Origin: Haloarcula marina
GTDB taxonomy: Archaea; Halobacteriota; Halobacteria; Halobacteriales; Haloarculaceae
NCBI RefSeq assembly: GCF_024218775.1
Contig: NZ_CP100404.1
Location: 1,302,001 to 1,366,000, forward strand
Direction: 5' to 3'
DNA: 64,000 nt
Under the pieces are notes generated by a model that was not told the DNA's origin, searched no databases, and saw nothing but the letters and a program-made list of their open reading frames with translations. This document shows positions 1-64,000 of the stretch, piece by piece. A program made the position numbers and the translations under genes. Every line of letters starts with the position of its first letter. The stretch's first letter is position 1.

Positions 1-106
1 GCCGGTTGCGCCCGGCCAGCACAGGGTTCAATCCGCGGTCGACGGCTTCCTCGGCGACCAGTTCTCCCGTGTACCCGTACGACCCGTAGATGACGACCTC
101 GTCCAT
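1..106 (-). CDS. N-terminal fragment of a saccharopine-dehydrogenase-like NAD(P)-binding protein
   Basis: Only the first 35 codons are inside the window; the gene runs off the left edge. It starts with ATG (complement of 104-106) and reads MDEVVIYGSYGYTGELVAEE, a beta-strand followed by a glycine-rich turn (YGSYGYTG, residues 7-14) of a Rossmann fold. This variant is characteristic of the saccharopine dehydrogenase NADP-binding / trans-acting enoyl reductase family. The substrate cannot be told from this piece. It is divergent from the Rieske gene to the right and shares a 97-nt intergenic region with it. Confidence 0.55.
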   Translation of the reverse strand, partial: MDEVVIYGSYGYTGELVAEEAVDRGLNPVLAGRNR

Positions 107-130
107 ACCACGGAGTTGGTCCGACGCGTG

Positions 131-144
131 AATAAACGTTTATT
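131..144. promoter_or_regulatory. Perfect 14-bp AT-rich palindrome, probable bidirectional TATA region
   Basis: AATAAACGTTTATT is its own reverse complement. It lies in the divergent intergenic region, about 25 nt upstream of the leftward start codon (106), the position expected for an archaeal TATA box. Read rightward it would place a transcription start about 35-40 nt before the Rieske start at 203. It could be a symmetric TATA element or a repressor operator overlapping one. Confidence 0.45.
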
Positions 145-202
145 GAATGGAGAGTTTCCGACCGAGGAATTGAAGCGGGCCAGTCACATATCTCGAGTCA
201 AC

Positions 203-619
203 ATGGACGAGGACAGCAGGATTGTGGCGGTCGACGAGGTCCCCGAGGACGGGAGTTTTCTGTTCACGGTCCGCGACGGGTTCGACACCGAGGAAGCCAT
301 CCTCGTGCGCCTCACCGACGGCGTCGTCGCCTTCGAGAACTACTGCCCTCACTGGCGAGACATCCGGTTGGACAAGGGAAGCGGCGCGACGATGCGCGAA
401 GACGAACTCGTCTGTGAGAAACACGGGGCGACGTTCGAGTCGGATACCGGCACCTGCACGTTCGGCCCCTGCGAGGGCGCGGTGCTGGAGGAAGTCGCCG
501 TCACCGTCGAGGACGGCGCGGTGTACCTGACCGACGACCGCTACGAGTTCGAACAGCAGGGCTCGTCGGGCGACCACGACCTCTCCTCGGGCGGACGCAT
601 CGGCTTTTCGGGGCAGTAG
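203..619 (+). CDS. Rieske [2Fe-2S] ferredoxin-type protein
   Basis: A 138-residue soluble protein with the Rieske cluster-binding pattern C48-P-H50 and C71-E-K-H74; two cysteines and two histidines coordinate a [2Fe-2S] cluster. There is no signal peptide or membrane segment, so it is a cytoplasmic electron carrier or the ferredoxin component of an oxygenase-like system rather than a bc-complex subunit. The frame is open upstream to 116, but ATG at 203 begins the acidic sequence MDEDSR directly before the first beta-strand and follows the AT-rich promoter region, so it is preferred. The C-terminal 20 residues are Gly/Ser-rich. No oxygenase partner is adjacent, so its redox partner is unknown. 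Confidence 0.85.
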   Translation: MDEDSRIVAVDEVPEDGSFLFTVRDGFDTEEAILVRLTDGVVAFENYCPHWRDIRLDKGSGATMREDELVCEKHGATFESDTGTCTFGPCEGAVLEEVAVTVEDGAVYLTDDRYEFEQQGSSGDHDLSSGGRIGFSGQ

Positions 620-637
620 CGTCGACCGCACCCCCGC

Positions 638-928
638 TCAAGCGATTCGATAGGCGGGTTCGGCGACGCTCTCAGATTTGCACTCCGGGCATCGACTCGG
701 CCGGTTCGTCAGGTCGTCGAAGTCCGTGAACCCGCACTTCTCGCACTCGGGCGGCGCGACGAGCAGTTGTTCGTCGGTGGCGTCCAGCGATTTCGCGATG
801 TGTTCCACGTGGCTGAGCGCGCTGCTCGTGCGTATCTCGAACGTGTTCGCGATTGTCCCCGCCGCCATCGTCTCGTCGCGTAATCTATCGGCGATGCGTT
901 GGCGCGTCGTCCGACTTGCCTCACGCAT
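638..928 (-). CDS. Small HTH regulator fused to a zinc ribbon (COG3357-like)
   Basis: A 96-residue protein. Residues 5-50 form a helical segment consistent with a winged-helix/HTH domain (TTRQRIADRL, then TIANTFEIRTSSALSHVEHI). Residues 58-86 carry two CxxC pairs, C62/C65 and C80/C83, that would bind zinc. This architecture matches the archaeal predicted regulators with an HTH fused to a Zn ribbon. The ATG at 928 is chosen because the upstream extension is basic and unlike the rest; an AT-rich TATTA element lies about 20-25 nt before it. Its target genes are not evident; it is divergent from the flavin-binding protein at 1018. Confidence 0.7.
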   Translation of the reverse strand: MREASRTTRQRIADRLRDETMAAGTIANTFEIRTSSALSHVEHIAKSLDATDEQLLVAPPECEKCGFTDFDDLTNRPSRCPECKSESVAEPAYRIA

Positions 929-985
929 GGGATTGCTTGGCAACCGTCGGTAATAGGTTTTGTTACGGTTCCATCGCCGTCTCGA

Positions 986-995
986 CATTTATTAC
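986..995 (+). promoter_or_regulatory. TATA-like box for the 1018 gene
   Basis: CATTTATTAC lies 23-32 nt before the ATG at 1018. This spacing implies a leaderless transcript, the usual haloarchaeal arrangement. Confidence 0.5.
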
Positions 996-1017
996 CGCGG
1001 CTCGCCACAAATTACGT

Positions 1018-1455
1018 ATGAGTGACACGAGCGCAGTGGAAATGACGGGCGACGAACGCGACACCTTCCTCGGCGTCGGCGGGACGGGCGTCCTCGCGTT
1101 CAGTGCGTCCGGTGACGGCCCGCCCGATGCCGTCCCGGTGTCGTACGGGTACGACCCCGGCGAGACGACGTTCTACTTCCGGTTGGCGACCCGGCCGACC
1201 AGCGACCGCGCCACCGACGGCAGACCGGTGACGTTTGTCACCTACGACCGGTCGGGCGAGGGGTACCGGAGCGTCGTCGCGTCGGGTCGACTGGAACCCG
1301 TCCGCATCGAAGACGTCGCCGACCGGTCGCTCGCGGGACTGGAGAACGTCGACATCCCCGCCGTCGACATCTTCGACCGGCCAGTCGAGGATGTGTCGTT
1401 CGAACTCAGGCGACTGGTTCCCGAGACGCTGACGACGCGCCGGTCCCGGGAGTAG
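1018..1455 (+). CDS. Pyridoxamine 5'-phosphate oxidase family FMN/F420-type split-barrel protein
   Basis: 145 residues. The start (MSDTSAVEMTGDERDTFL) leads into the first barrel strand, followed by PDAVPVSYGYDPGETTFYFR, the typical 'PHVVPVSFxxDGxxxYF' strand pair of the PPOX split-barrel family. Members bind FMN, F420 or heme and reduce small substrates or act as nitroreductase-like enzymes; the exact cofactor is not visible here. ATG at 1018 fits both the family start and the leaderless promoter spacing. No operon partner: the next gene on this strand is korA at 2391. Confidence 0.75.
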   Translation: MSDTSAVEMTGDERDTFLGVGGTGVLAFSASGDGPPDAVPVSYGYDPGETTFYFRLATRPTSDRATDGRPVTFVTYDRSGEGYRSVVASGRLEPVRIEDVADRSLAGLENVDIPAVDIFDRPVEDVSFELRRLVPETLTTRRSRE

Positions 1456-1613
1456 TCGATTGACTGGTATCGACCTCGCAGTTCCGTGGTTTGCTCTGCG
1501 GTCGCACACTCCGATACGTCCCGAACTCGCGACGACGCCGGAGTTCGGTCGTTTTCACGAACGCCTTTCCAGAAATGATTCGCGCTCCGCGCGAACCCGA
1601 CGAACAAAGCGGT

Positions 1614-2249
1614 TCAGCCGAAGTTTTCCACCTTCGCGTCGTCGGCGTCCACACCGGCGGCCTCCAGCGCGGCCGTCGCGTCGTCCAAGAAGTCGGCGAA
1701 GCCGTAGATGAACACCTGACCGCCATCGGCGGTGGCGTCGGCGACGGCGTCGGTCAGGCCGTCGTCCCCGTCGAGGACGGCGACGAACGCGCCGTCTGCT
1801 TCGAGCGCGGCCAGTCGGTCCTCGTGAATCGGGTCGTCGTCCTGATAGACGACGGCGGCGTCGTTCCCGTCGGCCAGCGCGCGCTCTGCGATGCCGACGG
1901 CCGGACCGATGCCGGGGCCGCCAGCGAGGAGTACCGCCCGTGCTTCGCCCTCGTAGAAGTCCGACCCGAAGGGACCGGCGATGCGGACCGTGTCACCCGC
2001 TTCGAGGTCGGCCAAGTGAGGCGCGACTTCGCCGTCTGGGTCGATGCCGACGGTAATCTCGAACTCGTCGGTCACGTCGGGCGAGGAGATGGTGTAGAAG
2101 CGTGATTCGTCCTCGCCGTCGACGGCGAGCGTGAGTTTGACGAACTGACCGGGTTGGGCGTCGAATTCTGGCGGCGTCTCGATGTCGATAGCGATGGCGT
2201 TCGGCCCGACCGACCGAACGTCTGCGACGGTGAGTGAACGTTCGTCCAT
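1614..2249 (-). CDS. FAD-dependent ferredoxin/flavodoxin-reductase-like oxidoreductase
   Basis: 211 residues with the ferredoxin-NADP reductase two-domain plan. An N-terminal FAD barrel carries RFYTISSP (residues 50-57, the RxY[ST] flavin motif) and GPFG (92-95). A C-terminal nucleotide-binding domain carries AGGPGIGP (109-116) and ends in an aromatic-Gly tail (NFG). It probably moves electrons between NAD(P)H and a ferredoxin or other carrier. The ATG at 2249 starts MDERSLTVADV, right at the first barrel strand. It is divergent from korA with a 141-nt shared spacer, so a role in balancing ferredoxin reduced by the 2-oxoacid oxidoreductase is plausible but inferred. Confidence 0.8.
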   Translation of the reverse strand: MDERSLTVADVRSVGPNAIAIDIETPPEFDAQPGQFVKLTLAVDGEDESRFYTISSPDVTDEFEITVGIDPDGEVAPHLADLEAGDTVRIAGPFGSDFYEGEARAVLLAGGPGIGPAVGIAERALADGNDAAVVYQDDDPIHEDRLAALEADGAFVAVLDGDDGLTDAVADATADGGQVFIYGFADFLDDATAALEAAGVDADDAKVENFG

Positions 2250-2390
2250 GTGGCGGACGTAGCGGGGGCCAGCCAAGGGGATTTCGGTTGATTCTGCCGC
2301 CTGTTGCACATATTGTTTCGATTCCGAGTTCCTCGCGCGCGGGCGCATACAGAAGCCTTTTCCTACCCCGCAGGCTACCCGTGAGATAGT

Positions 2391-4166
2391 ATGCCAGACG
2401 ACCTCAATTGGGCCATCGGCGGGGAAGCCGGCGATGGTATCGACTCGACCGGGAAAATCTTTGCGCAGGCACTCTCCCGGGCCGGTCGACACGTCTTCAC
2501 CTCGAAGGACTTCGCCTCTCGAATCCGTGGCGGGTACACCGCGTACAAGGTCCGAACCGCGGTCGACCGCGTCGAGAGCGTCGTCGACCGCCTCGACATC
2601 CTCATCGCCCTGACCGAGCGGACCATCCACGAGAACGAGGACGAACTGCACGACGACTCGGTCATCATCTACGACGGCGAGCGCACCACGATGCAGGACG
2701 TCGAGGTGCCCGGCGACGCTACCGCCCTGGAAGTCCCGTTGAAGCGTCTCGCCGAGGACGCCGGTGGGGCCATCATGCTCAACGTCGTCGCCCTCGGTGC
2801 GGCCTGTGAAGTGACGAACTTCCCCATCGAGAACTTAGACGAGAGCCTCCAGAAGCGCTTCGGCGACAAGGGCGAGGCCATCGTCGAGAACAACAAGAAG
2901 GCCGCCCGCAAAGGCCGGGACTACGTCCGCGAGGAGTACGACGAGGAGTTCGGCTACGAACTGGAAACCACCGACGCCGACTACGTCCTTCTGAACGGCG
3001 ACGAGGCCATCGGGATGGGCGCTATCGCCGGTGGCTGTCGCTTCTACGCTGGCTACCCCATCACCCCGGCGACGGACGTGATGGAGTACATGACCGGGCG
3101 CGTCGACCAGTTCGGCGGCAAAGTCGTACAGGCCGAGGACGAACTCGCGGCCATCAACATGGCGCTGGGCGCGGCCCGCGCCGGTGCGCGGTCGATGACC
3201 GCCACCTCCGGCCCGGGTATCGACCTGATGACCGAGACGTTCGGCCTCGTCGCGACCAGCGAGACGCCGCTGGTCATCTGTGACGTGATGCGCTCGGGCC
3301 CCTCGACGGGGATGCCGACCAAGCAGGAACAGGGCGACCTGAACATGACGCTGTACGGCGGTCACGGCGAGATTCCGCGGTTCGTCCTTGCGCCGACGAC
3401 CATCTCCGAGTGCTTCTGGAAGACCGTCGAGGCGTTCAACCTCGCCGAGAAGTACCAGACGCCGGTATATCTCGTCTCCGACCTCGCGCTCGCGGTCACG
3501 GAACAGACGTTCTCGCCCGAGACCTTCGACATGGACGAGGTCGAAATCGAGCGCGGCAAAGTCGTCGACGAGAACGACATCGACGCGTGGCTGGACGAGA
3601 AGGGGCGCTTCCAGGCGCACTTCCCGGCCGCAGACGGCATCTCGCCGCGCGCCTTCCCCGGCACCACCGACGGCGCGCACATGACGACCGGCCTCGAACA
3701 CGACGAACTCGGTCGCCGGACCGAGGACACCGAGGTCCGCGTCGAACAGGTCGACAAGCGCCAGCGGAAGGTCGAGACGGCCAAAGAGGAGGAGGACTTC
3801 GACTACCGCGAGTTCGGCGACGCCGACGCGGACACGCTGGTCATCTCGTGGGGGTCGAACGAGGGCGCGATGCGAGAAGCCCTCGGGTTCCTCGACGAGG
3901 ACGGTCACGACGTTCGGTTCATCTCCGTTCCCTACATCTTCCCGCGGCCGGACCTCACCGAGGAAGTCGAATCCGCCGACGACGTCATCGTCGTCGAGTG
4001 TAACGCCACCGGCCAGTTCGCCGACGTCATCGAACACGACGTCCTCGAACGCGTCGAGCGCATCAACAAGTACACCGGCGTGCGATTCAAGGCAGACGAA
4101 CTGGCAGACGAAATCAAACAGACGCTCGCTGGCGACGCGGGCACACAGGAGGTCGAAGCAGAATGA
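2391..4166 (+). CDS. korA: 2-oxoacid:ferredoxin oxidoreductase, fused gamma-alpha subunit (2-oxoglutarate type likely)
   Basis: 591 residues. The N-terminal third is the gamma (acceptor) domain starting with GGEAGDGIDSTGKIFA. From about residue 195 comes the alpha/pyrimidine-binding domain with YPITPATDVMEYM and EDELAAINMALGAARAG, then a C-terminal transketolase-like domain. With the beta subunit it oxidatively decarboxylates a 2-oxoacid to acyl-CoA and reduces ferredoxin, replacing the NAD-linked dehydrogenase complex in haloarchaea. The subunit lengths (591 and 287) resemble the haloarchaeal 2-oxoglutarate enzyme more than the longer pyruvate enzyme, from memory of that family; substrate assignment is therefore moderate. 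It overlaps the next gene by 4 nt (ATGA), so the two are translationally coupled. Confidence 0.85.
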   Translation: MPDDLNWAIGGEAGDGIDSTGKIFAQALSRAGRHVFTSKDFASRIRGGYTAYKVRTAVDRVESVVDRLDILIALTERTIHENEDELHDDSVIIYDGERTTMQDVEVPGDATALEVPLKRLAEDAGGAIMLNVVALGAACEVTNFPIENLDESLQKRFGDKGEAIVENNKKAARKGRDYVREEYDEEFGYELETTDADYVLLNGDEAIGMGAIAGGCRFYAGYPITPATDVMEYMTGRVDQFGGKVVQAEDELAAINMALGAARAGARSMTATSGPGIDLMTETFGLVATSETPLVICDVMRSGPSTGMPTKQEQGDLNMTLYGGHGEIPRFVLAPTTISECFWKTVEAFNLAEKYQTPVYLVSDLALAVTEQTFSPETFDMDEVEIERGKVVDENDIDAWLDEKGRFQAHFPAADGISPRAFPGTTDGAHMTTGLEHDELGRRTEDTEVRVEQVDKRQRKVETAKEEEDFDYREFGDADADTLVISWGSNEGAMREALGFLDEDGHDVRFISVPYIFPRPDLTEEVESADDVIVVECNATGQFADVIEHDVLERVERINKYTGVRFKADELADEIKQTLAGDAGTQEVEAE

Positions 4167-5026
4167 GCTCAGACGTCCGATTCACAGACTTCAAATCCGA
4201 CAAGCAACCGACGTGGTGTCCCGGATGCGGCGACTTCGGGACGATGAACGGCATGATGAAAGCGCTGGCCGAGACGGGCAACGACCCCGACAACACGTTC
4301 GTGGTCGCCGGTATCGGCTGTTCCGGCAAAATCGGGACGTACATGCACAGCTACGCGCTGCACGGCGTCCACGGCCGCGCCCTGCCGGTCGGCATCGGCG
4401 TGAAGATGGCGAACCCCGAACTCGAAGTGATGGTCGCCGGCGGCGACGGCGACGGCTACTCCATCGGTGCGGGCCACTTCATCCACGCCGTCCGCCGGAA
4501 CGTCGACATGAGCTACGTCGTCATGGACAACCGCATCTACGGCCTCACCAAGGGGCAGGCCTCGCCCACCTCGCGGCAGGACTTCGAGACGGCGACGACC
4601 CCCGAAGGTCCCGGCCAACCGCCGGTCAACCCGAAGGCGCTGGCGCTCGCGGCCGGTGCGACATTCATCGCGCAGTCGTTCAGTTCGAACTCTCAGCGCC
4701 ACGCTGAAATCGTCCAGCAGGCCATCGAACACGACGGCTTCGGCTTCGTCAACGTCTACTCGCCCTGTGTCACGTTCAACGACGTCGACACGTACGACTA
4801 CTTCCGCGACACTATCGTCGACTTGGACGAAACGGACCACGACGCGCAGAACCGCGACCAGGCCAAGGACAAGATACTCGAGAGCGACAAGGAGTACATG
4901 GGCGTCCTCTATCAGGACGAGGACTCCGTCCCCTTCGAGGAACGTGAAGGCATCGAGGCCCCGATGAACGACATCCCCGACGGCGCGCCCGAGGGCGCGA
5001 TGGACCTCGTTCGCGAGTTCTACTAG
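4163..5026 (+). CDS. korB: 2-oxoacid:ferredoxin oxidoreductase, beta (thiamine diphosphate) subunit
   Basis: 287 residues. It opens with WCPGCGDFG, cysteines expected to help bind an iron-sulfur cluster. The thiamine-diphosphate/Mg motif follows as GGDGDGYSIG with DNRIYGLTKGQ (the GDG...N pattern). Together with KorA it forms a heterotetrameric ferredoxin-reducing enzyme in the cytoplasm. Its start overlaps the korA stop by ATGA. Downstream there is a pyrimidine-rich run immediately after the stop and then a 200-nt non-coding gap before the photolyase gene, so the operon appears to contain only these two genes. Confidence 0.88.
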   Translation: MSSDVRFTDFKSDKQPTWCPGCGDFGTMNGMMKALAETGNDPDNTFVVAGIGCSGKIGTYMHSYALHGVHGRALPVGIGVKMANPELEVMVAGGDGDGYSIGAGHFIHAVRRNVDMSYVVMDNRIYGLTKGQASPTSRQDFETATTPEGPGQPPVNPKALALAAGATFIAQSFSSNSQRHAEIVQQAIEHDGFGFVNVYSPCVTFNDVDTYDYFRDTIVDLDETDHDAQNRDQAKDKILESDKEYMGVLYQDEDSVPFEEREGIEAPMNDIPDGAPEGAMDLVREFY

Positions 5027-5041
5027 GCCTTCTTCTTTCCT
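5027..5041 (+). terminator. Possible pyrimidine-rich archaeal terminator after korB
   Basis: Directly after the korB stop the + strand reads GCCTTCTTCTTTCCT, a T-rich tract in otherwise GC-rich DNA. Archaeal termination commonly uses such tracts without a hairpin. No stem-loop is obvious here. Confidence 0.35.
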
Positions 5042-5202
5042 GTCGGGTTCGCGCTCGCCACAGACGAACGCTCGACTGCGGGCCAAACACGTGGGCGATA
5101 CCGCGAGTTCGGGACGGTATCGGTGCCCGCGACCGCACAGCGTCCCTGTTACCGCACCGTTCTCACTGCCACGCCGTCGCACACACAACTGGATTGGGTC
5201 CG

Positions 5203-5214
5203 GACCATAAGTGC
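5203..5214 (+). promoter_or_regulatory. TATA-like element for the photolyase gene
   Basis: GACCATAAGTGC lies about 20-30 nt before the ATG at 5233. It is the only AT-rich stretch close to that start. The rest of the 5042-5202 gap holds no open frame or structure that I can support. Confidence 0.35.
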
Positions 5215-5232
5215 GCGGTCCCAACCTGAGGT

Positions 5233-6603
5233 ATGCACGTCTTCTGGCACCAGCGGGACCTTCGGATTCCGGACAACCGCGGCCTCTCGCTCGCGGCGAA
5301 CGACGCCGACGTGGTCCCCGTCTACGTCGTCGACTCCGACCTGCTGAAGAAGGTCGGCAAGCGCCAGCGCGCCTTCTTCATGCGCGGTGTTCGTGCCCTG
5401 AAGCGGCAGTATCGCGAGCGCGGGAGTGACCTCGTCGTTCGCTCGGGGTCCGCCGTCGACGTTCTCTCCGAGGTGGTCGAGGAGCACGATGCCGACCGGG
5501 TGTTCTACAACGAGCACTACCGACCTGCGCGGCGGAACCGCCAGCGCCGCGTCGACGACGCCCTCCCCACGAAGTCCCTGACCGACCTGTTGCTCGTCGA
5601 CCCCGCCCGACTCGACCAGCGGTACGAGAACCACAGTCGGTTCTACGACGACTGGCAGGCCGTCCAGAAACTGCCACCTGCCGAGACGCCGGACGACGAC
5701 TCGCTGGCCGCCGTCAGCGACTCGAAGACTGCGCCGGAAATCGAGGCCGATATCGACCTTCCCGCGGCGGGCTACGACGCTGCCCGCGCCCGCTGGGACC
5801 GGTTTCTCGCCGACGGCATCGAGACGTACAACGACACGCGCGACGACATGCAGGCGGCCGTCGAACGACCGGTCGGGGCCGTCTCGCGCATGTCGCCGTA
5901 CCTCGCGGCGGGGATGATAGGCATCCGCGAAGTGTGGCGCGACGCCAGCGACCGCCACGCCGTGGTCGGCGCCGACGGGAAGCGCAACGTCCAGAAGTAC
6001 CGCTACGAACTCTCGTGGCGCGAACAGAGCTACCACCTGCTGTACCACAATCCGACGCTCCTGACGGCGAACTACAAGTCCTTCCCGAACGCCATCGAGT
6101 GGGAGAACGACCCAGAGCACTTCGAGGCGTGGAAACGCGGCGAGACGGGGTATCCGCTGGTCGACGCGGGGATACGGCAACTGGACGCGGAGGGGTACGT
6201 CCACAACCGACCCCGACAGAACGTCGCCTCCTTCCTCACGAAACACCTGCTCACCGACTGGCGGAAGGGCGCGCGGTACTTCACGAAGCGACTGGTCGAC
6301 CACGACCCGGCCTCGAACTACGCCAGTTGGCAGTGGACGGCCTCGACGGGGACCGATTCGGTCGACGTGCGCATCTTCGACCCGGTGGCGCAGATGAGCA
6401 AGTACGACAGCGGGGCCGACTACGTCACCGAGTACGTCCCGGAACTGCGCGGCGTACCGGCCTCGAAAATCGTCGATTGGCCGACGCTCCCGGCGGCGGA
6501 ACGCGAGGAACTCGCGCCCGACTATCCCGGGCCGATAGTCGACCGGAACGACGCGTACGAACGGGCACAGCGGGTGTTCGAGCGGGCACTCGGGAAGCGG
6601 TAG
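5233..6603 (+). CDS. phr: Deoxyribodipyrimidine photolyase / cryptochrome family protein
   Basis: 456 residues, normal length for class I photolyases. The N-terminal antenna domain begins MHVFWHQRDLRIPDNRGL. The C-terminal FAD domain shows GETGYPLVDAGIRQL, HNRPRQNVASFLTKHL and ASNYASWQWTASTGTDS followed by RIFDPVAQ..KYD, the canonical flavin-binding and substrate-contact segments. It would use blue/near-UV light to split pyrimidine dimers. Asn replaced by other residues cannot be judged without alignment, so a cryptochrome-like photoreceptor role remains possible. It stands alone between korB and a convergent zinc-finger gene. Confidence 0.9.
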   Translation: MHVFWHQRDLRIPDNRGLSLAANDADVVPVYVVDSDLLKKVGKRQRAFFMRGVRALKRQYRERGSDLVVRSGSAVDVLSEVVEEHDADRVFYNEHYRPARRNRQRRVDDALPTKSLTDLLLVDPARLDQRYENHSRFYDDWQAVQKLPPAETPDDDSLAAVSDSKTAPEIEADIDLPAAGYDAARARWDRFLADGIETYNDTRDDMQAAVERPVGAVSRMSPYLAAGMIGIREVWRDASDRHAVVGADGKRNVQKYRYELSWREQSYHLLYHNPTLLTANYKSFPNAIEWENDPEHFEAWKRGETGYPLVDAGIRQLDAEGYVHNRPRQNVASFLTKHLLTDWRKGARYFTKRLVDHDPASNYASWQWTASTGTDSVDVRIFDPVAQMSKYDSGADYVTEYVPELRGVPASKIVDWPTLPAAEREELAPDYPGPIVDRNDAYERAQRVFERALGKR

Positions 6604-6612
6604 GTGCGGGAG

Positions 6613-7350
6613 TCAGCGGTCGGCCATCCGCACGCTACAGTGCAGACAGACCGTCTCTCCGGCCACCCAGTTCACGTCGGTCCGGTCGCAGTCGGGACAC
6701 CGGAAGTTCGCGTTGTTGAACTCTGTGGTTCCGCGCGGGACGTGCAGTATCCCGGCGTCGAGCACCGCGTCGACGACTCCGGGGAACGTCCGCCGTTTGA
6801 ACGCCGGGCGGTGTGTGAGGTAGCCGACGGACCCGGTGTCGCTCCCGTGGATATCGTCCCACGCGACCTCTGCGCTCGTGTTCCGAGAGGCGTGCAGTAC
6901 GACTTCGTTCGCGGCGTCGAACGTCGGCGCTGTCACCTGCTCCATCGGGTCGACGGGTGCACAGGCGCGGTAGCGGTCGGCGGCGTCGGTGTAGGCGTCG
7001 CCCGGGTCGGCCCCGCGGACCGCTCTCGCGTCGCCGACGAACTCGGAGAACAGTGCGCTCTCGACGCCCTCCCGGACGTGGTCGCGTTGCTCGCCCGCGA
7101 GCAGTTCGACTTCTCGACACCGCGTCTCTCCTCGGTCGTCCAGTCCCACCAGTCGGAAACAGAGGCCAGCGAGCGTCAGCGACGCGAGTCCCTTCGCCGT
7201 CCGTCCCCTGCCACCGGGTTCGAGTAGCGTGCTGCCGGTGTCGCTGCCGCCGAAGCGCCGGTGGGCGTCGTGAGTGTACGACTGCGCGGCCGCGAGGTAG
7301 TCTCTGTCGACGAGGTGGGACACCGCCGCCGAGCGAGCGTTCGTGGTCAC
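6613..7350 (-). CDS. Uncharacterised protein with TPR-like N-terminus and C-terminal zinc finger
   Basis: 245 residues. Residues 1-90 are helical with repeat-like character (AVSHLVDRDYLAAAQSYTHDAHRR, then LTLAGLCFRLVGLDDRGETRCREVELLAGEQRDHV), suggesting a tetratricopeptide-like scaffold. The C-terminus contains FRCPDCDRTDVNW..ETVCLHCSVRM, two CxxC pairs typical of a zinc ribbon. No catalytic motif is visible. The chosen start is the first Met in the frame; the protein ends 9 nt from the photolyase stop on the other strand (convergent). I do not recognise a named family; a DNA- or protein-binding adaptor is a guess only. Confidence 0.6.
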   Translation of the reverse strand: MTTNARSAAVSHLVDRDYLAAAQSYTHDAHRRFGGSDTGSTLLEPGGRGRTAKGLASLTLAGLCFRLVGLDDRGETRCREVELLAGEQRDHVREGVESALFSEFVGDARAVRGADPGDAYTDAADRYRACAPVDPMEQVTAPTFDAANEVVLHASRNTSAEVAWDDIHGSDTGSVGYLTHRPAFKRRTFPGVVDAVLDAGILHVPRGTTEFNNANFRCPDCDRTDVNWVAGETVCLHCSVRMADR

Positions 7351-7436
7351 GTGGAAGATAGGCGATACAGGAGTAACTACGGCATACCGACGTGGTTGGG
7401 TGTGCGCTGTGACAACGCGGCGGTACGAGAAACCGC

Positions 7437-8591
7437 TCAGCGGTGGCCGGGCAACACACTCGGGTCGCCCGAGCGATAGATGTACTCGACAGCGACGCCA
7501 GTCAGCGGCGACTCGGCGGCCGTGGCGTACTCTTTGGCGAGGTTGAGGTACTGTTCGGTGATGTCGACGACCCGCGTGTAGGCCGCCCGGTCGTCCGGCG
7601 CGAGGAGGTACTCCGCCGTCACGGGCGTCAACTGTCCTTCGGCCCGGTCGTCAGCGTAGTCGTCCACGTCGTCCAGCCACACCTGGGCGCCGATGATAGC
7701 GAGGACGATGGCCTTCGCGAAGTCGTCGTCGATGTCCAGTCCGGCGAGTCGATAGAGGTCGAGCATTCCGTCGTAGATGACCCCCACGCGGGCGTACTGC
7801 GTCTTGCTGTAGGGGAGTTGCTTCTCGGCCTCGGTCAGCGCCGCCGGGTCCTCATCGTAGTCGGCGAACTTGTACTCCTCGCGGATGGCGTCTTTCGCGT
7901 CCTCGTCGCCGTCCTCGGCGGCCGTCATCAGGTCGCGGAAGTAGTCGTCGCGGTCCTGATGGGCCTCGGAGTAGTCGACGGCCCACTGGTAGGCGTCGGC
8001 GACGACGGGGGGCATCTGGTCTAGGAGGCCGTCGAGGTGGGACTGTAACGCGGCCTGCGCTGTCTCAGCGACCCGGCGTGGGTCGGCGTCGATGTCCGTC
8101 TCGAAGTCCTCGAACTCGTCGTCGTTGATGGCGTCGCGCATGTCGCCGTCGACCAGCGCTTCGATGGAGAGACGGGTCATCTGCTCGGCGCGGACGACCT
8201 GCTCGCGCGGCGAGATGTCGGGCGTGTCGCCGCTCAGGCCCGCCGTCTCGACGGGCGGGACACCGGTGGCGATGTTATCGGTCACCGGGTCAGTGCCGGC
8301 GTCTCGACGGGCCTCTCGATAGACGTACCCGAGCGTCAACTGCGCGGGCAGGATGAGTTTCGTGTCGTAGCGAAAAGAGACGGGGCGGCCGAACTCGTCT
8401 TCGAGCGCCGCCTCGACGCGGTCGTACACGTCGTCGAGCATCCGTTCGGTCCGGTCGTCGATTTCCGACTTGAGCGAGAGGCTGCTGTAGTCGAACACGC
8501 CGGTGTCCGCGTAGTAGCCGAGGACCGACCGGAGTGCGGTCGGGAGCCTTCGACTGTCGGCGAGCGCGCCAGCCCCTGTCTTGAGCACCAT
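7437..8591 (-). CDS. Haloarchaeal all-helical protein of unknown function with an aspartate-rich motif
   Basis: 384 residues, strongly helical and acidic. The C-terminal half contains a hydrophobic helix (AKAIVLAIIGAQVW, residues 292-305) running into LDDVDDYADDRAEGQLTP (306-323). That arrangement resembles the second aspartate-rich motif of squalene/phytoene-synthase-like class I isoprenoid synthases (D-x-x-x-D then Gly and a Pro). A matching first motif is not clear (DRDDYFRD at 213-220 is one possibility). It is divergent from a geranylgeranyl-reductase-family gene, which fits an isoprenoid-lipid context, but function is unproven. ATG at 8591 is chosen because the eight extra upstream codons are not supported by a promoter. 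Confidence 0.6.
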   Translation of the reverse strand: MVLKTGAGALADSRRLPTALRSVLGYYADTGVFDYSSLSLKSEIDDRTERMLDDVYDRVEAALEDEFGRPVSFRYDTKLILPAQLTLGYVYREARRDAGTDPVTDNIATGVPPVETAGLSGDTPDISPREQVVRAEQMTRLSIEALVDGDMRDAINDDEFEDFETDIDADPRRVAETAQAALQSHLDGLLDQMPPVVADAYQWAVDYSEAHQDRDDYFRDLMTAAEDGDEDAKDAIREEYKFADYDEDPAALTEAEKQLPYSKTQYARVGVIYDGMLDLYRLAGLDIDDDFAKAIVLAIIGAQVWLDDVDDYADDRAEGQLTPVTAEYLLAPDDRAAYTRVVDITEQYLNLAKEYATAAESPLTGVAVEYIYRSGDPSVLPGHR

Positions 8592-8709
8592 GTATCGTCT
8601 CTCCGAGTGTGGCAACTGCTGTGGTTGGCGGGTCCTTTACCCTTTCGAGAGACGGCGCGTCGGCGGTAGATAAAGCAAGACTGATAACCGATACGAGTAA
8701 CCCACAAGC

Positions 8710-9945
8710 ATGCGCGACCGCTTTGACGTGGTGATTGCCGGGGCTGGTCCCGCGGGCGGCCAGTGTGCTCGTGACTTAGCCGAGCGGAACTACGACGTAC
8801 TGGTCCTCGAAACCGAGTCGGAATCGGACTTCCCACGTCAGAGCAACAAATCGACGGCCGGGACGTTCCCCTCTGCGATGACGGCCTTCTCGATCCCGGA
8901 CGACGTCGTGATGCACTACACCGACAAGGTCGTCCTCGAATCGCCGAACGACCACTACGTCCGTACCCAGACTGGCGCAGTGCTGGAGTTCGCCGATTTC
9001 AAGCGCTTCCTCGTCCGCGACAGTCGCGAGAAGGGCGCGACCTATCGCTTCGACTCGCGAGTCTCGGCCCCCATCATGGAGGACGGCGAGGTCGTCGGCG
9101 TCCGCTACGACGGCGACAGAGAGGTGTACGCCGACGTGATTATCGACGCGACGGGCCCGGCCGCGCCGCTGGCGAAGAAACTCGGCGTCTGCGACCTCAA
9201 ACGCGAGAAGCAGGCCATCGGCATCGAGTACGAGTACGAGGGCGTCGACATGAATCGGGCGGGCTACGCCGACCTCAACGACGCGATGATGCTCCGCCTC
9301 GACCACGACCTCGCGCCCGGCGGCTACTCGTGGATTTTCCACACCGGTGAGGACACCGCGAAGGTCGGCCTCTGTTACATTCAGAACGCGGCCCACCACG
9401 ACTACTCGAAGGAGGGCATGGGCATCGACGACTACCTCGAATACTGGTTAGACAGGGACCCCCGCTTCGAGAACGCCGAACGAATCGAGGGGAAACACGC
9501 TCATCGTGGCTCGGCACACATTCAGCCGCCGGCCTCCCTGAGCACGGACAACTTCATGGCCATCGGCGACACCGTCCCCAGCATCGACCCGCTCTGGGGC
9601 GAGGGCATCCACAAGGGCATGAAATCCGCCCGCGCCGCCGCGGCCACCGTCGACGCCGCCCTCACCCCGAACGACCCGGACACGTCCGCGGAGTCGCTGG
9701 CGGTCTACGATCAGTTGTGGCACAGCGACGTGGCCCCGAAACAGCGAACGCGACTGACGATGACCGAACTGCTGTACCTCGCGCCAAACGAGCGCTACGA
9801 CCAGTTGATGGCCGACCTCCAGCAGACCGACGACGACGTGCTGACCGAGGTCAACTCTGGCAACCGACGGGCGTTCGCCCAGTTGTTCCACCTCTCTGAC
9901 CTCCCGCTCTTGGCGAAGTACGCTCGCCAGCGACTCTCGAACTGA
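8710..9945 (+). CDS. Geranylgeranyl-reductase-family FAD-dependent oxidoreductase
   Basis: 411 residues. The N-terminus has the FAD dinucleotide fold FDVVIAGAGPAGGQCARDLAERNYDVLVLE. The central part has ATGPAAPLAKKLG, and residues around 280 read GDTVPSIDPLWGEGIHKGMKSA, the second FAD-contact motif of the GGR family. Such enzymes saturate geranylgeranyl chains of archaeal lipids, menaquinone tails or carotenoid precursors. The specific substrate is unknown; haloarchaea carry several paralogues. It sits divergently from the aspartate-rich helical protein, sharing a 118-nt promoter region that includes AT-rich GATAAAGC and TGATAACC sequences. Confidence 0.85.
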   Translation: MRDRFDVVIAGAGPAGGQCARDLAERNYDVLVLETESESDFPRQSNKSTAGTFPSAMTAFSIPDDVVMHYTDKVVLESPNDHYVRTQTGAVLEFADFKRFLVRDSREKGATYRFDSRVSAPIMEDGEVVGVRYDGDREVYADVIIDATGPAAPLAKKLGVCDLKREKQAIGIEYEYEGVDMNRAGYADLNDAMMLRLDHDLAPGGYSWIFHTGEDTAKVGLCYIQNAAHHDYSKEGMGIDDYLEYWLDRDPRFENAERIEGKHAHRGSAHIQPPASLSTDNFMAIGDTVPSIDPLWGEGIHKGMKSARAAAATVDAALTPNDPDTSAESLAVYDQLWHSDVAPKQRTRLTMTELLYLAPNERYDQLMADLQQTDDDVLTEVNSGNRRAFAQLFHLSDLPLLAKYARQRLSN

Positions 9946-10022
9946 CGAACCGCGCCGCGACGCGCGGACCGAAAAAAACCGAGTGCGGCAGGCTTTTCTC
10001 CGCCCGACCGGATTCTCTCACA

Positions 10023-10739
10023 ATGAGTAACACGGTGGGCGTCGTCGGCGACGCCGGTGTCGCCGAGGCGGTTCGGGACGCTGGCTACTCGGTCGTTCGG
10101 GGGACCCCTGAGGACGTGCCGACCGCCGACAGCGTCGTCGCTGTCGGAAGCGACGCGGTGCGTGCCGTCGCCACGGCCGACGGCGATTCGCTCGTCCTCC
10201 CGGTCGACGCTGGTCGGGGCGTCCGCTCCGTTTCTCGGGCGGCCGTCGGGGACGCCGTGGACGCGCTCGACGACGCGACGGTGGAACGACACCCCGTGCT
10301 GTCGGTCACGGTCGCCGGAGAGCCAACCGGCATGGCCGTGTGGGATGTGACGGTCGTCACGGCCGACGCCGCCCACATCTCGGAGTACGCCATCCAGACG
10401 CCGACCGACGCCGTGGGCAAGTTCCGGGCCGACGGCGTCACGGTCGCGACGCCCGCCGGGTCACCCGGCTACGCCCGCCGCATCGGCGGGCCGATTCTCG
10501 CACCGTCGGACGCCGTCGGCGTCGTCGCACCCGTCGCGCCGTTCGCGACCAGTCCCGACCACTGGGTCCTCCCGATCGACGCCCTCTCGCTGTCGGTCGA
10601 GCGCGACGAGGCCACCGTCGCGCTGTTCGTCGACGGGACGCGACGGGGAACTGTCGACTGCGGGGACGCAGTGTCGCTCGCGCTGTCCGGCACCGCGCGA
10701 GTCGCGGTCGTCGGTGCGAGCCGCTCGCGCTTCGACTGA
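10023..10739 (+). CDS. NAD kinase-like protein lacking the catalytic motifs
   Basis: 238 residues. The C-terminal half matches the NAD kinase fold, notably DGVTVATPAGSPGYARRIGGPILAP (about 138-161; the usual form is DGxxxxTPTGSTAYxxSxGGP). However, the N-terminal GGDGT catalytic loop is replaced by AVGSDAV (40-46), and the usual [L/N]NE motif reads VWDV (106-109). This suggests loss of kinase activity, or a different phosphate-binding role. ATG at 10023 directly follows the intergenic spacer. Because haloarchaea usually have another intact NAD kinase, this is likely a diverged paralogue; no operon partner is visible. Confidence 0.7.
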   Translation: MSNTVGVVGDAGVAEAVRDAGYSVVRGTPEDVPTADSVVAVGSDAVRAVATADGDSLVLPVDAGRGVRSVSRAAVGDAVDALDDATVERHPVLSVTVAGEPTGMAVWDVTVVTADAAHISEYAIQTPTDAVGKFRADGVTVATPAGSPGYARRIGGPILAPSDAVGVVAPVAPFATSPDHWVLPIDALSLSVERDEATVALFVDGTRRGTVDCGDAVSLALSGTARVAVVGASRSRFD

Positions 10740-10789
10740 CCCCGCCCTGATTGGAAAGACACTAATGGCCCTCGGACGGAGACACGAAT

Positions 10790-11251
10790 ATGCAGCCATC
10801 CGTAACCCTCTTCGGGCCACTGGACACCATTATGGGGAGTACGGCTCCCGGGGACGTGCTCGTTATCGAGTATATCCTCTTCGTGCTGGTGGTTGCCAAC
10901 TTCGGGACGCGCCTGTTGGCCCACAGACGACAGACTGCGCAGTACGCCGACGGCGGCGCGGACGAAATCAGTCGGCATCCGGCCCACCTCGCAAGTAACG
11001 TCTTGCTGGTCGTCACGTCGTTGTACTACATGACGCTCGCTCACCACGGCGGCATGGTCATGTCCGTTCTCGTCCTCGGGATGGTCATCACCGACTTCTT
11101 CGAGTTCGAGTCGCGAAAAGTCGAAGCCCGCAGTGACCTCGCGCTCGAACGCCCGAAGGGCGCGGTCACCGCGGCGATGGTCGTCCTGCTGTACGCGAGC
11201 TATCAGAGCCTTTTCTGGCTCATCAAGGCTCCGTGGCAGGCCATCGTCTGA
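10790..11251 (+). CDS. Haloarchaeal membrane protein linked to the cytochrome bc cluster (DUF7313-like)
   Basis: 153 residues with three or four hydrophobic segments (about 23-40, 68-85, 88-105 and 127-145) and several histidines (HRR, HPAH, HHGG). The N-terminus MQPSVTLFGPLDTIMG is distinctive. I recall this protein as one of a set of haloarchaea-only families catalogued under consecutive DUF numbers around the Rieske/cytochrome b genes; the number is from memory and not checked. It faces the minus-strand respiratory operon with a 262-nt gap between the two stop codons. Function unknown; membrane subunit or assembly factor is inferred from location. Confidence 0.6.
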   Translation: MQPSVTLFGPLDTIMGSTAPGDVLVIEYILFVLVVANFGTRLLAHRRQTAQYADGGADEISRHPAHLASNVLLVVTSLYYMTLAHHGGMVMSVLVLGMVITDFFEFESRKVEARSDLALERPKGAVTAAMVVLLYASYQSLFWLIKAPWQAIV

Positions 11252-11513
11252 AATCGTCACGTCTCCGTTTTCGGTAGTTTCCTCCGGACGAGCGGTGCCG
11301 CTGTTGCCCACAGCGACGTGTCGCTACACGTCACCGGCCCGAGTAGGGTAACCTGGCCGAACTCACGTACGTCGCCATCGTCACGCAGGCCGCCATATTC
11401 GTTTCTGTGCTACGGCAGTCCTGCCGCGGCTAACCGCGCTGGTGTGCTGTCGGACCGAAACCGTCGACCGGCGGCGGCGCTGCTCAGGGCTCGCTATCGT
11501 GAAAAGAGACGAC
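11252..11513. other. Non-coding gap between convergent genes
   Basis: 262 nt between the stop codons of two convergent genes. No start-to-stop frame is convincing. One stop-bounded stretch (11347-11433, + strand) would read NLAELTYVAIVTQAAIFVSV, membrane-like in composition, but an in-frame stop directly precedes it and there is no start codon. It may be a decayed remnant or chance. No palindrome or RNA-like structure is evident. Confidence 0.3.
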
Positions 11514-11783
11514 TTACGCCGACCGCTCGTCGAGGTACTCGCGCAGTTCTTCGAGCAGCGGAATGAGGACCCAGAACGTCAGGGCCCCGAAGATGGCGAA
11601 CCAGAAGAACACGTCCATCAGGGCCAGTGCGATGCTGTCGAACAGGGTGGGCTCCTCGACGGTCACCTCGCCGATGAGCTGTGCTCCCTCGAAGCTCGGT
11701 GTGCGGTACCAGCCCGCGATAGTCATCCAGCCGAGTCCGCCGACCATCAGCGCGCCGAACCCTTTGATGAACTCGTCAGCCAT
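11514..11783 (-). CDS. Small two-helix membrane protein of the cytochrome bc cluster (DUF7314-like)
   Basis: 89 residues. Two hydrophobic helices are seen: residues 9-25 (FGALMVGGLGWMTIAGW) and about 52-74 (LALMDVFFWFAIFGALTFWVLIPLL), with acidic loops. The start codon lies inside the end of the preceding minus-strand gene (8-nt overlap), so it is co-translated with it. It is the last gene of the petA-petB-petD operon as read leftward. The family is haloarchaea-specific and uncharacterised; a small supernumerary subunit of the quinol-oxidising complex is the most economical idea, but it is inference. Confidence 0.65.
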   Translation of the reverse strand: MADEFIKGFGALMVGGLGWMTIAGWYRTPSFEGAQLIGEVTVEEPTLFDSIALALMDVFFWFAIFGALTFWVLIPLLEELREYLDERSA

Positions 11784-12117
11784 TATCTGAGTGTTCGTTA
11801 GCGTCGTCTTTAGACTTTCCCATCTCCTCGGTGCGAAATCGCGTCGAGAAGGCGTAGACGACGGTCCCCAACAGGATGAGGCCGACGCCGCCGATAGCCA
11901 CCGGCACGTCTATCTCCGACGCTGGGGCGGAGGCGCGGTCGGTGGCGACGTCGACGAGGATGAACCCGCCGACGACGCTGAACACCGCGATGAGCGTCGA
12001 GAACACCGTGACCGTCTTGTAGACCCGTAGCGGCACGACCACGTCACGCGACCCCTCGGCGCTCCGCACGCCAGTGAGGTCCGGGTCGTCCTCCGTGGCG
12101 GATTGGTCCTCGGTCAT
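11776..12117 (-). CDS. Small membrane protein of the cytochrome bc cluster (DUF7315-like)
   Basis: 113 residues. The N-terminal 30 residues are acidic and disordered, followed by two membrane helices (about 33-53 TVTVFSTLIAVFSVVGGFIL and 70-88 VAIGGVGLILLGTVVYAF) and a charged tail. ATG at 12117 is chosen over the GTG two codons upstream. It overlaps the following gene by 8 nt and follows petD after a 111-nt gap, so it may have its own promoter or be a distal operon gene. Function unknown. Confidence 0.62.
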   Translation of the reverse strand: MTEDQSATEDDPDLTGVRSAEGSRDVVVPLRVYKTVTVFSTLIAVFSVVGGFILVDVATDRASAPASEIDVPVAIGGVGLILLGTVVYAFSTRFRTEEMGKSKDDANEHSDNG

Positions 12118-12228
12118 TACCACCGCTAGGGCTGGGAGCTACTTTACTGCGGCGAGACGGGGACAATGCGTCGCCGCGCGTCGCTCGCGAACGGTAGTGT
12201 GTGGCGGGAAAACGGGTAGACGAACGCG

Positions 12229-12996
12229 TTACTTCGGCGGGCGGAGTCGGTAGTACCGGCGGTTGAGGTCGAACATGTAGCCCTCGCGCATCGTCTTCAG
12301 CACCGCGTAGGTGATGGTGCCCGCGACGATGGGGACGAGGAACGTCAGGTCGAACAGCAGGTGCGAGTCCATCGGGATGAGGTTCTTGATGGACAGCGCG
12401 GCGATGGTCAGGCTGAAGATGACGCCAGCCATCCCGACGGCGGCCCAGAAGGGCTGCTCGACGGGGCGGCGCGCCGACCCCTTGTTGAGGAAGGGGACGA
12501 TAGCGACGAAGCCGACGACGACCACGTTCGCCAGCACGCCGTAGGTCCGGTCGGCCATCAGTTTCTGTCCGCCGAGGATGGACAGGTCCGGGTTCAGCGG
12601 CCCGAGTTTGAGCAGGCCGAACGACCAGTAGAGGTACCAGTCGGGCAGGATGATGGCGGGGGTCACGCCGGAGTTCGCCGCGTTGGGCATCTCCGGCGGG
12701 AGCGCCGCCGAGAGGAACAGAATCATGCCGACGAAGAAACTCGTCAGCGCGAGGTTCCGAATCATCTCGTGGGGCCACGCCGGGAACGCCAGCACGTCGC
12801 GTTCGACGTAGTCGGACTCCTGTCGGAGGTCCTGGTCCTCGCGGCGGGCACGCTCGAAGTACTCGTAGGTGAGCCGCGAGAGGCCCTGCGACCGCTGTTT
12901 GCGCTCGGACCACGTGGGGGTCTCGTCGTCAGGCGCGACGATGCCACCGCCCGAGCCGTCTGTGCGAACGTCGTCGTTGGTTTCGTTGTCGCTCAT
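12229..12996 (-). CDS. petD: Cytochrome b C-terminal half (subunit IV / PetD-like)
   Basis: 255 residues. After a 75-residue acidic cytoplasmic extension come the subunit-IV helices. The quinol-oxidation (Qo) motif appears as LPDWYLYW (PDWY in place of PEWY; PDWY is also seen in menaquinol-type enzymes), followed by SFGLLKLGPLNPD. Further helices follow at about 135-150, 165-188 and 207-230. With PetB it makes a split cytochrome b as in b6f complexes. It starts 4 nt after the petB stop, so the genes are co-transcribed. It forms the Qo site that passes electrons to the Rieske protein. Confidence 0.88.
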   Translation of the reverse strand: MSDNETNDDVRTDGSGGGIVAPDDETPTWSERKQRSQGLSRLTYEYFERARREDQDLRQESDYVERDVLAFPAWPHEMIRNLALTSFFVGMILFLSAALPPEMPNAANSGVTPAIILPDWYLYWSFGLLKLGPLNPDLSILGGQKLMADRTYGVLANVVVVGFVAIVPFLNKGSARRPVEQPFWAAVGMAGVIFSLTIAALSIKNLIPMDSHLLFDLTFLVPIVAGTITYAVLKTMREGYMFDLNRRYYRLRPPK

Positions 12997-13000
12997 TGTA

Positions 13001-13804
13001 TCAGTGTGGTTCCGCGATGCCCTGCATCCAGACGATGCCGATGTGGACGGCGATGAGCGCCGTCGTGATGAACGGCAGGAAGAACACGTGCAGGATGTAC
13101 ATCCGTTGCAGCGTGGACTGCGAGAGTGTGAACCCGCCGAACATCAGTTGTGCCACCCATTCGCCGATGAGCGGGATGGAAAGCGACATCTCGACGCCTA
13201 TCTGTCCGGCCCAGAACGATAGCTGGCTCCACGGGAGCAGGTAACCGGTGTACCCGAACACCAGCGTCAGGGAGATGAGGATGATGCCGATGAGCCAGTT
13301 GAGTTCGCGGGGCTCCTTGTACGCGCCCGTGAAGTAGACGCGGAGCATGTGGAGGAACACCGCCGCGACCATGACCTGCGCGGCCCAGCGGTGGACCGAC
13401 CGCAGGAAGTAGCCGAGGTTCAACTGGCCCATGATGAGCAGCACCGAGTCGTACGCGACGGTCGGCGACCCGTCGGCGGCGGCCGCCGCGGGCGCGTAGT
13501 AGAAGCCGAGTAGCGCGCCGGAGATGGCGGCCACGACGTACGCGATGGTCGAGAACGACCCGAGCGCGTACAGCGGGTACCAGTACCAGAACTTGTTGTC
13601 GAGGTTGTACTGCTCGGTGTGGCTCTTCGGCATCTGCATGTTGACCTTGTAGTAGAGGTCCTCGAGGATTTCGAGGTAGTCAACGACGCGCAGGCGCTTA
13701 TCGAGCCAGATGAGCGCGGTCAGATAAATCGATTCGAGCGGCGATAGCTCGCGCGATTCCATCCAGCCTTTGTGGTCGTGTTCGTCTTTGCGTTCGAGAC
13801 TCAT
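13001..13804 (-). CDS. petB: Cytochrome b N-terminal half (b6-like, di-heme)
   Basis: 267 residues with four core membrane helices. Two histidine pairs ligate the b hemes: H138/H152 and H239/H254. The second pair is 15 residues apart, as in cytochrome b6, whereas bc1-type cytochrome b has 14; this supports a b6f-like origin. GYTGYLLPWSQLSFWA (184-199) is the conserved region before the Qo-side helix. The N-terminal 70 residues are amphipathic and lie before the first transmembrane helix. No cysteine is found at the N-terminus that could anchor the extra c-type heme of b6f. It is 3 nt downstream of petA. Confidence 0.92.
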   Translation of the reverse strand: MSLERKDEHDHKGWMESRELSPLESIYLTALIWLDKRLRVVDYLEILEDLYYKVNMQMPKSHTEQYNLDNKFWYWYPLYALGSFSTIAYVVAAISGALLGFYYAPAAAAADGSPTVAYDSVLLIMGQLNLGYFLRSVHRWAAQVMVAAVFLHMLRVYFTGAYKEPRELNWLIGIILISLTLVFGYTGYLLPWSQLSFWAGQIGVEMSLSIPLIGEWVAQLMFGGFTLSQSTLQRMYILHVFFLPFITTALIAVHIGIVWMQGIAEPH

Positions 13805-13807
13805 TGT

Positions 13808-14668
13808 CTATGCCTGTGGGGGGCGTGGCAGTGCCACGAACTGTTTCTGGACGGGACTGAACGGGTTGTACACGGATTGGTGGCACTGACAGTAAATTCT
13901 GTCCTCTGCGCCGAAGTTCACGCTCCCCTCCTGCGTCTTGAAGCCCGGGACACAGCAGAAGTGCGTACACTTGTTCAGCCACGCGATGAACCCGTCTTGG
14001 GTCGCTTCCGAGATGAAGTTCTGGATGTTGTTGGGCAGGTCACCGTACTGGCCCTCCCCGTTTGCCATCTTCTCGATTTCGACGGATCGGAGAATCTGTA
14101 TCGGAACGCCACTGTCCTCGTCGCCCGCGCGCCAGTTGGCGCTCGCGGGTTTCCCGAGGCCGGACCGTCCGATACCGTTGCCCCACTCTTGGTAGTCGTC
14201 GAACATGTCGACGGTGAGCGGTGCGCCTCGCTCCACCTCTCCCTGCCACGCGAACGACCCCGGACTGTTCAGGAACGTGTTCGTTCGCTCGGCCTGCGGG
14301 TAGATACCGGGCGAACTCTGAATACCGCAGTACTGGAACCACGCGGAGGAGTAGTCGATTCCGCTGCCGCCGAAGTCCGGCGCGATTGCGACGCCCGCTT
14401 CGGGGTCGAACTCCGGCCAGAGGCCGGATATCTCGCCGCCGTTGATTTCGATGGGGATGATGGGCATCCCACGCGGTGCTGGACCGTCGGTGTTCTCGAC
14501 GCCGACGAACGTAGTCGTCCCGCCGCCTTCTCCGGCGGCGTCAGTCGTTGCGTCGACGGCCGCGGCACCGCCGACTCCGACGCTGGAGAGCGCGGCGCTG
14601 CCGACGACTCCCTTTACGAAGCGCCGACGACCTGTCTCGGCTGGATACTTGTCTTCGTCTAGTGGCAT
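13808..14668 (-). CDS. petA: Rieske iron-sulfur subunit of the cytochrome b complex
   Basis: 286 residues. The N-terminus has a twin-arginine signal/anchor, GRRRFVKGVVGSAALSSVG (13-31). The C-terminus carries the cluster motifs C234-T-H236-F-C238-C239 and C260-Q-C262-H263. C234, H236, C260 and H263 should ligate the [2Fe-2S] centre, with C239 and C262 forming the disulfide; C238 is an additional neighbouring cysteine. A long insertion (about 60-230) between anchor and cluster domain makes it larger than mitochondrial-type proteins. It accepts electrons from menaquinol at the Qo site; the halocyanin encoded two genes upstream is the likely next acceptor. Confidence 0.92.
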   Translation of the reverse strand: MPLDEDKYPAETGRRRFVKGVVGSAALSSVGVGGAAAVDATTDAAGEGGGTTTFVGVENTDGPAPRGMPIIPIEINGGEISGLWPEFDPEAGVAIAPDFGGSGIDYSSAWFQYCGIQSSPGIYPQAERTNTFLNSPGSFAWQGEVERGAPLTVDMFDDYQEWGNGIGRSGLGKPASANWRAGDEDSGVPIQILRSVEIEKMANGEGQYGDLPNNIQNFISEATQDGFIAWLNKCTHFCCVPGFKTQEGSVNFGAEDRIYCQCHQSVYNPFSPVQKQFVALPRPPQA

Positions 14669-14669
14669 A

Positions 14670-15089
14670 TTACTTCTTGTAGTAGGGGTAGACTGCGCGT
14701 TTGATCGTGTCGACCAACTGTTCCTCGTCGGCGAGAGAGGCCCCGTCGACGTCCTCCTGCCGGATGTAGAGGTCCTCCCACTTGCGACGGCGCTTCTTGA
14801 CGATCATCACGTCCGGGAGGAACTCCTTGCGGTACAGCAGCATGATGAACGCCAAGTCGAGGAAGATGACGGTCAGGACGCCGCCGAGGAACATGTTGGC
14901 CTCGATGAGTCGAACCGTCAGCGTCGTCCCGATACCGGACGCCCATCCGGTGAGCATCCCGTAGGTGAACAGGCCGACGAGGGCGACCTGAATGACCGTC
15001 AGCAGGACGATACCCATCGCGGCGGCCGTGCTCTCGCGCGGCGGTTCGTACCGGTGGATGTCGCCGTAGGTGGAGCCTTCGGACGCCAT
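14670..15089 (-). CDS. Membrane protein between halocyanin and Rieske genes (DUF7318-like)
   Basis: 139 residues with two hydrophobic helices (about 23-45 AAMGIVLLTVIQVALVGLFTYGM and 65-87 MFLGGVLTVIFLDLAFIMLL). A basic cytoplasmic stretch (KKRRRKW) and an acidic C-terminal tail ending YPYYKK follow. It overlaps the halocyanin stop by 1-3 nt and ends 1 nt before petA, so it is tightly inside the operon. No cofactor motif is visible. Its invariable position between the electron donor and acceptor genes in this cluster argues for a structural or docking role, which is inference. Confidence 0.68.
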   Translation of the reverse strand: MASEGSTYGDIHRYEPPRESTAAAMGIVLLTVIQVALVGLFTYGMLTGWASGIGTTLTVRLIEANMFLGGVLTVIFLDLAFIMLLYRKEFLPDVMIVKKRRRKWEDLYIRQEDVDGASLADEEQLVDTIKRAVYPYYKK

Positions 15090-15751
15090 CAGTTGTTCCC
15101 TCCGCTAGTGTGGGGCGATTCGCCGTACTTCAGTTGGAAGAACGTGAAGACGAGGGGGATGACCACCGCAAGCCCCGCGCCGAAGCCGACGTAGTGGGGC
15201 TGAATCGGGACGCCCGCGTAGTGGGGGTCCACCTCTTGCGGTCCGCCGCCACCGATTGTCTGGGTGGCGTAGTCCTCGCCGACGACGATTGCGCCCTTCA
15301 TCTGGAGACCCTCGTGGGGGGCACAGAAGTACGTGTAGACGCCGTCCTCCTCGAAGGTGTGCTCGTAGTTGACGCCAGCGTTCGCGACTGCGCTACCCGA
15401 ATCGATCGGGCCATCGCCGGTCGATTTGACGTTGTGGCCGCCGCCCTCGCCGGTCCACTCCCACTGGACAGTCGCGCCGTTGTCGACGTGGACGGCCGCG
15501 GGGCCGAATCCGTAGGCGCCGCCGTTCGCGTTGACACCGACTTCGACCGTCACGGTGTCCTGTCCGGTGGCGTCGACAGTGCTCGTCGGGCCGCCGAAGT
15601 TCCCGACTTGATCGAGATAGCCGCCGTAGTCCGGTGCAGTTTCGCCGCCGCCGCCGCCCTCTTCCTGGGCAGCGGTTGTCCCGGCGGCTCCGAGGGTGGC
15701 CGCAGCACCTGCGGCACCTCCTGCGGTCCGGACGAACTCCCGCCTGTTCAT
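15089..15751 (-). CDS. Halocyanin (blue copper protein) with C-terminal membrane anchor
   Basis: 220 residues. A Tat-like signal (NRREFVRTAGGAAGAAATLG) starts the protein and is followed by a Gly/Glu-rich linker. The plastocyanin-fold copper ligands are H106 (GGHNVKS), C143, H146 and M151 (FCAPHEGLQM). Residues 187-207 form a C-terminal membrane helix, so the copper domain is tethered to the outer face. It likely replaces cytochrome c as the acceptor from the Rieske/cytochrome b complex. ATG at 15751 begins the signal; the 60-nt gap to the upstream gene includes AT-rich GTTTATACAA on the minus strand, a possible internal promoter. Confidence 0.88.
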   Translation of the reverse strand: MNRREFVRTAGGAAGAAATLGAAGTTAAQEEGGGGGETAPDYGGYLDQVGNFGGPTSTVDATGQDTVTVEVGVNANGGAYGFGPAAVHVDNGATVQWEWTGEGGGHNVKSTGDGPIDSGSAVANAGVNYEHTFEEDGVYTYFCAPHEGLQMKGAIVVGEDYATQTIGGGGPQEVDPHYAGVPIQPHYVGFGAGLAVVIPLVFTFFQLKYGESPHTSGGNN

Positions 15752-15812
15752 ATACGTCCCGAAGTCAGGACTGTGTTTGTATAAACCCACCGGATACCGC
15801 CCGCAGGCACCG

Positions 15813-16664
15813 TCACGCACCGACTTCGTCGGTTTCGTTGGTCTCCGTCTCGTGCCCTCCGTTCTGGGGGTCGAGTTCGGGGACGAAGTCGGGCCGTTCG
15901 CCGTCTTCCAGGCCGACAGCGCGGAGTCGGTCCCGGTACTCCTCGGCGCGGAATTTATCGGAGAGGCGGGCGTTCGCGACGGTGAAAAAGAGCACCAGCG
16001 CGATGCCGACGAACGCGAGTCCGGCGACGAACAGCGCCACGATGTTGACTCCGGGACCGCCGACGACGCCCGCGACGGCCAGGACGCCGCCACCCAACAG
16101 CGCGAGGCCAGCGAGCAGTTGCGCGCCCGCGATGACCTGCAACATCCGGTTGCCGAGTTCGCCGCCGCCCTCCGGGACCTCGTCCGGTTCCGGGAGCGGG
16201 TTGTCGGGTACGCTCTCGGGCACGTCGTAGGAGTCCATCGAGCACAGCGCCACCGTCGGCTTCACGTCCCGGAGGACGGTGCCCTCGCCCTCCACGCTTC
16301 CGTCGGGGCGGACGATGGCGTATCCCTCGTCGGAGTATGCGAGGACGTGCGGCGGCGTGTGGTGGCGTTCGATGCGGGCGAACACGTCCCGACTGGACAC
16401 CCGATTTCGGAGGTCCTTCGTGACCCGGTCCAGCAACTCGTCGCCGGTAATCCACGTGTCGGCGTCGAAGGCCGCGTCCCACTCCTCGGGAGTCATCTCG
16501 GCCATGTCCGTCGGCCCGAAGTTGTCGAAGTCGTACTTCTCCTCGACTTGTTCGCGGAGCGCCGCGACGGACTGCTCGTCGGCGTCACCATCGCCGTCGA
16601 CTGTCTGGTCGGCCAGCGTCTCCGTCGCGTCGGTGTCCTGCTGTTCCTCAGACGGGTCGGCCAT
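15813..16664 (-). CDS. Acidic protein with two C-terminal membrane helices, first gene of the respiratory operon (DUF7319-like)
   Basis: 283 residues. The first 45 residues are an acidic, low-complexity tail. Residues about 45-165 form a soluble domain (EKYDFDNFGPTDMAEMTPEEW, then HHTPPHVLAYSDEGYAIVRPDG). Two membrane helices follow (about 182-205 and 208-230) and then an acidic C-terminus. ATG at 16664 is preferred to the upstream in-frame Met because the upstream codons are AT-rich promoter-like sequence. It is divergent from the 16800 gene. No known domain is recognised; it may be a regulator or assembly protein of the complex. Confidence 0.65.
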   Translation of the reverse strand: MADPSEEQQDTDATETLADQTVDGDGDADEQSVAALREQVEEKYDFDNFGPTDMAEMTPEEWDAAFDADTWITGDELLDRVTKDLRNRVSSRDVFARIERHHTPPHVLAYSDEGYAIVRPDGSVEGEGTVLRDVKPTVALCSMDSYDVPESVPDNPLPEPDEVPEGGGELGNRMLQVIAGAQLLAGLALLGGGVLAVAGVVGGPGVNIVALFVAGLAFVGIALVLFFTVANARLSDKFRAEEYRDRLRAVGLEDGERPDFVPELDPQNGGHETETNETDEVGA

Positions 16665-16799
16665 TGTCGGAGATACGGTTGGGGTACCGAAAAACGTGTC
16701 GTGACCGACCGTCGCCGCCCACTGCACACGAGGGCGACGGATACCGCTCGCAACGCGGCGTTCGGACAGGTTTTACCGCTCGCTCGCTAACGCCCGCTC

Positions 16800-17282
16800 A
16801 TGGTGTCCGAGAGCGTCGTCGCGAGCGTCGCGCTGGTGTCGGTGACACTCAGTTTCCCGTGTTTCGTCTACGGCGCGTACTACATCATCGAGACGGAACC
16901 GGTCACGTGGGACGTGTTGGTGCACCACCTGAAGTTCGTGGTGACCGGCCTCGCGCTGACGACGGTTCCGATGGTGTTCTGGATGGCCCCGCGACTCCCG
17001 GACCAACTGGGCGGCCTGTCGGCGGTCCACGCGTACCTCGGTCTGCAAGCGTACGCGCTGTTGCTGTTCGGCGGGACCGGCATCGTCCGCATCTTTCGGG
17101 CCAAGCGCGAACACGACCTGTACAACGACTACGACGAGGACCTCTTGCTCGACGAAATCGGCGGCGAGCAGATGAGCCACTGGCGCTCCCGCCTCCGCAT
17201 CGGCGTCTTCGGCTACGTCATCTTCTGGATGCTCGCGTACGTCGTCGGCGCGGCGCGCTACGTCCTCCGTTACCTCGTCTGA
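16800..17282 (+). CDS. Four-helix membrane protein beside the respiratory operon (DUF7321-like)
   Basis: 160 residues with four hydrophobic helices (about 4-26, 39-60, 75-98 and 132-156). Histidines H41 and H42 (VLVHHLKF) and H76 (VHAYLG) lie in or near helices and could face a heme or quinone, but no established heme-b pattern can be asserted. It is transcribed away from the petABD operon through a shared 135-nt region. In my memory of haloarchaeal genomes this gene accompanies the cytochrome bc genes; this needs checking. Function unknown. Confidence 0.6.
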   Translation: MVSESVVASVALVSVTLSFPCFVYGAYYIIETEPVTWDVLVHHLKFVVTGLALTTVPMVFWMAPRLPDQLGGLSAVHAYLGLQAYALLLFGGTGIVRIFRAKREHDLYNDYDEDLLLDEIGGEQMSHWRSRLRIGVFGYVIFWMLAYVVGAARYVLRYLV

Positions 17283-17362
17283 ACGGCGGGACCCGGTTAT
17301 CCACGACTCGATAATTCAAACAGATTGACAATAGTCGGTGGCGTACATCCGGTCGTCGACAC

Positions 17363-17878
17363 ATGTACGACCGAATCCTCTTTCCGACGGACGGCAGCCC
17401 CGGCGCGGAAGCGGCCCTCGACCAGACTATCGAACTGGCGTCGCTGTGCGATGCGACGGTCCACGTCCTCTACGTCGCCGACAGCGAAAACGAGGCGTCG
17501 CATCTGGTGATGTCCGACGACGACACCGGCTTTTCCGGGATGGTGAAGCCCGACGATGTCGAACGCGAGTCGGGAATGACCGAGAAGGGACGCGGCGGGA
17601 TGCAACGGCTGGAGGCGGCTGGCGAGGAACTCGTCGAGGCCGCCGCCGCGGCGTTCGCCGACCGCGAAATCGAGACGGTCACGGAGGTCCGTCGCGGGAA
17701 CCCCTACCGGACCATCCTCGACTACGCCGAGGAGGCCGACGCCGACCTCATCGTGATGCCGACGCACGGGCGACGCGGTATCGACCGCTTCCTGCTGGGA
17801 AGCGTCACCGAGAAGGTGGTCCGAACGGCCGAGATACCGGTCCTGACGGTCCGTCTCGGCGACGACGAACAGGCGTAG
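17363..17878 (+). CDS. Universal stress protein family (UspA-like)
   Basis: 171 residues. It begins MYDRILFPTDGSPGAEAALD (strand then the DGS loop) and ends with the ATP-binding motif G-R-R-G-(9)-G-S-V-T: MPTHGRRGIDRFLLGSVTEKVVRTAEIPVLTV. The protein is longer than the usual 140-150 residues because of a charged insertion (about 45-80, LVMSDDDTGFSGMVKPDDVE). A TATA-like GATAATTC lies near 17310. Such proteins bind ATP/AMP and modulate stress responses; the target is unknown. Its stop abuts the stop of the convergent endonuclease III gene with no intervening base. Confidence 0.85.
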   Translation: MYDRILFPTDGSPGAEAALDQTIELASLCDATVHVLYVADSENEASHLVMSDDDTGFSGMVKPDDVERESGMTEKGRGGMQRLEAAGEELVEAAAAAFADREIETVTEVRRGNPYRTILDYAEEADADLIVMPTHGRRGIDRFLLGSVTEKVVRTAEIPVLTVRLGDDEQA

Positions 17879-18565
17879 TTACGCCCACGCCTCGCCGGAG
17901 GCGAGGTCGGTGTCGCTGTCGCCTTTCTCCGACGGGCAGATGTCCGCGAGCACGCACGCTTCGCAGTCGGCCGAGCGCGCGCCACACACCGCGCGGCCGT
18001 GATCGATGAGCAGGTGGGTGAACTGCTGCCACTCGTCTTCGGGAACCACGTCGAGGAGGTCCTGTTCGATGGCTTCGGGCCGCTCCTCGTCGGTCAGACC
18101 CAGACGGCGTGAGAGTCGCTGGACGTGTGTGTCGACGACGATGCCCTCCACGATGTCGTGGCCGTGTTGCAGGACGACGTTGGCGGTCTTTCGGCCGACG
18201 CCGGGGAGGTCGGTCAGCGCCGTCATCGTGTCGGGGACTTCGCCGTCGTGTTCTTCGACGATTTTCTCGCCGATACCCTTGAGGTAGCCGCCCTTGTTGT
18301 TGTGGAACGTGATGCCGTAGATGTCCTCGGCGAGTTGCTCCTCGCTCGCCTCAGCGTAGTCCTCCGGAGACCGGTACTTCTCGAAGAGGTCTGCAGTCAC
18401 TTCGTTCACTCGCTCGTCGGTGCACTGCGCCGAGAGGACGACGGCGACGAGCAGTTCGAGCCGGTTCGCGTAGTTCAGCGAGATGGTCGAATCGGGGTAC
18501 TCCTCGTGCAGTCTGTCGACGACTTCCGTGGCCTGCGCCTCGCGCGAATCGAGCGGCGTTCCCAT
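17879..18565 (-). CDS. nth: Endonuclease III (DNA glycosylase/AP lyase)
   Basis: 228 residues. The helix-hairpin-helix motif is LPGVGRKTANVVL with the catalytic lysine K126, and the catalytic aspartate is D145 in VVDTHVQRL. The [4Fe-4S] loop has C194-x6-C201-x2-C204-x5-C210, the canonical spacing. It removes oxidised pyrimidines and cleaves the abasic site in base-excision repair. ATG at 18565 (MGTPLDSREA) is used in preference to a GTG two codons upstream. It is monocistronic and convergent with the stress-protein gene. Confidence 0.93.
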   Translation of the reverse strand: MGTPLDSREAQATEVVDRLHEEYPDSTISLNYANRLELLVAVVLSAQCTDERVNEVTADLFEKYRSPEDYAEASEEQLAEDIYGITFHNNKGGYLKGIGEKIVEEHDGEVPDTMTALTDLPGVGRKTANVVLQHGHDIVEGIVVDTHVQRLSRRLGLTDEERPEAIEQDLLDVVPEDEWQQFTHLLIDHGRAVCGARSADCEACVLADICPSEKGDSDTDLASGEAWA

Positions 18566-18673
18566 ACCCACTCGACTGTGCGGAACCGACTTTGTGCTAT
18601 CGCTCCCGGCGAGTGAGGCGGGTCACGTCGCGTCGGTGTGAACGCTCCGGCCCGCGCCCGGTCAGCATGGTAG

Positions 18674-19138
18674 TCACAGGTCCGCGACGGCAGAGCGAAT
18701 CGGCTCGATATCGGGTGGTTCGCCGCCCGGCGCGTCCCTGTGGTCGGCCCACGCGAACCGGACCCGACAGCGCCCGTCGACGAGGAACGCCGCTCGTCGC
18801 GTCGTCCCGTCAGGTCGTTGGACGCCGAACTGCGCGTCGACGCCCGGATGGTCCGCGAGGAGCGGAAACGGTAGTTCCAGTTCGTCGGCGAACTGCCGAT
18901 GGTCGTCGAGACTGCCGGGCGCGACGCCGAAGACGGCGATGGCGTCGGTGAGCGCGGCCCAGTCGGTGTCCCGCAGGGCTTCGAGATACGCCGTACACGT
19001 CGGGGCGAAGTCCTCGGTGTAGAAGGCGACGAGCACCGGGGCCTGTTCGGCCGCCGTCGAAAGACGGTACGCCCCGACGCCCGCGCCAGCGGTCCCCTCC
19101 AAGTCGAAGTCCGGCGCTGGGTCGCCCGCGTCGAGCAT
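18674..19138 (-). CDS. Peroxiredoxin (Bcp/AhpC-TSA family)
   Basis: 154 residues with a thioredoxin-like fold: GDPAPDFDL at the start, then FYTEDFAPTCTAYLEALRD, where the cysteine of PTCT is the peroxidatic residue (residue 48). No second, resolving cysteine lies a few residues further on as in classical Bcp; C125 in GRCRVRF is the only other candidate. It would reduce hydroperoxides using a thiol donor. The gene is solitary: nth lies 109 nt downstream and the DoxX-associated gene 105 nt upstream. Confidence 0.8.
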   Translation of the reverse strand: MLDAGDPAPDFDLEGTAGAGVGAYRLSTAAEQAPVLVAFYTEDFAPTCTAYLEALRDTDWAALTDAIAVFGVAPGSLDDHRQFADELELPFPLLADHPGVDAQFGVQRPDGTTRRAAFLVDGRCRVRFAWADHRDAPGGEPPDIEPIRSAVADL

Positions 19139-19243
19139 ACCCGCACAGAGTGACGGCGGGCGGAAAAGTCTCGCGGCGCTCTCGGTGTGACAGCCAAAAG
19201 GAGAAACGCAGCGTCGGGCAGTCCGTGCCGAGTCGTCGGCCGC

Positions 19244-19528
19244 TCAGTCGGCCGTCATCTCGCGCCGGTCGATGTCCCTGTCCTCCGCCGGGGCCATCAT
19301 CCGGTAGGCCGCGTAGAGGCCGAGGACGGCGAGGCCCGCCAGCACGAGGCCGGTGCGGAGGACCGGGTCGACCATCGGCGTCGCCACGATTTCGCCCGCG
19401 TCGTTCGTCACCGGGGCCGCACCGTAGGGTGCTCCGGCGAGGATTTCGACGACGCCGAGGCCCACGATGCCCAGCAGCATCAGTCCGCCGCTCAGTGCCA
19501 TTGCCGCTTTGTCGATGATATCAGTCAT
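19244..19528 (-). CDS. Small membrane protein paired with the DoxX-like gene
   Basis: 94 residues. Two hydrophobic helices (about 7-30 AAMALSGGLMLLGIVGLGVVEILA and 58-77 TGLVLAGLAVLGLYAAYRM) flank a short extracellular loop that contains a valine/proline-rich segment, and the tail is acidic. ATG at 19528 is supported by a Shine-Dalgarno-like GAGGTGA about 8 nt upstream, which lies in the 16-nt gap after the DoxX stop. The pair is therefore one operon. No known domain is recognised; it may be a partner of the DoxX protein. Confidence 0.65.
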   Translation of the reverse strand: MTDIIDKAAMALSGGLMLLGIVGLGVVEILAGAPYGAAPVTNDAGEIVATPMVDPVLRTGLVLAGLAVLGLYAAYRMMAPAEDRDIDRREMTAD

Positions 19529-19544
19529 GTTCTTGGTCACCTCG

Positions 19545-20069
19545 TTAGCCCAGTATGTACCGGAGCTTCGGCCGCTGTTTGACGAACTCCAACTTCTCGA
19601 GGACCGCGTCGAGACCGTAGTACCGCCCGGCCCCGAACACGATCATCGTGCCGAACAGGAGCAGGCCCATCAGGTCGCTGTTGACGAGGCCGTGCCCGAA
19701 TCCGGCGTTGCCGACCCAGAACAGGGTCATGAAGACGACCCCGCCCAGCGCCGCCAAGCGGGTCAGTGCGCCCGCTATCAGGGCTAGCCCGATGAGCGTC
19801 TCGAACAGCGGGACGCCGGGCTTGATGAGGAACGCGAGGTTGTTCCCCATCCAGACCGGAATCGGCCCCAGCGCCGTGCCGGTCATCTGTTGGAGGTAGG
19901 CCGGACCGTATCCGAAGGCCAGGCCGTCCTCGATGAGTTTGGTCACGCCAGCGTGGAAGAACCACCATCCGGTGACCACACGCAGGAGTGCCAGCCAGTA
20001 CGCCGTCAACGGCCCGTCCAGTTCGAGTTCGAACTCGTCGGCCAGTGGGTTGGTTGCTTGGTAGGACAT
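19545..20069 (-). CDS. DoxX/DoxD-like membrane protein (terminal quinol oxidase small-subunit family)
   Basis: 174 residues with four hydrophobic helices. It includes WLALLRVVTGWWFFHAGVTKLIE (24-46), the signature first helix of DoxX/DoxD proteins, and FETLIGLALIAGALTRLAAL (about 90-109) and GNAGFGHGLVNSDLMGLLLFG (121-141). DoxD homologues are subunits of thiosulfate:quinone oxidoreductase or of quinol oxidases; others take part in redox homeostasis. The start is ATG at 20069, preceded by GTGAGGT (ribosome-binding-like) and a strong TATA box at 20108-20116. It is followed after 16 nt by a small membrane protein gene. Confidence 0.78.
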   Translation of the reverse strand: MSYQATNPLADEFELELDGPLTAYWLALLRVVTGWWFFHAGVTKLIEDGLAFGYGPAYLQQMTGTALGPIPVWMGNNLAFLIKPGVPLFETLIGLALIAGALTRLAALGGVVFMTLFWVGNAGFGHGLVNSDLMGLLLFGTMIVFGAGRYYGLDAVLEKLEFVKQRPKLRYILG

Positions 20070-20107
20070 CGTCGTTACCTCACATATGGATGTCTGCCGG
20101 GGAACCC

Positions 20108-20116
20108 CATATAAAC
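20108..20116 (-). promoter_or_regulatory. TATA box of the DoxX operon
   Basis: The minus strand reads GTTTATATGG here, a strong archaeal TATA-like sequence about 40 nt before the ATG at 20069. This spacing leaves a short leader that includes the GAGGT ribosome-binding-like site, so unlike most genes in the window this transcript is probably not leaderless. Confidence 0.6.
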
Positions 20117-20186
20117 AGACGAGCGTTCCCATCGGCTGAAAACGGTTCTGGAGGGCTGAGAATGTAGAATTGTGCACATCAGGGAA

Positions 20187-20213
20187 CTCTCCCTCGTTCG
20201 GGAGAGGGTTTTT
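20187..20213 (+). promoter_or_regulatory. Hairpin followed by a T5 run upstream of rtcB
   Basis: CTCTCCC (20187-20193) and GGGAGAG (20200-20206) form a perfect 7-bp stem with a 6-nt loop, followed by GGTTTTT. It looks like an intrinsic terminator, but it lies upstream of rtcB and in a region of divergent transcription. It may be an operator, an attenuator in the rtcB leader, or the end of an unannotated short transcript. Confidence 0.4.
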
Positions 20214-20270
20214 ACCGGCTGGGGGCTCTCCGTGAGATTCAACACACCGACCGGACTATCCACCACAGAG

Positions 20271-21728
20271 ATGCCACTGGAGTTGGTCGGCGAGCACACG
20301 ACGGCGCGGGTGATGGTCGAAGACGAGTCGCTGGTCGAGGCGGGGTGTCTGGCCCAGATTCAGCGCCTCGTCGACCACCCCGCGTTCACCGAACCCGTCC
20401 GCATCATGCCCGACACCCACTGGGGGGCGGGCGCTCCCATCGGGTTCACGATGCCGCTGGCTGACCGCATCGTGCCGAACGTCGTCGGCGTCGACGTGGG
20501 ATGCGGGATGGCGGCGACGAACCTCGGACCGGAACTCCCGCTCGAAGACGCCGAACGCGAGCGTCGGGTCCGCGAGGCCGTTCCGATGGGCCGGGCGGTC
20601 CACGATTACGACGACGCGGTCCACCTCGTGGAGGAGTTCCCGTTCGAGCGGGCCAACGACGTGTTCCGGCAGTTCGACGACGCCTACGCCGACCGATTCG
20701 GCCAGCGCGTCGATCCGATAGAGTTCGACTTCGACGGCTACGACGGCGAGTACTTCGAGGACCTGTGTGAGCGAGTGCTGGCCGACCAGCGACAGGGGAT
20801 GGGCCACGTCATCCAGAGCGTCGGGACGCTCGGGGGCGGCAACCACTTCGTCGAGTTCGCTCGCGCACGCGAAAGCGGCGACTACTGGCTGGTCGTCCAC
20901 AGCGGGTCGCGATACCTCGGGAAGTCCGTCGCGGAGTACTGGCAGTCGAAAGCGACCGACCGGCGGGCCATCGGCGCTATCCGCTCGGAGATTCCCGAGG
21001 AGTACGCCGAGTACCTGCAGTTCGACCCGGAGACGGTGAGCGACGCGGACCTCTACGCGTGGGTCACCGGGGGCAAGGGCGAATCCCACATCCAGAAGGA
21101 CCGACTGCGCCGGGAGTTGTCGGGCAAAGACATCGAGGACGCTTTCGACGCATTGGGGTCGCTCGGTCCACACGTGGGCGACGACGCGGACCGCGACGAC
21201 GACCTCGATTGGCTGGACGGCCGGGAGGCTCACGGGTACTACGTCGACATGCTGTTCGCCCAGCAGTACGCCCGCTGGAACCGCGCGGTGATGAGCGACG
21301 CCATCTGCGAGACGCTGGGCGTCGACCCGGTCGACCGCTTCCAGAGCGTTCACAACTACGTCGACTTCCGCGACCTGACCGTCCGGAAAGGGGCGACCCC
21401 CGCCCGGGAGGGCCAGCGGTTGGTCGTCCCGTTCAACATGGCCGAGGGGTCCGTCCTCGCTCGCGGGAAGGGCAACGACGCCTACCACCAGACGGCTCCG
21501 CACGGCGCGGGTCGGGTGATGAGCCGCGGCGAGGCCCACGACGTGGTCGACATGGACGCGTTCGCCGACGCGATGGCGGACGTGTACTCGGAGTCCGTCG
21601 TCGAGAGCGTCCGCGACGAGGCGCCGATGGCTTACAAGGACGCCCAGCGCATCGTCGACGCCCTCGAACCCACGGCAGAAGTCGTCGATTGGCTAGACGC
21701 CGTTCACAATCTCAAGGCGACGACGTAG
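20271..21728 (+). CDS. rtcB: RNA-splicing ligase RtcB
   Basis: 485 residues. Conserved RtcB segments are present: MPDTHWG, VGVDVGCGM (Mn-binding cysteine), GTLGGGNHFVEF, VVHSGSRYLG and PHGAGRVMSR (the histidine that becomes guanylylated). It joins 2',3'-cyclic-phosphate and 5'-OH RNA ends, as needed for spliced tRNA halves in archaea. No intein is present; the catalytic regions follow in uninterrupted order. ATG at 20271 gives the family-typical N-terminus; the frame is open further upstream but that stretch contains the hairpin and promoter-like DNA. Confidence 0.93.
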   Translation: MPLELVGEHTTARVMVEDESLVEAGCLAQIQRLVDHPAFTEPVRIMPDTHWGAGAPIGFTMPLADRIVPNVVGVDVGCGMAATNLGPELPLEDAERERRVREAVPMGRAVHDYDDAVHLVEEFPFERANDVFRQFDDAYADRFGQRVDPIEFDFDGYDGEYFEDLCERVLADQRQGMGHVIQSVGTLGGGNHFVEFARARESGDYWLVVHSGSRYLGKSVAEYWQSKATDRRAIGAIRSEIPEEYAEYLQFDPETVSDADLYAWVTGGKGESHIQKDRLRRELSGKDIEDAFDALGSLGPHVGDDADRDDDLDWLDGREAHGYYVDMLFAQQYARWNRAVMSDAICETLGVDPVDRFQSVHNYVDFRDLTVRKGATPAREGQRLVVPFNMAEGSVLARGKGNDAYHQTAPHGAGRVMSRGEAHDVVDMDAFADAMADVYSESVVESVRDEAPMAYKDAQRIVDALEPTAEVVDWLDAVHNLKATT

Positions 21729-21779
21729 TCGAGGCCCGCGGGCGAAAAGAGATATGCTGGTCCGTGTTCTGTTGTGGGT

Positions 21780-22184
21780 ATGACTATTCTCGTCGCGGTC
21801 GCCGACGACACGATTTCCGCGCCGGTCATCGACACGGCGATTCGTCTCGGCGAGGGGTTGGGACAGGAACTGTACGTCGTCCACCTGTTGGAAGAAGAAG
21901 TCGCCGACAGCGAGGCGAAACACGTTCGAGACCGTCTCAGAGAGCGCTTCGCCGACGAGACGGTCGTCGCAACGGTGGCGCTCGAATACGTGGGCCGCAC
22001 ACGGACCCGGTCGGGACCCAGAATCGCCGCGGAACTGCTGGAACTGGCCGCCGACGTGGACATCACCCAGATCGTCATGGGCCACGAACCCAAGGGACTG
22101 GCGGGTCGGCTGACCGCTGGAGACGTGGCCTTCGCCGTCGTCGATGCCGCGGACGTACCCGTGACGATTGTCCCGACCAGTTAG
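21780..22184 (+). CDS. Universal stress protein family (UspA-like), short form
   Basis: 134 residues. MTILVAVADDTISAPVIDTAI is the first strand and helix. The C-terminus reads IVMGHEPKGLAGRLTAGDVAFAVVDAADVPVTIVP. The ATP-binding loop G-x2-G-x9-G-[ST] is only partly kept: there is no Ser/Thr after the last glycine (LTAGDVA), so ATP binding is doubtful. ATG at 21780 is preceded by the AT-rich GAAAAGAGATATGC about 28-40 nt upstream. It follows rtcB by 51 nt on the same strand but probably has its own promoter. Confidence 0.8.
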   Translation: MTILVAVADDTISAPVIDTAIRLGEGLGQELYVVHLLEEEVADSEAKHVRDRLRERFADETVVATVALEYVGRTRTRSGPRIAAELLELAADVDITQIVMGHEPKGLAGRLTAGDVAFAVVDAADVPVTIVPTS

Positions 22185-22195
22185 CCGCGTCGTCC

Positions 22196-22459
22196 TCAGT
22201 CGCTCGACTCCGCTGGCATCGCCTCGTCCTCGGCGATGCTGTTCGCGAGTTTGTCGAGGCCGAGCGTCGCGACGAAGAAGACGACGCCCGCGTACAACAG
22301 CGCCTGTGGCTCGACGAGGAAGCGAGCGAGGATATGGTTTCCGTACCCGATGAGAGCGGTGAGGAAGCCGAGCACCGACGTGGTCCAGCCGACGCCGGTG
22401 ACCCCGGCCAATTGGTCGAGGGTCGCCTTGGTAGGAGTGGGTATCTTCTCCAGGTCCAT
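22196..22459 (-). CDS. Small two-helix membrane protein of unknown function
   Basis: 87 residues. Two hydrophobic stretches (about 29-41 SVLGFLTALIGYG and 50-68 EPQALLYAGVVFFVATLGL) are followed by an acidic tail ending AEDEAMPAESSD. The N-terminus MDLEKIPTPTKATLDQLAG is polar. It is convergent with the preceding stress-protein gene (11 nt between stops). On the minus strand, AAAAGCTATACTACG lies about 25-35 nt upstream of the start and could be a TATA box. I do not recognise a family. Confidence 0.6.
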   Translation of the reverse strand: MDLEKIPTPTKATLDQLAGVTGVGWTTSVLGFLTALIGYGNHILARFLVEPQALLYAGVVFFVATLGLDKLANSIAEDEAMPAESSD

Positions 22460-22561
22460 ACCGGGGTGGTTCCCTCACGTAGTATAGCTTTTCTCGTTGT
22501 GGGAACCTACCGACACGTGTCCGTACCTAGAACGTTAGTAACCGTATCCTACGGGAAACCA

Positions 22562-23701
22562 TTACAGGCCCAATTCGCGGCCAAGCACTAACCGCTGTAT
22601 CTCGCTGGTTCCCTCGCCAATTTCCATCAGTTTGGCGTCCCGATAAAACCGCTGCGGCGCGAAATCGGTGGTGTAGCCGTACCCCCCGAGCACCTGTACG
22701 GCGTCTTCGGCGACTTCCCGACATATCTCGCTCGCGTCCAACTTCGCGAGCGAGGAGATGCGCGTGGTGTCTGCGCCCTCGTCGTACATCGTCGCGGCCT
22801 TGTGTGTCAGCAATCGCGCACGCTCTATCTTTCGGTCCATCTCGACGAGTTTGTCCCGGATGGCGTCGAACTTCGAAATCGGTCGCCCGAACTGCTCGCG
22901 CTCGGTGGCGTACGATTTCGCGGCCTCGTAGGCCCCCTGCGCGAGTCCCACCGAGAGCGCGGCGATGGAGATGCGGCCGCCGTTGAGCGTCTCGAGCGTC
23001 TGGTCCCAGCCGTCGCCTTCCTCGCCGAGCAGTCTGTCGGCGGGAATCCGGCAGTCGTCGAACTGGAGTTCGCAGGTGGGCGAGGCGTTCAGTCCCATCT
23101 TCTCCCACTCGGTGGTGACCTCCCAGCCGTCGTCCTCCGGTGCGACGACGAACGTCGAGATGCCGTCGTAGCCCGCGCCGGGGTCCGTAACGGCCTTCAC
23201 CAGTATCGACCCGGCGATAGAGGCGTTCGTGATGAACTGCTTGGTCCCGTCGAGCACCCACTCGTCGCCGTCTCTCTCGGCAGTGGTGTCCATGTCGCTG
23301 GCGTCGCTCCCGCTCCCGGGTTCGGTGAGCGCCCACGCGCCGAGGTGCTCGCCCGTCGCCAGCGGTTCCAGCCACCGCTCCTTCTGGTCGTCGTCGCCGA
23401 ACAGTTCGATGGGTTTCGACCCCAGCGAGACGTGGGCGGCGTACGAGAGGCCGACAGACCCGGAGACGCGACCCAACTCCTCGCAGACGAGCGCGTACAT
23501 CAACTGGTCACCGCCCAGTCCGCCCCACTCCTCGTCGATAGGGACGCCCATCACGTCCAACTGCGCGAGGTGGTCGAACACCTCGTTGGGGAAGCGGTGT
23601 TCGTCCTCGATGTCCTGTGCGATGGGGGCGATTTCCTCGTCGCAGAACTCCCGTACCGAGTCCCGAATCATGCGATGCTCTGCTGGGAGCGAGAAGTCCA
23701 T
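22562..23701 (-). CDS. Acyl-CoA dehydrogenase
   Basis: 379 residues, usual length. The N-terminal helical domain begins MDFSLPAEHRMIRDSVREFC. The FAD/substrate motifs are ALTEPGSGSDASDMDT and TKQFITNA. The catalytic-base region is YATEREQFGRPISKFDAIRDKL...VQVLGGYGYT, with the terminal EGTSEIQRLVL motif (Glu-Gly-Thr-Ser-Glu), whose first glutamate is the usual catalytic base of short-chain enzymes. It performs the first oxidation of fatty or branched-chain acyl-CoAs, passing electrons to an ETF. It is a paralogue of the enzyme at 50606. The ATG at 23701 is preceded by a short AT-rich region. Confidence 0.92.
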   Translation of the reverse strand: MDFSLPAEHRMIRDSVREFCDEEIAPIAQDIEDEHRFPNEVFDHLAQLDVMGVPIDEEWGGLGGDQLMYALVCEELGRVSGSVGLSYAAHVSLGSKPIELFGDDDQKERWLEPLATGEHLGAWALTEPGSGSDASDMDTTAERDGDEWVLDGTKQFITNASIAGSILVKAVTDPGAGYDGISTFVVAPEDDGWEVTTEWEKMGLNASPTCELQFDDCRIPADRLLGEEGDGWDQTLETLNGGRISIAALSVGLAQGAYEAAKSYATEREQFGRPISKFDAIRDKLVEMDRKIERARLLTHKAATMYDEGADTTRISSLAKLDASEICREVAEDAVQVLGGYGYTTDFAPQRFYRDAKLMEIGEGTSEIQRLVLGRELGL

Positions 23702-23778
23702 AGTCCGTGTTTGTCCCCTGTCATCAAATACCATTTGGGACACAAACACTATCTCCGCGCCTCGCCTGCATCCAGTCG

Positions 23779-24576
23779 ATGGCGCTTCGCCGACTCCTCC
23801 GTGGTACGGTCCCGTGGGAGCAACTGGAGGGCGTCGCCGCCGCGGTACTGGCGCGCTACGACGAACCCGCGGGCCGCGTCGAGTTCCTGGAGGCCGACAA
23901 CTGGCTGTCGACGCCGTTCGTCGTGAACGACCGCTGGTTCGTGAAACTCATCACCCAGCAGAATTCGCTGGTCCACGCGCTCCTGACGACCGGTCGGAAC
24001 CTCGGCGCGTTCTCCTCGGGGACGGAGGGCTTCTTCGAGCACTTCGGCACGCCGTACCAGATGGCCGAACACGAACTCGCGGCGACCCGGCGGATGCGTG
24101 AACTGGGCGTCAACGCTCCCGAACCCGTCGAAGCCTTCGAGTACGAGGGGATGGGCGTCCTCGTCTTCGAGTACCTGCGGGAGTTCGAGACGCTGGACGA
24201 GTTGCCCGCCGAGGCCGCCGAGGCCCACGCGCCGACGGTGTTCGACTACCTCCATCGGATGCACGAGGACGGCCTCGCTCACGGCGACTTCCGCTGTGAG
24301 AACGTCCTCGTCGCGGACGGGACGCTGTACTTCATCGACGCGACCAGCGTCCGGGAAGAAGGCATCGCGGACGCCCGTGCGTACGACGTGGCCTGCGCGC
24401 TCGGCGCCCTGGAACCGCTCGTCGGCGCGCGTGTCGCCGTCGACGCCGTCGCCCGCTACTACACCACGGCGGAACTCCTCGCGGCCGAGGAGTTCCTCGA
24501 TTTCGTCAACATCCGGCCGGACCACGACTTCGACGCCGCCGCGATTCGCGGCGCGGTCGAACAGCGGGCTAACTGA
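23779..24576 (+). CDS. RIO-type protein kinase-like protein
   Basis: 265 residues. The kinase core is recognisable: WFVKLIT with the ATP-contacting lysine K57, MAEHELAATRRMRELGV, AHGDFRCENVLV with H168-G-D170 and N175 (catalytic loop), and FIDAT with D187 (the DFG-equivalent metal ligand). The compact size and HGDxxxxN loop resemble RIO or lipopolysaccharide-kinase-like families. It may phosphorylate a protein or a small molecule; no substrate is implied by the neighbours. The gene is convergent with and overlaps the EamA transporter stop by 8 nt. Confidence 0.75.
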   Translation: MALRRLLRGTVPWEQLEGVAAAVLARYDEPAGRVEFLEADNWLSTPFVVNDRWFVKLITQQNSLVHALLTTGRNLGAFSSGTEGFFEHFGTPYQMAEHELAATRRMRELGVNAPEPVEAFEYEGMGVLVFEYLREFETLDELPAEAAEAHAPTVFDYLHRMHEDGLAHGDFRCENVLVADGTLYFIDATSVREEGIADARAYDVACALGALEPLVGARVAVDAVARYYTTAELLAAEEFLDFVNIRPDHDFDAAAIRGAVEQRAN

Positions 24577-25456
24577 CCGACTGCCGCGAGCGAGCGGTCA
24601 CGGCGACGCCACAGAGGACGACGGCCCCGCCGACGAGGGTCCACGACCCGGGGACCTCCGAGAACAACAGGAGCGCGAGCAGCGCGCTCCCGACTGGTTC
24701 GCCCAGCAGCGAGACGCTCACCAGACTCGACTCGAGGTGGCCCAGCGCCCAGTTCAGCACCGTGTGGCCGAACAGGCCGGGGCCGAGCGCCATCAGCGAG
24801 AACAGGACCCACTCGCGGGGCGCGTAACCGGTCACGGGATGGCCCTGTTCGAGGACGAACGCGAACAGGCAGACGGCGGCGACGGCGTAGACGACAGTGA
24901 CGTACGGGAACAGGGGGAACCGCTGGCGGAGCGACCGCCCCGCGAGGACGTAGGCGGCGGCCGTCACCCCGCCGACGAGCGCCAGCGCGTTCCCGTACAG
25001 TGGGTCTGGGCCGACGCCGCCGCCGAGCAGTTCCCCGAGCGACATCACGACGATACCGCCGACGGCGACGAGGATGCCCAGCGCCGTCCCGCGCGTGACT
25101 CGCTCATCGAGCACGGCCCACGCCCCCACGGCGACGAACAGGGGTTGGGACTGGACGAGCGTCACGGAGGCGGCCACGCTGGTCCACGCGAGGCTCTCGA
25201 ACCAGGTGGCGAAGTGGACGGCTAGCGCGACGCCGGTGGCGGCCGCCGCGACCACGTCTCGCCGTTTCAGTCTCGAAAACGCGTCCGGGTTGCGGGTCAC
25301 CGCCAACGGCGCGACGATAGCCGTCGTCAGGAGCACGCGGTAGAACGCCGCGACGGCGGCGGGCGCCTCGCTCGCGCGCACGAGAATTGCGCTCGTACTG
25401 ACTGCGAGAACGGCGACGACGAGGCCGACCCGAGGGTCGACCGGCGGGTCGTTCAC
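24569..25456 (-). CDS. EamA/DMT-family ten-helix transporter
   Basis: 295 residues starting with GTG; GTGA overlaps the stop of the flavoprotein upstream, indicating translational coupling. Two EamA repeats are visible, each with about five membrane helices: the first half begins VGLVVAVLAVSTSAILVRASEAP, the second ALVGGVTAAAYVLAGRSLRQ. The conserved PxxxxxxxxxxLGE-type end reads SLLGEPVGSALLALLLFSEVPG. These proteins export or import metabolites such as amino acids or sugars; the substrate is unknown. The pairing with a small thioredoxin-reductase-like protein is unusual. Confidence 0.85.
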   Translation of the reverse strand: MNDPPVDPRVGLVVAVLAVSTSAILVRASEAPAAVAAFYRVLLTTAIVAPLAVTRNPDAFSRLKRRDVVAAAATGVALAVHFATWFESLAWTSVAASVTLVQSQPLFVAVGAWAVLDERVTRGTALGILVAVGGIVVMSLGELLGGGVGPDPLYGNALALVGGVTAAAYVLAGRSLRQRFPLFPYVTVVYAVAAVCLFAFVLEQGHPVTGYAPREWVLFSLMALGPGLFGHTVLNWALGHLESSLVSVSLLGEPVGSALLALLLFSEVPGSWTLVGGAVVLCGVAVTARSRQSVS

Positions 25457-26004
25457 TCGGCGTCGGCGGGCGTATCGAAGTCGTGGAAGTGCTCGCCTTC
25501 TTCCTTCGAGAGGATGTCGAGCGCCGCCGCGCCGCCGTCGCCCGCGGAGATGACGGCCTGCCACTCTTGGTCGCGGACCATCGCGCCCGTCGCGTACGCG
25601 TTCTCGATGTCCGTCTCCATCGAGACGGTCACGTCCACCACGTCGCCGTCGAACGCACAGCCGAGTTCCTCGGCGAGCGAGCGGTCCGCCCCCGTCGCCA
25701 ACACGAGGTAGGTGGCCTCGGCGTCGCCGTCCGCGGTGGTGACGGCGAATCCGTCGTCAGTCTGTTCGACGCCCGTGACTTCCGCCGAACGCCGCTCGAC
25801 GCCGAACTCCTCGACCTGTTGCCGAGCGTCTTCGATGAACTCGGTGCCGTCCTTCGACTCGATGCCCAGATAGTTGAACAAGTGGGCCTTGTGCAACCAC
25901 GTCTCGTCGGTGTCGTAGACGACCGTCTCGAGCCCGTTCTTCGCTGTAAACAGTGCCGCGCTCAGTCCGGCGGGACCACCGCCGACGACGAGTACGTCGG
26001 TCAT
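25453..26004 (-). CDS. Single-domain FAD-dependent thioredoxin-reductase-like protein
   Basis: 183 residues. It contains only one nucleotide-binding fold: DVLVVGGGPAGLSAALFTAKNGL at the N-terminus and NAYATGAMVRDQEWQAVISAGDGGAAAL (the second FAD contact of thioredoxin reductases) near the end. The NADPH-binding domain and the CxxC redox motif of real thioredoxin reductase are missing; the only cysteine is C116. It therefore cannot work as a classical TrxB and may need a partner or have another reductant. TATA-like CCTTTATCC lies about 30 nt upstream. Translationally coupled to the EamA transporter. Confidence 0.75.
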   Translation of the reverse strand: MTDVLVVGGGPAGLSAALFTAKNGLETVVYDTDETWLHKAHLFNYLGIESKDGTEFIEDARQQVEEFGVERRSAEVTGVEQTDDGFAVTTADGDAEATYLVLATGADRSLAEELGCAFDGDVVDVTVSMETDIENAYATGAMVRDQEWQAVISAGDGGAAALDILSKEEGEHFHDFDTPADAE

Positions 26005-26136
26005 GCACCCTCTAGTCCGCCGTTCAGTCGGATAAAGGTACGCCAGCCCCCGTGCGAGGCGTGTCCGGGCTGGGGTGCTACCGTCGCGCCTGTGGGGCTA
26101 CATCGCCGACGAGCGACGGGCCAGTGCGATTGCCGC

Positions 26137-26532
26137 TCAGCCCTGCGCCCACTCGACGGCCGTCTCGAGGTCGGTGAAGTAGTCCACGTCGGCACCGGGA
26201 ACGTCGACGTTCGACTTCACGGCCATCGCGGTGGTGCCGTCCGAGACGAAGCCGATTCTGTCGACGCCGGTGTACTCGCCGTTTTCGGACCACGCCTCGC
26301 CCATGTACTCTTGCGTCTCTCTCGCGAGATTCGTCCGGTCGCCGAAGACGGCGAGGGTAGCCTCGATGTCGTCACGGACCCCGCGTTCGCGGTAGTGGTC
26401 GCTCGCGGCCGCCAAGTCGTCGTCGGCGAAGCCCTGCCAGCCTTGCATGAACCAGACACCCACGGTACCGCGCTTCTCGAAGTCCCACTCGTACTGCTCC
26501 GGGTCCGGTAATCTATGTGTCGCGTTCGACAT
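26137..26532 (-). CDS. Conserved haloarchaeal hypothetical protein, SpoIIAA/STAS-like C-terminus
   Basis: 131 residues, soluble and acidic. The N-terminus contains PEQYEWDFEKRGTVGVWFMQGWQGF and the C-terminus RIGFVSDGTTAMAVKSNVDVPGADVDYFTDLETAVEWAQG. The last segment (strand, loop, strand, then a helix ending in W) resembles SpoIIAA-like/STAS proteins of prokaryotes, but this is a weak visual match. ATG at 26532 is the most downstream-supported start, followed by SNATHRLPD. No operon partner: 132 nt separate it from the flavoprotein gene downstream. Confidence 0.55.
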   Translation of the reverse strand: MSNATHRLPDPEQYEWDFEKRGTVGVWFMQGWQGFADDDLAAASDHYRERGVRDDIEATLAVFGDRTNLARETQEYMGEAWSENGEYTGVDRIGFVSDGTTAMAVKSNVDVPGADVDYFTDLETAVEWAQG

Positions 26533-26736
26533 ACTACAACGGACACGTGACGAGAAAATATCGAGCATACCTAACTGGTTACAGTCGCCACCGCGAGACA
26601 CCTGCCTCGGCGTCCACGGGGCTGACGTGGTCGACTGCCGAGAGACGTGTGGACGGTACGCGACGAAAGCGACCCACGGAACAGCCTTCACTGACCGCCG
26701 GAACTGGTCTGTGAAACATACATTTCACTGCCCAAA

Positions 26737-26745
26737 ACATATAAG
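26737..26745 (+). promoter_or_regulatory. TATA box of the BMP-type ABC importer operon
   Basis: ACATATAAG in an AT-rich patch (26737-26760) of otherwise GC-rich DNA, about 24-32 nt before ATG at 26769. The spacing predicts that transcription begins at or within a few nt of the start codon (leaderless). It also supports 26769 over other starts. Confidence 0.65.
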
Positions 26746-26768
26746 TTGAACTGAATTGAACAGCAATA

Positions 26769-27977
26769 ATGAAAATGACAGATGAGCGTAATTCGGGCGA
26801 CGAGTCCGGTACTTCGACCGAAGGCGTAGCGAAAGGCGTCGACCGGCGGACCCTCCTCAAATCCAGCGGTGCGCTGGTCGGCGGCCTCGCGCTGGCTGGC
26901 TGTTCCGGCGACGGCGGTGACGGCGGCGGGACGGACGGCGGCGACGGCAGCGACGGTGGCGGCGGACAGTCGGACGGGAGCGACGGCACGACGGCGGGCG
27001 GTGGCGGGGAGACGACGAACATCGCCATCGTCTCGAGCCCCGCGGGGTTCGACGACAACGCGTTCAACGACCTCGCGTTGCAGGGCCTCCAGACGGCCGC
27101 CGAAGAGTACGACATCGAGATAAATCAGGTCGAGGAGACCGAACAGGCCCAGTACCAGACGACGCAGGCGAACCTCGCCCAGAGCGGTGATTACGCGCTC
27201 ATCGTCCTCGTCTCGTACAATCACACCGAGGCGCTCCAGCAGAACGCACAGGACTATCCGGACCAGAACTGGATGCTCATCAACGACCACGTCGAGCAAC
27301 CGAACGTCGCGGGCTACACGTGGGCGAACCACCAGATGTCCTACCTCGCAGGCGTGCTCGCCGGGACCATGACGACGCAGGAACTCTCCCACGAGGGGAG
27401 TTCGACCGACCCGGGCACCCCGCAGATCGGCTTCGTCGGCGGCGTCGACGGGTCGCTCATCAACGCCTTCGAGCGGGCCTACGTCGCGGGCGCGGAGTGG
27501 GTCAACTCGGACGTGAGCGTCAACGTCGGCTACATCGGCAACTACACCGACACGAGCACGGCCGCCGACATCGCGAGTTCGCAGTACGACGACGGCGCGG
27601 ACATCGTCTATCACGCCGCGGCGGCGGCCGGTCGGGGCGTCTTTCAGGCCGCACAGGACAACGGCCGGTTCGCCGTCGGCGTCGACGCCGACCAGTCACA
27701 GACCCTCCCGGACTTCCAGGACGTCATCCTCGGGTCGGCGGTCAAGTACATCAACGAGGGGACCTACGAGGTGGCCGCGGCCGTCGCCGAGGGGAACTTC
27801 CAGTCCGTCTCCGGCCCGAACACGCTCGGCCTGGAGGACGAGGCGGTCGACTGCGTCATCGGACAGGCGTTCGAGGGCCAACTCCCCGACGCCGTCTCGC
27901 AGAACTTAGCGGAGGCCAAGCAGGGCATCACCAGCGGTGACATCACGGTTCCCTGTACGGCCTCCGGCTGTAACTAA
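26769..27977 (+). CDS. BMP-family (PnrA-like) substrate-binding lipoprotein of a nucleoside-type ABC importer
   Basis: 402 residues. The signal contains a twin arginine (DRRTLLKSSGALVGG, 25-39) and a lipobox LALAGC with the lipidated cysteine at C45, followed by a Gly/Asp linker. The mature domain starts NIAIVSSPAGFDDNAFNDLALQGL, with FVGGVDGSLINAFERAYVAGAEW and IVYHAAAAAGRGVFQAA, typical of the BMP/PnrA family that binds nucleosides. It is the first gene of a four-gene importer (28013, 29578, 30708). Substrate by homology is a nucleoside or purine, but the binding-pocket aromatic residues were not checked. Confidence 0.88.
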   Translation: MKMTDERNSGDESGTSTEGVAKGVDRRTLLKSSGALVGGLALAGCSGDGGDGGGTDGGDGSDGGGGQSDGSDGTTAGGGGETTNIAIVSSPAGFDDNAFNDLALQGLQTAAEEYDIEINQVEETEQAQYQTTQANLAQSGDYALIVLVSYNHTEALQQNAQDYPDQNWMLINDHVEQPNVAGYTWANHQMSYLAGVLAGTMTTQELSHEGSSTDPGTPQIGFVGGVDGSLINAFERAYVAGAEWVNSDVSVNVGYIGNYTDTSTAADIASSQYDDGADIVYHAAAAAGRGVFQAAQDNGRFAVGVDADQSQTLPDFQDVILGSAVKYINEGTYEVAAAVAEGNFQSVSGPNTLGLEDEAVDCVIGQAFEGQLPDAVSQNLAEAKQGITSGDITVPCTASGCN

Positions 27978-28012
27978 GCGGACTCTCGTCACCATGCGAG
28001 CTATCACGCACT

Positions 28013-29581
28013 ATGGCCGGTGAGGGCGATGCCCCCGCCGTCGAACTCCGCGGCATCACCAAGCGGTTCGGTGACGTCGTCGCGAACGACGGCGTGGACT
28101 TCACGCTGGAACGCGGGACGGTCCACGCACTGCTCGGCGAGAACGGGTCGGGCAAGACGACGCTGATGAGCGTCCTCTACGGACTGTACGAACACGACGC
28201 CGGGGAGATACGCATCCACGGCGAACCGCGGTCGTTCGACTCGCCGCGGGACGCCATCGACGCCGGTGTCGGCATGATTCACCAGCACTTCCAGTTGGTC
28301 GAACCGATGACGGTCCTCCAGAACGTCGTTCTCGGGCACGAACCGACGGAGCGGGGCTTGGTCGACGAGACGACGGCGCGGGGGGACGTGGAGACGCTCT
28401 CGGACCGCTACGACTTCGACGTGGCCCAGCATCTGGACACGCCCGTCCGAGACGTGGGCCTCGGCGTTCGCCAGCGGGTCGAAATCGTCAAGAGCCTCTA
28501 TCGGGGGGCCGAGATTCTCGTCCTCGACGAACCGACGGCCGTCCTCACGCCCCAAGAGGTCGAGGGCCTGTTCGAGGTGATGGACGAACTCACGGCGTCG
28601 GGTCGCTCGCTCATCTTCATCACGCACAAACTCGACGAGGCGCTCACCGCGGCGGACGAGATAACCGTCCTGCGCGACGGGTCGGCCGTGGGGACGGTCG
28701 ACGCCGCCGACACCTCCGAGCAGGAACTGGCGCGGATGATGGTCGGCCGGGAGGTGCTGTTCGACCGGCGACCCCGCGAGACGACACCCGGCGACCGGGT
28801 ACTCGAAGTCGATGGACTTCGCGTCCACGGCGACCGCGGCATCGAGCAAGTCCGGGGCGTCGACCTCACGGTCCGCGAGGGCGAGATACTGGGTATCGCG
28901 GGCGTCCAGGGTAACGGCCAGGCCGAACTGGTCGAGGCGCTAACCGGCCTCCGAAGCGTCGACGACGGCACGGTCCGGTTCGAAGACGAAGACATCACGG
29001 GACTGAGCCGTCGCCGCCGCATCGAGCGCGGCATCGCCTACGTCCCCGAGGACCGGCAAGCGGAGGGAGTGGTGATGGGATACGACTTGGTCAGAAACGC
29101 CCTGCTGGGCAACCAGACGGTCGAACCCTACGTCGACGGCTGGGTCGTCGACTGGGGCGCCGTCGCCGACCACGCCGCGGACATCGTCGACGAGTACGAC
29201 GTGCAGCCCCCGAATCCGGAGGCGAAAGCGCGCTCGTTGTCGGGCGGGAACCAGCAGAAGTTCATCGTCGGCCGGGAGATAGAACACGACCCGGCCGCCA
29301 TCGTCGCGGCCCACCCCACGCGGGGCGTCGACATCGGCTCTATCGAGTTCATCCACGACCGCCTCACCACGCTCCGCGACGCGGGCGTCGCCATCGTGTT
29401 CGTCTCCTCGAAACTGGAGGAGATTCAGAAGCTGTCGGACCGCATCGCCGTGATGTACGAAGGGGAGTTCATCGACGTGCTGGACCCTGAGACCACCACG
29501 GAGGAGGAACTGGGGCTGTTGATGGCCGGGCACGATTCGTCCGATGAGGAACGGCCGATGGACTCGGAGGTGCAGTCGTGA
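28013..29581 (+). CDS. ABC importer ATPase with two nucleotide-binding domains (nucleoside-type)
   Basis: 522 residues. Domain 1 (about 1-245) has GENGSGKTTLM (Walker A), GLGVRQRVEIVKSL (signature) and ILVLDEPTAVLTP (Walker B). Domain 2 (about 260-510) has a degenerate Walker A, GVQGNGQAELVEAL, a good signature LSGGNQQKF and a degenerate Walker B with AAHPTRGVD. One active and one degenerate site is normal for RbsA/nucleoside-type ATPases. It follows the binding protein by 35 nt and overlaps the first permease by 4 nt (GTGA). Confidence 0.92.
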   Translation: MAGEGDAPAVELRGITKRFGDVVANDGVDFTLERGTVHALLGENGSGKTTLMSVLYGLYEHDAGEIRIHGEPRSFDSPRDAIDAGVGMIHQHFQLVEPMTVLQNVVLGHEPTERGLVDETTARGDVETLSDRYDFDVAQHLDTPVRDVGLGVRQRVEIVKSLYRGAEILVLDEPTAVLTPQEVEGLFEVMDELTASGRSLIFITHKLDEALTAADEITVLRDGSAVGTVDAADTSEQELARMMVGREVLFDRRPRETTPGDRVLEVDGLRVHGDRGIEQVRGVDLTVREGEILGIAGVQGNGQAELVEALTGLRSVDDGTVRFEDEDITGLSRRRRIERGIAYVPEDRQAEGVVMGYDLVRNALLGNQTVEPYVDGWVVDWGAVADHAADIVDEYDVQPPNPEAKARSLSGGNQQKFIVGREIEHDPAAIVAAHPTRGVDIGSIEFIHDRLTTLRDAGVAIVFVSSKLEEIQKLSDRIAVMYEGEFIDVLDPETTTEEELGLLMAGHDSSDEERPMDSEVQS

Positions 29582-30711
29582 GCGGCGACGAGGCGGGACG
29601 CCTCCGTGACGCGCTCGAACGCGCCGGGACGGCCATGTTGTCCGCGTCGGCGCTCCAGCGACTCGGTATCGCCGTCGCGTCGACCGGACTCGCCCTGCTG
29701 GTCGGCCTCGTCGTCGTCGCGGCGACGGGCTACGACCCGGTGCAGTTCCTGGTCGACGTGTTCGAGGGGTCGTTCGGCGACAGCACCGCCACCGCGCGGA
29801 CGCTGAAGTTCACGACCATCTTCGTCTTGACCGGCGTCGCCGTGGCCGTGGCCTTCCGCGCGGGCGTGTTCAACATCGGCGTCCAGGGCCAGTTCGTCGT
29901 CGGCGGGTTCGCGACTATCGTCACGATTCTCTGGCTCGCGCCGTTCCTGCCCGGCGGGGCGGTCGGCGGCGTCGCGCTGATGGCGCTCGGAACCGTCGCG
30001 GCCGTCCTCGCTGGCGGCGCGTACGCCGCGATTCCGGGCTTGCTGAAGGCCTACGCGGACGCCAACGAGATTATCACGACCATCATGTTGAACTTCATCG
30101 CTGTCGGCGTCGTCGGCTTCCTCGTCGAGGGGCCGTTCCGCGGGGAGGGCAACCGCGCGCCGAACACCGCGCGCCTCCCGGAGTACGTCGACCTACCGCG
30201 ACTCGTCTACGACAACCCGGACTTCTCCGTCGTCGGCCTCGCCGTCGCCGTGGTGACCGTCGTTATCGTCGCGTTCGTCGTGGGCCGCACGAGATTCGGC
30301 TACGACCTCGTGACCAGCGGGCGGCAGGAGGCGGCGGCGACGTTCTCGGGCGTCGACCCCGACCGGATGGTGGTCGCGACGATGACGTTCTCCGGGATGC
30401 TCGCCGGGGTCGCCGGAGCGGTGTTCGCCATCATGATTCAAGGGTACTACAGCGACCCGTCGGGCGTCGCGACGTACGGCTTCGACGCCATCGCGGTCAG
30501 TCTCCTCGCGGCGAACAATCCGCTGGGCGTCGTCCCGGCCAGCCTCCTCTTCGGCGGCCTCGACTCTGCGGGGTCGCACATCAGCATCAACAGCGACCTG
30601 CCGGTCCAACTCATCGACGGTATCATCGGCCTCGTCGTCCTGTTCGTCGCCGCGCCCGAACTGTTCCGGATGGCCGCCGAGCGTGTCGGGTTGGGGGAGG
30701 ACCGAAGATGA
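29578..30711 (+). CDS. ABC importer permease (nucleoside-type), first subunit
   Basis: 377 residues starting with GTG inside the ATPase stop (GTGA). About eight to ten hydrophobic helices are present, with VFNIGVQGQFVVGGF and ADANEIITTIMLNFIAVGVV, the conserved cytoplasmic loop of the BPD_transp_2 (branched-chain/ribose/nucleoside) permease class. The final helices are followed by a short charged tail. It pairs with the next permease to form the heterodimeric channel. Confidence 0.9.
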   Translation: MSGDEAGRLRDALERAGTAMLSASALQRLGIAVASTGLALLVGLVVVAATGYDPVQFLVDVFEGSFGDSTATARTLKFTTIFVLTGVAVAVAFRAGVFNIGVQGQFVVGGFATIVTILWLAPFLPGGAVGGVALMALGTVAAVLAGGAYAAIPGLLKAYADANEIITTIMLNFIAVGVVGFLVEGPFRGEGNRAPNTARLPEYVDLPRLVYDNPDFSVVGLAVAVVTVVIVAFVVGRTRFGYDLVTSGRQEAAATFSGVDPDRMVVATMTFSGMLAGVAGAVFAIMIQGYYSDPSGVATYGFDAIAVSLLAANNPLGVVPASLLFGGLDSAGSHISINSDLPVQLIDGIIGLVVLFVAAPELFRMAAERVGLGEDRR

Positions 30712-31763
30712 GCGCGAGCGTCGGCGACTACGTCGAGGGCAACTCGCTCCGTCTCGGCGGCGCACTCGGCGTGGTGGCGTTGGCCGTAGTGGCCGCGCTC
30801 TCCCTGGACGTTCCCCTCGGCGAAATCGTGACCGTCGGGTTCGTCGAGCGGTCGCTACAGGCCGCGACGCCCATCGCACTCGCGGCCATCGGGGGGCTCT
30901 ACGCGGAGAAGAGCGGCGTGTTCAACATCGGACTGGAGGGGTTCATGATATTCGGCGCGGTCAACACGGCGATGCTGGTGTGGCTGGTCGGGGGGTCGTC
31001 GCCGACGCAGGGCGACCTCGCAGTCGCGATGGTCGGTGCGGTCCTCGTCAGTCTCGTGTACGCGCTGGTGTTCGCCGTCTTCCTCATCCGCTATCAGGCC
31101 AACCAAATCGTCGCCGGACTGGCGGTCTGGTTCATCGGCCTCGGGTTCGGACCGTTCACCGCCGTCCTGCTCTGGGGGAACCGGAACAGCCCCGGCCTCG
31201 TCAGCGTGCAGGACGTGACGGTTCCCGTTCTCGCCGATCTCCCCGTCGTCGGCCCGATACTGTTCGACACGTCGCCGCTGGTGTTGCTCACCGCCGTCGT
31301 CGCCGTCGCCGCGTGGGTCGTCCTCTACCGGACGAAGTACGGCTACTGGCTCCAAGCGGCGGGCGAGAACCCGGAGGCGCTGGACACCGCTGGCGTCGAC
31401 GTGAACCGCGTCCGCTACGCCGCGGTAATCTTCTCGGGGATACTGGCCGGTCTGGCGGGAGCGGTCCTCCTGGCCCACGCCGGGTCGTTCACCGGCACGG
31501 GCGACACGATGGTCGACGGCCGGGGCTGGATAGGCATCGTCGCGTACCTGTTCGGGAACTACAATCCGCTGGGCGCGGCGGCCGCCGCGCTCCTGTTCGG
31601 CGGTCTGGATATGCTCCAGATACAGTTCCAGACGGCGGGCATCGAACTCCCGAACCGACTCGTCAGCCTGTTCCCCTACATCGCCGTCGTCGTCGTCCTC
31701 TCCGTCTGGGGGTCGACGCGGATGCCCGCCGCCGTGGGCGAACCGTACGAGAGCGAGGACTGA
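30708..31763 (+). CDS. ABC importer permease (nucleoside-type), second subunit
   Basis: 351 residues, again overlapping the previous stop by ATGA. Helices and the loop EKSGVFNIGLEGFMIFGAV and YQANQIVAGLAVWFIGLGF match the same permease family as its neighbour. The C-terminal region shows NYNPLGAAAAALLFGGLDML, the usual last helices. This completes a binding protein / ATPase / permease / permease operon, all on the plus strand with tight coupling. Confidence 0.9.
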   Translation: MSASVGDYVEGNSLRLGGALGVVALAVVAALSLDVPLGEIVTVGFVERSLQAATPIALAAIGGLYAEKSGVFNIGLEGFMIFGAVNTAMLVWLVGGSSPTQGDLAVAMVGAVLVSLVYALVFAVFLIRYQANQIVAGLAVWFIGLGFGPFTAVLLWGNRNSPGLVSVQDVTVPVLADLPVVGPILFDTSPLVLLTAVVAVAAWVVLYRTKYGYWLQAAGENPEALDTAGVDVNRVRYAAVIFSGILAGLAGAVLLAHAGSFTGTGDTMVDGRGWIGIVAYLFGNYNPLGAAAAALLFGGLDMLQIQFQTAGIELPNRLVSLFPYIAVVVVLSVWGSTRMPAAVGEPYESED

Positions 31764-31779
31764 CGGCGCACCGCCGTCC

Positions 31780-32793
31780 TCAGTCTTCCGTCTCGGAAAG
31801 CCGAGCGAACACGTCCCACGAGGGGTCGCTCGTCGGCGCGGCCAGTCGCTCCCCGTCGCGGAAGACGCCCTCGCCGGACGACACTTCGCCGACGACGGCG
31901 GCGGCCGTGCCGGTCTCCCGTATCGCCTCGACGACCGACTGACCCTCGCCGGATTCGACGGTCAACAGCAGGGTACCCGCGCTCGTGACCGTCCACGGGT
32001 CTACGTCGATGGCGTCACAGACGGCCTCGACGCCCGGTGCGACCGGGACCGAATCGGCGTGAAGGTCGACCCGGACGCCCGCGCCGCGCGCCATCTCGGT
32101 CAGTCCCCCGGCGACGCCGCCCTCCGTCGCGTCGTGCATCGCGGTCACGCCGCCCGCGTCGAACGCGGCCCGCGCCGCGCGGACCGCGGCGATGTCCTCG
32201 ACGCGCGCTTGCGCGGTTGCCACCGTCTCCGGCGGGAGTCCCAACCGCTCGGGAAACAGCGTCGCGAGCAGTCCCGTGACCTCCGCCGCGGGACCCGTGG
32301 TCACGACGAGTTCGTCGCCGGGTGCGGCGTCGTCGGGCCGGACGATATCCGCTTTCTCGCCGAACCCGAACACCGTCGCGCCCCCGACCCACGAACTCTC
32401 GATGCCGGGGTAGCGGGCCGTGTGACCCGAGACGATGCTCACGCCCAGGTCGGCGGCGTGGCCCGCGAGGCCGCCCCAGAGCCGGGCCAACTCGTCGTCC
32501 GTCCACGACGGCGGCAGCGTCAGGTTGACGGCCATATGGGTCGGCGCGATACCCGAGACGGCCACGTCCGTCAGCACGATTTCCAGCGCCAGTCGACCGG
32601 CGCGCTCGAACCCGAGTTCGGGGAGAATCGAGATGGGGTCCGTGGCGAGGACCATCGCTCGGTCGCCCACGTCGAGGACGCCGAAGTCGACGCCGTGGCG
32701 CGGCCCGACCGCGATATCGTCTCGCTCGGCCCCCAACTGCGGGTAGATGATGTCCTCGAAAACCTCGCGGTCTATCTTCCCGAGTCCGGTCAT
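31780..32793 (-). CDS. AIR synthase-related (HypE/PurM-like) protein
   Basis: 337 residues. It has the PurM-fold sequence: LATDPISILPELGFERAGRLALEIVLTDVAVSGIAPTHMAVNLTLPP (metal/nucleotide segment), SIVSGHTARY, and AMHDATEGGVAGGLTEMA, the conserved HDxTEGGVA motif of HypE-like proteins. PurM-fold proteins bind ATP and act on purine intermediates, selenide or hydrogenase maturation intermediates; no hydrogenase genes are near, so the reaction is unknown. The C-terminal Cys used by real HypE is absent (the sequence ends ARLSETED). It is convergent with the nucleoside importer. Confidence 0.8.
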   Translation of the reverse strand: MTGLGKIDREVFEDIIYPQLGAERDDIAVGPRHGVDFGVLDVGDRAMVLATDPISILPELGFERAGRLALEIVLTDVAVSGIAPTHMAVNLTLPPSWTDDELARLWGGLAGHAADLGVSIVSGHTARYPGIESSWVGGATVFGFGEKADIVRPDDAAPGDELVVTTGPAAEVTGLLATLFPERLGLPPETVATAQARVEDIAAVRAARAAFDAGGVTAMHDATEGGVAGGLTEMARGAGVRVDLHADSVPVAPGVEAVCDAIDVDPWTVTSAGTLLLTVESGEGQSVVEAIRETGTAAAVVGEVSSGEGVFRDGERLAAPTSDPSWDVFARLSETED

Positions 32794-32833
32794 TGCCACG
32801 GGTTCCGTCGGCCGCGCCTAATACGCACCGACA

Positions 32834-33874
32834 TCAGAGGCGGTGAACGGCCTCGGGACCGAAGCCGAGTTCGACCGTTCCCTCGGGCGGCGCGTCGGCC
32901 GCCGTCTTCGCGAGCACGGTTCGCCCGTTCCACGCGCAGTGGACGCGGTAGGCGTCGCCCAGAAATTCGACCGTCTCGACCGTCGCGGCGAGTCCGGTCT
33001 CGGTCCCGCTGTCCGCGTCGCCGATGACGATGTCCTCCGGGCGAACGGCCAGTGTGAGAGCGTCACCGGGGTTCGCGTCGGCGTCTCGCGGGAGCGGGAG
33101 CGTCACCCCGTCGACGGCGACGCCCGCGCCGTCGCCGGTGACCGTTCCGGCGAAGACGTTGTTGTCGCCGACGAACTCGGCCACGAAGCGGGAGGCCGGT
33201 TCGCGGTACACCGACTCGGGCGTTCCGACGTGTTCGAGGCGGCCGTCCTGCATGACGGCGACGCGGTCGCTGACGGCGAGAGCCTCCGCTTGGTCGTGGG
33301 TGACGTACAGCGTCGTGATACCGAGTTCGCGCTGGATGGATTTGATTTGCACCCGGAGTCGCTTTCGAAGCTTCGCGTCCAGCGCCGAGAGCGGTTCGTC
33401 GAGCAGGAGTACGTCCGGTTCGGGTGCGAGCGCGCGCGCAAGCGCGACCCGCTGTCGCTGGCCGCCCGAGAGTTGGTCCGGGTCCCGGTCGGCCAGCGAG
33501 CGCAGGTCGACCAGTTCCAGTAGCTCCCCGACGCGGGCGTCGTCGTCGCCCTCGACGTCGTGGAACTGCAACCCGTAGGCGACGTTCTCGCGGACGGTCA
33601 TGTGCGGAAAGAGCGCGTAGCTCTGGAACACGATGCCGACGTTGCGCGCCTCGGGCGCGTCGGCGGTCACGTCGCGTCTGTCGATGGTCACCCGGCCCGT
33701 CGACGGTGATTCGAGGCCAGCGATGGCGCGCAGCATGGTCGTCTTTCCGCATCCGGAGGGGCCGACGAGCGTGAAGAACTCGCCGTCGGCGATGGACAGC
33801 GACACGTCGTCGAGGGCGTCGACGCCGTCGAAGGAGACGGAGAGACGTTCCACGTCGATACCGGGCGCGGTCAT
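32834..33874 (-). CDS. ABC importer ATPase, PotA/FbpC type with TOBE domain (thiamine-type operon)
   Basis: 346 residues. Walker A is GPSGCGKTTM, the signature is LSGGQRQRVALARAL, and Walker B is VLLLDEPLSALD; YVTHDQAEALAVSDRV is the H-loop. Residues about 245-346 form a TOBE-like regulatory domain (ALTLAVRPEDIVIG). Bacterial ThiQ is shorter, so the substrate (thiamine, iron, polyamine) is set by the binding protein at 35658. It overlaps the permease stop by 4 nt (ATGA), so the three genes of this minus-strand operon are coupled. Confidence 0.9.
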   Translation of the reverse strand: MTAPGIDVERLSVSFDGVDALDDVSLSIADGEFFTLVGPSGCGKTTMLRAIAGLESPSTGRVTIDRRDVTADAPEARNVGIVFQSYALFPHMTVRENVAYGLQFHDVEGDDDARVGELLELVDLRSLADRDPDQLSGGQRQRVALARALAPEPDVLLLDEPLSALDAKLRKRLRVQIKSIQRELGITTLYVTHDQAEALAVSDRVAVMQDGRLEHVGTPESVYREPASRFVAEFVGDNNVFAGTVTGDGAGVAVDGVTLPLPRDADANPGDALTLAVRPEDIVIGDADSGTETGLAATVETVEFLGDAYRVHCAWNGRTVLAKTAADAPPEGTVELGFGPEAVHRL

Positions 33875-35655
33875 CGTTCCCACCGCCCCCCGACGCGGTC
33901 GATGAGCACGAAACTGACGGTTGTCACCGCCAGCAGGACCGTCCCCATCGCCGTCGCGGGACCGAGATTCGGCCCGAGCGAGCGGTTGGCGATGTAGCGT
34001 TCGAGCGCGACGGGCATCGTCGCGCTGTCGACGCCCTCCGCCAGTAGCACTGTCGAATCGAACTCGCCGATACTGATGGCGAAGGCGAAGGCCGCACCGG
34101 CCACGAGCGCCGGGGCGACCAGCGGCAACTCCACGTCGACCAGCGCCCTCGTGCGGTCGGCCCCGAGCGCCCGCGCCGCGTCGACGAGTCGGTCGTCGAT
34201 GCCGCCAAGAGCCGGGGTGACGTTCCGCGAGACGAAGGGGTACGCCGCGACGGCGTGGACGGCCACGACGGCGAGCGGTCCCGTGAGGACGATTCGCTGC
34301 CCGAACAGCGACGTGCCGAACACGAGCGAGCGGAGCATCCCCAATCCGACGACGATGCCGCTGACCGCGAGCGGCGCGGTCAGAAGGGCCTCGGCGACCC
34401 GCGACCACCGACTGTCTCGCGTGGCGACGACGGAGACGAGGACCCCCGTCGGAAGCGCCAGCGCCAGCGCGCCCGCGCCGAACAACAGCGAGTTGCGTAT
34501 CGCAGGCAGGGGACGGACCGTCCCCGACGCCGCCGACGCCTGCCGTGACAGCAAGAACCCGTAGTACTCCAGCGTGAACTGGCCGTCGGGCGTCGTCACG
34601 CTCTCGACGAGCAGACTCGCCAGCGGCCCGACGAACAGCACCAGCGCCACGAGTCCGTACGCGAACAGCGCCAACCGTCTCGGGGACAGCACCGACCGCC
34701 GCCCGACGAACAGGGGCGTCCGCGTCGGCCCGCCGCCGTCGCCGCGCGGCCGAATCTGCGCGGCCTCGTACCGCAGATAGACGTACAGCAGACCGAGTGA
34801 GAGCGCCGTCTCTATCGCGGCGAGCGTCGCCGCCTCGGTCAGTTCGAGGTTCTGGACGCTCGCGAACACCCACACCTCGACGGTGGCGAGTTGCAGGCCG
34901 CCCAGCGCGAGGACGATGGGGAACGACATGAACGTGAAGACGAAGGTGAGCACCGACGCCGTCAACAACGCCGGGAGCAACTGCGGGACGGTCACGTCCA
35001 CGAACGCCCGGCGGGGCGACGCGCCCAAGGTCCGGGCCGTCTCGACGCGGCGCGAATCCACCGACTCCCACGCCGCCGTCACCAACCGCGTCACCAGCGG
35101 CGCGTTGTAGAACGCGTGTGCGAGGACGACGAGTTCGAGCGTGAACGTCACCTCGACAGGCCCGAGGCCCGCGAGTGCGAGGGCGTCGTTGAACAGGCCC
35201 GTCCGCCCGAACATCGCCAGAAATCCGACGGCGACCATTATGGACGGGAGGACGAACGGAAGCATCGTCACCGACCTGACGAACCGGCGTCCGGGGAACT
35301 CGAAGCGGGCGAGCAGGTATGCACCCGGCAGGCCGACGACGACGCTCGCGACAGTCGAGAGGAACGCCTGATACGCGGTGAAGCCGAACAGCCCCAACCG
35401 AACGGGGGGCATCCCGGCGCGAAGCCACGTCACGACACCGCGGGGAACGGTCGTCGGCGCGGTGACGAGCGTGTGTGCCGCGCCCGTGTAGAACGGGTCG
35501 GCCAGCACCGAGACGACCGGTGAGAGGGTGAGTCGCCCGCCGACGGAGACGGCGCTGGCGAGGACGCTCCCGACGGGGTAGTAGAAAATCACGACCAGCG
35601 TCGCTATCGCCGCGACGACGCCGACCGAGAGCGCCCGGCCGTCCCGGAACCGCAT
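33871..35655 (-). CDS. ABC importer permease with two fused channel domains (ThiP/FbpB-like)
   Basis: 594 residues with about twelve hydrophobic helices. Two BPD_transp_1 halves are visible, each with the cytoplasmic coupling loop EAA-type sequence: TARTLGASPRRAFVDVTVPQLLPAL and AARALGADRTRALVDVELPLVAPAL. This fused permease, with a single ATPase, is the plan of thiamine and ferric-iron importers. ATG at 35655 follows the binding-protein stop by 2 nt. Translational coupling on both sides supports one complex. Confidence 0.9.
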   Translation of the reverse strand: MRFRDGRALSVGVVAAIATLVVIFYYPVGSVLASAVSVGGRLTLSPVVSVLADPFYTGAAHTLVTAPTTVPRGVVTWLRAGMPPVRLGLFGFTAYQAFLSTVASVVVGLPGAYLLARFEFPGRRFVRSVTMLPFVLPSIMVAVGFLAMFGRTGLFNDALALAGLGPVEVTFTLELVVLAHAFYNAPLVTRLVTAAWESVDSRRVETARTLGASPRRAFVDVTVPQLLPALLTASVLTFVFTFMSFPIVLALGGLQLATVEVWVFASVQNLELTEAATLAAIETALSLGLLYVYLRYEAAQIRPRGDGGGPTRTPLFVGRRSVLSPRRLALFAYGLVALVLFVGPLASLLVESVTTPDGQFTLEYYGFLLSRQASAASGTVRPLPAIRNSLLFGAGALALALPTGVLVSVVATRDSRWSRVAEALLTAPLAVSGIVVGLGMLRSLVFGTSLFGQRIVLTGPLAVVAVHAVAAYPFVSRNVTPALGGIDDRLVDAARALGADRTRALVDVELPLVAPALVAGAAFAFAISIGEFDSTVLLAEGVDSATMPVALERYIANRSLGPNLGPATAMGTVLLAVTTVSFVLIDRVGGRWER

Positions 35656-35657
35656 CG

Positions 35658-36716
35658 TCAGTTGCTCGCGATTTGGCGCGCCCACTCGTCTATCCAGCCC
35701 TCGACGTTGCCCGCGAGTTCGTCGTAGCTAAAGGTCACGGGTTCGGGGGGTTCGAGGGCGTACTCGCCGAAGTCGCCGCCGGGTTCGACGCCCTCGACGG
35801 CCGGGAACTGGACGTTTCGCACCGCAATCTCGGACTGGGCTTCCTCGCTGAGCACGAACGACATGAACTCGCGGGCCAGTTCGGGGTTGTCGGCGTCGGC
35901 GAACTGCGCCATCCCTTCGGGGTTCGCGTACCCCTGGTCGTTCAGGAATCCGACCTGATGGCGGGACATGTCCACGTCCTCGCCGTGGTAGTACACTTGG
36001 TCGGTGGAGTAAGAGACGACCATCGGGGCCTCCTCGTTCGTGTAGGCCTGATACGCCGGTTGCCAGTCCGAGAGAATTCGGACGCCGTTGTCGAGGAGTC
36101 CCTGCCAGTAGTCGAGGTAGCCGTCGGCCCCCTTCGCCGCGATGGTCCACAGCAGGAACGCGCGGCCGGGGTCGGACTGCTGGGCGTTCTGGGTGATGAG
36201 CGCGTCCTCGTAGCCCGGTTCCAGTAGCGTGTCGAACGTCGCGGGTTCGTCGACGGCGCCCTCGTCGTACACCAGACTGATGTAGCCGGTGTCGTACGGA
36301 ATCACGCGCCCGTCGGGGTCGAAGTTCAGCGACGGCTTGACCGAGTCAGCGCCGTCGACGCTATCGGTGGCCGCGGCGAAGAGCGCGTCGTCGAGTTCTT
36401 CGTCGGCCCGGACGAGTTCGCCCGTGTTCAGGCCCACGAACACGTCGGCGTCTATCGGCGCACCCTCGGCCTTCCGCTGGATGAACTGGTTGATGCCGCT
36501 CTCCGGCGTCCGGAACTCGACAGTCGAGTCCGGGTGTTCGGACTCGAAGGCGGACTTGAGCCAGTTCCCCGCCGTCCCCTCGCCGGTGAACGAGGAGTAC
36601 GTCGCGACGGTCAGCGTTCCGTTCAGCGATTCGGACGACCCTCCGCTACACCCGGCCAACGCGGTCACTCCAGCGGCCCCGATGCCGGTGCGGGCGAGGA
36701 ACGTACGTCGTTTCAT
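35658..36716 (-). CDS. Thiamine-type ABC substrate-binding lipoprotein (ThiB-like)
   Basis: 352 residues. The signal is Tat-like (MKRRTFLARTGIGAAGVTALAGC) with a lipobox and C23 as the lipidated residue. The mature domain has LTVATYSSFTGEG, DADVFVGLNTGEL, VIPYDTGYISLVYD and LITQNAQQSDPGRAFLLWTI, resembling the thiamine-binding protein family. Iron-binding FbpA proteins lack this pattern, so thiamine is favoured, at moderate confidence. TATA-like GTTAAAGTATTA lies about 25-35 nt upstream on the minus strand. No TPP riboswitch-like structure was recognised in the 108-nt intergenic region. Confidence 0.8.
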   Translation of the reverse strand: MKRRTFLARTGIGAAGVTALAGCSGGSSESLNGTLTVATYSSFTGEGTAGNWLKSAFESEHPDSTVEFRTPESGINQFIQRKAEGAPIDADVFVGLNTGELVRADEELDDALFAAATDSVDGADSVKPSLNFDPDGRVIPYDTGYISLVYDEGAVDEPATFDTLLEPGYEDALITQNAQQSDPGRAFLLWTIAAKGADGYLDYWQGLLDNGVRILSDWQPAYQAYTNEEAPMVVSYSTDQVYYHGEDVDMSRHQVGFLNDQGYANPEGMAQFADADNPELAREFMSFVLSEEAQSEIAVRNVQFPAVEGVEPGGDFGEYALEPPEPVTFSYDELAGNVEGWIDEWARQIASN

Positions 36717-36824
36717 CACTTGGTTGATTCACCGAGTAATACTTTAACAACTCGTTCTACTGACGGCGGGGCCGCCTCGTTCGGAAGACTGGATATTTGT
36801 ACGCGACCGCCGACACACTGTCGT

Positions 36825-38138
36825 ATGGACGTACCCGAACGCGGCGATGTGGACCACCTCATCGACCCACAACCTCTCCCGGCGTTCGCACGAGTCCGCT
36901 ACGAACCACCGACCGAGACGGTGTCAGACCCGGCCGCGGCGGCGCGGGCCGAACTCGACGCGCTCTCGTTCGATGGCGTCCCCGACGGCGGGACCGTCGC
37001 CGTCGCCGTCGGTAGCCGCGGCATCCACGCTATCGGCGACATCGCCGCCAGCGTCGTCGCAGAACTCGCCGAACGGGGGTTCGACCCGGTGCTGGTCCCC
37101 GCGATGGGAAGCCACGGCGGCGCGACGCCCGACGGACAGCAGGAGGTGCTGGCGTCGCTCGACATCACCGAGGAGCGGACGGGCGCGCCCATCGACGCCC
37201 GGATGGACGCCGAGGAACTGGCGACGGTCACGGTCGGCGAGACAGAGATGCCGGTGTACTTCTCGACGGCGGCACTCTCCGCCGATGCCGTCGTCGTCGT
37301 AAACCGCGTGAAGGCGCACACGAACTTCTCCGGGCCGATTGAGAGCGGCCTGACGAAGATGGCGGTCGTCGGACTGGGCAAACAGCGCGGCGCGAAGGCG
37401 TTCCACTCGACGGCCATCGCCGAGGGCTACGTCGAGACGCTTCGGACCGCGTTACCGGTCGTCGAGTCGGAGACCCCCTTGCTGGGTGGTGTCGCCCTCG
37501 TCGAGAACTTCAGCGAGGAGATAGCGACCGTCGAGGGCGTCCCGACGGGGTCGTTCCTCGACCGCGAACCCGAACTGCTGGCACAGGCGAACGAGGAGAT
37601 GCCGACTCTACCGGTCGACGACGTGGACCTGCTGGTGGTCGACGAACTCGGCAAGGAGATTTCCGGGGCGGGAATGGACACGAACGTCATCGGTCGCTAC
37701 CGCGTCCTCAACGCGGACGACCCCGAGACGCCCGCTATCAAACTCATCTACGCCCGCGGCCTGACCGAGGCGACGAAGGGCAACGGCAACGGCATCGGCC
37801 TCGCGGACATCACCCGACGGGCCGCGCTCGACCAACTCGACTTCCAGAAGACGTACGCCAACGCGCTCACCAGCGGGTCGCTCGCGAAGGCCAAACTCCC
37901 GATAGTCGCGCCGGACGACGAGTTCGCCCTCCGGACGGCGTTTGCCGCGCTCGGCGGGTACGACTCCGACACCGTCCGGGTCCTCTGGATACGGAACACC
38001 GAGGACCTTTCGGAGATGTGGGTCTCCGAAGCCGTGCGCTCGGACCTGCCCGACGCGGCGACGGTCCTCGAACAGGGGTCGCTCACCTTCGACGACGGAA
38101 CCGCCAGGTTCACCGGTTCGTCGGCCCCCGAGCGTTGA
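36825..38138 (+). CDS. LarA-like (lactate racemase domain, DUF2088) protein
   Basis: 437 residues. The N-terminal domain has VAVAVGSRGIHAIGDIAASVV and VPAMGSHGGAT (the GSHGxxT motif of LarA-like proteins), then VVVVNRVKAHTNFSGPIESGLTKM. LarA uses a nickel-pincer nucleotide to racemise lactate; no larB/C/E cofactor genes are nearby, so cofactor and substrate are not established. Its stop overlaps a downstream ATG (TGATG at 38136), which is in frame with the enoyl-CoA hydratase. TATA-like GGATATTTG lies about 30 nt before the ATG at 36825. Confidence 0.72.
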   Translation: MDVPERGDVDHLIDPQPLPAFARVRYEPPTETVSDPAAAARAELDALSFDGVPDGGTVAVAVGSRGIHAIGDIAASVVAELAERGFDPVLVPAMGSHGGATPDGQQEVLASLDITEERTGAPIDARMDAEELATVTVGETEMPVYFSTAALSADAVVVVNRVKAHTNFSGPIESGLTKMAVVGLGKQRGAKAFHSTAIAEGYVETLRTALPVVESETPLLGGVALVENFSEEIATVEGVPTGSFLDREPELLAQANEEMPTLPVDDVDLLVVDELGKEISGAGMDTNVIGRYRVLNADDPETPAIKLIYARGLTEATKGNGNGIGLADITRRAALDQLDFQKTYANALTSGSLAKAKLPIVAPDDEFALRTAFAALGGYDSDTVRVLWIRNTEDLSEMWVSEAVRSDLPDAATVLEQGSLTFDDGTARFTGSSAPER

Positions 38139-38164
38139 TGTACCGAGGCGGCGACGGGCGGGAC

Positions 38165-38953
38165 ATGGAACAGTTCGACGACATCAGCTACGTCGTCACC
38201 GACGGCATCGCGACAGTCACCATCGAGCGGCCGGACGTGTACAACGCCTTCACCCGGAACACCGTCCTCGAACTCAACGCGGCCGCCCGGACCGCCGAAG
38301 CGGACGACGGCGTCTACGCCGTCGTGCTGACCGGCGCGGGCGCGGGCTTTTGCTCGGGTGCGGACACCACCGAGATGCCCGACTGGGACGACCAATCGCC
38401 CGAAGAGTACGGGGCGTTCCTCTGGGTCATCCAGCAGTTCGTCTGGAACCTCCGGACGATGGCGACGCCTTCCATCGCCGCCGTCAACGGGCCAGCTATC
38501 GGCGCGGGGTGTGACTTCGCGCTCGCCTGTGACCTGCGCGTCGTCGGCGAGGACGGCGTCATGCGCGAGGGATTCGTCAACATCGGCCTCGTCCCCGGCG
38601 ACGGCGGCGCGTGGCTCCTGCCCCGACTCGTCGGCGAGTCGAAGGCCCGCGAGTACCTGCTCACCGGCCGCGACATCACCCCCGAGGACGCCGTCGACAT
38701 CGGTCTCGCCGTCGAACGAGCGGCCGACGCCCTGGACGCGGCGGGTGACCTCGCGGCCGAGATTCGGGACAAACCGGCCACGGCGGTCCGGCACACGAAC
38801 CGACTAATCGACCCCCAGCAGAGCTTCCCCGAGTACTGCCGGAACGCGGCCGAGTACCAGTGGGACTGCGTCGTCGACGCGGAACATCGGGAAGCCGTCG
38901 CCGCGTTCAACGAGGGCCGCCCACCGAACTTCGAGCGGGCATACGAGAACTGA
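38165..38953 (+). CDS. Enoyl-CoA hydratase/isomerase (crotonase) family protein
   Basis: 262 residues with the crotonase fold. The substrate-binding strand pair YVVTDGIATVTIERPDVYNAF is followed by GAGAGFCSGADTTEMP (first oxyanion glycine region) and GPAIGAGCDFALACDLRVVGED (second). The catalytic glutamate of typical hydratases would fall near 130, where the helix reads EDGVMREGFVNIGLVPGDGG; E-to-other substitutions cannot be judged. An upstream ATG at 38138 gives nine extra residues and a stop-start overlap; ATG at 38165 is the family-like start. It likely hydrates trans-enoyl-CoA in beta-oxidation. Confidence 0.87.
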   Translation: MEQFDDISYVVTDGIATVTIERPDVYNAFTRNTVLELNAAARTAEADDGVYAVVLTGAGAGFCSGADTTEMPDWDDQSPEEYGAFLWVIQQFVWNLRTMATPSIAAVNGPAIGAGCDFALACDLRVVGEDGVMREGFVNIGLVPGDGGAWLLPRLVGESKAREYLLTGRDITPEDAVDIGLAVERAADALDAAGDLAAEIRDKPATAVRHTNRLIDPQQSFPEYCRNAAEYQWDCVVDAEHREAVAAFNEGRPPNFERAYEN

Positions 38954-38984
38954 GCGAGCACGGCGAAGTCGGCCGACCGCCGCG

Positions 38985-40124
38985 TTACCGCTCCGAGACG
39001 GCCGGGAGGCCGTCTTCTTTCAGCGCCCGGGCGATGGTGTTCAACTGCATCTCGTCGGTCCCGGCGGCGATTCGACGGCCGCGCGCGAGTCGGTAGAGGT
39101 GTTCCAGCGGGTGACCCTGCTGGTAGGCGCGCGCGCCGACGATTTGAACGGCCTCGCTGACGACGCTCTCGACCATCTGCGAGCAGTGGAGCTTCGCCGT
39201 CGAGGTCCGGAGTCGCGACGGCGGGCGTTCGTGACCCTGTGCTCCGGCCGCGGAGAGATACGTCAGGGAAGCCGCCGTCTCGACCTGCCGGTACATCTCC
39301 GCGAGTTTCCACTCGATGCCCTGAAACGAGTCGAGCGTCTGTCCGAACTGCTCGCGCTCGCTCGCGTACGAGAGCGCCTGTTCCAGCGCCGCCTCGGCCC
39401 ACGCGACGGTGAGGACCGAACTCCCCAACCGCTCCCAGTTGAGCGACACCAACTGCCGTTTGAACGCCGCTTTTCCGCGGGTGAGGACGTGGCTCTCCGG
39501 CACGACCACGTCGTCGATGGTGAAGTGCGTCTGGGCGTACCCGGCCATGTTCGTGTACACCGTTTCGATTTCCACGCCGGGGTCGTCGTAGGGAATGACC
39601 ACGGACCCGAGGCCGTCCGGGAACCGGACCCACGTGACGGCGGCGTCGCCGAACGGGACGCCGCCGACCCACGTCTTCTCGCCGTTACACACCAACCGGC
39701 CGTCGGTGTCGGTCACTGCCGTCGTCATCGCCCCCACGTCCGACCCGGCGTCGGGTTCCGAGATGGCGATGGAGACGAAGCTCTCGCCCGCGGTTACGTC
39801 GGGGAGGAACTCCCGTTTCACTTCCTCGGAGCCGAACAGGTCGATGGCTCGCGGGGCCACCATGCTCTGCATGTAGGTGAACCACCCCGTGTCCGGGCAC
39901 TCGCGGCCGACCGCTTCGGTCAGGAGCATCGCCGTCACGTCGCCCAGTCCCTGCCCGCCGTACTCCGCGGAGATAGACGGGCAGTACAGGTCCGCGTCGG
40001 CGAGTCGCCGGAGGTTTTCCCACGGAACGTCGCCGCGCCACGTGTACGCCTCGTCGGCGAACTCGGCGGCCACCGACTCCGCACGCTCGGCGTACTCGCG
40101 TTGGTCCGGTGTCAGGGCGACCAT
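38985..40124 (-). CDS. Acyl-CoA dehydrogenase
   Basis: 379 residues. AISEPDAGSDVGAMTT (FAD/substrate loop) and EKTWVGGVPFGDAAV, YASEREQFGQTLDSFQGIEWKL and IVGARAYQQGHPLEHLYRLARG are visible. The C-terminal EG-T/S-E base of other dehydrogenases reads AAGTDEMQLNTIAR, so the usual catalytic glutamate is shifted or replaced by alanine/glycine; activity toward an unusual acyl-CoA is possible. ATG at 40124 begins MVALTPDQREY. A palindrome and a TATA-like TTTATC lie immediately upstream. It faces the enoyl-CoA hydratase gene convergently. Confidence 0.85.
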   Translation of the reverse strand: MVALTPDQREYAERAESVAAEFADEAYTWRGDVPWENLRRLADADLYCPSISAEYGGQGLGDVTAMLLTEAVGRECPDTGWFTYMQSMVAPRAIDLFGSEEVKREFLPDVTAGESFVSIAISEPDAGSDVGAMTTAVTDTDGRLVCNGEKTWVGGVPFGDAAVTWVRFPDGLGSVVIPYDDPGVEIETVYTNMAGYAQTHFTIDDVVVPESHVLTRGKAAFKRQLVSLNWERLGSSVLTVAWAEAALEQALSYASEREQFGQTLDSFQGIEWKLAEMYRQVETAASLTYLSAAGAQGHERPPSRLRTSTAKLHCSQMVESVVSEAVQIVGARAYQQGHPLEHLYRLARGRRIAAGTDEMQLNTIARALKEDGLPAVSER

Positions 40125-40139
40125 CACGTGAACGTTTCC

Positions 40140-40150
40140 CACGATTCGTG
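40140..40150 (-). promoter_or_regulatory. Palindromic operator candidate upstream of the acyl-CoA dehydrogenase
   Basis: CACGATTCGTG has 5-bp arms CACGA/TCGTG around one base. On the minus strand it lies between a TATA-like TTTATC (about 40151-40156) and the ATG at 40124, where the transcription start would fall. A repressor binding here would block the dehydrogenase. Confidence 0.35.
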
Positions 40151-40326
40151 ATAAATCGTCGTATCGAGTCGGCAACGCCGTGTTGGCTCCGGCACGGGAG
40201 GCCAGCGGTCGATGCCTTGGTCGAGAAGAGTACACCGCTCGCGGCCGAAACAGTCGATTTTCGCGCGAGAGGGCGAGACCGAAGTCGGCGGCTAGGGGTC
40301 TGTCGACGGAACTCGATGCCGTCCCT

Positions 40327-40812
40327 TCACCGCTCCAGTAGCGCCTTCGTCTCCCGGTGGCGATACCGGAACATCGGTTCCATCCCGAGGAATCCGAGCG
40401 GTCCGACGGCGCGGCCGAGCGGTCCGCCGGGGAGTTCGTACTCGACGTGGTCCCGGACGATGGTCGCGTCCTCCCCGTCGGCGCGGAATCGGTGGGTGTG
40501 CTCCCACTCCGGGAACGGCCCCTCGGTCATCACGTCCCGGAACATGGCCTCGCCGTCGTCCTCCTCGCGAGCGACGATTTCCGAGACCCAGCGCTGTCGC
40601 GGGCCGACGCCGAACGGTCGGATGGACGAGACGACGACGGACCCCGCGTCCAGTACTTCGGGGTCGGGGTCGCCGTCCGGGCCGCGCGTCTCCTCTATGC
40701 GGAGGTGCATCCAGTCTGGCGTCAGGGCGACGAGGCCGTCGCCGGTCGAGTGAAACTCCCACACCTCGGACAGCGGCGCGGCGACGCGGACTTCGCGCTC
40801 GAAGACGGGCAT
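40327..40812 (-). CDS. SRPBCC/START-like ligand-binding protein (cyclase/dehydrase-like)
   Basis: 161 residues beginning MPVFEREVRVAAPLSEVWEFHSTGDGL, the classic first strand and helices of SRPBCC (polyketide cyclase/dehydrase) proteins. A beta-rich middle has PFGVGPRQRWVSEIVAR and DRVEYELPGGPLGRAV-like strands. The last helix, MFRYRHRETKALLER, is the long C-terminal helix of the fold. These proteins bind hydrophobic ligands in a cavity; the ligand is unknown. The 202-nt gap between this gene and the acyl-CoA dehydrogenase contains no other convincing gene. Confidence 0.8.
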   Translation of the reverse strand: MPVFEREVRVAAPLSEVWEFHSTGDGLVALTPDWMHLRIEETRGPDGDPDPEVLDAGSVVVSSIRPFGVGPRQRWVSEIVAREEDDGEAMFRDVMTEGPFPEWEHTHRFRADGEDATIVRDHVEYELPGGPLGRAVGPLGFLGMEPMFRYRHRETKALLER

Positions 40813-40874
40813 ACCTCCGATTGGTGCGACACGGGGAAAACGACGGCGGTGGCGGCGGTCGATTGCCGCCGACC

Positions 40875-42131
40875 TCAGGGCCAGATGCCCGCTTCCTCGG
40901 CGGCGTTGACGACGCGTTCGATGGCGACGACGTACATCGCGGTGCGGAAACTCGGGGCGTCGGTCCGCTCGTACGTCTTGACGAGGTTGTCGAAGGCGTT
41001 CGTGATGACCCGTTCGAGTTCGTCGTTGACGCGCTGTTCCTCCCAGTAGAAGCGCTGGCGGTTCTGGACCCACTCGAAGTACGACACCGTGACGCCGCCC
41101 GCGTTGGCGAGGATGTCGGGAAAGACGGCCACGTCGCGGTCGGTCAGCACGTCGTCGGCCCGCGGCGTCAGCGGGCCGTTGGCGGCTTCGACGATGATGT
41201 CCGCCTGCACCTCCTGGGCGATGTCGCCGTTGATGGCATTCTCCAGCGCCGCCGGGATGAGGAGGTCCACGTCCAGCGTCAGCAGTTCCTCGTTGGTCAG
41301 TTCCTCGGTGGCGTCCTCGAACCCCGTGACCGACCCGGTCTCGTTCTTGTGACTTTTAGCGGCCCGGGCGTCGAAACCGTCGGGGTTGTAGACGGCCCCC
41401 GAGGAGTCCGAGACGGCGACGATGTTCGCGCCGAGGTCGTCGATGAGTTTCGCGGCGACGGACCCGGCGTTGCCGTAGCCCTGGACCGCGACGGTGGCCT
41501 CGCCGACGTCCTTCCCGAGGTAGTCGAACGCCTCCCGCGTGGTGAGCATCACTGAGCGACCGGTCGCTTCGACGCGACCTGCGCTCCCGCCCGATTCGGG
41601 GGCTTTCCCGGTGATGACGCCGGGTTCGGTCGTGTTCTCTAAGGTCTCGTAGGTGTCCTTTATCCAGTTCATCTCCCGCTGGCCGGTGTTCACGTCGGGC
41701 GCGGGGATGTCTCGGTCCTCGCCGATGAACGGGCGCAGTTCCTTGGCGAACGAGCGCGTGACGCGCTCCACCTCGCCGTCGGAGTACTCGCGGGGGTCGA
41801 GTTTGATGCCGCCCTTCCCGCCGCCGTAGGGGATGTTGACGGCGGCGCACTTGTACACCATCCACCCCGAGAGCGCCTTCACCTCGTCGCGAGAGACCTG
41901 CGGGTGATAGCGAATCCCGCCCTTGTACGGGCCGCGGTCGCCGTTGAACTGCGAGCGGAAGGCCTTGAACACCTCGATGGACCCGTCGTCCATCTCCACG
42001 GAGAGGTTCGTCTCCAAGACCCGCTCCGGGTGTTTCAACCGTTCGAGAACGTCGGTCGGGTACTCCAGATAGGCGGCCGCGTCGTCGATTTGCTCCTGCA
42101 AGCTCTCGAACGGGTTCACCTCGTTAGACAT
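40875..42131 (-). CDS. gdhA: Glutamate dehydrogenase (hexameric type)
   Basis: 418 residues. The substrate-binding region has PYKGGIRYH and [15 protein letters not shown] with the catalytic lysine, and the nucleotide-binding part has [17 protein letters not shown] (GxGxxG). It interconverts glutamate and 2-oxoglutarate with NAD(P), linking nitrogen and carbon metabolism. ATG at 42131 is chosen over an upstream frame extension that covers the promoter. The 5' region contains two copies of CTACATAG, candidates for operator half-sites. The next gene downstream in the same direction (SRPBCC protein) is 62 nt away. Confidence 0.93.
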
Positions 42132-42133
42132 AG

Positions 42134-42141
42134 CTACATAG
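42134..42141. promoter_or_regulatory. CTACATAG element next to the gdhA start codon
   Basis: CTACATAG is found 3-10 nt before the gdhA ATG (at 42131, minus strand) and again inside the inverted repeat at 42186-42199. Its location suggests it overlaps the transcript start. Confidence 0.3.
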
Positions 42142-42185
42142 ACACTTAGCGCGGTGAAAAGGGTACCGCCGGTCATGGGCGGGCT

Positions 42186-42199
42186 TGCCTACATAGGCA
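42186..42199. promoter_or_regulatory. Inverted repeat upstream of gdhA
   Basis: TGCCTACATAGGCA has perfect 6-bp arms TGCCTA/TAGGCA separated by CA and embeds the CTACATAG element also found at 42134. It lies 55-68 nt upstream of the gdhA start, in front of the TTTTC/TACCCTTTTCA-like box. A regulator of glutamate metabolism (for example an Lrp-type protein) could bind here. Confidence 0.4.
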
Positions 42200-42228
42200 G
42201 GCGCTTCGTCACTCGGTTTCCGGCCTCG

Positions 42229-42345
42229 CTAGTCGCCCGCGAACACCTCGTCGGCGTCGTAGTCGACACGGGCCAGCGTCGAGTGCGGGCGACCGTCCGG
42301 TAACATCGGTACCACGCGAGCGAACGTGAAATCGTCCGCCGGGTC
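42229..42345 (-). pseudogene. Remnant of a PPOX-class split-barrel gene (first strands only)
   Basis: The minus strand reads FARVVPMLPDGRPHSTLARVDYDADEVF and then stops at 42229. This is the signature start of PPOX/F420-type proteins (FAxVATLxPDGxPHxTPVWVDYD), but the protein ends after two strands and no start codon upstream in this frame is convincing. It begins inside the end of the CitE gene. It looks like a truncated gene remnant rather than a functional peptide. Confidence 0.42.
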
Positions 42346-42347
42346 GG

Positions 42348-43181
42348 TCAGGACCAGTCGACGCCAGCGCGGTCCAGCACCCGTTCGGCCTGTCGAATCT
42401 GTGGTGCGTCTATCATCTCGCCGTCGACGACGAACACGCCGCCGTCGGCCTCGTCGCGGGCTGACAGAATTCGGGTGGCCCACTCGATGCGCTCGGCGTC
42501 CGGCGTGAACACCTCGTTGATGACCGTCGCCTGCGCGGGGTGGATAGCGAGTTTCCCGTCGTAACCCAACTGACGCGCCCGCTCTGCCTCTCGACGGAGG
42601 CCGTCGTGGTCGGTGAAGTTCGGAAAGTGCGTGTCGACGGGCGTCACCCCCGAGGCTCGTGCGGCGAGGACGACGTGTTGACGGGCGTGTTCGACCTCGT
42701 TCCCCTCCGTGGTTCGGGTCGCGCCGATGTCGCCCGCGAGGTCCTCGGCCCCGAACAGGAGGGCGTCCGTCGGGTCGGCGGCCGCGATTTCCTCGGCGTG
42801 CAGGACACCCGCTGCGGACTCGACGAGCGCCAGTATCGGGCAGTCGATACCTACCTCGGCCGCGAGGGCCGCGAGCGAACGCACGTCTTCGCCGGTTCGC
42901 GTCTTCGGGAGCATGAGGGAGTCCGGGTGTGGGCCGTCCGCGAGTTCGGCCACGTCGTCGGCCGCCTCCCCGTCGACGGAGTTGACGCGCACGCACACCT
43001 CACAGTCGGCGGGGAGCACGTCGGACAGCGCCGCCCGAACCGTCTCGCGGGCCGCCGCCTTCGCGTCCGGGACGACGGCGTCTTCGAGGTCGAAGACGAC
43101 CACGTCGGCGTCGCTCGTCGGCGCCTTCCGGAGTTTCGCCGGGTCGTCGCCGGGCGCGAACAGGATGCTTCTCCGGGCCAT
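42348..43181 (-). CDS. CitE-like HpcH/HpaI-family CoA lyase (malyl-CoA/methylmalyl-CoA lyase type)
   Basis: 277 residues. MARRSILFAPGDDPAKL starts the TIM barrel. Conserved elements are VVFDLEDAVVPDAK (metal/CoA region), VCVRVNSVDGE, LMLPKTRTGEDV, ILALVESAAGVLHAEEIA and LLFGAEDLAGDIGAT, all in the CitE family order. Members cleave malyl- or beta-methylmalyl-CoA, citramalyl-CoA, or citryl-CoA. The specific reaction is not decided by sequence. Glutamate dehydrogenase lies next to it and a MaoC-like hydratase is divergent, a context loosely like that of the haloarchaeal methylaspartate cycle; this is inference. Confidence 0.82.
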   Translation of the reverse strand: MARRSILFAPGDDPAKLRKAPTSDADVVVFDLEDAVVPDAKAAARETVRAALSDVLPADCEVCVRVNSVDGEAADDVAELADGPHPDSLMLPKTRTGEDVRSLAALAAEVGIDCPILALVESAAGVLHAEEIAAADPTDALLFGAEDLAGDIGATRTTEGNEVEHARQHVVLAARASGVTPVDTHFPNFTDHDGLRREAERARQLGYDGKLAIHPAQATVINEVFTPDAERIEWATRILSARDEADGGVFVVDGEMIDAPQIRQAERVLDRAGVDWS

Positions 43182-43265
43182 AGCGGGGAGTTCGACGCGA
43201 ACGCACGTAAGTCTCCGGCGGTGGCGGCCCCCATCGCTAAGGAGCGGGACCGCGTCCTCGCGTCC

Positions 43266-43715
43266 ATGACCGGTCTGTACTTCGAGGAGTTCACCGAGGG
43301 CGAGACCATCCGCCACGAGAAGCGCCGGACGATAAGCGAGAGCGACAATCAACGCTTCTGCGATTTGACCATGAACCAGCAACCGCTCCATCTGGACGCC
43401 GAGTTCGCGAGCGAGACGCAGTTCGGCGAGCGGGTGGTCAACGGTCTCTACACCATGTCGCTGGCCGTCGGCCTCACCGTCCCCGACACGACGGACGGAA
43501 CCATCGTCGCGAACCTCGCGTACGACGACGTGGAACACCCCGCGCCGGTGTTCCACGGCGACACCGTCCGTGCAGAGACGACGGTGACGAACACCCGACT
43601 CACCAGCGACGAGGAGCGCGGCGTCGTCACGATGCGCGTCGACGTGTTCAAACAGGACGACACGCTCGTCTGCTCGTTCGAGCGGACGGCGCTGGTCGAA
43701 CGCCGACCGGCGTAA
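43266..43715 (+). CDS. MaoC-like enoyl-CoA hydratase/dehydratase
   Basis: 149 residues with a hot-dog fold. FEEFTEGETIRHEKRRTISESDNQRFCDLTMNQQPLHLDAEFA contains the catalytic D/H pair of the MaoC family (N-x-x-P-L-H-L-D). GERVVNGLYTMSLAVGL is the substrate-side helix. It is a single hot-dog domain, half the size of two-domain mesaconyl-CoA hydratases, so it is not automatically that enzyme. It is divergent from the CitE-like gene with an 84-nt spacer, and the two may share a promoter region. Confidence 0.85.
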   Translation: MTGLYFEEFTEGETIRHEKRRTISESDNQRFCDLTMNQQPLHLDAEFASETQFGERVVNGLYTMSLAVGLTVPDTTDGTIVANLAYDDVEHPAPVFHGDTVRAETTVTNTRLTSDEERGVVTMRVDVFKQDDTLVCSFERTALVERRPA

Positions 43716-43766
43716 CGCCGCCCTCGTCACTGCGTTTTATTGCCGCCCCCGGCGATATCCGCGACG

Positions 43767-44612
43767 ATGCCCGCCCCCGATAGGTCCCGTCTCGCACGGT
43801 TCGTGGTCGCCCTCTTGGCGCTCGCCGCCGCCGTCGTCGCCGTCTCGCTGGTTACCGGGATTCGACTGGTCGCGCTCGCGCCCGTCTACATGTTCACGCC
43901 GATGGTCGCCGCGTTCGTCGCCACGCTCACGACCGGCGTCTCGCCGTCGACGGTTGGCTTGCGTGTCGGCCGCCCGACGTGGCTCGCCGTCGCCGCCCTC
44001 CTCTCGCTCCCGCTTGTCGCGCTGACGCTCGCCCTCTCGCTGGCCATCCCCGGTGTCGCGTTCGACCCGAGCGCGAACCCGCTTCCCGGGGTCGCCCTCC
44101 CTGGCGGCGTTCTTGGCCTGCTGGTGACGCTCGCTATCGCGCTCGCCGCAGGGGTCACGATAAACGCCGCCTTCGCCTTCGGTGAGGAGTTCGGCTGGCG
44201 CGGCTATCTCCTGTGGGAACTCGCGCCGCTCGGCTTCTGGAAGGCGTCGGGCCTCATCGGCGTCTGCTGGGGTCTGTGGCACGCGCCCGTCATCCTCGAC
44301 GGCTACAACTTTCCCTCGTTTCCGCTGGTCGGCGTCGGGATGATGGTGCTCGCCTGCGTCGCGTTCTCGCCGCTGTACACCTACGTCGTCCTCCGCGCGA
44401 GGTCGGTGCTGGCCGCCGCGTTCCTCCACGGCGTATTCAACGCCTCGGCCGGGTTCGTGTTCGTCTACGCGACCACCGAGAGCGCGGTCCTCCGCCAACT
44501 GGTCGCCAGTTCCGTCGGCCTCGCCAGCGTCGTCGCGTTCGCCGTCGGGACGGGGGTCGTGGTCGCCCGCGGCGTCCCGACGCTGGACCGGGCCGCCGTC
44601 GAGGGTCGATAA
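43767..44612 (+). CDS. CPBP-family intramembrane metalloprotease (CAAX-protease-like)
   Basis: 281 residues with seven to eight hydrophobic helices. The family motifs are present: EEFGWRGYL (EExxxR), GLWHAPVIL (second motif histidine) and LHGVFNAS (third, HxxxN). These residues form the zinc/catalytic site of the ABI/CPBP family. Targets could be prenylated or membrane-anchored proteins; some members are only scaffolds. The gene is convergent with the carboxyltransferase gene and ends 6 nt before its stop. No partner is suggested by the neighbours. Confidence 0.85.
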   Translation: MPAPDRSRLARFVVALLALAAAVVAVSLVTGIRLVALAPVYMFTPMVAAFVATLTTGVSPSTVGLRVGRPTWLAVAALLSLPLVALTLALSLAIPGVAFDPSANPLPGVALPGGVLGLLVTLAIALAAGVTINAAFAFGEEFGWRGYLLWELAPLGFWKASGLIGVCWGLWHAPVILDGYNFPSFPLVGVGMMVLACVAFSPLYTYVVLRARSVLAAAFLHGVFNASAGFVFVYATTESAVLRQLVASSVGLASVVAFAVGTGVVVARGVPTLDRAAVEGR

Positions 44613-44618
44613 CCGCGC

Positions 44619-46364
44619 TCAGAGAATCGTGCCGTGTTTCTTCTGTGGCCGGTCCTTCTCCACGTCCTCGTACATCTCGAACCGGGCGGCCAGTTCCGCC
44701 CGCAGGTCGCTCGGCGGGACGATTTCGTCGATGACCACTTCGCTCGCCATGCGGTGTACGTCGATGTCCTCGCGGTAGGACTCTCGGAGTTCGCGCTCGC
44801 GCTCGGCCCGTTCGTCGGGGTCCTCGATGGCGTCGAGTTTGTTCGCGTAGACGGCGTTGATGGCCGCCTCCGGCCCCATGATGGCGATTTCGCCGCTCGG
44901 GAGCGCCAGCGTCGCCTCGGGGTCGTAGGCCGGGCCGGACATGGCGTAGATGCCCGCACCGTAGGCCTTCCGGACGACGACACATTGCTTGGGGACGGTG
45001 GCCGAGGAGGTGGCGTAAATCATCTTCTTGCCCGCTTCGAGGATGCCCTCCTTCTCGACGCTGGACCCGGCCATGAACCCCGGCGTGTCACAGAGATACA
45101 GCAGGGGGACGTTGAACGCGTCGCACTTCCAGACGAACTCGGCGGCCTTCCGCGCCGAGTCGGGGAAGATTGCCCCCGCGCGCTGGGCGGGTTGGTTGGC
45201 GACGACGCCCACGGTGCGGCCGTCGACGCGGGCGAACCCGGTGAGAATCTCTTTGCCGTATTCCGGTTGTAGCTCGAAGAACGACTCGCCGTCGACGACG
45301 CGCTCTATCACCCGGTGCATGTCGTAGCCTTTGTTCGGTTCCTGCGGGACGACGGCGTCGAGGCCGTCGGGAGATTTGGCGGGTGCGACCGTCTCCGCTC
45401 TGGGCGGTCGCTCGTCGCAGTTGTCCGGGAGGTACGTCAGCAAGTCTGCGACCAGTTCGCGGGCGTGCTCCTCGTCGTCGGCCACGAGGTCGGCGCTCCC
45501 CGAGTGCCGGGCGTGCACGTCCGGGCCGCCCAGCGTTTCGAGGTCGATGTCCTCGCCGGTGACCATCTCGACCATTCGCGGCGAGGCGATTGCGAGCGCA
45601 CTCATTCCCCGGACCATCACGGTGAAATCCGAGAAGACGGGCGTGTAGGCCGCACCGGCGATACAGGGGCCGTAGAGGACGCAAATCTGCGGGACTGCGC
45701 CGGAGAGAATCGAGTGGTTGTAGTAGAACTTCCCGATGCCCTCCCGGTTGGCGAAGAAGCCCCGCTGTTGGTCGATGCGGCCGCCCGAGGAGTCCACGAG
45801 GTAGAGCGCGGGGCGACCGGACTTCAGGGCGCGCTGTTGGAGACGGATGAACTTCTCGACGCCGCGTTCGGCGACCGACCCGGCCTTCACGGTGAAGTCG
45901 TTGGCGGCGACGTGGACCTTCCGGCCATCCAGCGTCCCCGCCCCCGCGACCATTCCGTCGGCGGGGAGTCGGTCGTCGGTGTCCTCGCCGTACCAGCTAT
46001 CGAAGTTGGCGAACCGGCCGTCCTCGAAGTCGAGGCCGTCCTCGCCGAACCACAGTTCGAGGCGGTCCCGGACGAACAGTTTCCCCTGGTCGGCCAGTCG
46101 CTCGCGGTACTTCTCGGGGCCGCCGCGCTCGATGTCGGCGATTTCCTCGCGGAGACGCTTCTCGCGGTCGGTCGGTCCGAGGTCCTCGGCCGCGGCGACG
46201 CCGTCGGCGTCGGTATCGTCGACTTCGAGGACTTCCCGGACGAGTGTCGGTTCGTCGCTGTCGCCGACGTACACTTCGACGGTTTCGCCGACGTGTTCGG
46301 CGACGGCGGCGGCGATGGCCGACGCCTCCTCACGGCTGGCGCCCTTCGCGATACGGACCTTCAT
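44619..46364 (-). CDS. Biotin-dependent acyl-CoA carboxylase carboxyltransferase subunit with an epsilon-like N-terminal extension
   Basis: 581 residues. From about residue 85 the typical carboxyltransferase starts. It contains DSSGGRIDQQRGFF, YGPCIAGAAYTPVFSDF, GGPDVHARHSGSADLV, RIVG-like domain with NQPAQRAGAIFPDSARKAAEF, and LCDTPGFMAGSSVEKEGILEAGKKMI. Residues 1-50 (VRIAKGASREEASAIAAAVAEHVG) look like the small epsilon/PccX subunit of acyl-CoA carboxylases. It would transfer CO2 from biotin to propionyl-CoA or acetyl-CoA; the biotin carboxylase is not in this window. A TATA-like GATAAT lies around 46412-46421 on the minus strand. Confidence 0.88.
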   Translation of the reverse strand: MKVRIAKGASREEASAIAAAVAEHVGETVEVYVGDSDEPTLVREVLEVDDTDADGVAAAEDLGPTDREKRLREEIADIERGGPEKYRERLADQGKLFVRDRLELWFGEDGLDFEDGRFANFDSWYGEDTDDRLPADGMVAGAGTLDGRKVHVAANDFTVKAGSVAERGVEKFIRLQQRALKSGRPALYLVDSSGGRIDQQRGFFANREGIGKFYYNHSILSGAVPQICVLYGPCIAGAAYTPVFSDFTVMVRGMSALAIASPRMVEMVTGEDIDLETLGGPDVHARHSGSADLVADDEEHARELVADLLTYLPDNCDERPPRAETVAPAKSPDGLDAVVPQEPNKGYDMHRVIERVVDGESFFELQPEYGKEILTGFARVDGRTVGVVANQPAQRAGAIFPDSARKAAEFVWKCDAFNVPLLYLCDTPGFMAGSSVEKEGILEAGKKMIYATSSATVPKQCVVVRKAYGAGIYAMSGPAYDPEATLALPSGEIAIMGPEAAINAVYANKLDAIEDPDERAERERELRESYREDIDVHRMASEVVIDEIVPPSDLRAELAARFEMYEDVEKDRPQKKHGTIL

Positions 46365-46476
46365 ACCACACCACACGACCCCCGGCACCACAGTAGTTGC
46401 CCCCGACGGAGCGCGATTATCAGCGTTCGAAATGTCGCCGGGCCATTGATAACCGCCGCTGGGGTAGTGAGGGGAG

Positions 46477-48522
46477 ATGAGCGCCGCCAGCGCGGAACGC
46501 CGACAGTCGACGGGACGCGGACGGGTCGCGGGCCGTCGTCTCCTCGCAGTCGCGCTGTTCTGTGCGCTGGCCGTCCTCGCGTCGGGCACCGTCGCCGCGG
46601 CGGACACCGAGGCACCCGAGTTCGGGAACGCGACGAAGGGCAACGCCACGACCATCCACGTGACCGTCTACGACAACGGGACGCTCGACACTGGCAGTAT
46701 CGCCGCCGCCGACTTCGTCACGACCCGCGGAACCGTCGAGAACATCTCGGTCGCCGACATCGACGCCGGAGAGAACCGCACCGGCGCGCGCGTCTCGCTG
46801 TACCTCGCAGAACGCCTGAACGCGAACAACGTCACGGTCGGGATTCGGAGCGCCGGGGGCATCGCCGACACCGCCGGGAACAAACTCAGGGACGGGACGG
46901 TTACCGTCTCCGGTATGGACACGGTGACGCCGAGATACCGGTCGTTCGAGATACGGCGGGTCAACGCCTCGACCGTCGAGATTCGCGCGGCGGTGAACGA
47001 ACCCCTCGACGGCCTCTCGGTCAGCATCGGCGGTCCGGTCACCGACCGCCTGAACCGCTCGGACTTCACCGAATCGGTCGGCGACGCCGTCGTCTACACG
47101 GCCCGCTACACGTTCCCCGAGGAAGGGGCGTACCCGATACTGTGGCTGAACGCGACCGACCGGTACGGCAACACCGTCAAACTCTCTCGCCTCCGCTCGT
47201 TCCGGTACGACGGGTCCGCGCCGAACGTCACGCTCGAAGGGCCGACCAACGCGACGGTCGGCGAGACGCTGAACTTCACGGCGCGCAACTCCACCGACGA
47301 GCAGGGTATCGACCGCTACCGATGGCGCATCGACGGCGGCACGCTGTTGCCGGGTCCGTCGATTCAGGTGGCCTTCGCCACGCCGGGGGCCCACGAAGTC
47401 GCCGTCGAGGCGACCGACCCGTTCGGCAACGCGGCCACGGCGGCCCGGACGGTGACGGTGACCCGCGACGGTGACGCGTCCGGACTGAACGTCAGCCAAC
47501 CGAACGCCACCACCGCCTCGACGACCGTCGTCGGGACCGGATTCGCCCAGCGAATCACCGCTCCGAACGACTCGCTCGTCACCACTGCGAACGCCTCGCT
47601 GGACCGCGTGACAGTGACGCTCCCGGCCAACGAGACGGTCCCACTGACCGTTCGGGCGCGCAACCGGACGCCGTTCTCGTTCCTGACCGTGACGGGCGAC
47701 GCCGGTCTCGCGACGTTCGCCGTCGACCACGGCGGCGTCCCGGTCGACCGCGCGACGTTCACGTTCACCGTTCCGCGGCCCGCGCTGAACGGGGCGTCGC
47801 CGTCGGCGGTGACGCTCTATCGGGACGACGACGGGTGGTCGGCGCTCGACACGGCCGTCGTCAGTCGGAACGAGACGCGGGTCGTCTATCAGGCGTCCTC
47901 GCCGGGTCTCTCGCGGTTCGCCGTCGGCGTCGGGGACGGGGCTGACGCGCGGCCGACCGAGACGGCGACCGAAACGCCGGTGCCGACTCGGACACCCGTG
48001 GAAAACGAGACGGCGACCGCTACCGAGAGCGAGGCGGAGTCGGCCGAGTCCGGCGGGGACGCGCAGGCGGCGTCCGAGTCCCAGTCGACGGGAACGCCGG
48101 ACATCGAAGTCACCAACGTCACGGCCGAACCCGATTCGCTCGCCGTCGGCGACAGCGTCGTCCTGACCGTCGAAGTCACGAACGACGGGACCGCGACGGG
48201 CGACTATCTGGTGGGTGTCTTCCTCAACGACAGCACGCTCGCGACGCGTGAGGTGACCGTCCCCGCCGGGGAGACGCGGACGACGGAGTTCTCGCGGGAA
48301 CTCGACGACAGCGGGCCGCTGGAAGTGGGAACGACGCGCGTCGCCAACGTCACCGGCGGTGGGGGATTCTCGCTGCCGTCCCTCGGCGCGCCGTCGGGAC
48401 TACCGAACCCGCTGTCGCTGTGGCCCAGCGGTATCGTTGGAACGATACTCGGCGCAGTCGTGGGACTGGTCGTGGTCGTCTACGGCATTCTAAAAGCGCT
48501 GGCTATCTATCTCGGTTACTGA
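46477..48522 (+). CDS. Large secreted surface protein with PGF-pre-PGF domain, CARDB-like domain and C-terminal membrane helix
   Basis: 681 residues. A signal peptide (about 22-43) is followed by Ig-like and PKD-like repeats (NTTIHVTVYDNG, YPILWLNATDRYGN, APNVTLEGPTNATVGETLNF) with many N-x-T/S glycosylation sites. Residues about 425-490 (VDRATFTFTVPRPALNGASPS, then VTLYRDDDGWSAL and SRFAVGV) match the PGF-pre-PGF type. A Thr/Glu-rich linker is followed by a CARDB-like repeat (DSLAVGDSVVLTVEVTNDGTATGDY). The C-terminus is a membrane helix without a PGF-CTERM box, ending IYLGY. It is likely a cell-surface adhesin or scaffold. It overlaps the FBPase stop by 7 nt. Confidence 0.8.
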   Translation: MSAASAERRQSTGRGRVAGRRLLAVALFCALAVLASGTVAAADTEAPEFGNATKGNATTIHVTVYDNGTLDTGSIAAADFVTTRGTVENISVADIDAGENRTGARVSLYLAERLNANNVTVGIRSAGGIADTAGNKLRDGTVTVSGMDTVTPRYRSFEIRRVNASTVEIRAAVNEPLDGLSVSIGGPVTDRLNRSDFTESVGDAVVYTARYTFPEEGAYPILWLNATDRYGNTVKLSRLRSFRYDGSAPNVTLEGPTNATVGETLNFTARNSTDEQGIDRYRWRIDGGTLLPGPSIQVAFATPGAHEVAVEATDPFGNAATAARTVTVTRDGDASGLNVSQPNATTASTTVVGTGFAQRITAPNDSLVTTANASLDRVTVTLPANETVPLTVRARNRTPFSFLTVTGDAGLATFAVDHGGVPVDRATFTFTVPRPALNGASPSAVTLYRDDDGWSALDTAVVSRNETRVVYQASSPGLSRFAVGVGDGADARPTETATETPVPTRTPVENETATATESEAESAESGGDAQAASESQSTGTPDIEVTNVTAEPDSLAVGDSVVLTVEVTNDGTATGDYLVGVFLNDSTLATREVTVPAGETRTTEFSRELDDSGPLEVGTTRVANVTGGGGFSLPSLGAPSGLPNPLSLWPSGIVGTILGAVVGLVVVVYGILKALAIYLGY

Positions 48523-49394
48523 CCGACCGAGCGTTCGAGTCGGTCGATGAGGGCGGCGTTCCCGAGGTGGAGGGGAACTCGCTCGTGGAGTTCGTCGGGC
48601 GTTATATCGAGCAGCGACTGCGTGCCGTCAGAGGACTGTCCGCCCGCCGCCTCGATGACGTAGGCCATCGGTTGGCCCTCGAACTGGAGGCGGAGTTTGC
48701 CGTCGGGACTGGAGTCGAGCGCCGGGTACGCGAAGATGCCGCCGTAGGTGAGTATCTGGTTGATGTCGGCGATCATCGCCCCGCCGTAGCGGAGTTTCAG
48801 TTCGTGGCGAATCTCCTCTGCGAACGGCTGGAACTCGTCGGTCCACGAGTCGACGCCGCCGCCGAACCCGAACACCGTCGGGTCTTCGGGGATGGTCACG
48901 TCGTCGTTGACGAGGCGTTTGTCGCCGTCTTCGAGGATGTACTCCTTCACGCGGCCGTCGCGGGCGACGACCATCGAGGTGACGGGGCCGTAGATGACGA
49001 ACCCCGCGGCGAGGAGGTTCCGGCCGCTGGTCGGCGGCCGCTCGCTGTAGATGCCGAAGATGGTTCCCATCCCGCTGTTGGGTTCGAGGTTCGAGGACCC
49101 GTCGAGGGGGTCCATCGCGACGTGGAAGCGGCCGTCGCTGGTCGCGAGCGTCTCGCGTTCCTCGCTGGCGTAGGTGGCGACGCCGTCGATGCCGAGGACG
49201 CGCGCCTCGAACAGTTCGTCGGCGCGCACGTCGGCGGCGAGTTGCTCGTCGCCGCTGGGGTTGACGGTGCCGCTGTGTTCACGTTCGGTGGCGATGGCCG
49301 TGCGAACGTCGGCGGTGGTGGCTGCGATGGTGTCGATGACCTGTGCGACGGTTCGGTCGGCCTGCGTGGCCGAAGCGTCGAGTGATTTGCTCAT
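48516..49394 (-). CDS. fbp: Class I fructose-1,6-bisphosphatase
   Basis: 292 residues. The metal and substrate residues are in VAMDPLDGSSNLEPNSGMGTIFGIYSE, the signature DPLDGSSNxxxNxxxGTI of class I enzymes, with GAMIADINQILTYGGIFAYP and the C-terminal Gly-rich QAAGGQSSDG-type end. It removes the 1-phosphate of fructose-1,6-bisphosphate in gluconeogenesis. ATG at 49394 follows the intergenic stretch. It is convergent with the surface-protein gene and divergent from the hydroxyacyl-CoA dehydrogenase. Confidence 0.92.
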   Translation of the reverse strand: MSKSLDASATQADRTVAQVIDTIAATTADVRTAIATEREHSGTVNPSGDEQLAADVRADELFEARVLGIDGVATYASEERETLATSDGRFHVAMDPLDGSSNLEPNSGMGTIFGIYSERPPTSGRNLLAAGFVIYGPVTSMVVARDGRVKEYILEDGDKRLVNDDVTIPEDPTVFGFGGGVDSWTDEFQPFAEEIRHELKLRYGGAMIADINQILTYGGIFAYPALDSSPDGKLRLQFEGQPMAYVIEAAGGQSSDGTQSLLDITPDELHERVPLHLGNAALIDRLERSVGQ

Positions 49395-49682
49395 TTATCG
49401 AGGGGTGCTGGGCGTCGTGGCCCGGCGGTAGTTGCGCGTGCGGTCCAGTATCGAGGTGACCCGCCGAGTGTCGGCCCAGTGTATCACGTACGCTCCGATT
49501 CACCCGCCCGGCATAAGTATCTTGTTGCTGACATTTACTACGGAGCGAGTGAATCCTTTGGAATCCGCGCTTTCTGGGGGTTAGGGTGTGTTACTGTTCC
49601 GCAAGCTCGAAAACGTATTCGAACGCTTACTATTACCGTCTCGGCGGCAGGCTTACACGAACGCCGACCGAACATTTCGGAT
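49395..49682. other. Longest gene-free stretch in the window: intergenic region between fbp and the hydroxyacyl-CoA dehydrogenase
   Basis: 288 nt with no convincing frame. It contains two AT-rich promoter-like sites: GCATAAGTATC around 49512-49522, and TTACTATTACC around 49627-49637. The second is about 45-55 nt before the ATG at 49683. GATTCAC (49498-49504) and GTGAATC (49550-49556) are 7-nt inverted matches around a 45-nt interval. A short transcript from the first TATA-like site is possible but unproven. Confidence 0.35.
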
Positions 49683-50543
49683 ATGCAACTCGAAGACATC
49701 GGCACGGTCGGCGTCGTCGGCGCGGGCACGATGGGCAACGGCATCGCGCAGGTGGCCGCGACGGCGGGCTACGACGTGGTGATGCGGGACGTCGAACAGC
49801 AGTTCGTCAGCGCGGGGTTCGACGCCATCGACCGGAGTCTCGACCGACTGGTGCGGAAGGAGGAACTGACGCAGGCCGAGGCCGACCGGGCGCGCGGGCG
49901 AATCGAGGGGACGACGGACCTCGCCGACCTGCGGGACGCCCACCTCGTCGTCGAAGCCGTCACCGAGGACATGGGCGTCAAGCAGTCCGTCTTCGGTGAC
50001 TTGGACGACACCTGCGGGCCCGAGACGGTGCTGGCGACCAACACAAGTACGCTCTCGATAACGACCATCGCCAGCGTCACCGACCGCCCGGACCGGGTGG
50101 TGGGCCTGCACTTCATGAACCCCGTGCCGGTGATGAAGGGCGTCGAAGTCGTTGAGGGCGAGAAGACCAGCGAAGAGACGCTGGCGCTCGGCCGCGCGTT
50201 CGCGCAAGCCGTCGGGAAGGAGACGTGGGACGCCGACGACAAACCCGGCTTCGTGGTCAACCGCATCCTCATGCCGTGGATAAACGAGGGCGTCCGGGCC
50301 TACGACGAGGGCATCGCGGGCAAGGCGGACATCGACCGCGGGATGACGCTCGGGACGAACGTCCCGATGGGGCCGCTGGAACTGGCCGACCACATTGGCC
50401 TCGACGTGGTGCTCGACGCCTCCGAGACGCTCCACGAGGAACTCGGCGACCGGTATCAGCCAGCCTATCTCCTCAAGCGGAAAGTCGCGGCGGGTGACCT
50501 CGGGAAGAAGACCGGCGCGGGCTTTTACGAGTACGAGCGATAG
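49683..50543 (+). CDS. 3-hydroxyacyl-CoA dehydrogenase
   Basis: 286 residues. The NAD-binding fold is VGVVGAGTMGNGIAQVAATAGYDVVMRD. The catalytic histidine lies in VVGLHFMNPVPVMKGVEVV, and the C-terminal dimerisation domain has GFVVNRILMPWINEGVRAYDEGIAGK. This is the classic form of the short, monofunctional enzyme that oxidises L-3-hydroxyacyl-CoA with NAD. A role in butyryl-CoA/PHB-type or beta-oxidation pathways is possible. ATG at 49683 (MQLEDIGTVG) gives the family-typical start. It is 62 nt upstream of an acyl-CoA dehydrogenase gene on the same strand, probably one unit. Confidence 0.92.
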   Translation: MQLEDIGTVGVVGAGTMGNGIAQVAATAGYDVVMRDVEQQFVSAGFDAIDRSLDRLVRKEELTQAEADRARGRIEGTTDLADLRDAHLVVEAVTEDMGVKQSVFGDLDDTCGPETVLATNTSTLSITTIASVTDRPDRVVGLHFMNPVPVMKGVEVVEGEKTSEETLALGRAFAQAVGKETWDADDKPGFVVNRILMPWINEGVRAYDEGIAGKADIDRGMTLGTNVPMGPLELADHIGLDVVLDASETLHEELGDRYQPAYLLKRKVAAGDLGKKTGAGFYEYER

Positions 50544-50605
50544 GGACAGCGGCCGTCGTCCCGCCCGTGCCGAACAGTAAAGGACGCCGCACGATACCTT
50601 CCACC

Positions 50606-51748
50606 ATGGACTTCAGTCCGACGGCCGAGCAGCGACAGATACGCGACATGGTCGCGGAGTTCGTCGACGAGGAAGTCGTCCCCCGCGCGGCCGACATCGA
50701 CGCGGCCGACGAGTTCCCGTGGACCCTCGTCGACCAGATGGCCGACCTCGGTCTCATGGGGATGCCGATTCCCGAGGAGTACGGCGGCGCGGGCCTCGAC
50801 TACCACAGTTACGCGATGGCCTTAGAGGAGATTTCCCGCGGGAGCGGCGGCCTCGGGACCATCGTCGCCGCCCACATCTCGCTGGCCTGCAACATGGTCT
50901 CCGAGTTCGGCGACGAAGCCCAGAAAGAGGCGTACCTGACGCCGATGGCCGAGGGCGACGACATCGGTGCCTTCGCGCTCTCGGAACCCGGCGCGGGCAG
51001 CGACGTGCCCGCGATGGAGACGACTGCCGAACGCGACGGCGACGGCTACGTCGTCGATGGCGGGAAACTGTGGATTTCGAACGGTTCCGTCGCCGACACC
51101 GTCGTCCTGTTCGCCAAGACGGACCCCGACGCGGACAACAAGGGCATCTCGTCGTTCGTCGTCCGTCCCGAGGAAGACGACGGGTTCGTCGTCGAGGGGA
51201 CGGAACACAAACTCGGCGACAAGGGGTGTCCGACCGCCGAACTCCGCTTCGACGAGATGTACCTCCCCGAGGAGCGCCGTCTCGGCGACGAGGGCCGCGG
51301 GTTCGTCCACGCGCTGAAGACGCTCAACGGCGGGCGAATCACCATCGCCGCCCGCGGTGTCGGCATCGCACAGGCGGCCCTCGACGAGGCGCTTCAGTAC
51401 GCCCAGGAGCGCGAGCAGTTCGGCCAGCCAATCGGCGAGTTTCAGGCCATCCAGCACAAACTGGCCGACATGGACACGAAGACCAGCGCCGCCCGCCTGC
51501 TCATGCATCGGGCCGCCGACCTGAAAGAGCGCGGCGAACCGTTCATCAAGGAGGCCGCGCAGGCGAAACTGTACGCCTCAGAAGTCTCTCGAGAGGTGGC
51601 GAACGAAGGGATCCAGATTCACGGCGGCTACGGCTACACGAAGGACTTCCCGGTCGAACGGTTCTACCGCGACGCCAAATTGAACGAAATCTACGAGGGG
51701 ACGAGCGAAGTCCTGCGGAACACCATCGCGGACCAGTTGCTGGACTGA
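50606..51748 (+). CDS. Acyl-CoA dehydrogenase
   Basis: 380 residues. The N-terminal helices start MDFSPTAEQRQIRDMVAEF. Motifs are ALSEPGAGSDVPAMET, GKLWISNGSVAD, YAQEREQFGQPIGEFQAIQHKL, IHGGYGYTKDFPVERFYRDAK and EGTSEVLRNTIADQ. EGTSE includes the usual catalytic-base position. It resembles short/medium-chain dehydrogenases and is a paralogue of the enzyme at 22562. It follows the 3-hydroxyacyl-CoA dehydrogenase, so the two likely form a catabolic operon. A PadR-type regulator gene lies convergently downstream. Confidence 0.93.
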   Translation: MDFSPTAEQRQIRDMVAEFVDEEVVPRAADIDAADEFPWTLVDQMADLGLMGMPIPEEYGGAGLDYHSYAMALEEISRGSGGLGTIVAAHISLACNMVSEFGDEAQKEAYLTPMAEGDDIGAFALSEPGAGSDVPAMETTAERDGDGYVVDGGKLWISNGSVADTVVLFAKTDPDADNKGISSFVVRPEEDDGFVVEGTEHKLGDKGCPTAELRFDEMYLPEERRLGDEGRGFVHALKTLNGGRITIAARGVGIAQAALDEALQYAQEREQFGQPIGEFQAIQHKLADMDTKTSAARLLMHRAADLKERGEPFIKEAAQAKLYASEVSREVANEGIQIHGGYGYTKDFPVERFYRDAKLNEIYEGTSEVLRNTIADQLLD

Positions 51749-51770
51749 ATCGCAGTCTCGGCCGCCCTCG

Positions 51771-52082
51771 CTACTGTTCGTCGCGCGGTTCGTCCGCCCC
51801 GTCGTCCAGATGCTCGGCCATCCACGCGAACTGCTCGCGCAGTCGACGCTCGCCGCCCTCGGTCAGCGAGTACTTGTCGGCGATGCCCTCGGTGCGGTGC
51901 TGGACGAATCCAGCGTCCTCCATCGCGTCGAGCGCGCCGTAGAAGCTCTTTGGCTCGATGCGCGTGTCGTAACGCCGTTCGAGTCGCGTCTTGAGGCGCT
52001 GGCCGGTCATCTCGCCGTCCTCGGCCCCGGCCAACAGGACGCACATGTCGCGTCGACGCCCGCTCTGGAACCACTTCGCCAT
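51771..52082 (-). CDS. PadR-family winged-helix transcriptional regulator
   Basis: 103 residues with a winged helix. MAKWFQSGRRRDMCVLLAGAEDGEMTGQRLKTRLERRYDTRIEPKSFYGALDAMEDAGFVQHRTEGIADKYSLTEGGERRLREQF shows the helix-turn-helix with a recognition helix in the SFYGALDAMEDAGFV part and the YSLTEGGERRL wing, as in PadR/MarR-type proteins. PadR proteins often respond to aromatic or lipid ligands and regulate their neighbours. It faces the acyl-CoA dehydrogenase convergently and is divergent from the 52172 gene; either could be a target. Confidence 0.8.
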   Translation of the reverse strand: MAKWFQSGRRRDMCVLLAGAEDGEMTGQRLKTRLERRYDTRIEPKSFYGALDAMEDAGFVQHRTEGIADKYSLTEGGERRLREQFAWMAEHLDDGADEPRDEQ

Positions 52083-52143
52083 GCGCGATTCGTCGGCGGC
52101 CGCCCGTTTGCGCGTTGCGGTTCGACCGGCGGACCGTCAGTTT

Positions 52144-52156
52144 AGCATACGATGCT
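52144..52156. promoter_or_regulatory. Short inverted repeat in the PadR divergent promoter
   Basis: AGCATACGATGCT has 5-bp arms AGCAT/ATGCT around ACG, just after a TATA-like TTTAGC at 52141-52146 and about 16-28 nt before the ATG at 52172. A PadR-type regulator could bind here, but the arms are short and may be chance. Confidence 0.3.
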
Positions 52157-52171
52157 TCCCTAGAGCGACCG

Positions 52172-52459
52172 ATGGCAGACATCGACGACCCGACGACGGC
52201 GACGGCCGACGGCATCACCGCCCGCTACCGAGAGACGGAGACGGAGCGACTGCTCACCTTCGAGGCCGACGGCCGGACGGCCGCCATCGCCCAGAACGTC
52301 GAGGGATACGCGATGCTGAAGGTTCGACCCACCGCCGACGGCGACGAACTCGAACGCTATTACGGGTTCGACATGGCCCTGGACCACGCCGCAGAGCTAC
52401 TCGGCGCGTCGCCGACTGCACTCCCGGTTCCCGACGCGGCCAGCGACATGGGGATGTAG
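52172..52459 (+). CDS. Small conserved haloarchaeal protein of unknown function (possibly DUF7111)
   Basis: 95 residues, soluble. MADIDDPTTATADGITARYRETETERLLTFEADGRTAAIAQNVEGYAMLKVRPTADGDELERYYGFDMALDHAAELLG shows beta-strands followed by a helix. The sequence has no known catalytic motif. A similar small protein beside the methylmalonyl-CoA mutase subunit gene is what I remember in haloarchaea; the DUF number is from memory. It shares the region with the PadR regulator and is followed after 41 nt by a tiny membrane protein. Confidence 0.62.
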   Translation: MADIDDPTTATADGITARYRETETERLLTFEADGRTAAIAQNVEGYAMLKVRPTADGDELERYYGFDMALDHAAELLGASPTALPVPDAASDMGM

Positions 52460-52500
52460 CGTCGGGAAAGGACTATCGGCCGGGCCGACGAAAGTAGCCC

Positions 52501-52641
52501 ATGGCGACGATATCGGACCGCTTCGACCACCCGGCGTGGCGAACCGCCGCGGCGACGCTCGCTGGCTACGGCGTCGTCCTCCTCGTGCTGTTTCTCCTGC
52601 TGTTCGTCGTGCCATACCTCGTTCTCTCGGCGTCTGTGTGA
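52501..52641 (+). CDS. 46-residue single-helix membrane protein upstream of the mutase subunit gene
   Basis: Short gene MATISDRFDHPAWRTAAATL followed by a hydrophobic helix (GYGVVLLVLFLLLFVVPYLV, about 22-41) and a short tail LSASV. It starts with ATG after an AT-free spacer and ends with TGA at 52639-52641, 67 nt before the B12-binding subunit gene. Coding is supported by its clean membrane-helix composition and fit in the co-oriented gene run, but not by similarity. Function unknown. Confidence 0.5.
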   Translation: MATISDRFDHPAWRTAAATLAGYGVVLLVLFLLLFVVPYLVLSASV

Positions 52642-52708
52642 CCCGACCGACCCCTGACTGTGGCAGACGGGGGCAAGAGTCAAACCGCATCCGGTGGTAG
52701 TCGGTGGC

Positions 52709-53131
52709 ATGAGTGTCGAGCAGGAACAGGCAGAGCGCACCATCCGGTGTCTCGTCGCGAAAGTCGGCCTCGACGGCCACGACCGCGGGGCACACGTCAT
52801 CGCGCGGGCGCTACGCGACGCCGGGTTCGAGGTCATCTACTCCGGTCTCCACCGCTCGCCCGACGAAGTCGTCCAAGCGGCCGTCCAAGAGGACGTCGAC
52901 GTCGTCGGCATCTCCATCCTCTCGGGTGCCCACAACACGCTGGTGCCGAAGATTCTCGACGGCCTGCGCGAGTACGACGCCTTCGACGACCGTCTCGTCC
53001 TCGTGGGGGGCATCGTCCCCGACGACGACAAGGCCGAACTGCGCGAACAGGGCGTCGACGAGATATTCGGCCCCGGCGCGTCGATGGAGGAGATGATAAC
53101 GTACATCCGCGAGCACGCCCCCGAGCGATGA
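52709..53131 (+). CDS. Methylmalonyl-CoA mutase, B12-binding (small) subunit
   Basis: 140 residues. It carries the cobalamin-binding pattern DGHDRG (residues 22-27, with the lower-ligand histidine), DVVGISILSGAH and a final VLVGGIVPDDD with FGPGASMEEM. This is the B12-binding domain of methylmalonyl-CoA mutase as a separate small subunit; the catalytic large subunit is not in the window. It rearranges methylmalonyl-CoA to succinyl-CoA with adenosylcobalamin, finishing propionyl-CoA oxidation. It overlaps the MeaB gene by 4 nt (ATGA), matching their joint function. Confidence 0.92.
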   Translation: MSVEQEQAERTIRCLVAKVGLDGHDRGAHVIARALRDAGFEVIYSGLHRSPDEVVQAAVQEDVDVVGISILSGAHNTLVPKILDGLREYDAFDDRLVLVGGIVPDDDKAELREQGVDEIFGPGASMEEMITYIREHAPER

Positions 53132-54159
53132 GCGCGCTCGTCGACGAGTTGCTCGCCGGGAAGCACAGCGCGCTGGCGCGCGTCATCACCAAGATAGAGA
53201 ACCGGTCGCCGGGCTACCGGGAGATAATCTCCGACCTCCACCGACACACGGGCCACGCCGACGTAGTCGGTGTCACCGGCAGTCCCGGCGCAGGGAAGTC
53301 GACGCTCGTGGACAAGGTGGCCGCCGAATACCGCGACCGGGGCCTCACCGTCGGCGTCATCGCCATCGACCCGTCCTCGCCCTTCTCGGGCGGCGCGGTG
53401 CTGGGCGACCGCATCCGCATGGCGTCGAACGCGGGCGACATGGACGTGTTCTTTCGGTCGATGTCCGCCCGCGGGTCGCTCGGCGGCCTCTCGACGGCGA
53501 CGACGGACGCCGTCACCGCGCTGGACGCGTTCGGGAAGGACGTAATCATCGTCGAGACGGTCGGTGCGGGACAGAACGAGGTGGACATCGTTCGCACCGC
53601 CGACACCGTCGCCGTCCTCGTCCCACCGGGGAGCGGCGACGACGTGCAGATGCTGAAGGCCGGTATCCTCGAGATAGCGGACGTGTTCGTCGTCAACAAG
53701 GCCGATTTGGACGGCGCGGACCGCACTGTCCAGCAGTTACGGGAGATGTTACAGGGCCGGGGCGGGACGGCGGGCCACCACGGAGGGATGGGTCTGGAAC
53801 GGCCCGGCGGCGACGGAGATGCGGGCGACGACGGGGACGCCTGGGACCCCGTCATCGTCGAGACTGTCGCCAACCGCGGCGAGGGCGTCGACGCGTTCAT
53901 CGAGGCGTTGGCGGAGCACAGCGACTACCTCGACCGGACGGGCCAACGAGAGGCCCAGGAGCGCGAGCGCTTCGCCGCCGAGATTCGGACGCTCCTGCGC
54001 GAGGACGCGAACCGACTCCTCTCCCGCGAACTGGTCCAACGCGGGGGCATCGAGCAATACGTGGACGCCGTGGTAGCCCGCGAGACGGACCCCTACACCG
54101 TCGTCGACGACGTCCTCGCACCGCTCCGGGACTGCCTCGACGCCGACCACCCGCGGTAG
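53128..54159 (+). CDS. meaB: MeaB-like GTPase, methylmalonyl-CoA mutase chaperone
   Basis: 343 residues. Walker A is GSPGAGKST (51-59), with DPSSPFSGGAVLGDRIRM, DVIIVETVGAGQNEVDI (switch/Walker B) and VNKADLDGAD (base-recognition NKxD). MeaB protects and reactivates the cobalamin mutase. The stretch 210-239 is a Gly/Asp/His-rich insertion that most bacterial homologues lack; it could be a haloarchaeal solvent adaptation or a disordered linker. It is coupled to the preceding small mutase subunit by ATGA. No catalytic residue is missing. Confidence 0.92.
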   Translation: MSALVDELLAGKHSALARVITKIENRSPGYREIISDLHRHTGHADVVGVTGSPGAGKSTLVDKVAAEYRDRGLTVGVIAIDPSSPFSGGAVLGDRIRMASNAGDMDVFFRSMSARGSLGGLSTATTDAVTALDAFGKDVIIVETVGAGQNEVDIVRTADTVAVLVPPGSGDDVQMLKAGILEIADVFVVNKADLDGADRTVQQLREMLQGRGGTAGHHGGMGLERPGGDGDAGDDGDAWDPVIVETVANRGEGVDAFIEALAEHSDYLDRTGQREAQERERFAAEIRTLLREDANRLLSRELVQRGGIEQYVDAVVARETDPYTVVDDVLAPLRDCLDADHPR

Positions 54160-54185
54160 GACCCGAACTTACCACCCGTCCATCA

Positions 54186-54194
54186 CGTATAAAC
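54186..54194 (+). promoter_or_regulatory. TATA-like box of the alpha/beta hydrolase gene
   Basis: CGTATAAAC, 25-33 nt before the ATG at 54219. The spacing is right for a leaderless transcript and indicates that this gene has its own promoter rather than being read from meaB. Confidence 0.55.
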
Positions 54195-54218
54195 AGGCCG
54201 CGGCCCGTATTTCGGGGT

Positions 54219-55160
54219 ATGAAACTCCGCAAGGTACTCGGTGCCGCCGTCGGCGTGGTCGGGTCGACCGCACTCGCGAACGAACTCCTCCAGTCGCGCG
54301 CCGACGACTTCGAACCGCTGTTGCCCGGCGAACAGCAGACGTATCGCTGGCGCGGGTTCGACGTGGCCTACGCGGAGGCTGGCGACCCCGACGACCCCGA
54401 CCTCGTCCTTCTCCACGGCATCAACGCCGCGGCGTCGAACCACGAGTTCCACGCGGTGTTCGAGACGCTCGCCGAGGAGTACCACGTCATCGCGCCGGAC
54501 CTCCCCGGGTTCGGCCACTCCGACCGGCCGCCGCTGCTGTACTCGGCGTCGCTCCTCTCGACGTTCGTCCGTGACTTCCTCGACGACGAGAGCGAGGACG
54601 CGACGGTCGTCGCCTCCTCGCTCACCGGGTCCTACGCGGCCATGGCCGCCCGCGAAGTCGACGTGGGGCGACTCGTCCTCGTCTGTCCGACCGACTCCTC
54701 GATGGGGAACCGGAACGTCTGGGTCCGGTCGCTCGTTCGCTCGCCGATTGTCGGCCAGGCGCTGTTCAACCTCATCGTCTCGAAGCCCTCGATTCGGTAC
54801 TTCCACGAGGACCACGGCTACTACGACATGGACAACCTCACCGAGGAAATCGTCGACTACGAGTGGCAGAGCGGCCACCAACCCGGCGCGCGGTTCGCCC
54901 CGGCGTCGTTCGTCTCCGGCTTTTTCGACCCCGAGGAGAGCCTCGGCGACGTGTTGGCGGACCTCGACGTGCCGGTGACGCTCGTCTGGGGCGAGAACGC
55001 CGACATCACGCCGCTCTCGGAGGGGCGCGCGCTCGCCGACCGCGCGGACACGGCGCTCGTGGTGTTCGGCGAATCGCTCCTGCTCCCGCACGTCGAACAC
55101 CCCGAGCAGTTCGTGGACGTGGTGCGCGGCGAGACGGCGACGGTCAGAGTCGAAAAGTAG
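54219..55160 (+). CDS. Alpha/beta-hydrolase with an N-terminal hydrophobic segment
   Basis: 313 residues. Residues 6-20 are hydrophobic (VLGAAVGVVGSTALA) and may be a membrane anchor. LVLLHGINAAASNHEF is the oxyanion strand. The nucleophile elbow reads A-S-S-L-T (132-136), with S134 as nucleophile, instead of the usual GxSxG. ENADITP (260s) and LLPHVEHPEQF provide the expected acid and the catalytic histidine. It resembles haloarchaeal hydrolases often annotated as esterase/lipase-like. The substrate is unknown. It is convergent with the DUF35 gene. Confidence 0.82.
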   Translation: MKLRKVLGAAVGVVGSTALANELLQSRADDFEPLLPGEQQTYRWRGFDVAYAEAGDPDDPDLVLLHGINAAASNHEFHAVFETLAEEYHVIAPDLPGFGHSDRPPLLYSASLLSTFVRDFLDDESEDATVVASSLTGSYAAMAAREVDVGRLVLVCPTDSSMGNRNVWVRSLVRSPIVGQALFNLIVSKPSIRYFHEDHGYYDMDNLTEEIVDYEWQSGHQPGARFAPASFVSGFFDPEESLGDVLADLDVPVTLVWGENADITPLSEGRALADRADTALVVFGESLLLPHVEHPEQFVDVVRGETATVRVEK

Positions 55161-55172
55161 CGTCGGACTCTC

Positions 55173-55559
55173 TCACCGCGGTTCGAAGACGACGGCCCGG
55201 TCCCCGGTCGTCGCTCGCTCGCCGACGTGGAGGCCGACGACCGTCCCGATAGTCACGTCGTCGGGGTCGATACCGCGGACGAGGCCGGTCACCGAAACCG
55301 GGCCGAAGTCCGCGATGGCAGTCACGTAGGGCGCGTCGTCCTCGAACTGCGGCGTCGGGACGGTAATCGTCGAGTGGGTGAGGACTTCGCCGCTCTCGGG
55401 CATCTGCTCCTCGGTCAACTCGCGCGACCCGCAGTCGGGGCAGACCCGCCGCGGCGGAAGCCATCCGTGACCGTTCTCGCATTCTATGTAGTAGGCCTCG
55501 CCGTCCTCGATGGCGTCCAGCCACGCGTCGTACTGGCCGTCGGGGGCGGCGTCCGTCAT
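55173..55559 (-). CDS. DUF35 OB-fold/zinc-ribbon protein coupled to the thiolase
   Basis: 128 residues. After a short helical N-terminus (AWLDAIEDGEAYY) comes a zinc ribbon with CENGHGWLPPRRVCPDCGSRE: C and CxxC pair plus an additional cysteine. An OB-fold follows (residues about 60-128, SGEVLTHSTITVPTPQFEDD, YVTAIADFGPVSVTGLV). Archaeal DUF35 proteins bind CoA-thioester enzymes and bridge thiolase to HMG-CoA synthase. Here the partner is the thiolase whose stop overlaps its start (ATGA); no HMG-CoA synthase gene is nearby, so this pair likely works in degradation. Confidence 0.85.
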   Translation of the reverse strand: MTDAAPDGQYDAWLDAIEDGEAYYIECENGHGWLPPRRVCPDCGSRELTEEQMPESGEVLTHSTITVPTPQFEDDAPYVTAIADFGPVSVTGLVRGIDPDDVTIGTVVGLHVGERATTGDRAVVFEPR

Positions 55560-56722
55560 TCTCTCACCTCCAGGACGTGGACCGTGGTAGAGGCGACGGT
55601 CCCGCCCGCGTTGTGCGTGACGCCGACAGTTCCATCGGGGACGGCGTCGGCCCGCGGGTGCGACCCGTCGAGGACCCACGCGGCGGTCGCCAACTGGGCG
55701 ACGCCCGTCGCACCGACCGGGTGACCCTTCGCCTTCAGGCCGCCCGAGAGGTTGATGGGCAACTCGCCGTGGCGGTCCGTCTCGCCGTTCGTCGCGGCGT
55801 GGATGCCCTCGCCGTGGTCGTAGAAGCCCAGCGATTCGATAGCCAGCACTTCGGCGATGGTGAAACAGTCGTGGACCTCGGCGAAGTCCACGTCGTCGGG
55901 TCCGATGCCCGCGTCAGCGTAGGCCTCCTCGGCGGCCTTATCGGCGGCGGGCGTCTGCGCGAGGTGCGGCCGGTCCTGTAACGCGAGGTTGTCGCCGCCC
56001 TGGCCCGTCCCGGTGACGGCGATGGGGGCGTCGAGGCCGTGGTCCTCCGCGTACTCCTCGCTCGTGAGGACGGCCGCCGCCGCGCCGTCGGTAATCGGAC
56101 AGGAGTCGTACAGGCCCAGCGGACTCGCGATGGTGGGCGCTTCCAACGCGTCTTCGACGGTAATCGCCTTCTGAATCTGCGCGTGTTCGTTGACGAGGGC
56201 GTGTTCGTGGTTCTTCACCGCGATGTGGGCCAAGTCCTCGTGTGACCCGCCGTACTGGTCGAAGTACGACCGGGCCATCAGCGCGTAGGCCCCGGGGAAG
56301 GTCATCCCGGCGCGAATCTCGTAGAGGTCGTCGGCGGCGATAGCCAGTGCGTCCGTCGCGGCGGCCGTCCCGATGTTGGTCATTCGCTCGGCACCGCCGA
56401 CGACGATAACGTCGGACTCGCCGTTGCGCAGGCTCTTTACCGCCTCGCGGACGGCGGCCCCGGCCGAGGCACACGCCGCCTCGAACCGCGTCGCGGGGGC
56501 GTCGAGGCCGATAGCTTCCGCCATCAACGGTCCCTGGTGGCCCTGATGCTCCGCGAGTTCGCCCATGAAGTTGCCGTAGTAGAGCGCGTCGACATCGTCC
56601 GGGGCGACCCCGGCGTCGTCGAGCGCCTCCAGTCCCGCCTCCGCGAACAGGTCCCGACCGGTGCGTTCGGGGTGTTTCCCGAACTTCGTGACACCGGCAC
56701 CGGCGATACGTGGGTCTGTCAT
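55556..56722 (-). CDS. Thiolase (SCP2-type acetyl-CoA acyltransferase)
   Basis: 388 residues. The acylation cysteine is in FEAACASAGAAVREA (the ACAS motif). VDFAEVHDCFTIAEVLAIE contains the HDCF motif of SCP2-type thiolases, and NLSGGLKAKGHPVGATG contains the second conserved histidine (GHPxGATG). It cleaves 3-ketoacyl-CoA or joins acyl-CoAs. It is the first gene of a two-gene unit with the DUF35 protein. A perfect palindrome and TATA-like ATTTAAGT lie directly upstream, so it appears tightly regulated. Confidence 0.9.
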   Translation of the reverse strand: MTDPRIAGAGVTKFGKHPERTGRDLFAEAGLEALDDAGVAPDDVDALYYGNFMGELAEHQGHQGPLMAEAIGLDAPATRFEAACASAGAAVREAVKSLRNGESDVIVVGGAERMTNIGTAAATDALAIAADDLYEIRAGMTFPGAYALMARSYFDQYGGSHEDLAHIAVKNHEHALVNEHAQIQKAITVEDALEAPTIASPLGLYDSCPITDGAAAAVLTSEEYAEDHGLDAPIAVTGTGQGGDNLALQDRPHLAQTPAADKAAEEAYADAGIGPDDVDFAEVHDCFTIAEVLAIESLGFYDHGEGIHAATNGETDRHGELPINLSGGLKAKGHPVGATGVAQLATAAWVLDGSHPRADAVPDGTVGVTHNAGGTVASTTVHVLEVRE

Positions 56723-56726
56723 TACC

Positions 56727-56744
56727 ACTCAGTCCGAACTGAGT
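56727..56744 (-). promoter_or_regulatory. Perfect palindromic operator candidate of the thiolase/DUF35 operon
   Basis: ACTCAGTCCGAACTGAGT has perfect 7-bp arms around CCGA. It sits between the TATA-like box at 56745-56752 and the thiolase ATG at 56722, exactly where transcription should start, so a bound regulator would block initiation. The arms are perfect and unlike background GC-rich sequence. Confidence 0.6.
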
Positions 56745-56752
56745 ACTTAAAT
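56745..56752 (-). promoter_or_regulatory. TATA-like box of the thiolase operon
   Basis: On the minus strand ATTTAAGT, about 25-30 nt before the ATG at 56722. It abuts the palindrome at 56727-56744. Confidence 0.55.
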
Positions 56753-56822
56753 TCTTGCCGCCCGTGTGAGTTTTTGCCACGATTTCGGCGACGAATTACC
56801 GCAAGACGGCGGACGTTATGAC

Positions 56823-56838
56823 GATATTTGTATATATT
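56823..56838. promoter_or_regulatory. Orphan AT-rich TATA-like tract between the thiolase and the DUF5800-like gene
   Basis: GATATTTGTATATATT in a 130-nt spacer. It lies downstream of the DUF5800-like stop and 100 nt before the thiolase start on the same strand, so it could be a second thiolase promoter or drive a short RNA. Nearby CCTACGA occurs twice (56839-56845 and 56857-56863) as a direct repeat. Confidence 0.3.
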
Positions 56839-56887
56839 CCTACGAGCGAATTACTGCCTACGAAAGAACTGCGTGCGGGCGGGGACC

Positions 56888-57085
56888 TCACTTCACGATT
56901 TCGGCGATGCGTCGGGGTTCGCCGCTGAGGGTCGGGTCGGGTTCGACGATTTGCAAGACTTCGTGGTCGGTCACGTCGGGGTAGGACTTCTGGGTCGCGT
57001 CCTCGATGAGGGCTTTCTCCAGTCGGAACTCGGTGCCGTCGTAGACCACGTCGACGCCTTGCTCGTCGAACGAGAGAACAGTCAT
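56888..57085 (-). CDS. Small conserved haloarchaeal protein (DUF5800-like)
   Basis: 65 residues. MTVLSFDEQGVDVVYDGTEFRLEKALIEDATQKSYPDVTDHEVLQIVEPDPTLSGEPRRIAEIVK is a compact beta/alpha protein without known catalytic residues. It matches my recollection of the haloarchaeal family DUF5800 (memory, not a search). The ATG at 57085 gives this length; an AT-rich AATAAAAG lies about 20-25 nt upstream on the minus strand. It is divergent from the bactofilin-like gene. Function unknown. Confidence 0.65.
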   Translation of the reverse strand: MTVLSFDEQGVDVVYDGTEFRLEKALIEDATQKSYPDVTDHEVLQIVEPDPTLSGEPRRIAEIVK

Positions 57086-57196
57086 ACCCGCCGTAGGGGA
57101 GAAACGAATAAAAGTGTAGTCTCTCGGCGGATGGTTGTGCCCGGTTCCCACGCCCCGTCAGACGAACGTCAGACGCCCGTCGTGCGCGTCCTCAGG

Positions 57197-57205
57197 CTTT
57201 AATAC
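57197..57205 (+). promoter_or_regulatory. TATA-like box of the bactofilin-like gene
   Basis: CTTTAATAC, 23-31 nt before the GTG start at 57228. It supports a leaderless transcript and the choice of GTG as start. Confidence 0.5.
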
Positions 57206-57227
57206 CCGTGATACCGCTATATCGGGT

Positions 57228-58223
57228 GTGCTATTCGGCTCTGATCCGCTCTCGGAACTCTCGATTCCCGACGGGACGACCGTCGAGGAACACGACCTCG
57301 TGACCGACGGGGACGTCATTATCGGCGGGCAGAGCACGGTCGAGTTCGGCGTCCGCGGGCGCTCGGTCATCGCCGACGAGCGAGTCCGCTTCGGCGGCCA
57401 CATCGAAGCGGAGGGCGACTGTCGCCTCGACATGTGGTGTGACGTGGCCGACAACGTCCTCGTCGGCGAGGACGCCTACATCGGCGAACGCGTCCACATC
57501 GGCGGCGAGTTGCGCGTCGCCGGGGACGTGGACATCGGCGACGACGTGGACATCGAAGACGGCTTCGAGGCGAACGGGTGGATAGTCATCCGCAACCCGA
57601 TGCCGACCATCGTGTTCCTGTTCGTCTACCTCTCGCAACTCCTGCGCATCGGCGAGGACGAGGCCGCACGGGACCTCGTCGACGAGATGCTCGGTGAGGA
57701 CCGCGACCACGACCCTATCCTCGTCCCGCGCGGGGCCAGCGTCTCCGACGACGCGTGGCGCGTCTCGACGCCCGCGACCATCGGCGACGACTGCCGACTC
57801 CACGGCAACATCCGCGCCGAATCCCTAGAGGTCGGCCGGGACAACGTGGTCTTCGGCAGTCTCCGCGCTCGCGAGGACGTGGTCGTCGGTAAGGGAACCG
57901 AAATCAAAGGCGACGTGACGACCCGCAACGGCGACGTTCGCGTCGGCCCCGGCGCGAAGGTGTGGGGCGACATCTCCGCGAACACGGTCGAACTCCACGA
58001 GAACGCCACCGTCGACGGGAAGATTCGCGCTCGCGAGGAGATGCGGATGCACACCGACGAAGTGTTGGACCGCCCGGACGAATCGGCCGTCGCGATGGCC
58101 GAGATGGCCGAGGAGTTAGAGAGCGGCACGAACTCGACGGACGAGGGCGGCGACGACGCGGCCTCGGAAGACCGGGACGAACCGGTCGACGAGGAGGGCG
58201 ATACTGCCGAAGCATCCGACTGA
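57228..58223 (+). CDS. Bactofilin-like polymer-forming protein with a central hydrophobic helix
   Basis: 331 residues starting with GTG. Two beta-helix blocks with regularly spaced Gly/Asp/Val turns (IIGGQSTVEFGVRGRSVIADERVRFGG; ELRVAGDVDIGDDVDIEDG; then 184-265, DCRLHGNIRAESLEVGRDNVVFG) flank a hydrophobic segment PTIVFLFVYLSQLLRIG (126-142). The acidic C-terminal tail is disordered. Bactofilins polymerise into filaments that shape the cell; the haloarchaeal relatives called halofilins affect cell shape. The central membrane segment suggests insertion in or attachment to the membrane. No operon partner. Confidence 0.8.
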   Translation: MLFGSDPLSELSIPDGTTVEEHDLVTDGDVIIGGQSTVEFGVRGRSVIADERVRFGGHIEAEGDCRLDMWCDVADNVLVGEDAYIGERVHIGGELRVAGDVDIGDDVDIEDGFEANGWIVIRNPMPTIVFLFVYLSQLLRIGEDEAARDLVDEMLGEDRDHDPILVPRGASVSDDAWRVSTPATIGDDCRLHGNIRAESLEVGRDNVVFGSLRAREDVVVGKGTEIKGDVTTRNGDVRVGPGAKVWGDISANTVELHENATVDGKIRAREEMRMHTDEVLDRPDESAVAMAEMAEELESGTNSTDEGGDDAASEDRDEPVDEEGDTAEASD

Positions 58224-58340
58224 GGCGAGCGTCGCTGCAGTGGCTTCTATTCCCCGGACGTCTCTGAACGGGCCGTACTACCCGATAGCCACGGGCAACC
58301 GATTCGACTCTCGTAGCACTCGCCCTCGCCGCACGAATGA

Positions 58341-58356
58341 ATTAGACGAGTCTAAT
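58341..58356 (+). promoter_or_regulatory. Perfect palindromic operator of the metal ABC importer (DtxR/SirR-like)
   Basis: ATTAGACGAGTCTAAT: arms ATTAGAC and GTCTAAT around GA, perfectly inverted. It precedes the TATA-like ACTTTATCC at 58377-58385 by about 20 nt, so a bound repressor would block transcription factors. The TTAG-N-CTAA outline resembles the operators of metal-sensing DtxR/SirR-type repressors, consistent with a metal importer. A second imperfect repeat AGTAG...CTACT lies at 58363-58379. Confidence 0.6.
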
Positions 58357-58376
58357 CTTTTGAGTAGATAGTAACT

Positions 58377-58385
58377 ACTTTATCC
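58377..58385 (+). promoter_or_regulatory. TATA-like box of the metal ABC importer operon
   Basis: ACTTTATCC, 27-35 nt before the ATG at 58412. It is preceded by the palindrome at 58341-58356 and overlaps the imperfect repeat AGTAG...CTACT (58363-58379). Confidence 0.5.
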
Positions 58386-58411
58386 TTGGATGCCTCCTCG
58401 CTCAGTAAGGA

Positions 58412-59497
58412 ATGAACGACACGAACCGAAGTTCCACGGGACGCGGACTCTCGCGGCGGCGAGCAATCGCGACCGGCGCGGGTCTGCTGGCCGCAGGATT
58501 CGCTGGCTGTACGAGTAGCGGGCAGGGAACGGGGACCGATACTGACACCGACACCGACGGTTCCGATGACGGACCGGTCGCCGTTGCCTCCTTCTTCAGT
58601 TTCTACGACTTCGCTCGCAACGTCGCCGCCGAGACTCCCATCACGGTCGAGAACCTCGTTCCGACGGGCCTCCACGGCCACGGCTGGCAGCCAAACGCCA
58701 GCGTTACGAAGCGTATCATCGAGGCCGACGCGTTCATCCACGTCGGCCCGGGGTTCCAGCCGTGGGCCGACCGCGCCATCCAGACGCTGCGGGACGACGG
58801 GGTCGACACCCAACTCATCAACGTCCGGAAGGGCGTCGAACTGGTGGACCTCGCCGCCAGTCTCGACCCCGAGGAGGAGGGCGTCGGCGAGCAACAGGGC
58901 AAAGACCCCCATTTCTGGCTCGACCCCCGACGGGCGAAGACCTCAATCGACAACATCACCGAGGGCCTGGTCGAACTCGCGCCCGAGTACGAGGACACGC
59001 TCCGGGAGGCCGCCCGCACGTACAAGTCAGAGACTATCGACCGCATCGACGCCGACTACGAGGCCATCTTCGACGCCGCCGAACGCGACGTGGTGCAACT
59101 CGCGGCCCACAACGCGTTCCAGTACATCGGCGTCCGCTACGGCGTCCGGATGCGGCCGCTCGTGACCAACCTCGCGGCCAGCGGTGACGTCGCTCCCGAA
59201 GACATCAGGCAGGCCCAGCAGGTCATCGAAGACAACGACATCCGCTACATCGCCAACGGCGTCTTCGAGTCGCGCCGTCCGGCGATTCAGCTCATCGAGG
59301 AGACGGGCGCGGAGGCGTACTTCCCGGTGACGCCGTACGCTGGCGTCCGGGAAGACTGGGTGGCCAACGACTGGGGCTACGAGGAGATTGCCTACAACAT
59401 CAACATGCCTACGTTCGAAGTCGTCCTCGGCAACAAGACGCCCGAAGAGGCGGGCCCGACGGAGGGCTGGGGCGAGACGTGGAGGAACTTCGAATGA
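58412..59497 (+). CDS. Metal-binding lipoprotein of a Zn/Mn-type ABC importer (ZnuA-like)
   Basis: 361 residues. A signal with three arginines (SRRRAIATGAGLLAAGFAGC) ends in a lipobox with C33. An Asp/Thr-rich linker leads to the metal-binding domain. Metal-ligand candidates are H88 and H90 (LHGHGW), H110 (FIHVGPG), and H167 in KDPHFWLDP; the DPHFW motif is shared by ZnuA/TroA proteins. The metal (zinc or manganese) cannot be decided. It is the first gene of a three-gene operon with overlaps of 4 nt. Confidence 0.9.
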   Translation: MNDTNRSSTGRGLSRRRAIATGAGLLAAGFAGCTSSGQGTGTDTDTDTDGSDDGPVAVASFFSFYDFARNVAAETPITVENLVPTGLHGHGWQPNASVTKRIIEADAFIHVGPGFQPWADRAIQTLRDDGVDTQLINVRKGVELVDLAASLDPEEEGVGEQQGKDPHFWLDPRRAKTSIDNITEGLVELAPEYEDTLREAARTYKSETIDRIDADYEAIFDAAERDVVQLAAHNAFQYIGVRYGVRMRPLVTNLAASGDVAPEDIRQAQQVIEDNDIRYIANGVFESRRPAIQLIEETGAEAYFPVTPYAGVREDWVANDWGYEEIAYNINMPTFEVVLGNKTPEEAGPTEGWGETWRNFE

Positions 59498-60255
59498 GTC
59501 GGGGTGAGAGGGCGGGCGACGCCCCGGTCGTGGAGGCGTCGAACGTCTCGTTCGGCTACACCGCGACGCCGGTCGTCCGGGACGTCTCCGTGCGCATCGA
59601 CCCCGGCGAGTACGTCGCCATCGTCGGACCGAACGGCTCCGGGAAGTCGACGCTGATGAAGCTCTTACTCGGCCTGCGCCGCCCCGACGAGGGGACGGTT
59701 CGGCTGTTCGGCGAACCGGCCCACGCCTTCGACGACGGCTCCCGAGTGGGCTACGTCGCCCAGCACGCCAGCGCCTCGAAAGAGATGCCCATCACCGTCC
59801 GCGAAGTAGTGAAGATGGGGCGATTCCCCCACGTCGGCTTCGGCCGACTCTCCCGTGAAGACTGGGCAGTCGTCGACGACGCCATCGAAGCGGTCGGTAT
59901 GTCGGCGTTCAGGAACCGACGGGTGACGCAACTCTCCGGCGGACAACGACAGCGTGCCTTCATCGCAAGAGCGCTGGCGGGCGAGGCGGAACTGCTGGTC
60001 TTGGACGAACCGACGGTCGGCGTCGACGCCGAGTCGGTCGACGCGTTCTACGACCTGCTGGAAGCCCTGAACGAGGACGGCATCACCGTCTTGCTCATCG
60101 AACACGACCTGAGCGCCGTCACCGACCACGCCGACCGAGTCGTCTGTCTCAACGGCGAGGTGTACTTCGACGGCCCGACCGACGAGTTCGTCGACGGTGA
60201 CGCGCTTGCCCGCGCGTTCGGGACCGCCGCGATGGGGCTGGGGGCAGACGGATGA
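59494..60255 (+). CDS. ATPase of the Zn/Mn-type ABC importer (ZnuC-like)
   Basis: 253 residues. Walker A is GPNGSGKST, the signature is LSGGQRQRAFIARAL, Walker B is LLVLDEPTVGVD, and IEHDLSAVTDHAD carries the H-loop histidine. EYVAIVGPNG and FGYTATPVVRDVSV are typical of the metal-importer ATPases. It overlaps the binding-protein stop and the permease start by ATGA on both sides. It energises metal uptake with the ZnuA-like protein and the ZnuB-like permease. Confidence 0.93.
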   Translation: MSRGERAGDAPVVEASNVSFGYTATPVVRDVSVRIDPGEYVAIVGPNGSGKSTLMKLLLGLRRPDEGTVRLFGEPAHAFDDGSRVGYVAQHASASKEMPITVREVVKMGRFPHVGFGRLSREDWAVVDDAIEAVGMSAFRNRRVTQLSGGQRQRAFIARALAGEAELLVLDEPTVGVDAESVDAFYDLLEALNEDGITVLLIEHDLSAVTDHADRVVCLNGEVYFDGPTDEFVDGDALARAFGTAAMGLGADG

Positions 60256-61265
60256 GCGGGGTCGCTATCATCCTGCAGGCCAGTCCGCTGGACGCCGTGC
60301 TCGCGCCGCTTTACTTACTGTTGGCCCTCTGGTCGGAACTGCTGACGTGGGTGGCCGGTGTGACCGGACTGGAACTGCTCCAGTACGGATTCATGCACCG
60401 GGCTATCCTGGTCGGCCTCTGTATCGGCGTGATGGCCCCGCTCATCGGGACGTTCCTCGTCCACCGGCAACTGGCGCTCATCGGGGACGCGCTGGCTCAC
60501 ACCGCCTTTGCTGGCGTCGCCGTCGGTCTGTTTCTCAACGCCGTCATCGACCTCGGGGTGACGCCGTACCTCACCGCCGTCGTCGTCGCTATCGTCGCGG
60601 CGCTGTTCATCGAACTCATCTCTGAAGCCACCGACGCCTACAACGACGTGTCGATGGCAATCGTCCTCTCGACGGGCTTTGCGCTGGGGACGACGCTCAT
60701 CAGCATCAACGCAGGTGGCCTGACCGTCAGCGTCGACCAGTACCTCTTCGGGAACCTCTCGACGGTCACCTCACAGAGCGCGGCCATCCTGCTGGTGCTG
60801 TTCGCCGTCATCGTCGGCGTCGTCGCCGTGACCCGTAACCAACTGCTCTACGTCACCTTCGACGAGACGGCCGCCGAGGTGTCCGGCATCTCGGTCGACT
60901 GGTACAACCGCATCATGGTGATGCTGACGGCGCTGGTCGTCGTCGGCGCGATGCAGATTATGGGCGTCATCCTCGTCGCGGCGATGCTGGTCGTCCCCGT
61001 GGCTGGGGCGACACAGGTCTCGCGAAGTTTCACCGAGTCGCTGTTCGTCTCTATCGTGTTAGCCGAACTGGCGGTCATCTTCGGTATCGCCATCTCGTAC
61101 TACGCCGGTGCGACCGCCGGCGGCGTGGTCGTGCTCGTCGCGGTCGGTATCTACGTCCTGGCCGTCGTCACCGGGAAGGTCCAAGACGCGGTCGGCGAGG
61201 AGTCCACGCCCGAGATGGGGACCATCGACGCGGGCGACGCGGCGGCCGACTCCTCGGGCGACTGA
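60252..61265 (+). CDS. Permease of the Zn/Mn-type ABC importer (ZnuB-like)
   Basis: 337 residues with about nine hydrophobic helices. FMHRAILVGLCIGVMAPLIGTFLVHRQLALIGDALAHTAFAGVAVG is the ABC-3 permease signature, and VVGAMQIMGVILVAAMLVVPVAGATQVSRSF marks the C-terminal half. It belongs to the ZnuB/TroC ABC-3 permease family. It is the last gene of the operon; a 96-nt gap separates it from the GTPase gene. Nothing suggests a metal-regulated exit from this operon. Confidence 0.92.
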   Translation: MSGVAIILQASPLDAVLAPLYLLLALWSELLTWVAGVTGLELLQYGFMHRAILVGLCIGVMAPLIGTFLVHRQLALIGDALAHTAFAGVAVGLFLNAVIDLGVTPYLTAVVVAIVAALFIELISEATDAYNDVSMAIVLSTGFALGTTLISINAGGLTVSVDQYLFGNLSTVTSQSAAILLVLFAVIVGVVAVTRNQLLYVTFDETAAEVSGISVDWYNRIMVMLTALVVVGAMQIMGVILVAAMLVVPVAGATQVSRSFTESLFVSIVLAELAVIFGIAISYYAGATAGGVVVLVAVGIYVLAVVTGKVQDAVGEESTPEMGTIDAGDAAADSSGD

Positions 61266-61361
61266 GTACCCCGAGCGCCCCGACGTTCCGCGGCGGGCGA
61301 CGGCGGTTCTAGCGACTCCCGAACCGAAACCGCCTTTCCGCGCACACTGGTACGTCATCGC

Positions 61362-62540
61362 ATGCTCTCTCTCGCACTCGCTGGCAAACCCAACGCCGGG
61401 AAGTCTACCTTCTACAAGGCGGCGACGATGGCCGACGTGGACGTCGGCAACTACCCCTTCACGACCATCGACGCCAACCGGGGCGTGAGCCACGTCCGCA
61501 CCGAGTGTCCCTGCCTGGACCGCGCGGAGCGGTGCGGCGACGACAACTGTCGGGACGGCAAACGCTACGTTCCCGTCGAACTCATCGACGTGGCCGGTCT
61601 CGTCCCCGGCGCGCACGAGGGCCGCGGTCTGGGTAACCAGTTTCTGGACGAACTCACCAACGCCGACGTCATCCTCAACGTCGTCGACGCCTCCGGAGGG
61701 ACCAACGAGGAAGGCGAACCCGTCGAAGTCGGCGAACACGACCCAGTCGAGGACGTGGACTTCGTCGAGGAGGAGATGGACCTCTGGCTGGCGAGCATCG
61801 TCTCCCGCAACTGGGAGTCCGTCGAACGCCAGTCTCGCTCGCCCGACTTCGACTTGGACGAGGCGCTGGTGGACATGCTCACCGGCGTCGGCGCGACTGA
61901 ACTGGACGTGGCTCGGACCCTCCGCGAACTGGACTATCCCGAGGACCCGATTGCGTGGACCGACGAGCACCGCGAAGCGCTGGCCCGACAGATTCGCAAA
62001 CGGACGAAACCTATCGTCGTCGTCGCGAACAAGGCCGACATCGCGCCCGAGGGCAACGTCGAGCGACTGCGCGAAGCCGCCGACATCGTGATTCCCGCGA
62101 CGGCCGACGGCGAACTCGCCCTCCGGAAGGCCGCCGAGGCGGGCGTCGTCGACTACGACCCCGGCGACACCGACTTCGACATCGTCGGCGACGTGAGCGA
62201 CCAGCAACGGCAGGGACTGGACCGCATCCGCGACGTGATGGCCGACTACGGCGGCACGGGCGTCCAGCAGGCGATGGACGCCGCCGTCTACGACTTGCTC
62301 GACCACATCACGGCCTATCCGGTCCAGAACGACACGAAGTGGACCGACGGACAGGGGAACGTCCTCCCCGACGCTTTCCTCCTGCCCCGCGGGTCGACGC
62401 CGAAAGACCTCGCGTACGCCGTCCACTCGGACATCGGCGAGGGGTACATCCACGCCGTCGACGCCCGCGAGGAACGGCGTATCAGCGACCAGACGGAGTT
62501 AGATGAAGGGGCGGTCATCAAAATCGTGAGTTCGAACTAG
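61362..62540 (+). CDS. OBG/YchF-type GTPase with TGS domain
   Basis: 392 residues. The G domain has GKPNAGKST (G1), [12 protein letters not shown] (switch I/G2), [14 protein letters not shown] (G3) and [10 protein letters not shown] (G4). The C-terminal TGS-like domain is about residues 320-392, ending [17 protein letters not shown]. The archaeal family is often annotated as redox-regulated ATPase YchF-like, with a variant nucleotide specificity; the NKxD G4 motif here predicts GTP. A Cys-rich loop ([15 protein letters not shown], 50-64) is conserved in archaea. It ends 4 nt inside the UbiA stop on the opposite strand. Confidence 0.9.
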
Positions 62541-63391
62541 GCGAACGGCTGGAACCACACCGCCGCGACCAGAACGGCGAGAAAGAGATAGGACCCCCGA
62601 ATCAGCAGCATCGTCGCCAGTTCCGACTCCGCGCGGCGAGCGATGGCGGCGACGAGACCGAAGACGGCGGCGGCCCCGGCGGCCGTCGGGGGGACGCCAG
62701 ACAGCGTGACCGCGAGCGCGACGGTGCCGACCATCGCCGTAACGAGTAATCCTACCGCGAGGCGTCGCGCCCGACGCGGTCCGAGGACGACGGCGACCGT
62801 TCGCTTCTGGATGGAACGGTCGTAGTCGTAGTCCTTCTCGTCGTCGATGATTTTGATGCCGGTCAGCAGGACGAGGAAGACGGCCGCGAGGCCGAGGACG
62901 CGGGGGCTGAACGCCGTCGCCTGCGCGTAGTAGCCACCCAGTAGTGCCAGCGAGATGCCCGTGGGGTAGCCCATCGTCGCGCCGACGGGGTTCAGGTCCA
63001 GTTGTGGGGCGTGCGTGTAGCCGATGACCCACGTCGGGAGTGTCACGAGCGCCGTGCCGGGGCCGACGAGCGCCCAGAGGCCCACGAGACAGACGAGAAA
63101 GCCGATTCCCGCACCGACCAGTGCGCCCCGACAGCCATCGACCGTGAGGGGGTGGTCGTCGTCCTCGCCGCGGACGTGGAAGTCGACGTAGCCGTCCTTG
63201 ACGTGGGCGGTGTAGACGGCGAAGAACATCGCCCCGGCGTGGAGGGCGGCCACGCGGAGGTCGACGCCGCCAGCGAGGAGTGCACCGAACAGCGACGTCG
63301 CCAGCGGCGGGAGCATGAACACCGGGTGGACCTGCGAGGCGAGCGCACGGCCCGCGCCGAGCGCCCCCGATTCGTGTCGGGCGACTGCCAT
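62537..63391 (-). CDS. UbiA-family prenyltransferase (membrane)
   Basis: 284 residues with about eight to nine hydrophobic helices. The first aspartate-rich motif is in HVKDGYVDFHVRGEDDD (63-79) and the second is GIKIIDDEKDYDYDRSIQKRT (179-198). Both bind the Mg-diphosphate of the isoprenoid donor, so it transfers a polyprenyl chain to an acceptor, for example in menaquinone or archaeal lipid synthesis. The acceptor is not shown. It is convergent with the GTPase gene (4-nt overlap). No other lipid gene is adjacent. Confidence 0.88.
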   Translation of the reverse strand: MAVARHESGALGAGRALASQVHPVFMLPPLATSLFGALLAGGVDLRVAALHAGAMFFAVYTAHVKDGYVDFHVRGEDDDHPLTVDGCRGALVGAGIGFLVCLVGLWALVGPGTALVTLPTWVIGYTHAPQLDLNPVGATMGYPTGISLALLGGYYAQATAFSPRVLGLAAVFLVLLTGIKIIDDEKDYDYDRSIQKRTVAVVLGPRRARRLAVGLLVTAMVGTVALAVTLSGVPPTAAGAAAVFGLVAAIARRAESELATMLLIRGSYLFLAVLVAAVWFQPFA

Positions 63392-63449
63392 ACTCTATCG
63401 TGGTCGCGAGTTGGCAAAAAGTCTCGTGCCGAGTGAGTGGCGCGGGTCG

Positions 63450-63827
63450 TTACCGCCAGTTGCTCCGGTCGAGGACGAACTGCGAGATGTGCGAGGCGAG
63501 GTCACGGCCCGCCTTCTCCGTCGGCGTATGGAGGTCGCCGGAGACGGCCCCGGCCTCCCCGCCGACGCCTTCCGCCTCGGAGATGGGGTCCGTTCCGGTA
63601 GGATACGGTCTGCGGGAACGGACGCGGTCGCGTAACTGCTGGACGGCGGTCGGCGATAGCTGTTTGTCGAGGTGTTGGAGGTCGTACTGGACGATGTAGC
63701 CGCGAGTCGCGACCCGGACGGCGATGACCGGTTGGCCGCGGTCCGCACAGCGGTCCCAAATCGTCCGTCGCTCGTCGCCCGTGGCGTACACCGGGACGTT
63801 CGACGGTGTGAGGTGGTCCATCGGCAT
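63450..63827 (-). CDS. Small soluble haloarchaeal hypothetical protein
   Basis: 125 residues, no membrane helix. MPMDHLTPSNVPVYATGDERRTIWDRCADRGQPVIAVRVATRGYIVQYDLQHLDKQLSPTAVQQLRDRV contains a predicted strand-rich N-terminal half and a helical C-terminal half with a disordered Gly/Glu linker (EAEGVGGEAGAVSG). I do not recognise the family. It could also start with the second Met (63821). It lies 37 nt from the partial gene at the window edge and is separated by 58 nt from the UbiA gene. Confidence 0.5.
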   Translation of the reverse strand: MPMDHLTPSNVPVYATGDERRTIWDRCADRGQPVIAVRVATRGYIVQYDLQHLDKQLSPTAVQQLRDRVRSRRPYPTGTDPISEAEGVGGEAGAVSGDLHTPTEKAGRDLASHISQFVLDRSNWR

Positions 63828-63864
63828 ACCGTACGTATCGGAACCGTATCGACTCTTCGGCTAT

Positions 63865-64000
63865 CTACCGGAGCGTCGTGTAACTCAGGCCGACGATAGC
63901 GACGAACTGGAGCGACCGGAGGATGAGGACCGCCTGCTGGACGTGCGGGTCGCCAGCGTAGAAGCTCTGCATCGAGAAGAAGAAGTAGACGGCCACGGCG
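63865..64000 (-). CDS. C-terminal fragment of a membrane protein (runs off the right edge)
   Basis: The minus strand contains the last 44 codons of a frame, AVYFFFSMQSFYAGDPHVQQ, a hydrophobic helix, an extracellular-like loop, and then a second helix LQFVAIVGLSYTTLR before the stop at 63865-63867. The composition is that of a membrane protein. Too little is present to name a family, and the start lies outside the window. Confidence 0.5.
   Translation of the reverse strand, partial: AVAVYFFFSMQSFYAGDPHVQQAVLILRSLQFVAIVGLSYTTLR

Follow-up and report, generated by a model that had tools for sequence, protein, structure and literature searches.

Six protein families without assigned function accompany the split cytochrome b, Rieske protein and halocyanin of haloarchaeal complex III

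The complex III of haloarchaea is poorly characterised biochemically. A haloarchaeal petABD complex, also called a split Rieske-cytochrome b complex, is said to have been treated by Baymann et al. in Genome Biol Evol in 2012. The portion of PMC8305020 considered here describes PetA, PetB and PetD, reports a likeness to b6f, gives halocyanin as the probable electron acceptor, states that complex III is lost in about one third of haloarchaea and calls electron flow in that third an open question. The locus presented here encodes this same system, so that the complex itself is already known; the six DUF proteins, their strict co-occurrence with it and the presence or absence of the block as a unit are not mentioned in that portion of the article. 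A search for literature under the six DUF names found none. Two other systems are close to the block. The haloarchaeal nar operon, ORF1-narB-narC-narG-narH, also includes Rieske/cytochrome b genes (PMC2483277), and the actinobacterial bcc complex contains QcrA, a Rieske protein with three TM helices and dual Sec/Tat insertion (PMC5449189).

In the 64,000-nucleotide stretch of Haloarcula marina DNA that was analysed (the window), all ten ORFs of the block were confirmed at their positions (Table 1). DUF7319, halocyanin, DUF7318, petA, petB, petD, DUF7315 and DUF7314 form a minus-strand run of eight genes, flanked on the plus strand by DUF7321 and DUF7313, which are separate transcription units in this genome. 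The preliminary description had reported such a run, interspersed with membrane proteins and bordered by two plus-strand flanks, and the order proved to be kept in 61 genomes. The six uncharacterised membrane proteins correspond to Pfam DUF7313, 7314, 7315, 7318, 7319 and 7321 (E 4e-32 to 3e-95), entries that carry no assigned function. The start of DUF7319 at 16727 lies too far upstream and was moved to the ATG at 16664 (283 aa), because homologues fit this start better and conservation lies downstream of it. Where overlaps of 1-8 nt had been claimed for several gene pairs, only two exist, 8 nt for DUF7314/DUF7315 and 1 nt for halocyanin/DUF7318; the remaining neighbours are separated by gaps, of 1-4 nt at the petA-petB-petD junctions, 105 nt between petD and DUF7315 and 61 nt between halocyanin and DUF7319.

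Table 1. Genes of the block and its two outer neighbours in Haloarcula marina (window positions).
Feature	Position	Strand	Properties
NAD-kinase-like gene	10023..10739	+	PF20143 E=1e-12; outer boundary, outside the block
DUF7313 (PF23995)	10790..11251	+	153 aa, about 3-4 TM; E=2e-62; block flank
DUF7314 (PF23996)	11514..11783	-	89 aa, small membrane protein; E=2e-39
DUF7315 (PF23997)	11776..12123	-	115 aa, 2 TM; E=4e-32
petD, C-terminal half of split cytochrome b	12229..12996	-	255 aa; PF00032 E=6e-8
petB, cytochrome b6-like half	13001..13804	-	267 aa; PF00033 E=4e-44
petA, Tat-targeted Rieske [2Fe-2S] protein	13808..14668	-	CTHFCC...CQCHQSVY
DUF7318 (PF24002)	14670..15089	-	139 aa, 2-TM hairpin; E=6e-65
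halocyanin (hcp)	15089..15751	-	TIGR03102 E=4e-46; Tat signal, one cupredoxin domain, C-terminal TM helix
DUF7319 (PF24003)	15813..16664 (corrected start)	-	E=3e-95; first gene of the operon
DUF7321 (PF24007)	16800..17282	+	4-TM bundle, divergent transcription; E=8e-77
nth, endonuclease III	17879..18571	-	TIGR01083 E=6e-70; other outer boundary, outside the block

The cytochrome b is split into PetB and PetD, encoded by separate ORFs. PetB carries the four conserved heme-ligand histidines of the Rieske/cytochrome b superfamily, H138/H152 and H239/H254, with 13 and 14 residues between them. The split and the 13/14 spacing are shared with b6f of cyanobacteria and chloroplasts, whereas the block has no cytochrome f, lacks the heme-ci cysteine (the Haloarcula marina PetB contains no cysteine at all), shows PDWY in place of PEWY and adds the DUF proteins; this PDWY variant, conserved among 61 PetD, is the Qo motif of PetD, in which PDWYLYWSFGLL is conserved. 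No PetG/L/M/N-type subunit was matched among the ten block proteins, in a search that covered ORFs from 45-60 aa upwards. A strict membership in b6f fails, and the term "b6f-like" used previously is appropriate for the split cytochrome b and the ligand spacing only. PetA falls below Pfam's Rieske cut-off (E=0.012); Rieske models match 15 of 15 members of its family, with a best value of 1e-10, and both cluster-binding boxes, CTHxCC and CxCHxS, are conserved in an alignment of 15 PetA sequences. CxxCH is found in none of the ten block proteins, in agreement with the earlier statement that cytochrome c1/f is missing. The halocyanin has conserved Cu ligands (HN..C..H..M) and a C-terminal TM helix at 187-205. 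Together with the lack of c-type heme motifs and the acceptor named in the part of PMC8305020 cited above, these features are consistent with the earlier suggestion that halocyanin is the likely acceptor. Halocyanins form a large family with many paralogues, and for this reason the operon copy is best called the presumed physiological acceptor of the Rieske electrons.

Across the class, DUF7318 scored above the cut-off in 286 of 391 genomes. A full-length PetB orthologue (70-100% identity) was present in all 52 DUF7318-positive genomes tested and in none of 103 DUF7318-negative genomes, in which the nearest match to PetB, if any, was a fused nar-type cytochrome b with 37-45% identity. DUF7313, DUF7319 and DUF7321 were each found in 0/75 petB-less genomes. 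The order DUF7319-Hcp-DUF7318-(PetA)-PetB-PetD-DUF7315-DUF7314 is nearly invariant across 61 genomes (58 genera) and is likewise kept in 80 named loci. Among the 61 loci, DUF7314 and DUF7315 are each in order at 58, DUF7321 is linked at 57 and DUF7313 at 46. The preliminary description had named absence or unlinkage of the small genes in most petABD genomes as an outcome that would speak against it; we found the opposite, with perfect co-occurrence of PetB and DUF7318.

Linkage by itself is weak evidence for DUF7313 and DUF7321, because linkage is about as frequent for two functionally unrelated genes, nth at 53/61 and the NAD kinase gene at 43/61. For this reason linkage was not accepted as sufficient for these flank genes, whose case rests instead on co-occurrence and on empty sites. 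The same figures could also reflect hitch-hiking, with the DUF genes simply persisting as neighbours in a slowly rearranging region, an explanation that is largely refuted and that we hold to be highly improbable: an Nth homologue turned up in every one of the 48 genomes examined, almost all of which lack petB, whereas no DUF tested occurs without PetB, and the block vanishes exactly between nth and the NAD kinase gene. In 22 of 30 petB-less genomes 64-835 bp separate these two genes and no gene of the block lies there, further empty sites occur in genomes G004 (443 bp), G129 (115 bp) and G222 (1.1 kb), and altogether 24 petB-less genomes have the pair 64-835 bp apart with nothing in between. 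That nth adjoins the NAD kinase gene in petB-less genomes argues that the block in its entirety, with its two plus-strand flanks, is gained or lost as a unit. Hitch-hiking is also contradicted by genes that are retained without linkage. DUF7313 is unlinked yet kept in genomes G109 and G021, and petA has moved out of the operon in one family without being lost from the genome; PetA was found elsewhere in all 24 genomes without petA at the locus and in none of four petB-less genomes. The joint presence and absence of the DUFs and the complex III genes indicates that the DUFs are almost certainly dedicated parts or builders of this enzyme. That the six proteins belong to the cytochrome b/Rieske/halocyanin system is well supported by co-occurrence, conserved order and clean empty sites, in line with the earlier view that they are either subunits or assembly factors, and six Pfam families without a function can now be assigned to haloarchaeal complex III.

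One of the six, DUF7318, gains an identity. By profile comparison it is a homologue of ORF1 of the nar operon (hhalign 96.9%, P=2e-10; controls P of at least 0.02), and, like DUF7318, ORF1 immediately precedes the Rieske gene. The nar operon differs in its fused cytochrome b, in the extra N-terminal half of its ORF1 and in the molybdoenzyme that follows; the surroundings of the nar Rieske/cytochrome b genes yielded no match to the other five DUFs. The QcrA_actin model matches 20 of 20 DUF7318 members (best 1.8e-5, model positions 27-99) and the QcrA_N model 12 of 20, and the nar-type Rieske protein, encoded directly downstream of the DUF7318-matching ORF1, matches QcrA 100-315 at 1.8e-32. DUF7318 (27-99) and the adjacent Rieske gene (100-315) tile the actinobacterial QcrA model, suggesting that DUF7318 is probably the split-off N-terminal hairpin that anchors the Rieske protein in QcrA. 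As in QcrA, there is an N-terminal two-TM hairpin with a conserved cytoplasmic motif after TM2, and PetA contributes the Tat helix and the Rieske domain. The fusion of these parts was not found, the hairpin and PetA being separate ORFs that are unlinked in 24 genomes. The block differs from the actinobacterial bcc complex in having two genes for one QcrA (unlinked in Haloferacaceae-type genomes), no cytochrome cc and a split cytochrome b. Direct comparison of DUF7318 with PDB sequences of QcrA was supportive but modest, with an hhalign P=0.006 for three solved actinobacterial sequences only, and the combined profile gave P=7e-4, against a best value of 0.0017 among 40 block shuffles. Searched against the PDB sequence set, the DUF7318 profile gave no significant match and did not find QcrA.

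We consider it quite likely that the block encodes haloarchaeal complex III, the Rieske complex with a split cytochrome b, working as a menaquinol:halocyanin oxidoreductase, together with six lineage-specific dedicated proteins. As we infer its electron path, subunits and membrane assembly route, menaquinol would be oxidised at the outer site of PetB/PetD (PDWY motif); one electron would traverse the membrane via the two b hemes, and the other would pass from the Rieske cluster of PetA to the operon halocyanin. The halocyanin, with its C-terminal helix as membrane anchor, would substitute for cytochrome c1/f and deliver electrons to terminal oxidases encoded outside the block. DUF7318, as the separately encoded counterpart of the two-helix hairpin of QcrA, would enter the membrane through Sec and keep the Tat-exported PetA in place, so that the two proteins together would make up one QcrA. 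A further possibility, which takes up the supercomplex suggested in the preliminary description, is that complex III, a terminal oxidase and halocyanin associate, with the small proteins as linkers. The actinobacterial QcrA-type complex is reportedly an obligate III-IV supercomplex (work attributed to Kao, 2016, cited by PMC9162462) and DUF7318 is related to QcrA; against this, the conserved block contains no terminal-oxidase gene (61 genomes; 80 named loci) and the sequences hold no sign of a linker function, and we regard such an arrangement as unlikely.

Whether the small proteins stay in the finished enzyme bears on two readings. That the small proteins serve assembly or maturation (Rieske/Tat insertion, heme/copper delivery, quality control) and are not subunits of the completed enzyme has a chance that we put only a little short of even. 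It would suit the genome G021, which keeps PetB, PetD, PetA, DUF7318, 7315, 7314 and 7313 and lacks DUF7319 and DUF7321, neither of which is thus indispensable; it would also suit the lack of any obvious cofactor motif in the six proteins and the folded soluble domain of DUF7319, which has no solved relative. It is opposed by the resemblance of DUF7318 to a structural part of QcrA and by the retention of DUF7313-7315 even in the reduced G021 genome. More tentatively, and with prospects appreciably below even, we propose a complex III of about nine to ten subunits, in which the membrane-tethered copper protein is integral in place of c1/f, the QcrA-type Rieske protein is divided between two polypeptides and DUF7313, 7314 and 7315 (perhaps also 7319 and 7321) are stoichiometric, without counterpart in known bc/b6f complexes. 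For DUF7319 and DUF7321 an accessory role is more likely; DUF7313, 7314 and 7315 probably represent either additional subunits or proteins obligatory for assembly.

The AF2 model of DUF7319 (pLDDT 86) consists of a soluble alpha/beta domain followed by a TM hairpin and, confident as it is, has no significant structural match in the PDB; a hit of DUF7319 to a chain of the C. glutamicum supercomplex (E=1.6) was dismissed as noise. DUF7321 (AF2 pLDDT 87) gave neither a significant sequence match nor a structural match in the PDB. Heme binding by DUF7321 through its invariant membrane histidines was rejected on the geometry of the model, in which both residues stand close to where their helices begin, H43 in helix 37-68 and H77 in the antiparallel helix 72-104; the two thus lie near opposite membrane faces and could not share one heme. 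Cytochrome_B561 matched DUF7321 in one member only, at E=0.63.

RNA-Seq of H. volcanii has revealed an eight-ORF transcript of "unknown" function that starts at HVO_0845 (PMC6490895). In this species petB is HVO_0842 and petD is HVO_0841. The codirectional run comprises exactly eight ORFs in all Haloferax loci, and DUF7313 is codirectional with the operon in all of them, as its last gene. The published transcript fits this operon, and the block offers an explanation for the eight-gene "unknown process".

Comparison of 61 haloarchaeal genomes from 58 genera showed that the complex III genes, encoding the Rieske protein PetA, the split cytochrome b halves PetB and PetD and halocyanin (Hcp), lie in a near-invariant order, DUF7319-Hcp-DUF7318-(PetA)-PetB-PetD-DUF7315-DUF7314, and 80 named loci have the same gene order. 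DUF7321 is divergent at one end in 57 of the 61 and DUF7313 lies at the other in 46. The housekeeping neighbours nth (53/61) and the NAD kinase gene (43/61) are linked about as often, hence linkage alone does not prove that DUF7321 and DUF7313 belong to the block. The complex itself is already known; within the searchable literature we found neither a strict assignment of the six function-less families to it, nor the block described as a unit, nor DUF7318 read as part of a split QcrA, the actinobacterial three-TM Rieske protein.

A DUF7318 match passing the cut-off occurs in 286 of 391 genomes of the class. A full-length PetB orthologue was found in all 52 positives tested (70-100% identity) and in none of the 103 genomes without any DUF7318 match, a few of which carry a fused nar-type cytochrome b (37-45% identity to PetB). 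DUF7321, DUF7313 and DUF7319 were each absent from all 75 negatives searched, the genome-wide searches covering these three together with DUF7318, PetB and PetA; PetA was absent from four of four petB-less genomes. The negatives are spread over families f1, f2, f3, f10 and f11, all but f11 also containing positives, indicating more than one event. In 22 of 30 petB-less genomes nth and the NAD kinase gene are separated by 64-835 bp with no block gene between them; further empty sites measure 443 bp (G004), 115 bp (G129) and 1.1 kb (G222). The missing piece thus runs from DUF7321 to DUF7313, making the plus-strand flanks part of the unit. Since other members of the same families have the block at this shared address, the empty sites suggest loss rather than non-acquisition.

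The named loci closest to that of the window belong to Halomicroarcula/Haloarcula, and the genome is Haloarcula-like. In the window, the ten ORFs of the preliminary description are present, and family assignment is clear for all except PetA, a divergent Rieske protein that as a single sequence falls under the Pfam cut-off; members of its family match Rieske models (best 1e-10) with conserved cluster boxes. The proposed overlaps hold for two gene pairs (8 and 1 nt), the other pairs having short gaps, and no c-type heme motif is present. The S-x-Y of the second Rieske box is associated with high-potential clusters, yet haloarchaea use menaquinone.

Coordinates of individual features
Feature	Position	Observation
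DUF7315	window 11776-12123	
PetA	window 13808-14668	first box CTHFCC unusual, extra Cys; S-x-Y of second box kept
DUF7319	window 15813-16664	start most likely 16664, not 16727 as first described
petA match	G288:C1:2992218-2993051	outside operon; spans one in-frame TGA

The NCBIfam model QcrA_actin matched every one of the 20 DUF7318 members scanned, with 1.8e-5 as the best value and the window protein covering positions 27-99; 12 of 20 matched Pfam QcrA_N (best 2e-3). Unrelated models also reach ~2e-3, placing the QcrA matches above noise, though not by much. Direct comparison with three QcrA proteins gave modest similarity, and after TM2 solved QcrA chains read LYTKKFIPQEISIQDRH versus LYRKEFLPDVMIVKKRR in DUF7318. 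The connection runs through a second haloarchaeal complex: the gene immediately upstream of the one for its Rieske protein encodes a product of ~190 aa, and the last 85 residues of this product match DUF7318 (hhalign 96.9%, P=2e-10). One Rieske protein of this second complex matches QcrA positions 100-315 (1.8e-32), indicating that two adjacent genes tile one QcrA. Its gene context, ORF1-Rieske-cytochrome b-molybdoenzyme-FeS subunit, is that of the nar operon, whose ORF1 had been characterised no further than as small and resembling proteins of electron transport (PMC2483277). In actinobacterial QcrA, TM1-2 depend on Sec and TM3 on Tat (PMC5449189); since haloarchaeal PetA starts with a Tat motif, we infer that the DUF7318/PetA split would separate the two routes. 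Three nar-type ORF1-Rieske-cytochrome b sets (L163 in G002, L167 in G222, L166 in G288) adjoin halocyanin genes with no molybdoenzyme in reach. Because G002 and G222 lack petABD, such a set may do the work of complex III in certain species regarded as lacking it. In genus g33, each of G152, G190 and G266 gives two or three matches to DUF7318, which may be additional copies or the ORF1 of a nar operon.

A published RNA-Seq report on H. volcanii (PMC6490895) gives an eight-ORF transcript that begins with HVO_0845; its products are termed "conserved hypothetical proteins" and assigned to a "common, yet unknown" process. A second eight-ORF transcript, also of unknown function, begins with HVO_2323. 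HVO_0842 is petB and HVO_0841 petD (PMC8305020), the remaining tags being inferred from numbering. Every Haloferax locus examined has a codirectional run of eight ORFs, DUF7319-Hcp-DUF7318-PetB-PetD-DUF7315-DUF7314-DUF7313; one (L129) has a second halocyanin match.

PetA lies away from the locus in f4, the Haloferax-type family, and f5, and was found elsewhere in 24 of 24 such genomes tested. The petA match at L153 (G142), outside the operon, spans one in-frame TGA; there and in G288 the cause could be a pseudogenised copy, fusion of the start region or an error in assembly. DUF7313 is unlinked in G109 (~180 kb off) and G021 (other contig). G021 (1.9 Mb) lacks DUF7319 and DUF7321, both therefore dispensable in at least one lineage.

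Structure prediction confidently gave a four-helix bundle for DUF7321 and an alpha/beta domain with a TM hairpin for DUF7319, neither with a significant structural match. The histidines of DUF7321 cannot bind one heme between them. DUF7315 and DUF7319 have in common a C-terminal TM and an [ST]xRFRxE motif (hhalign 88%, score 45 versus at most 31 in 30 shuffles), which suggests related modules at the two operon ends.
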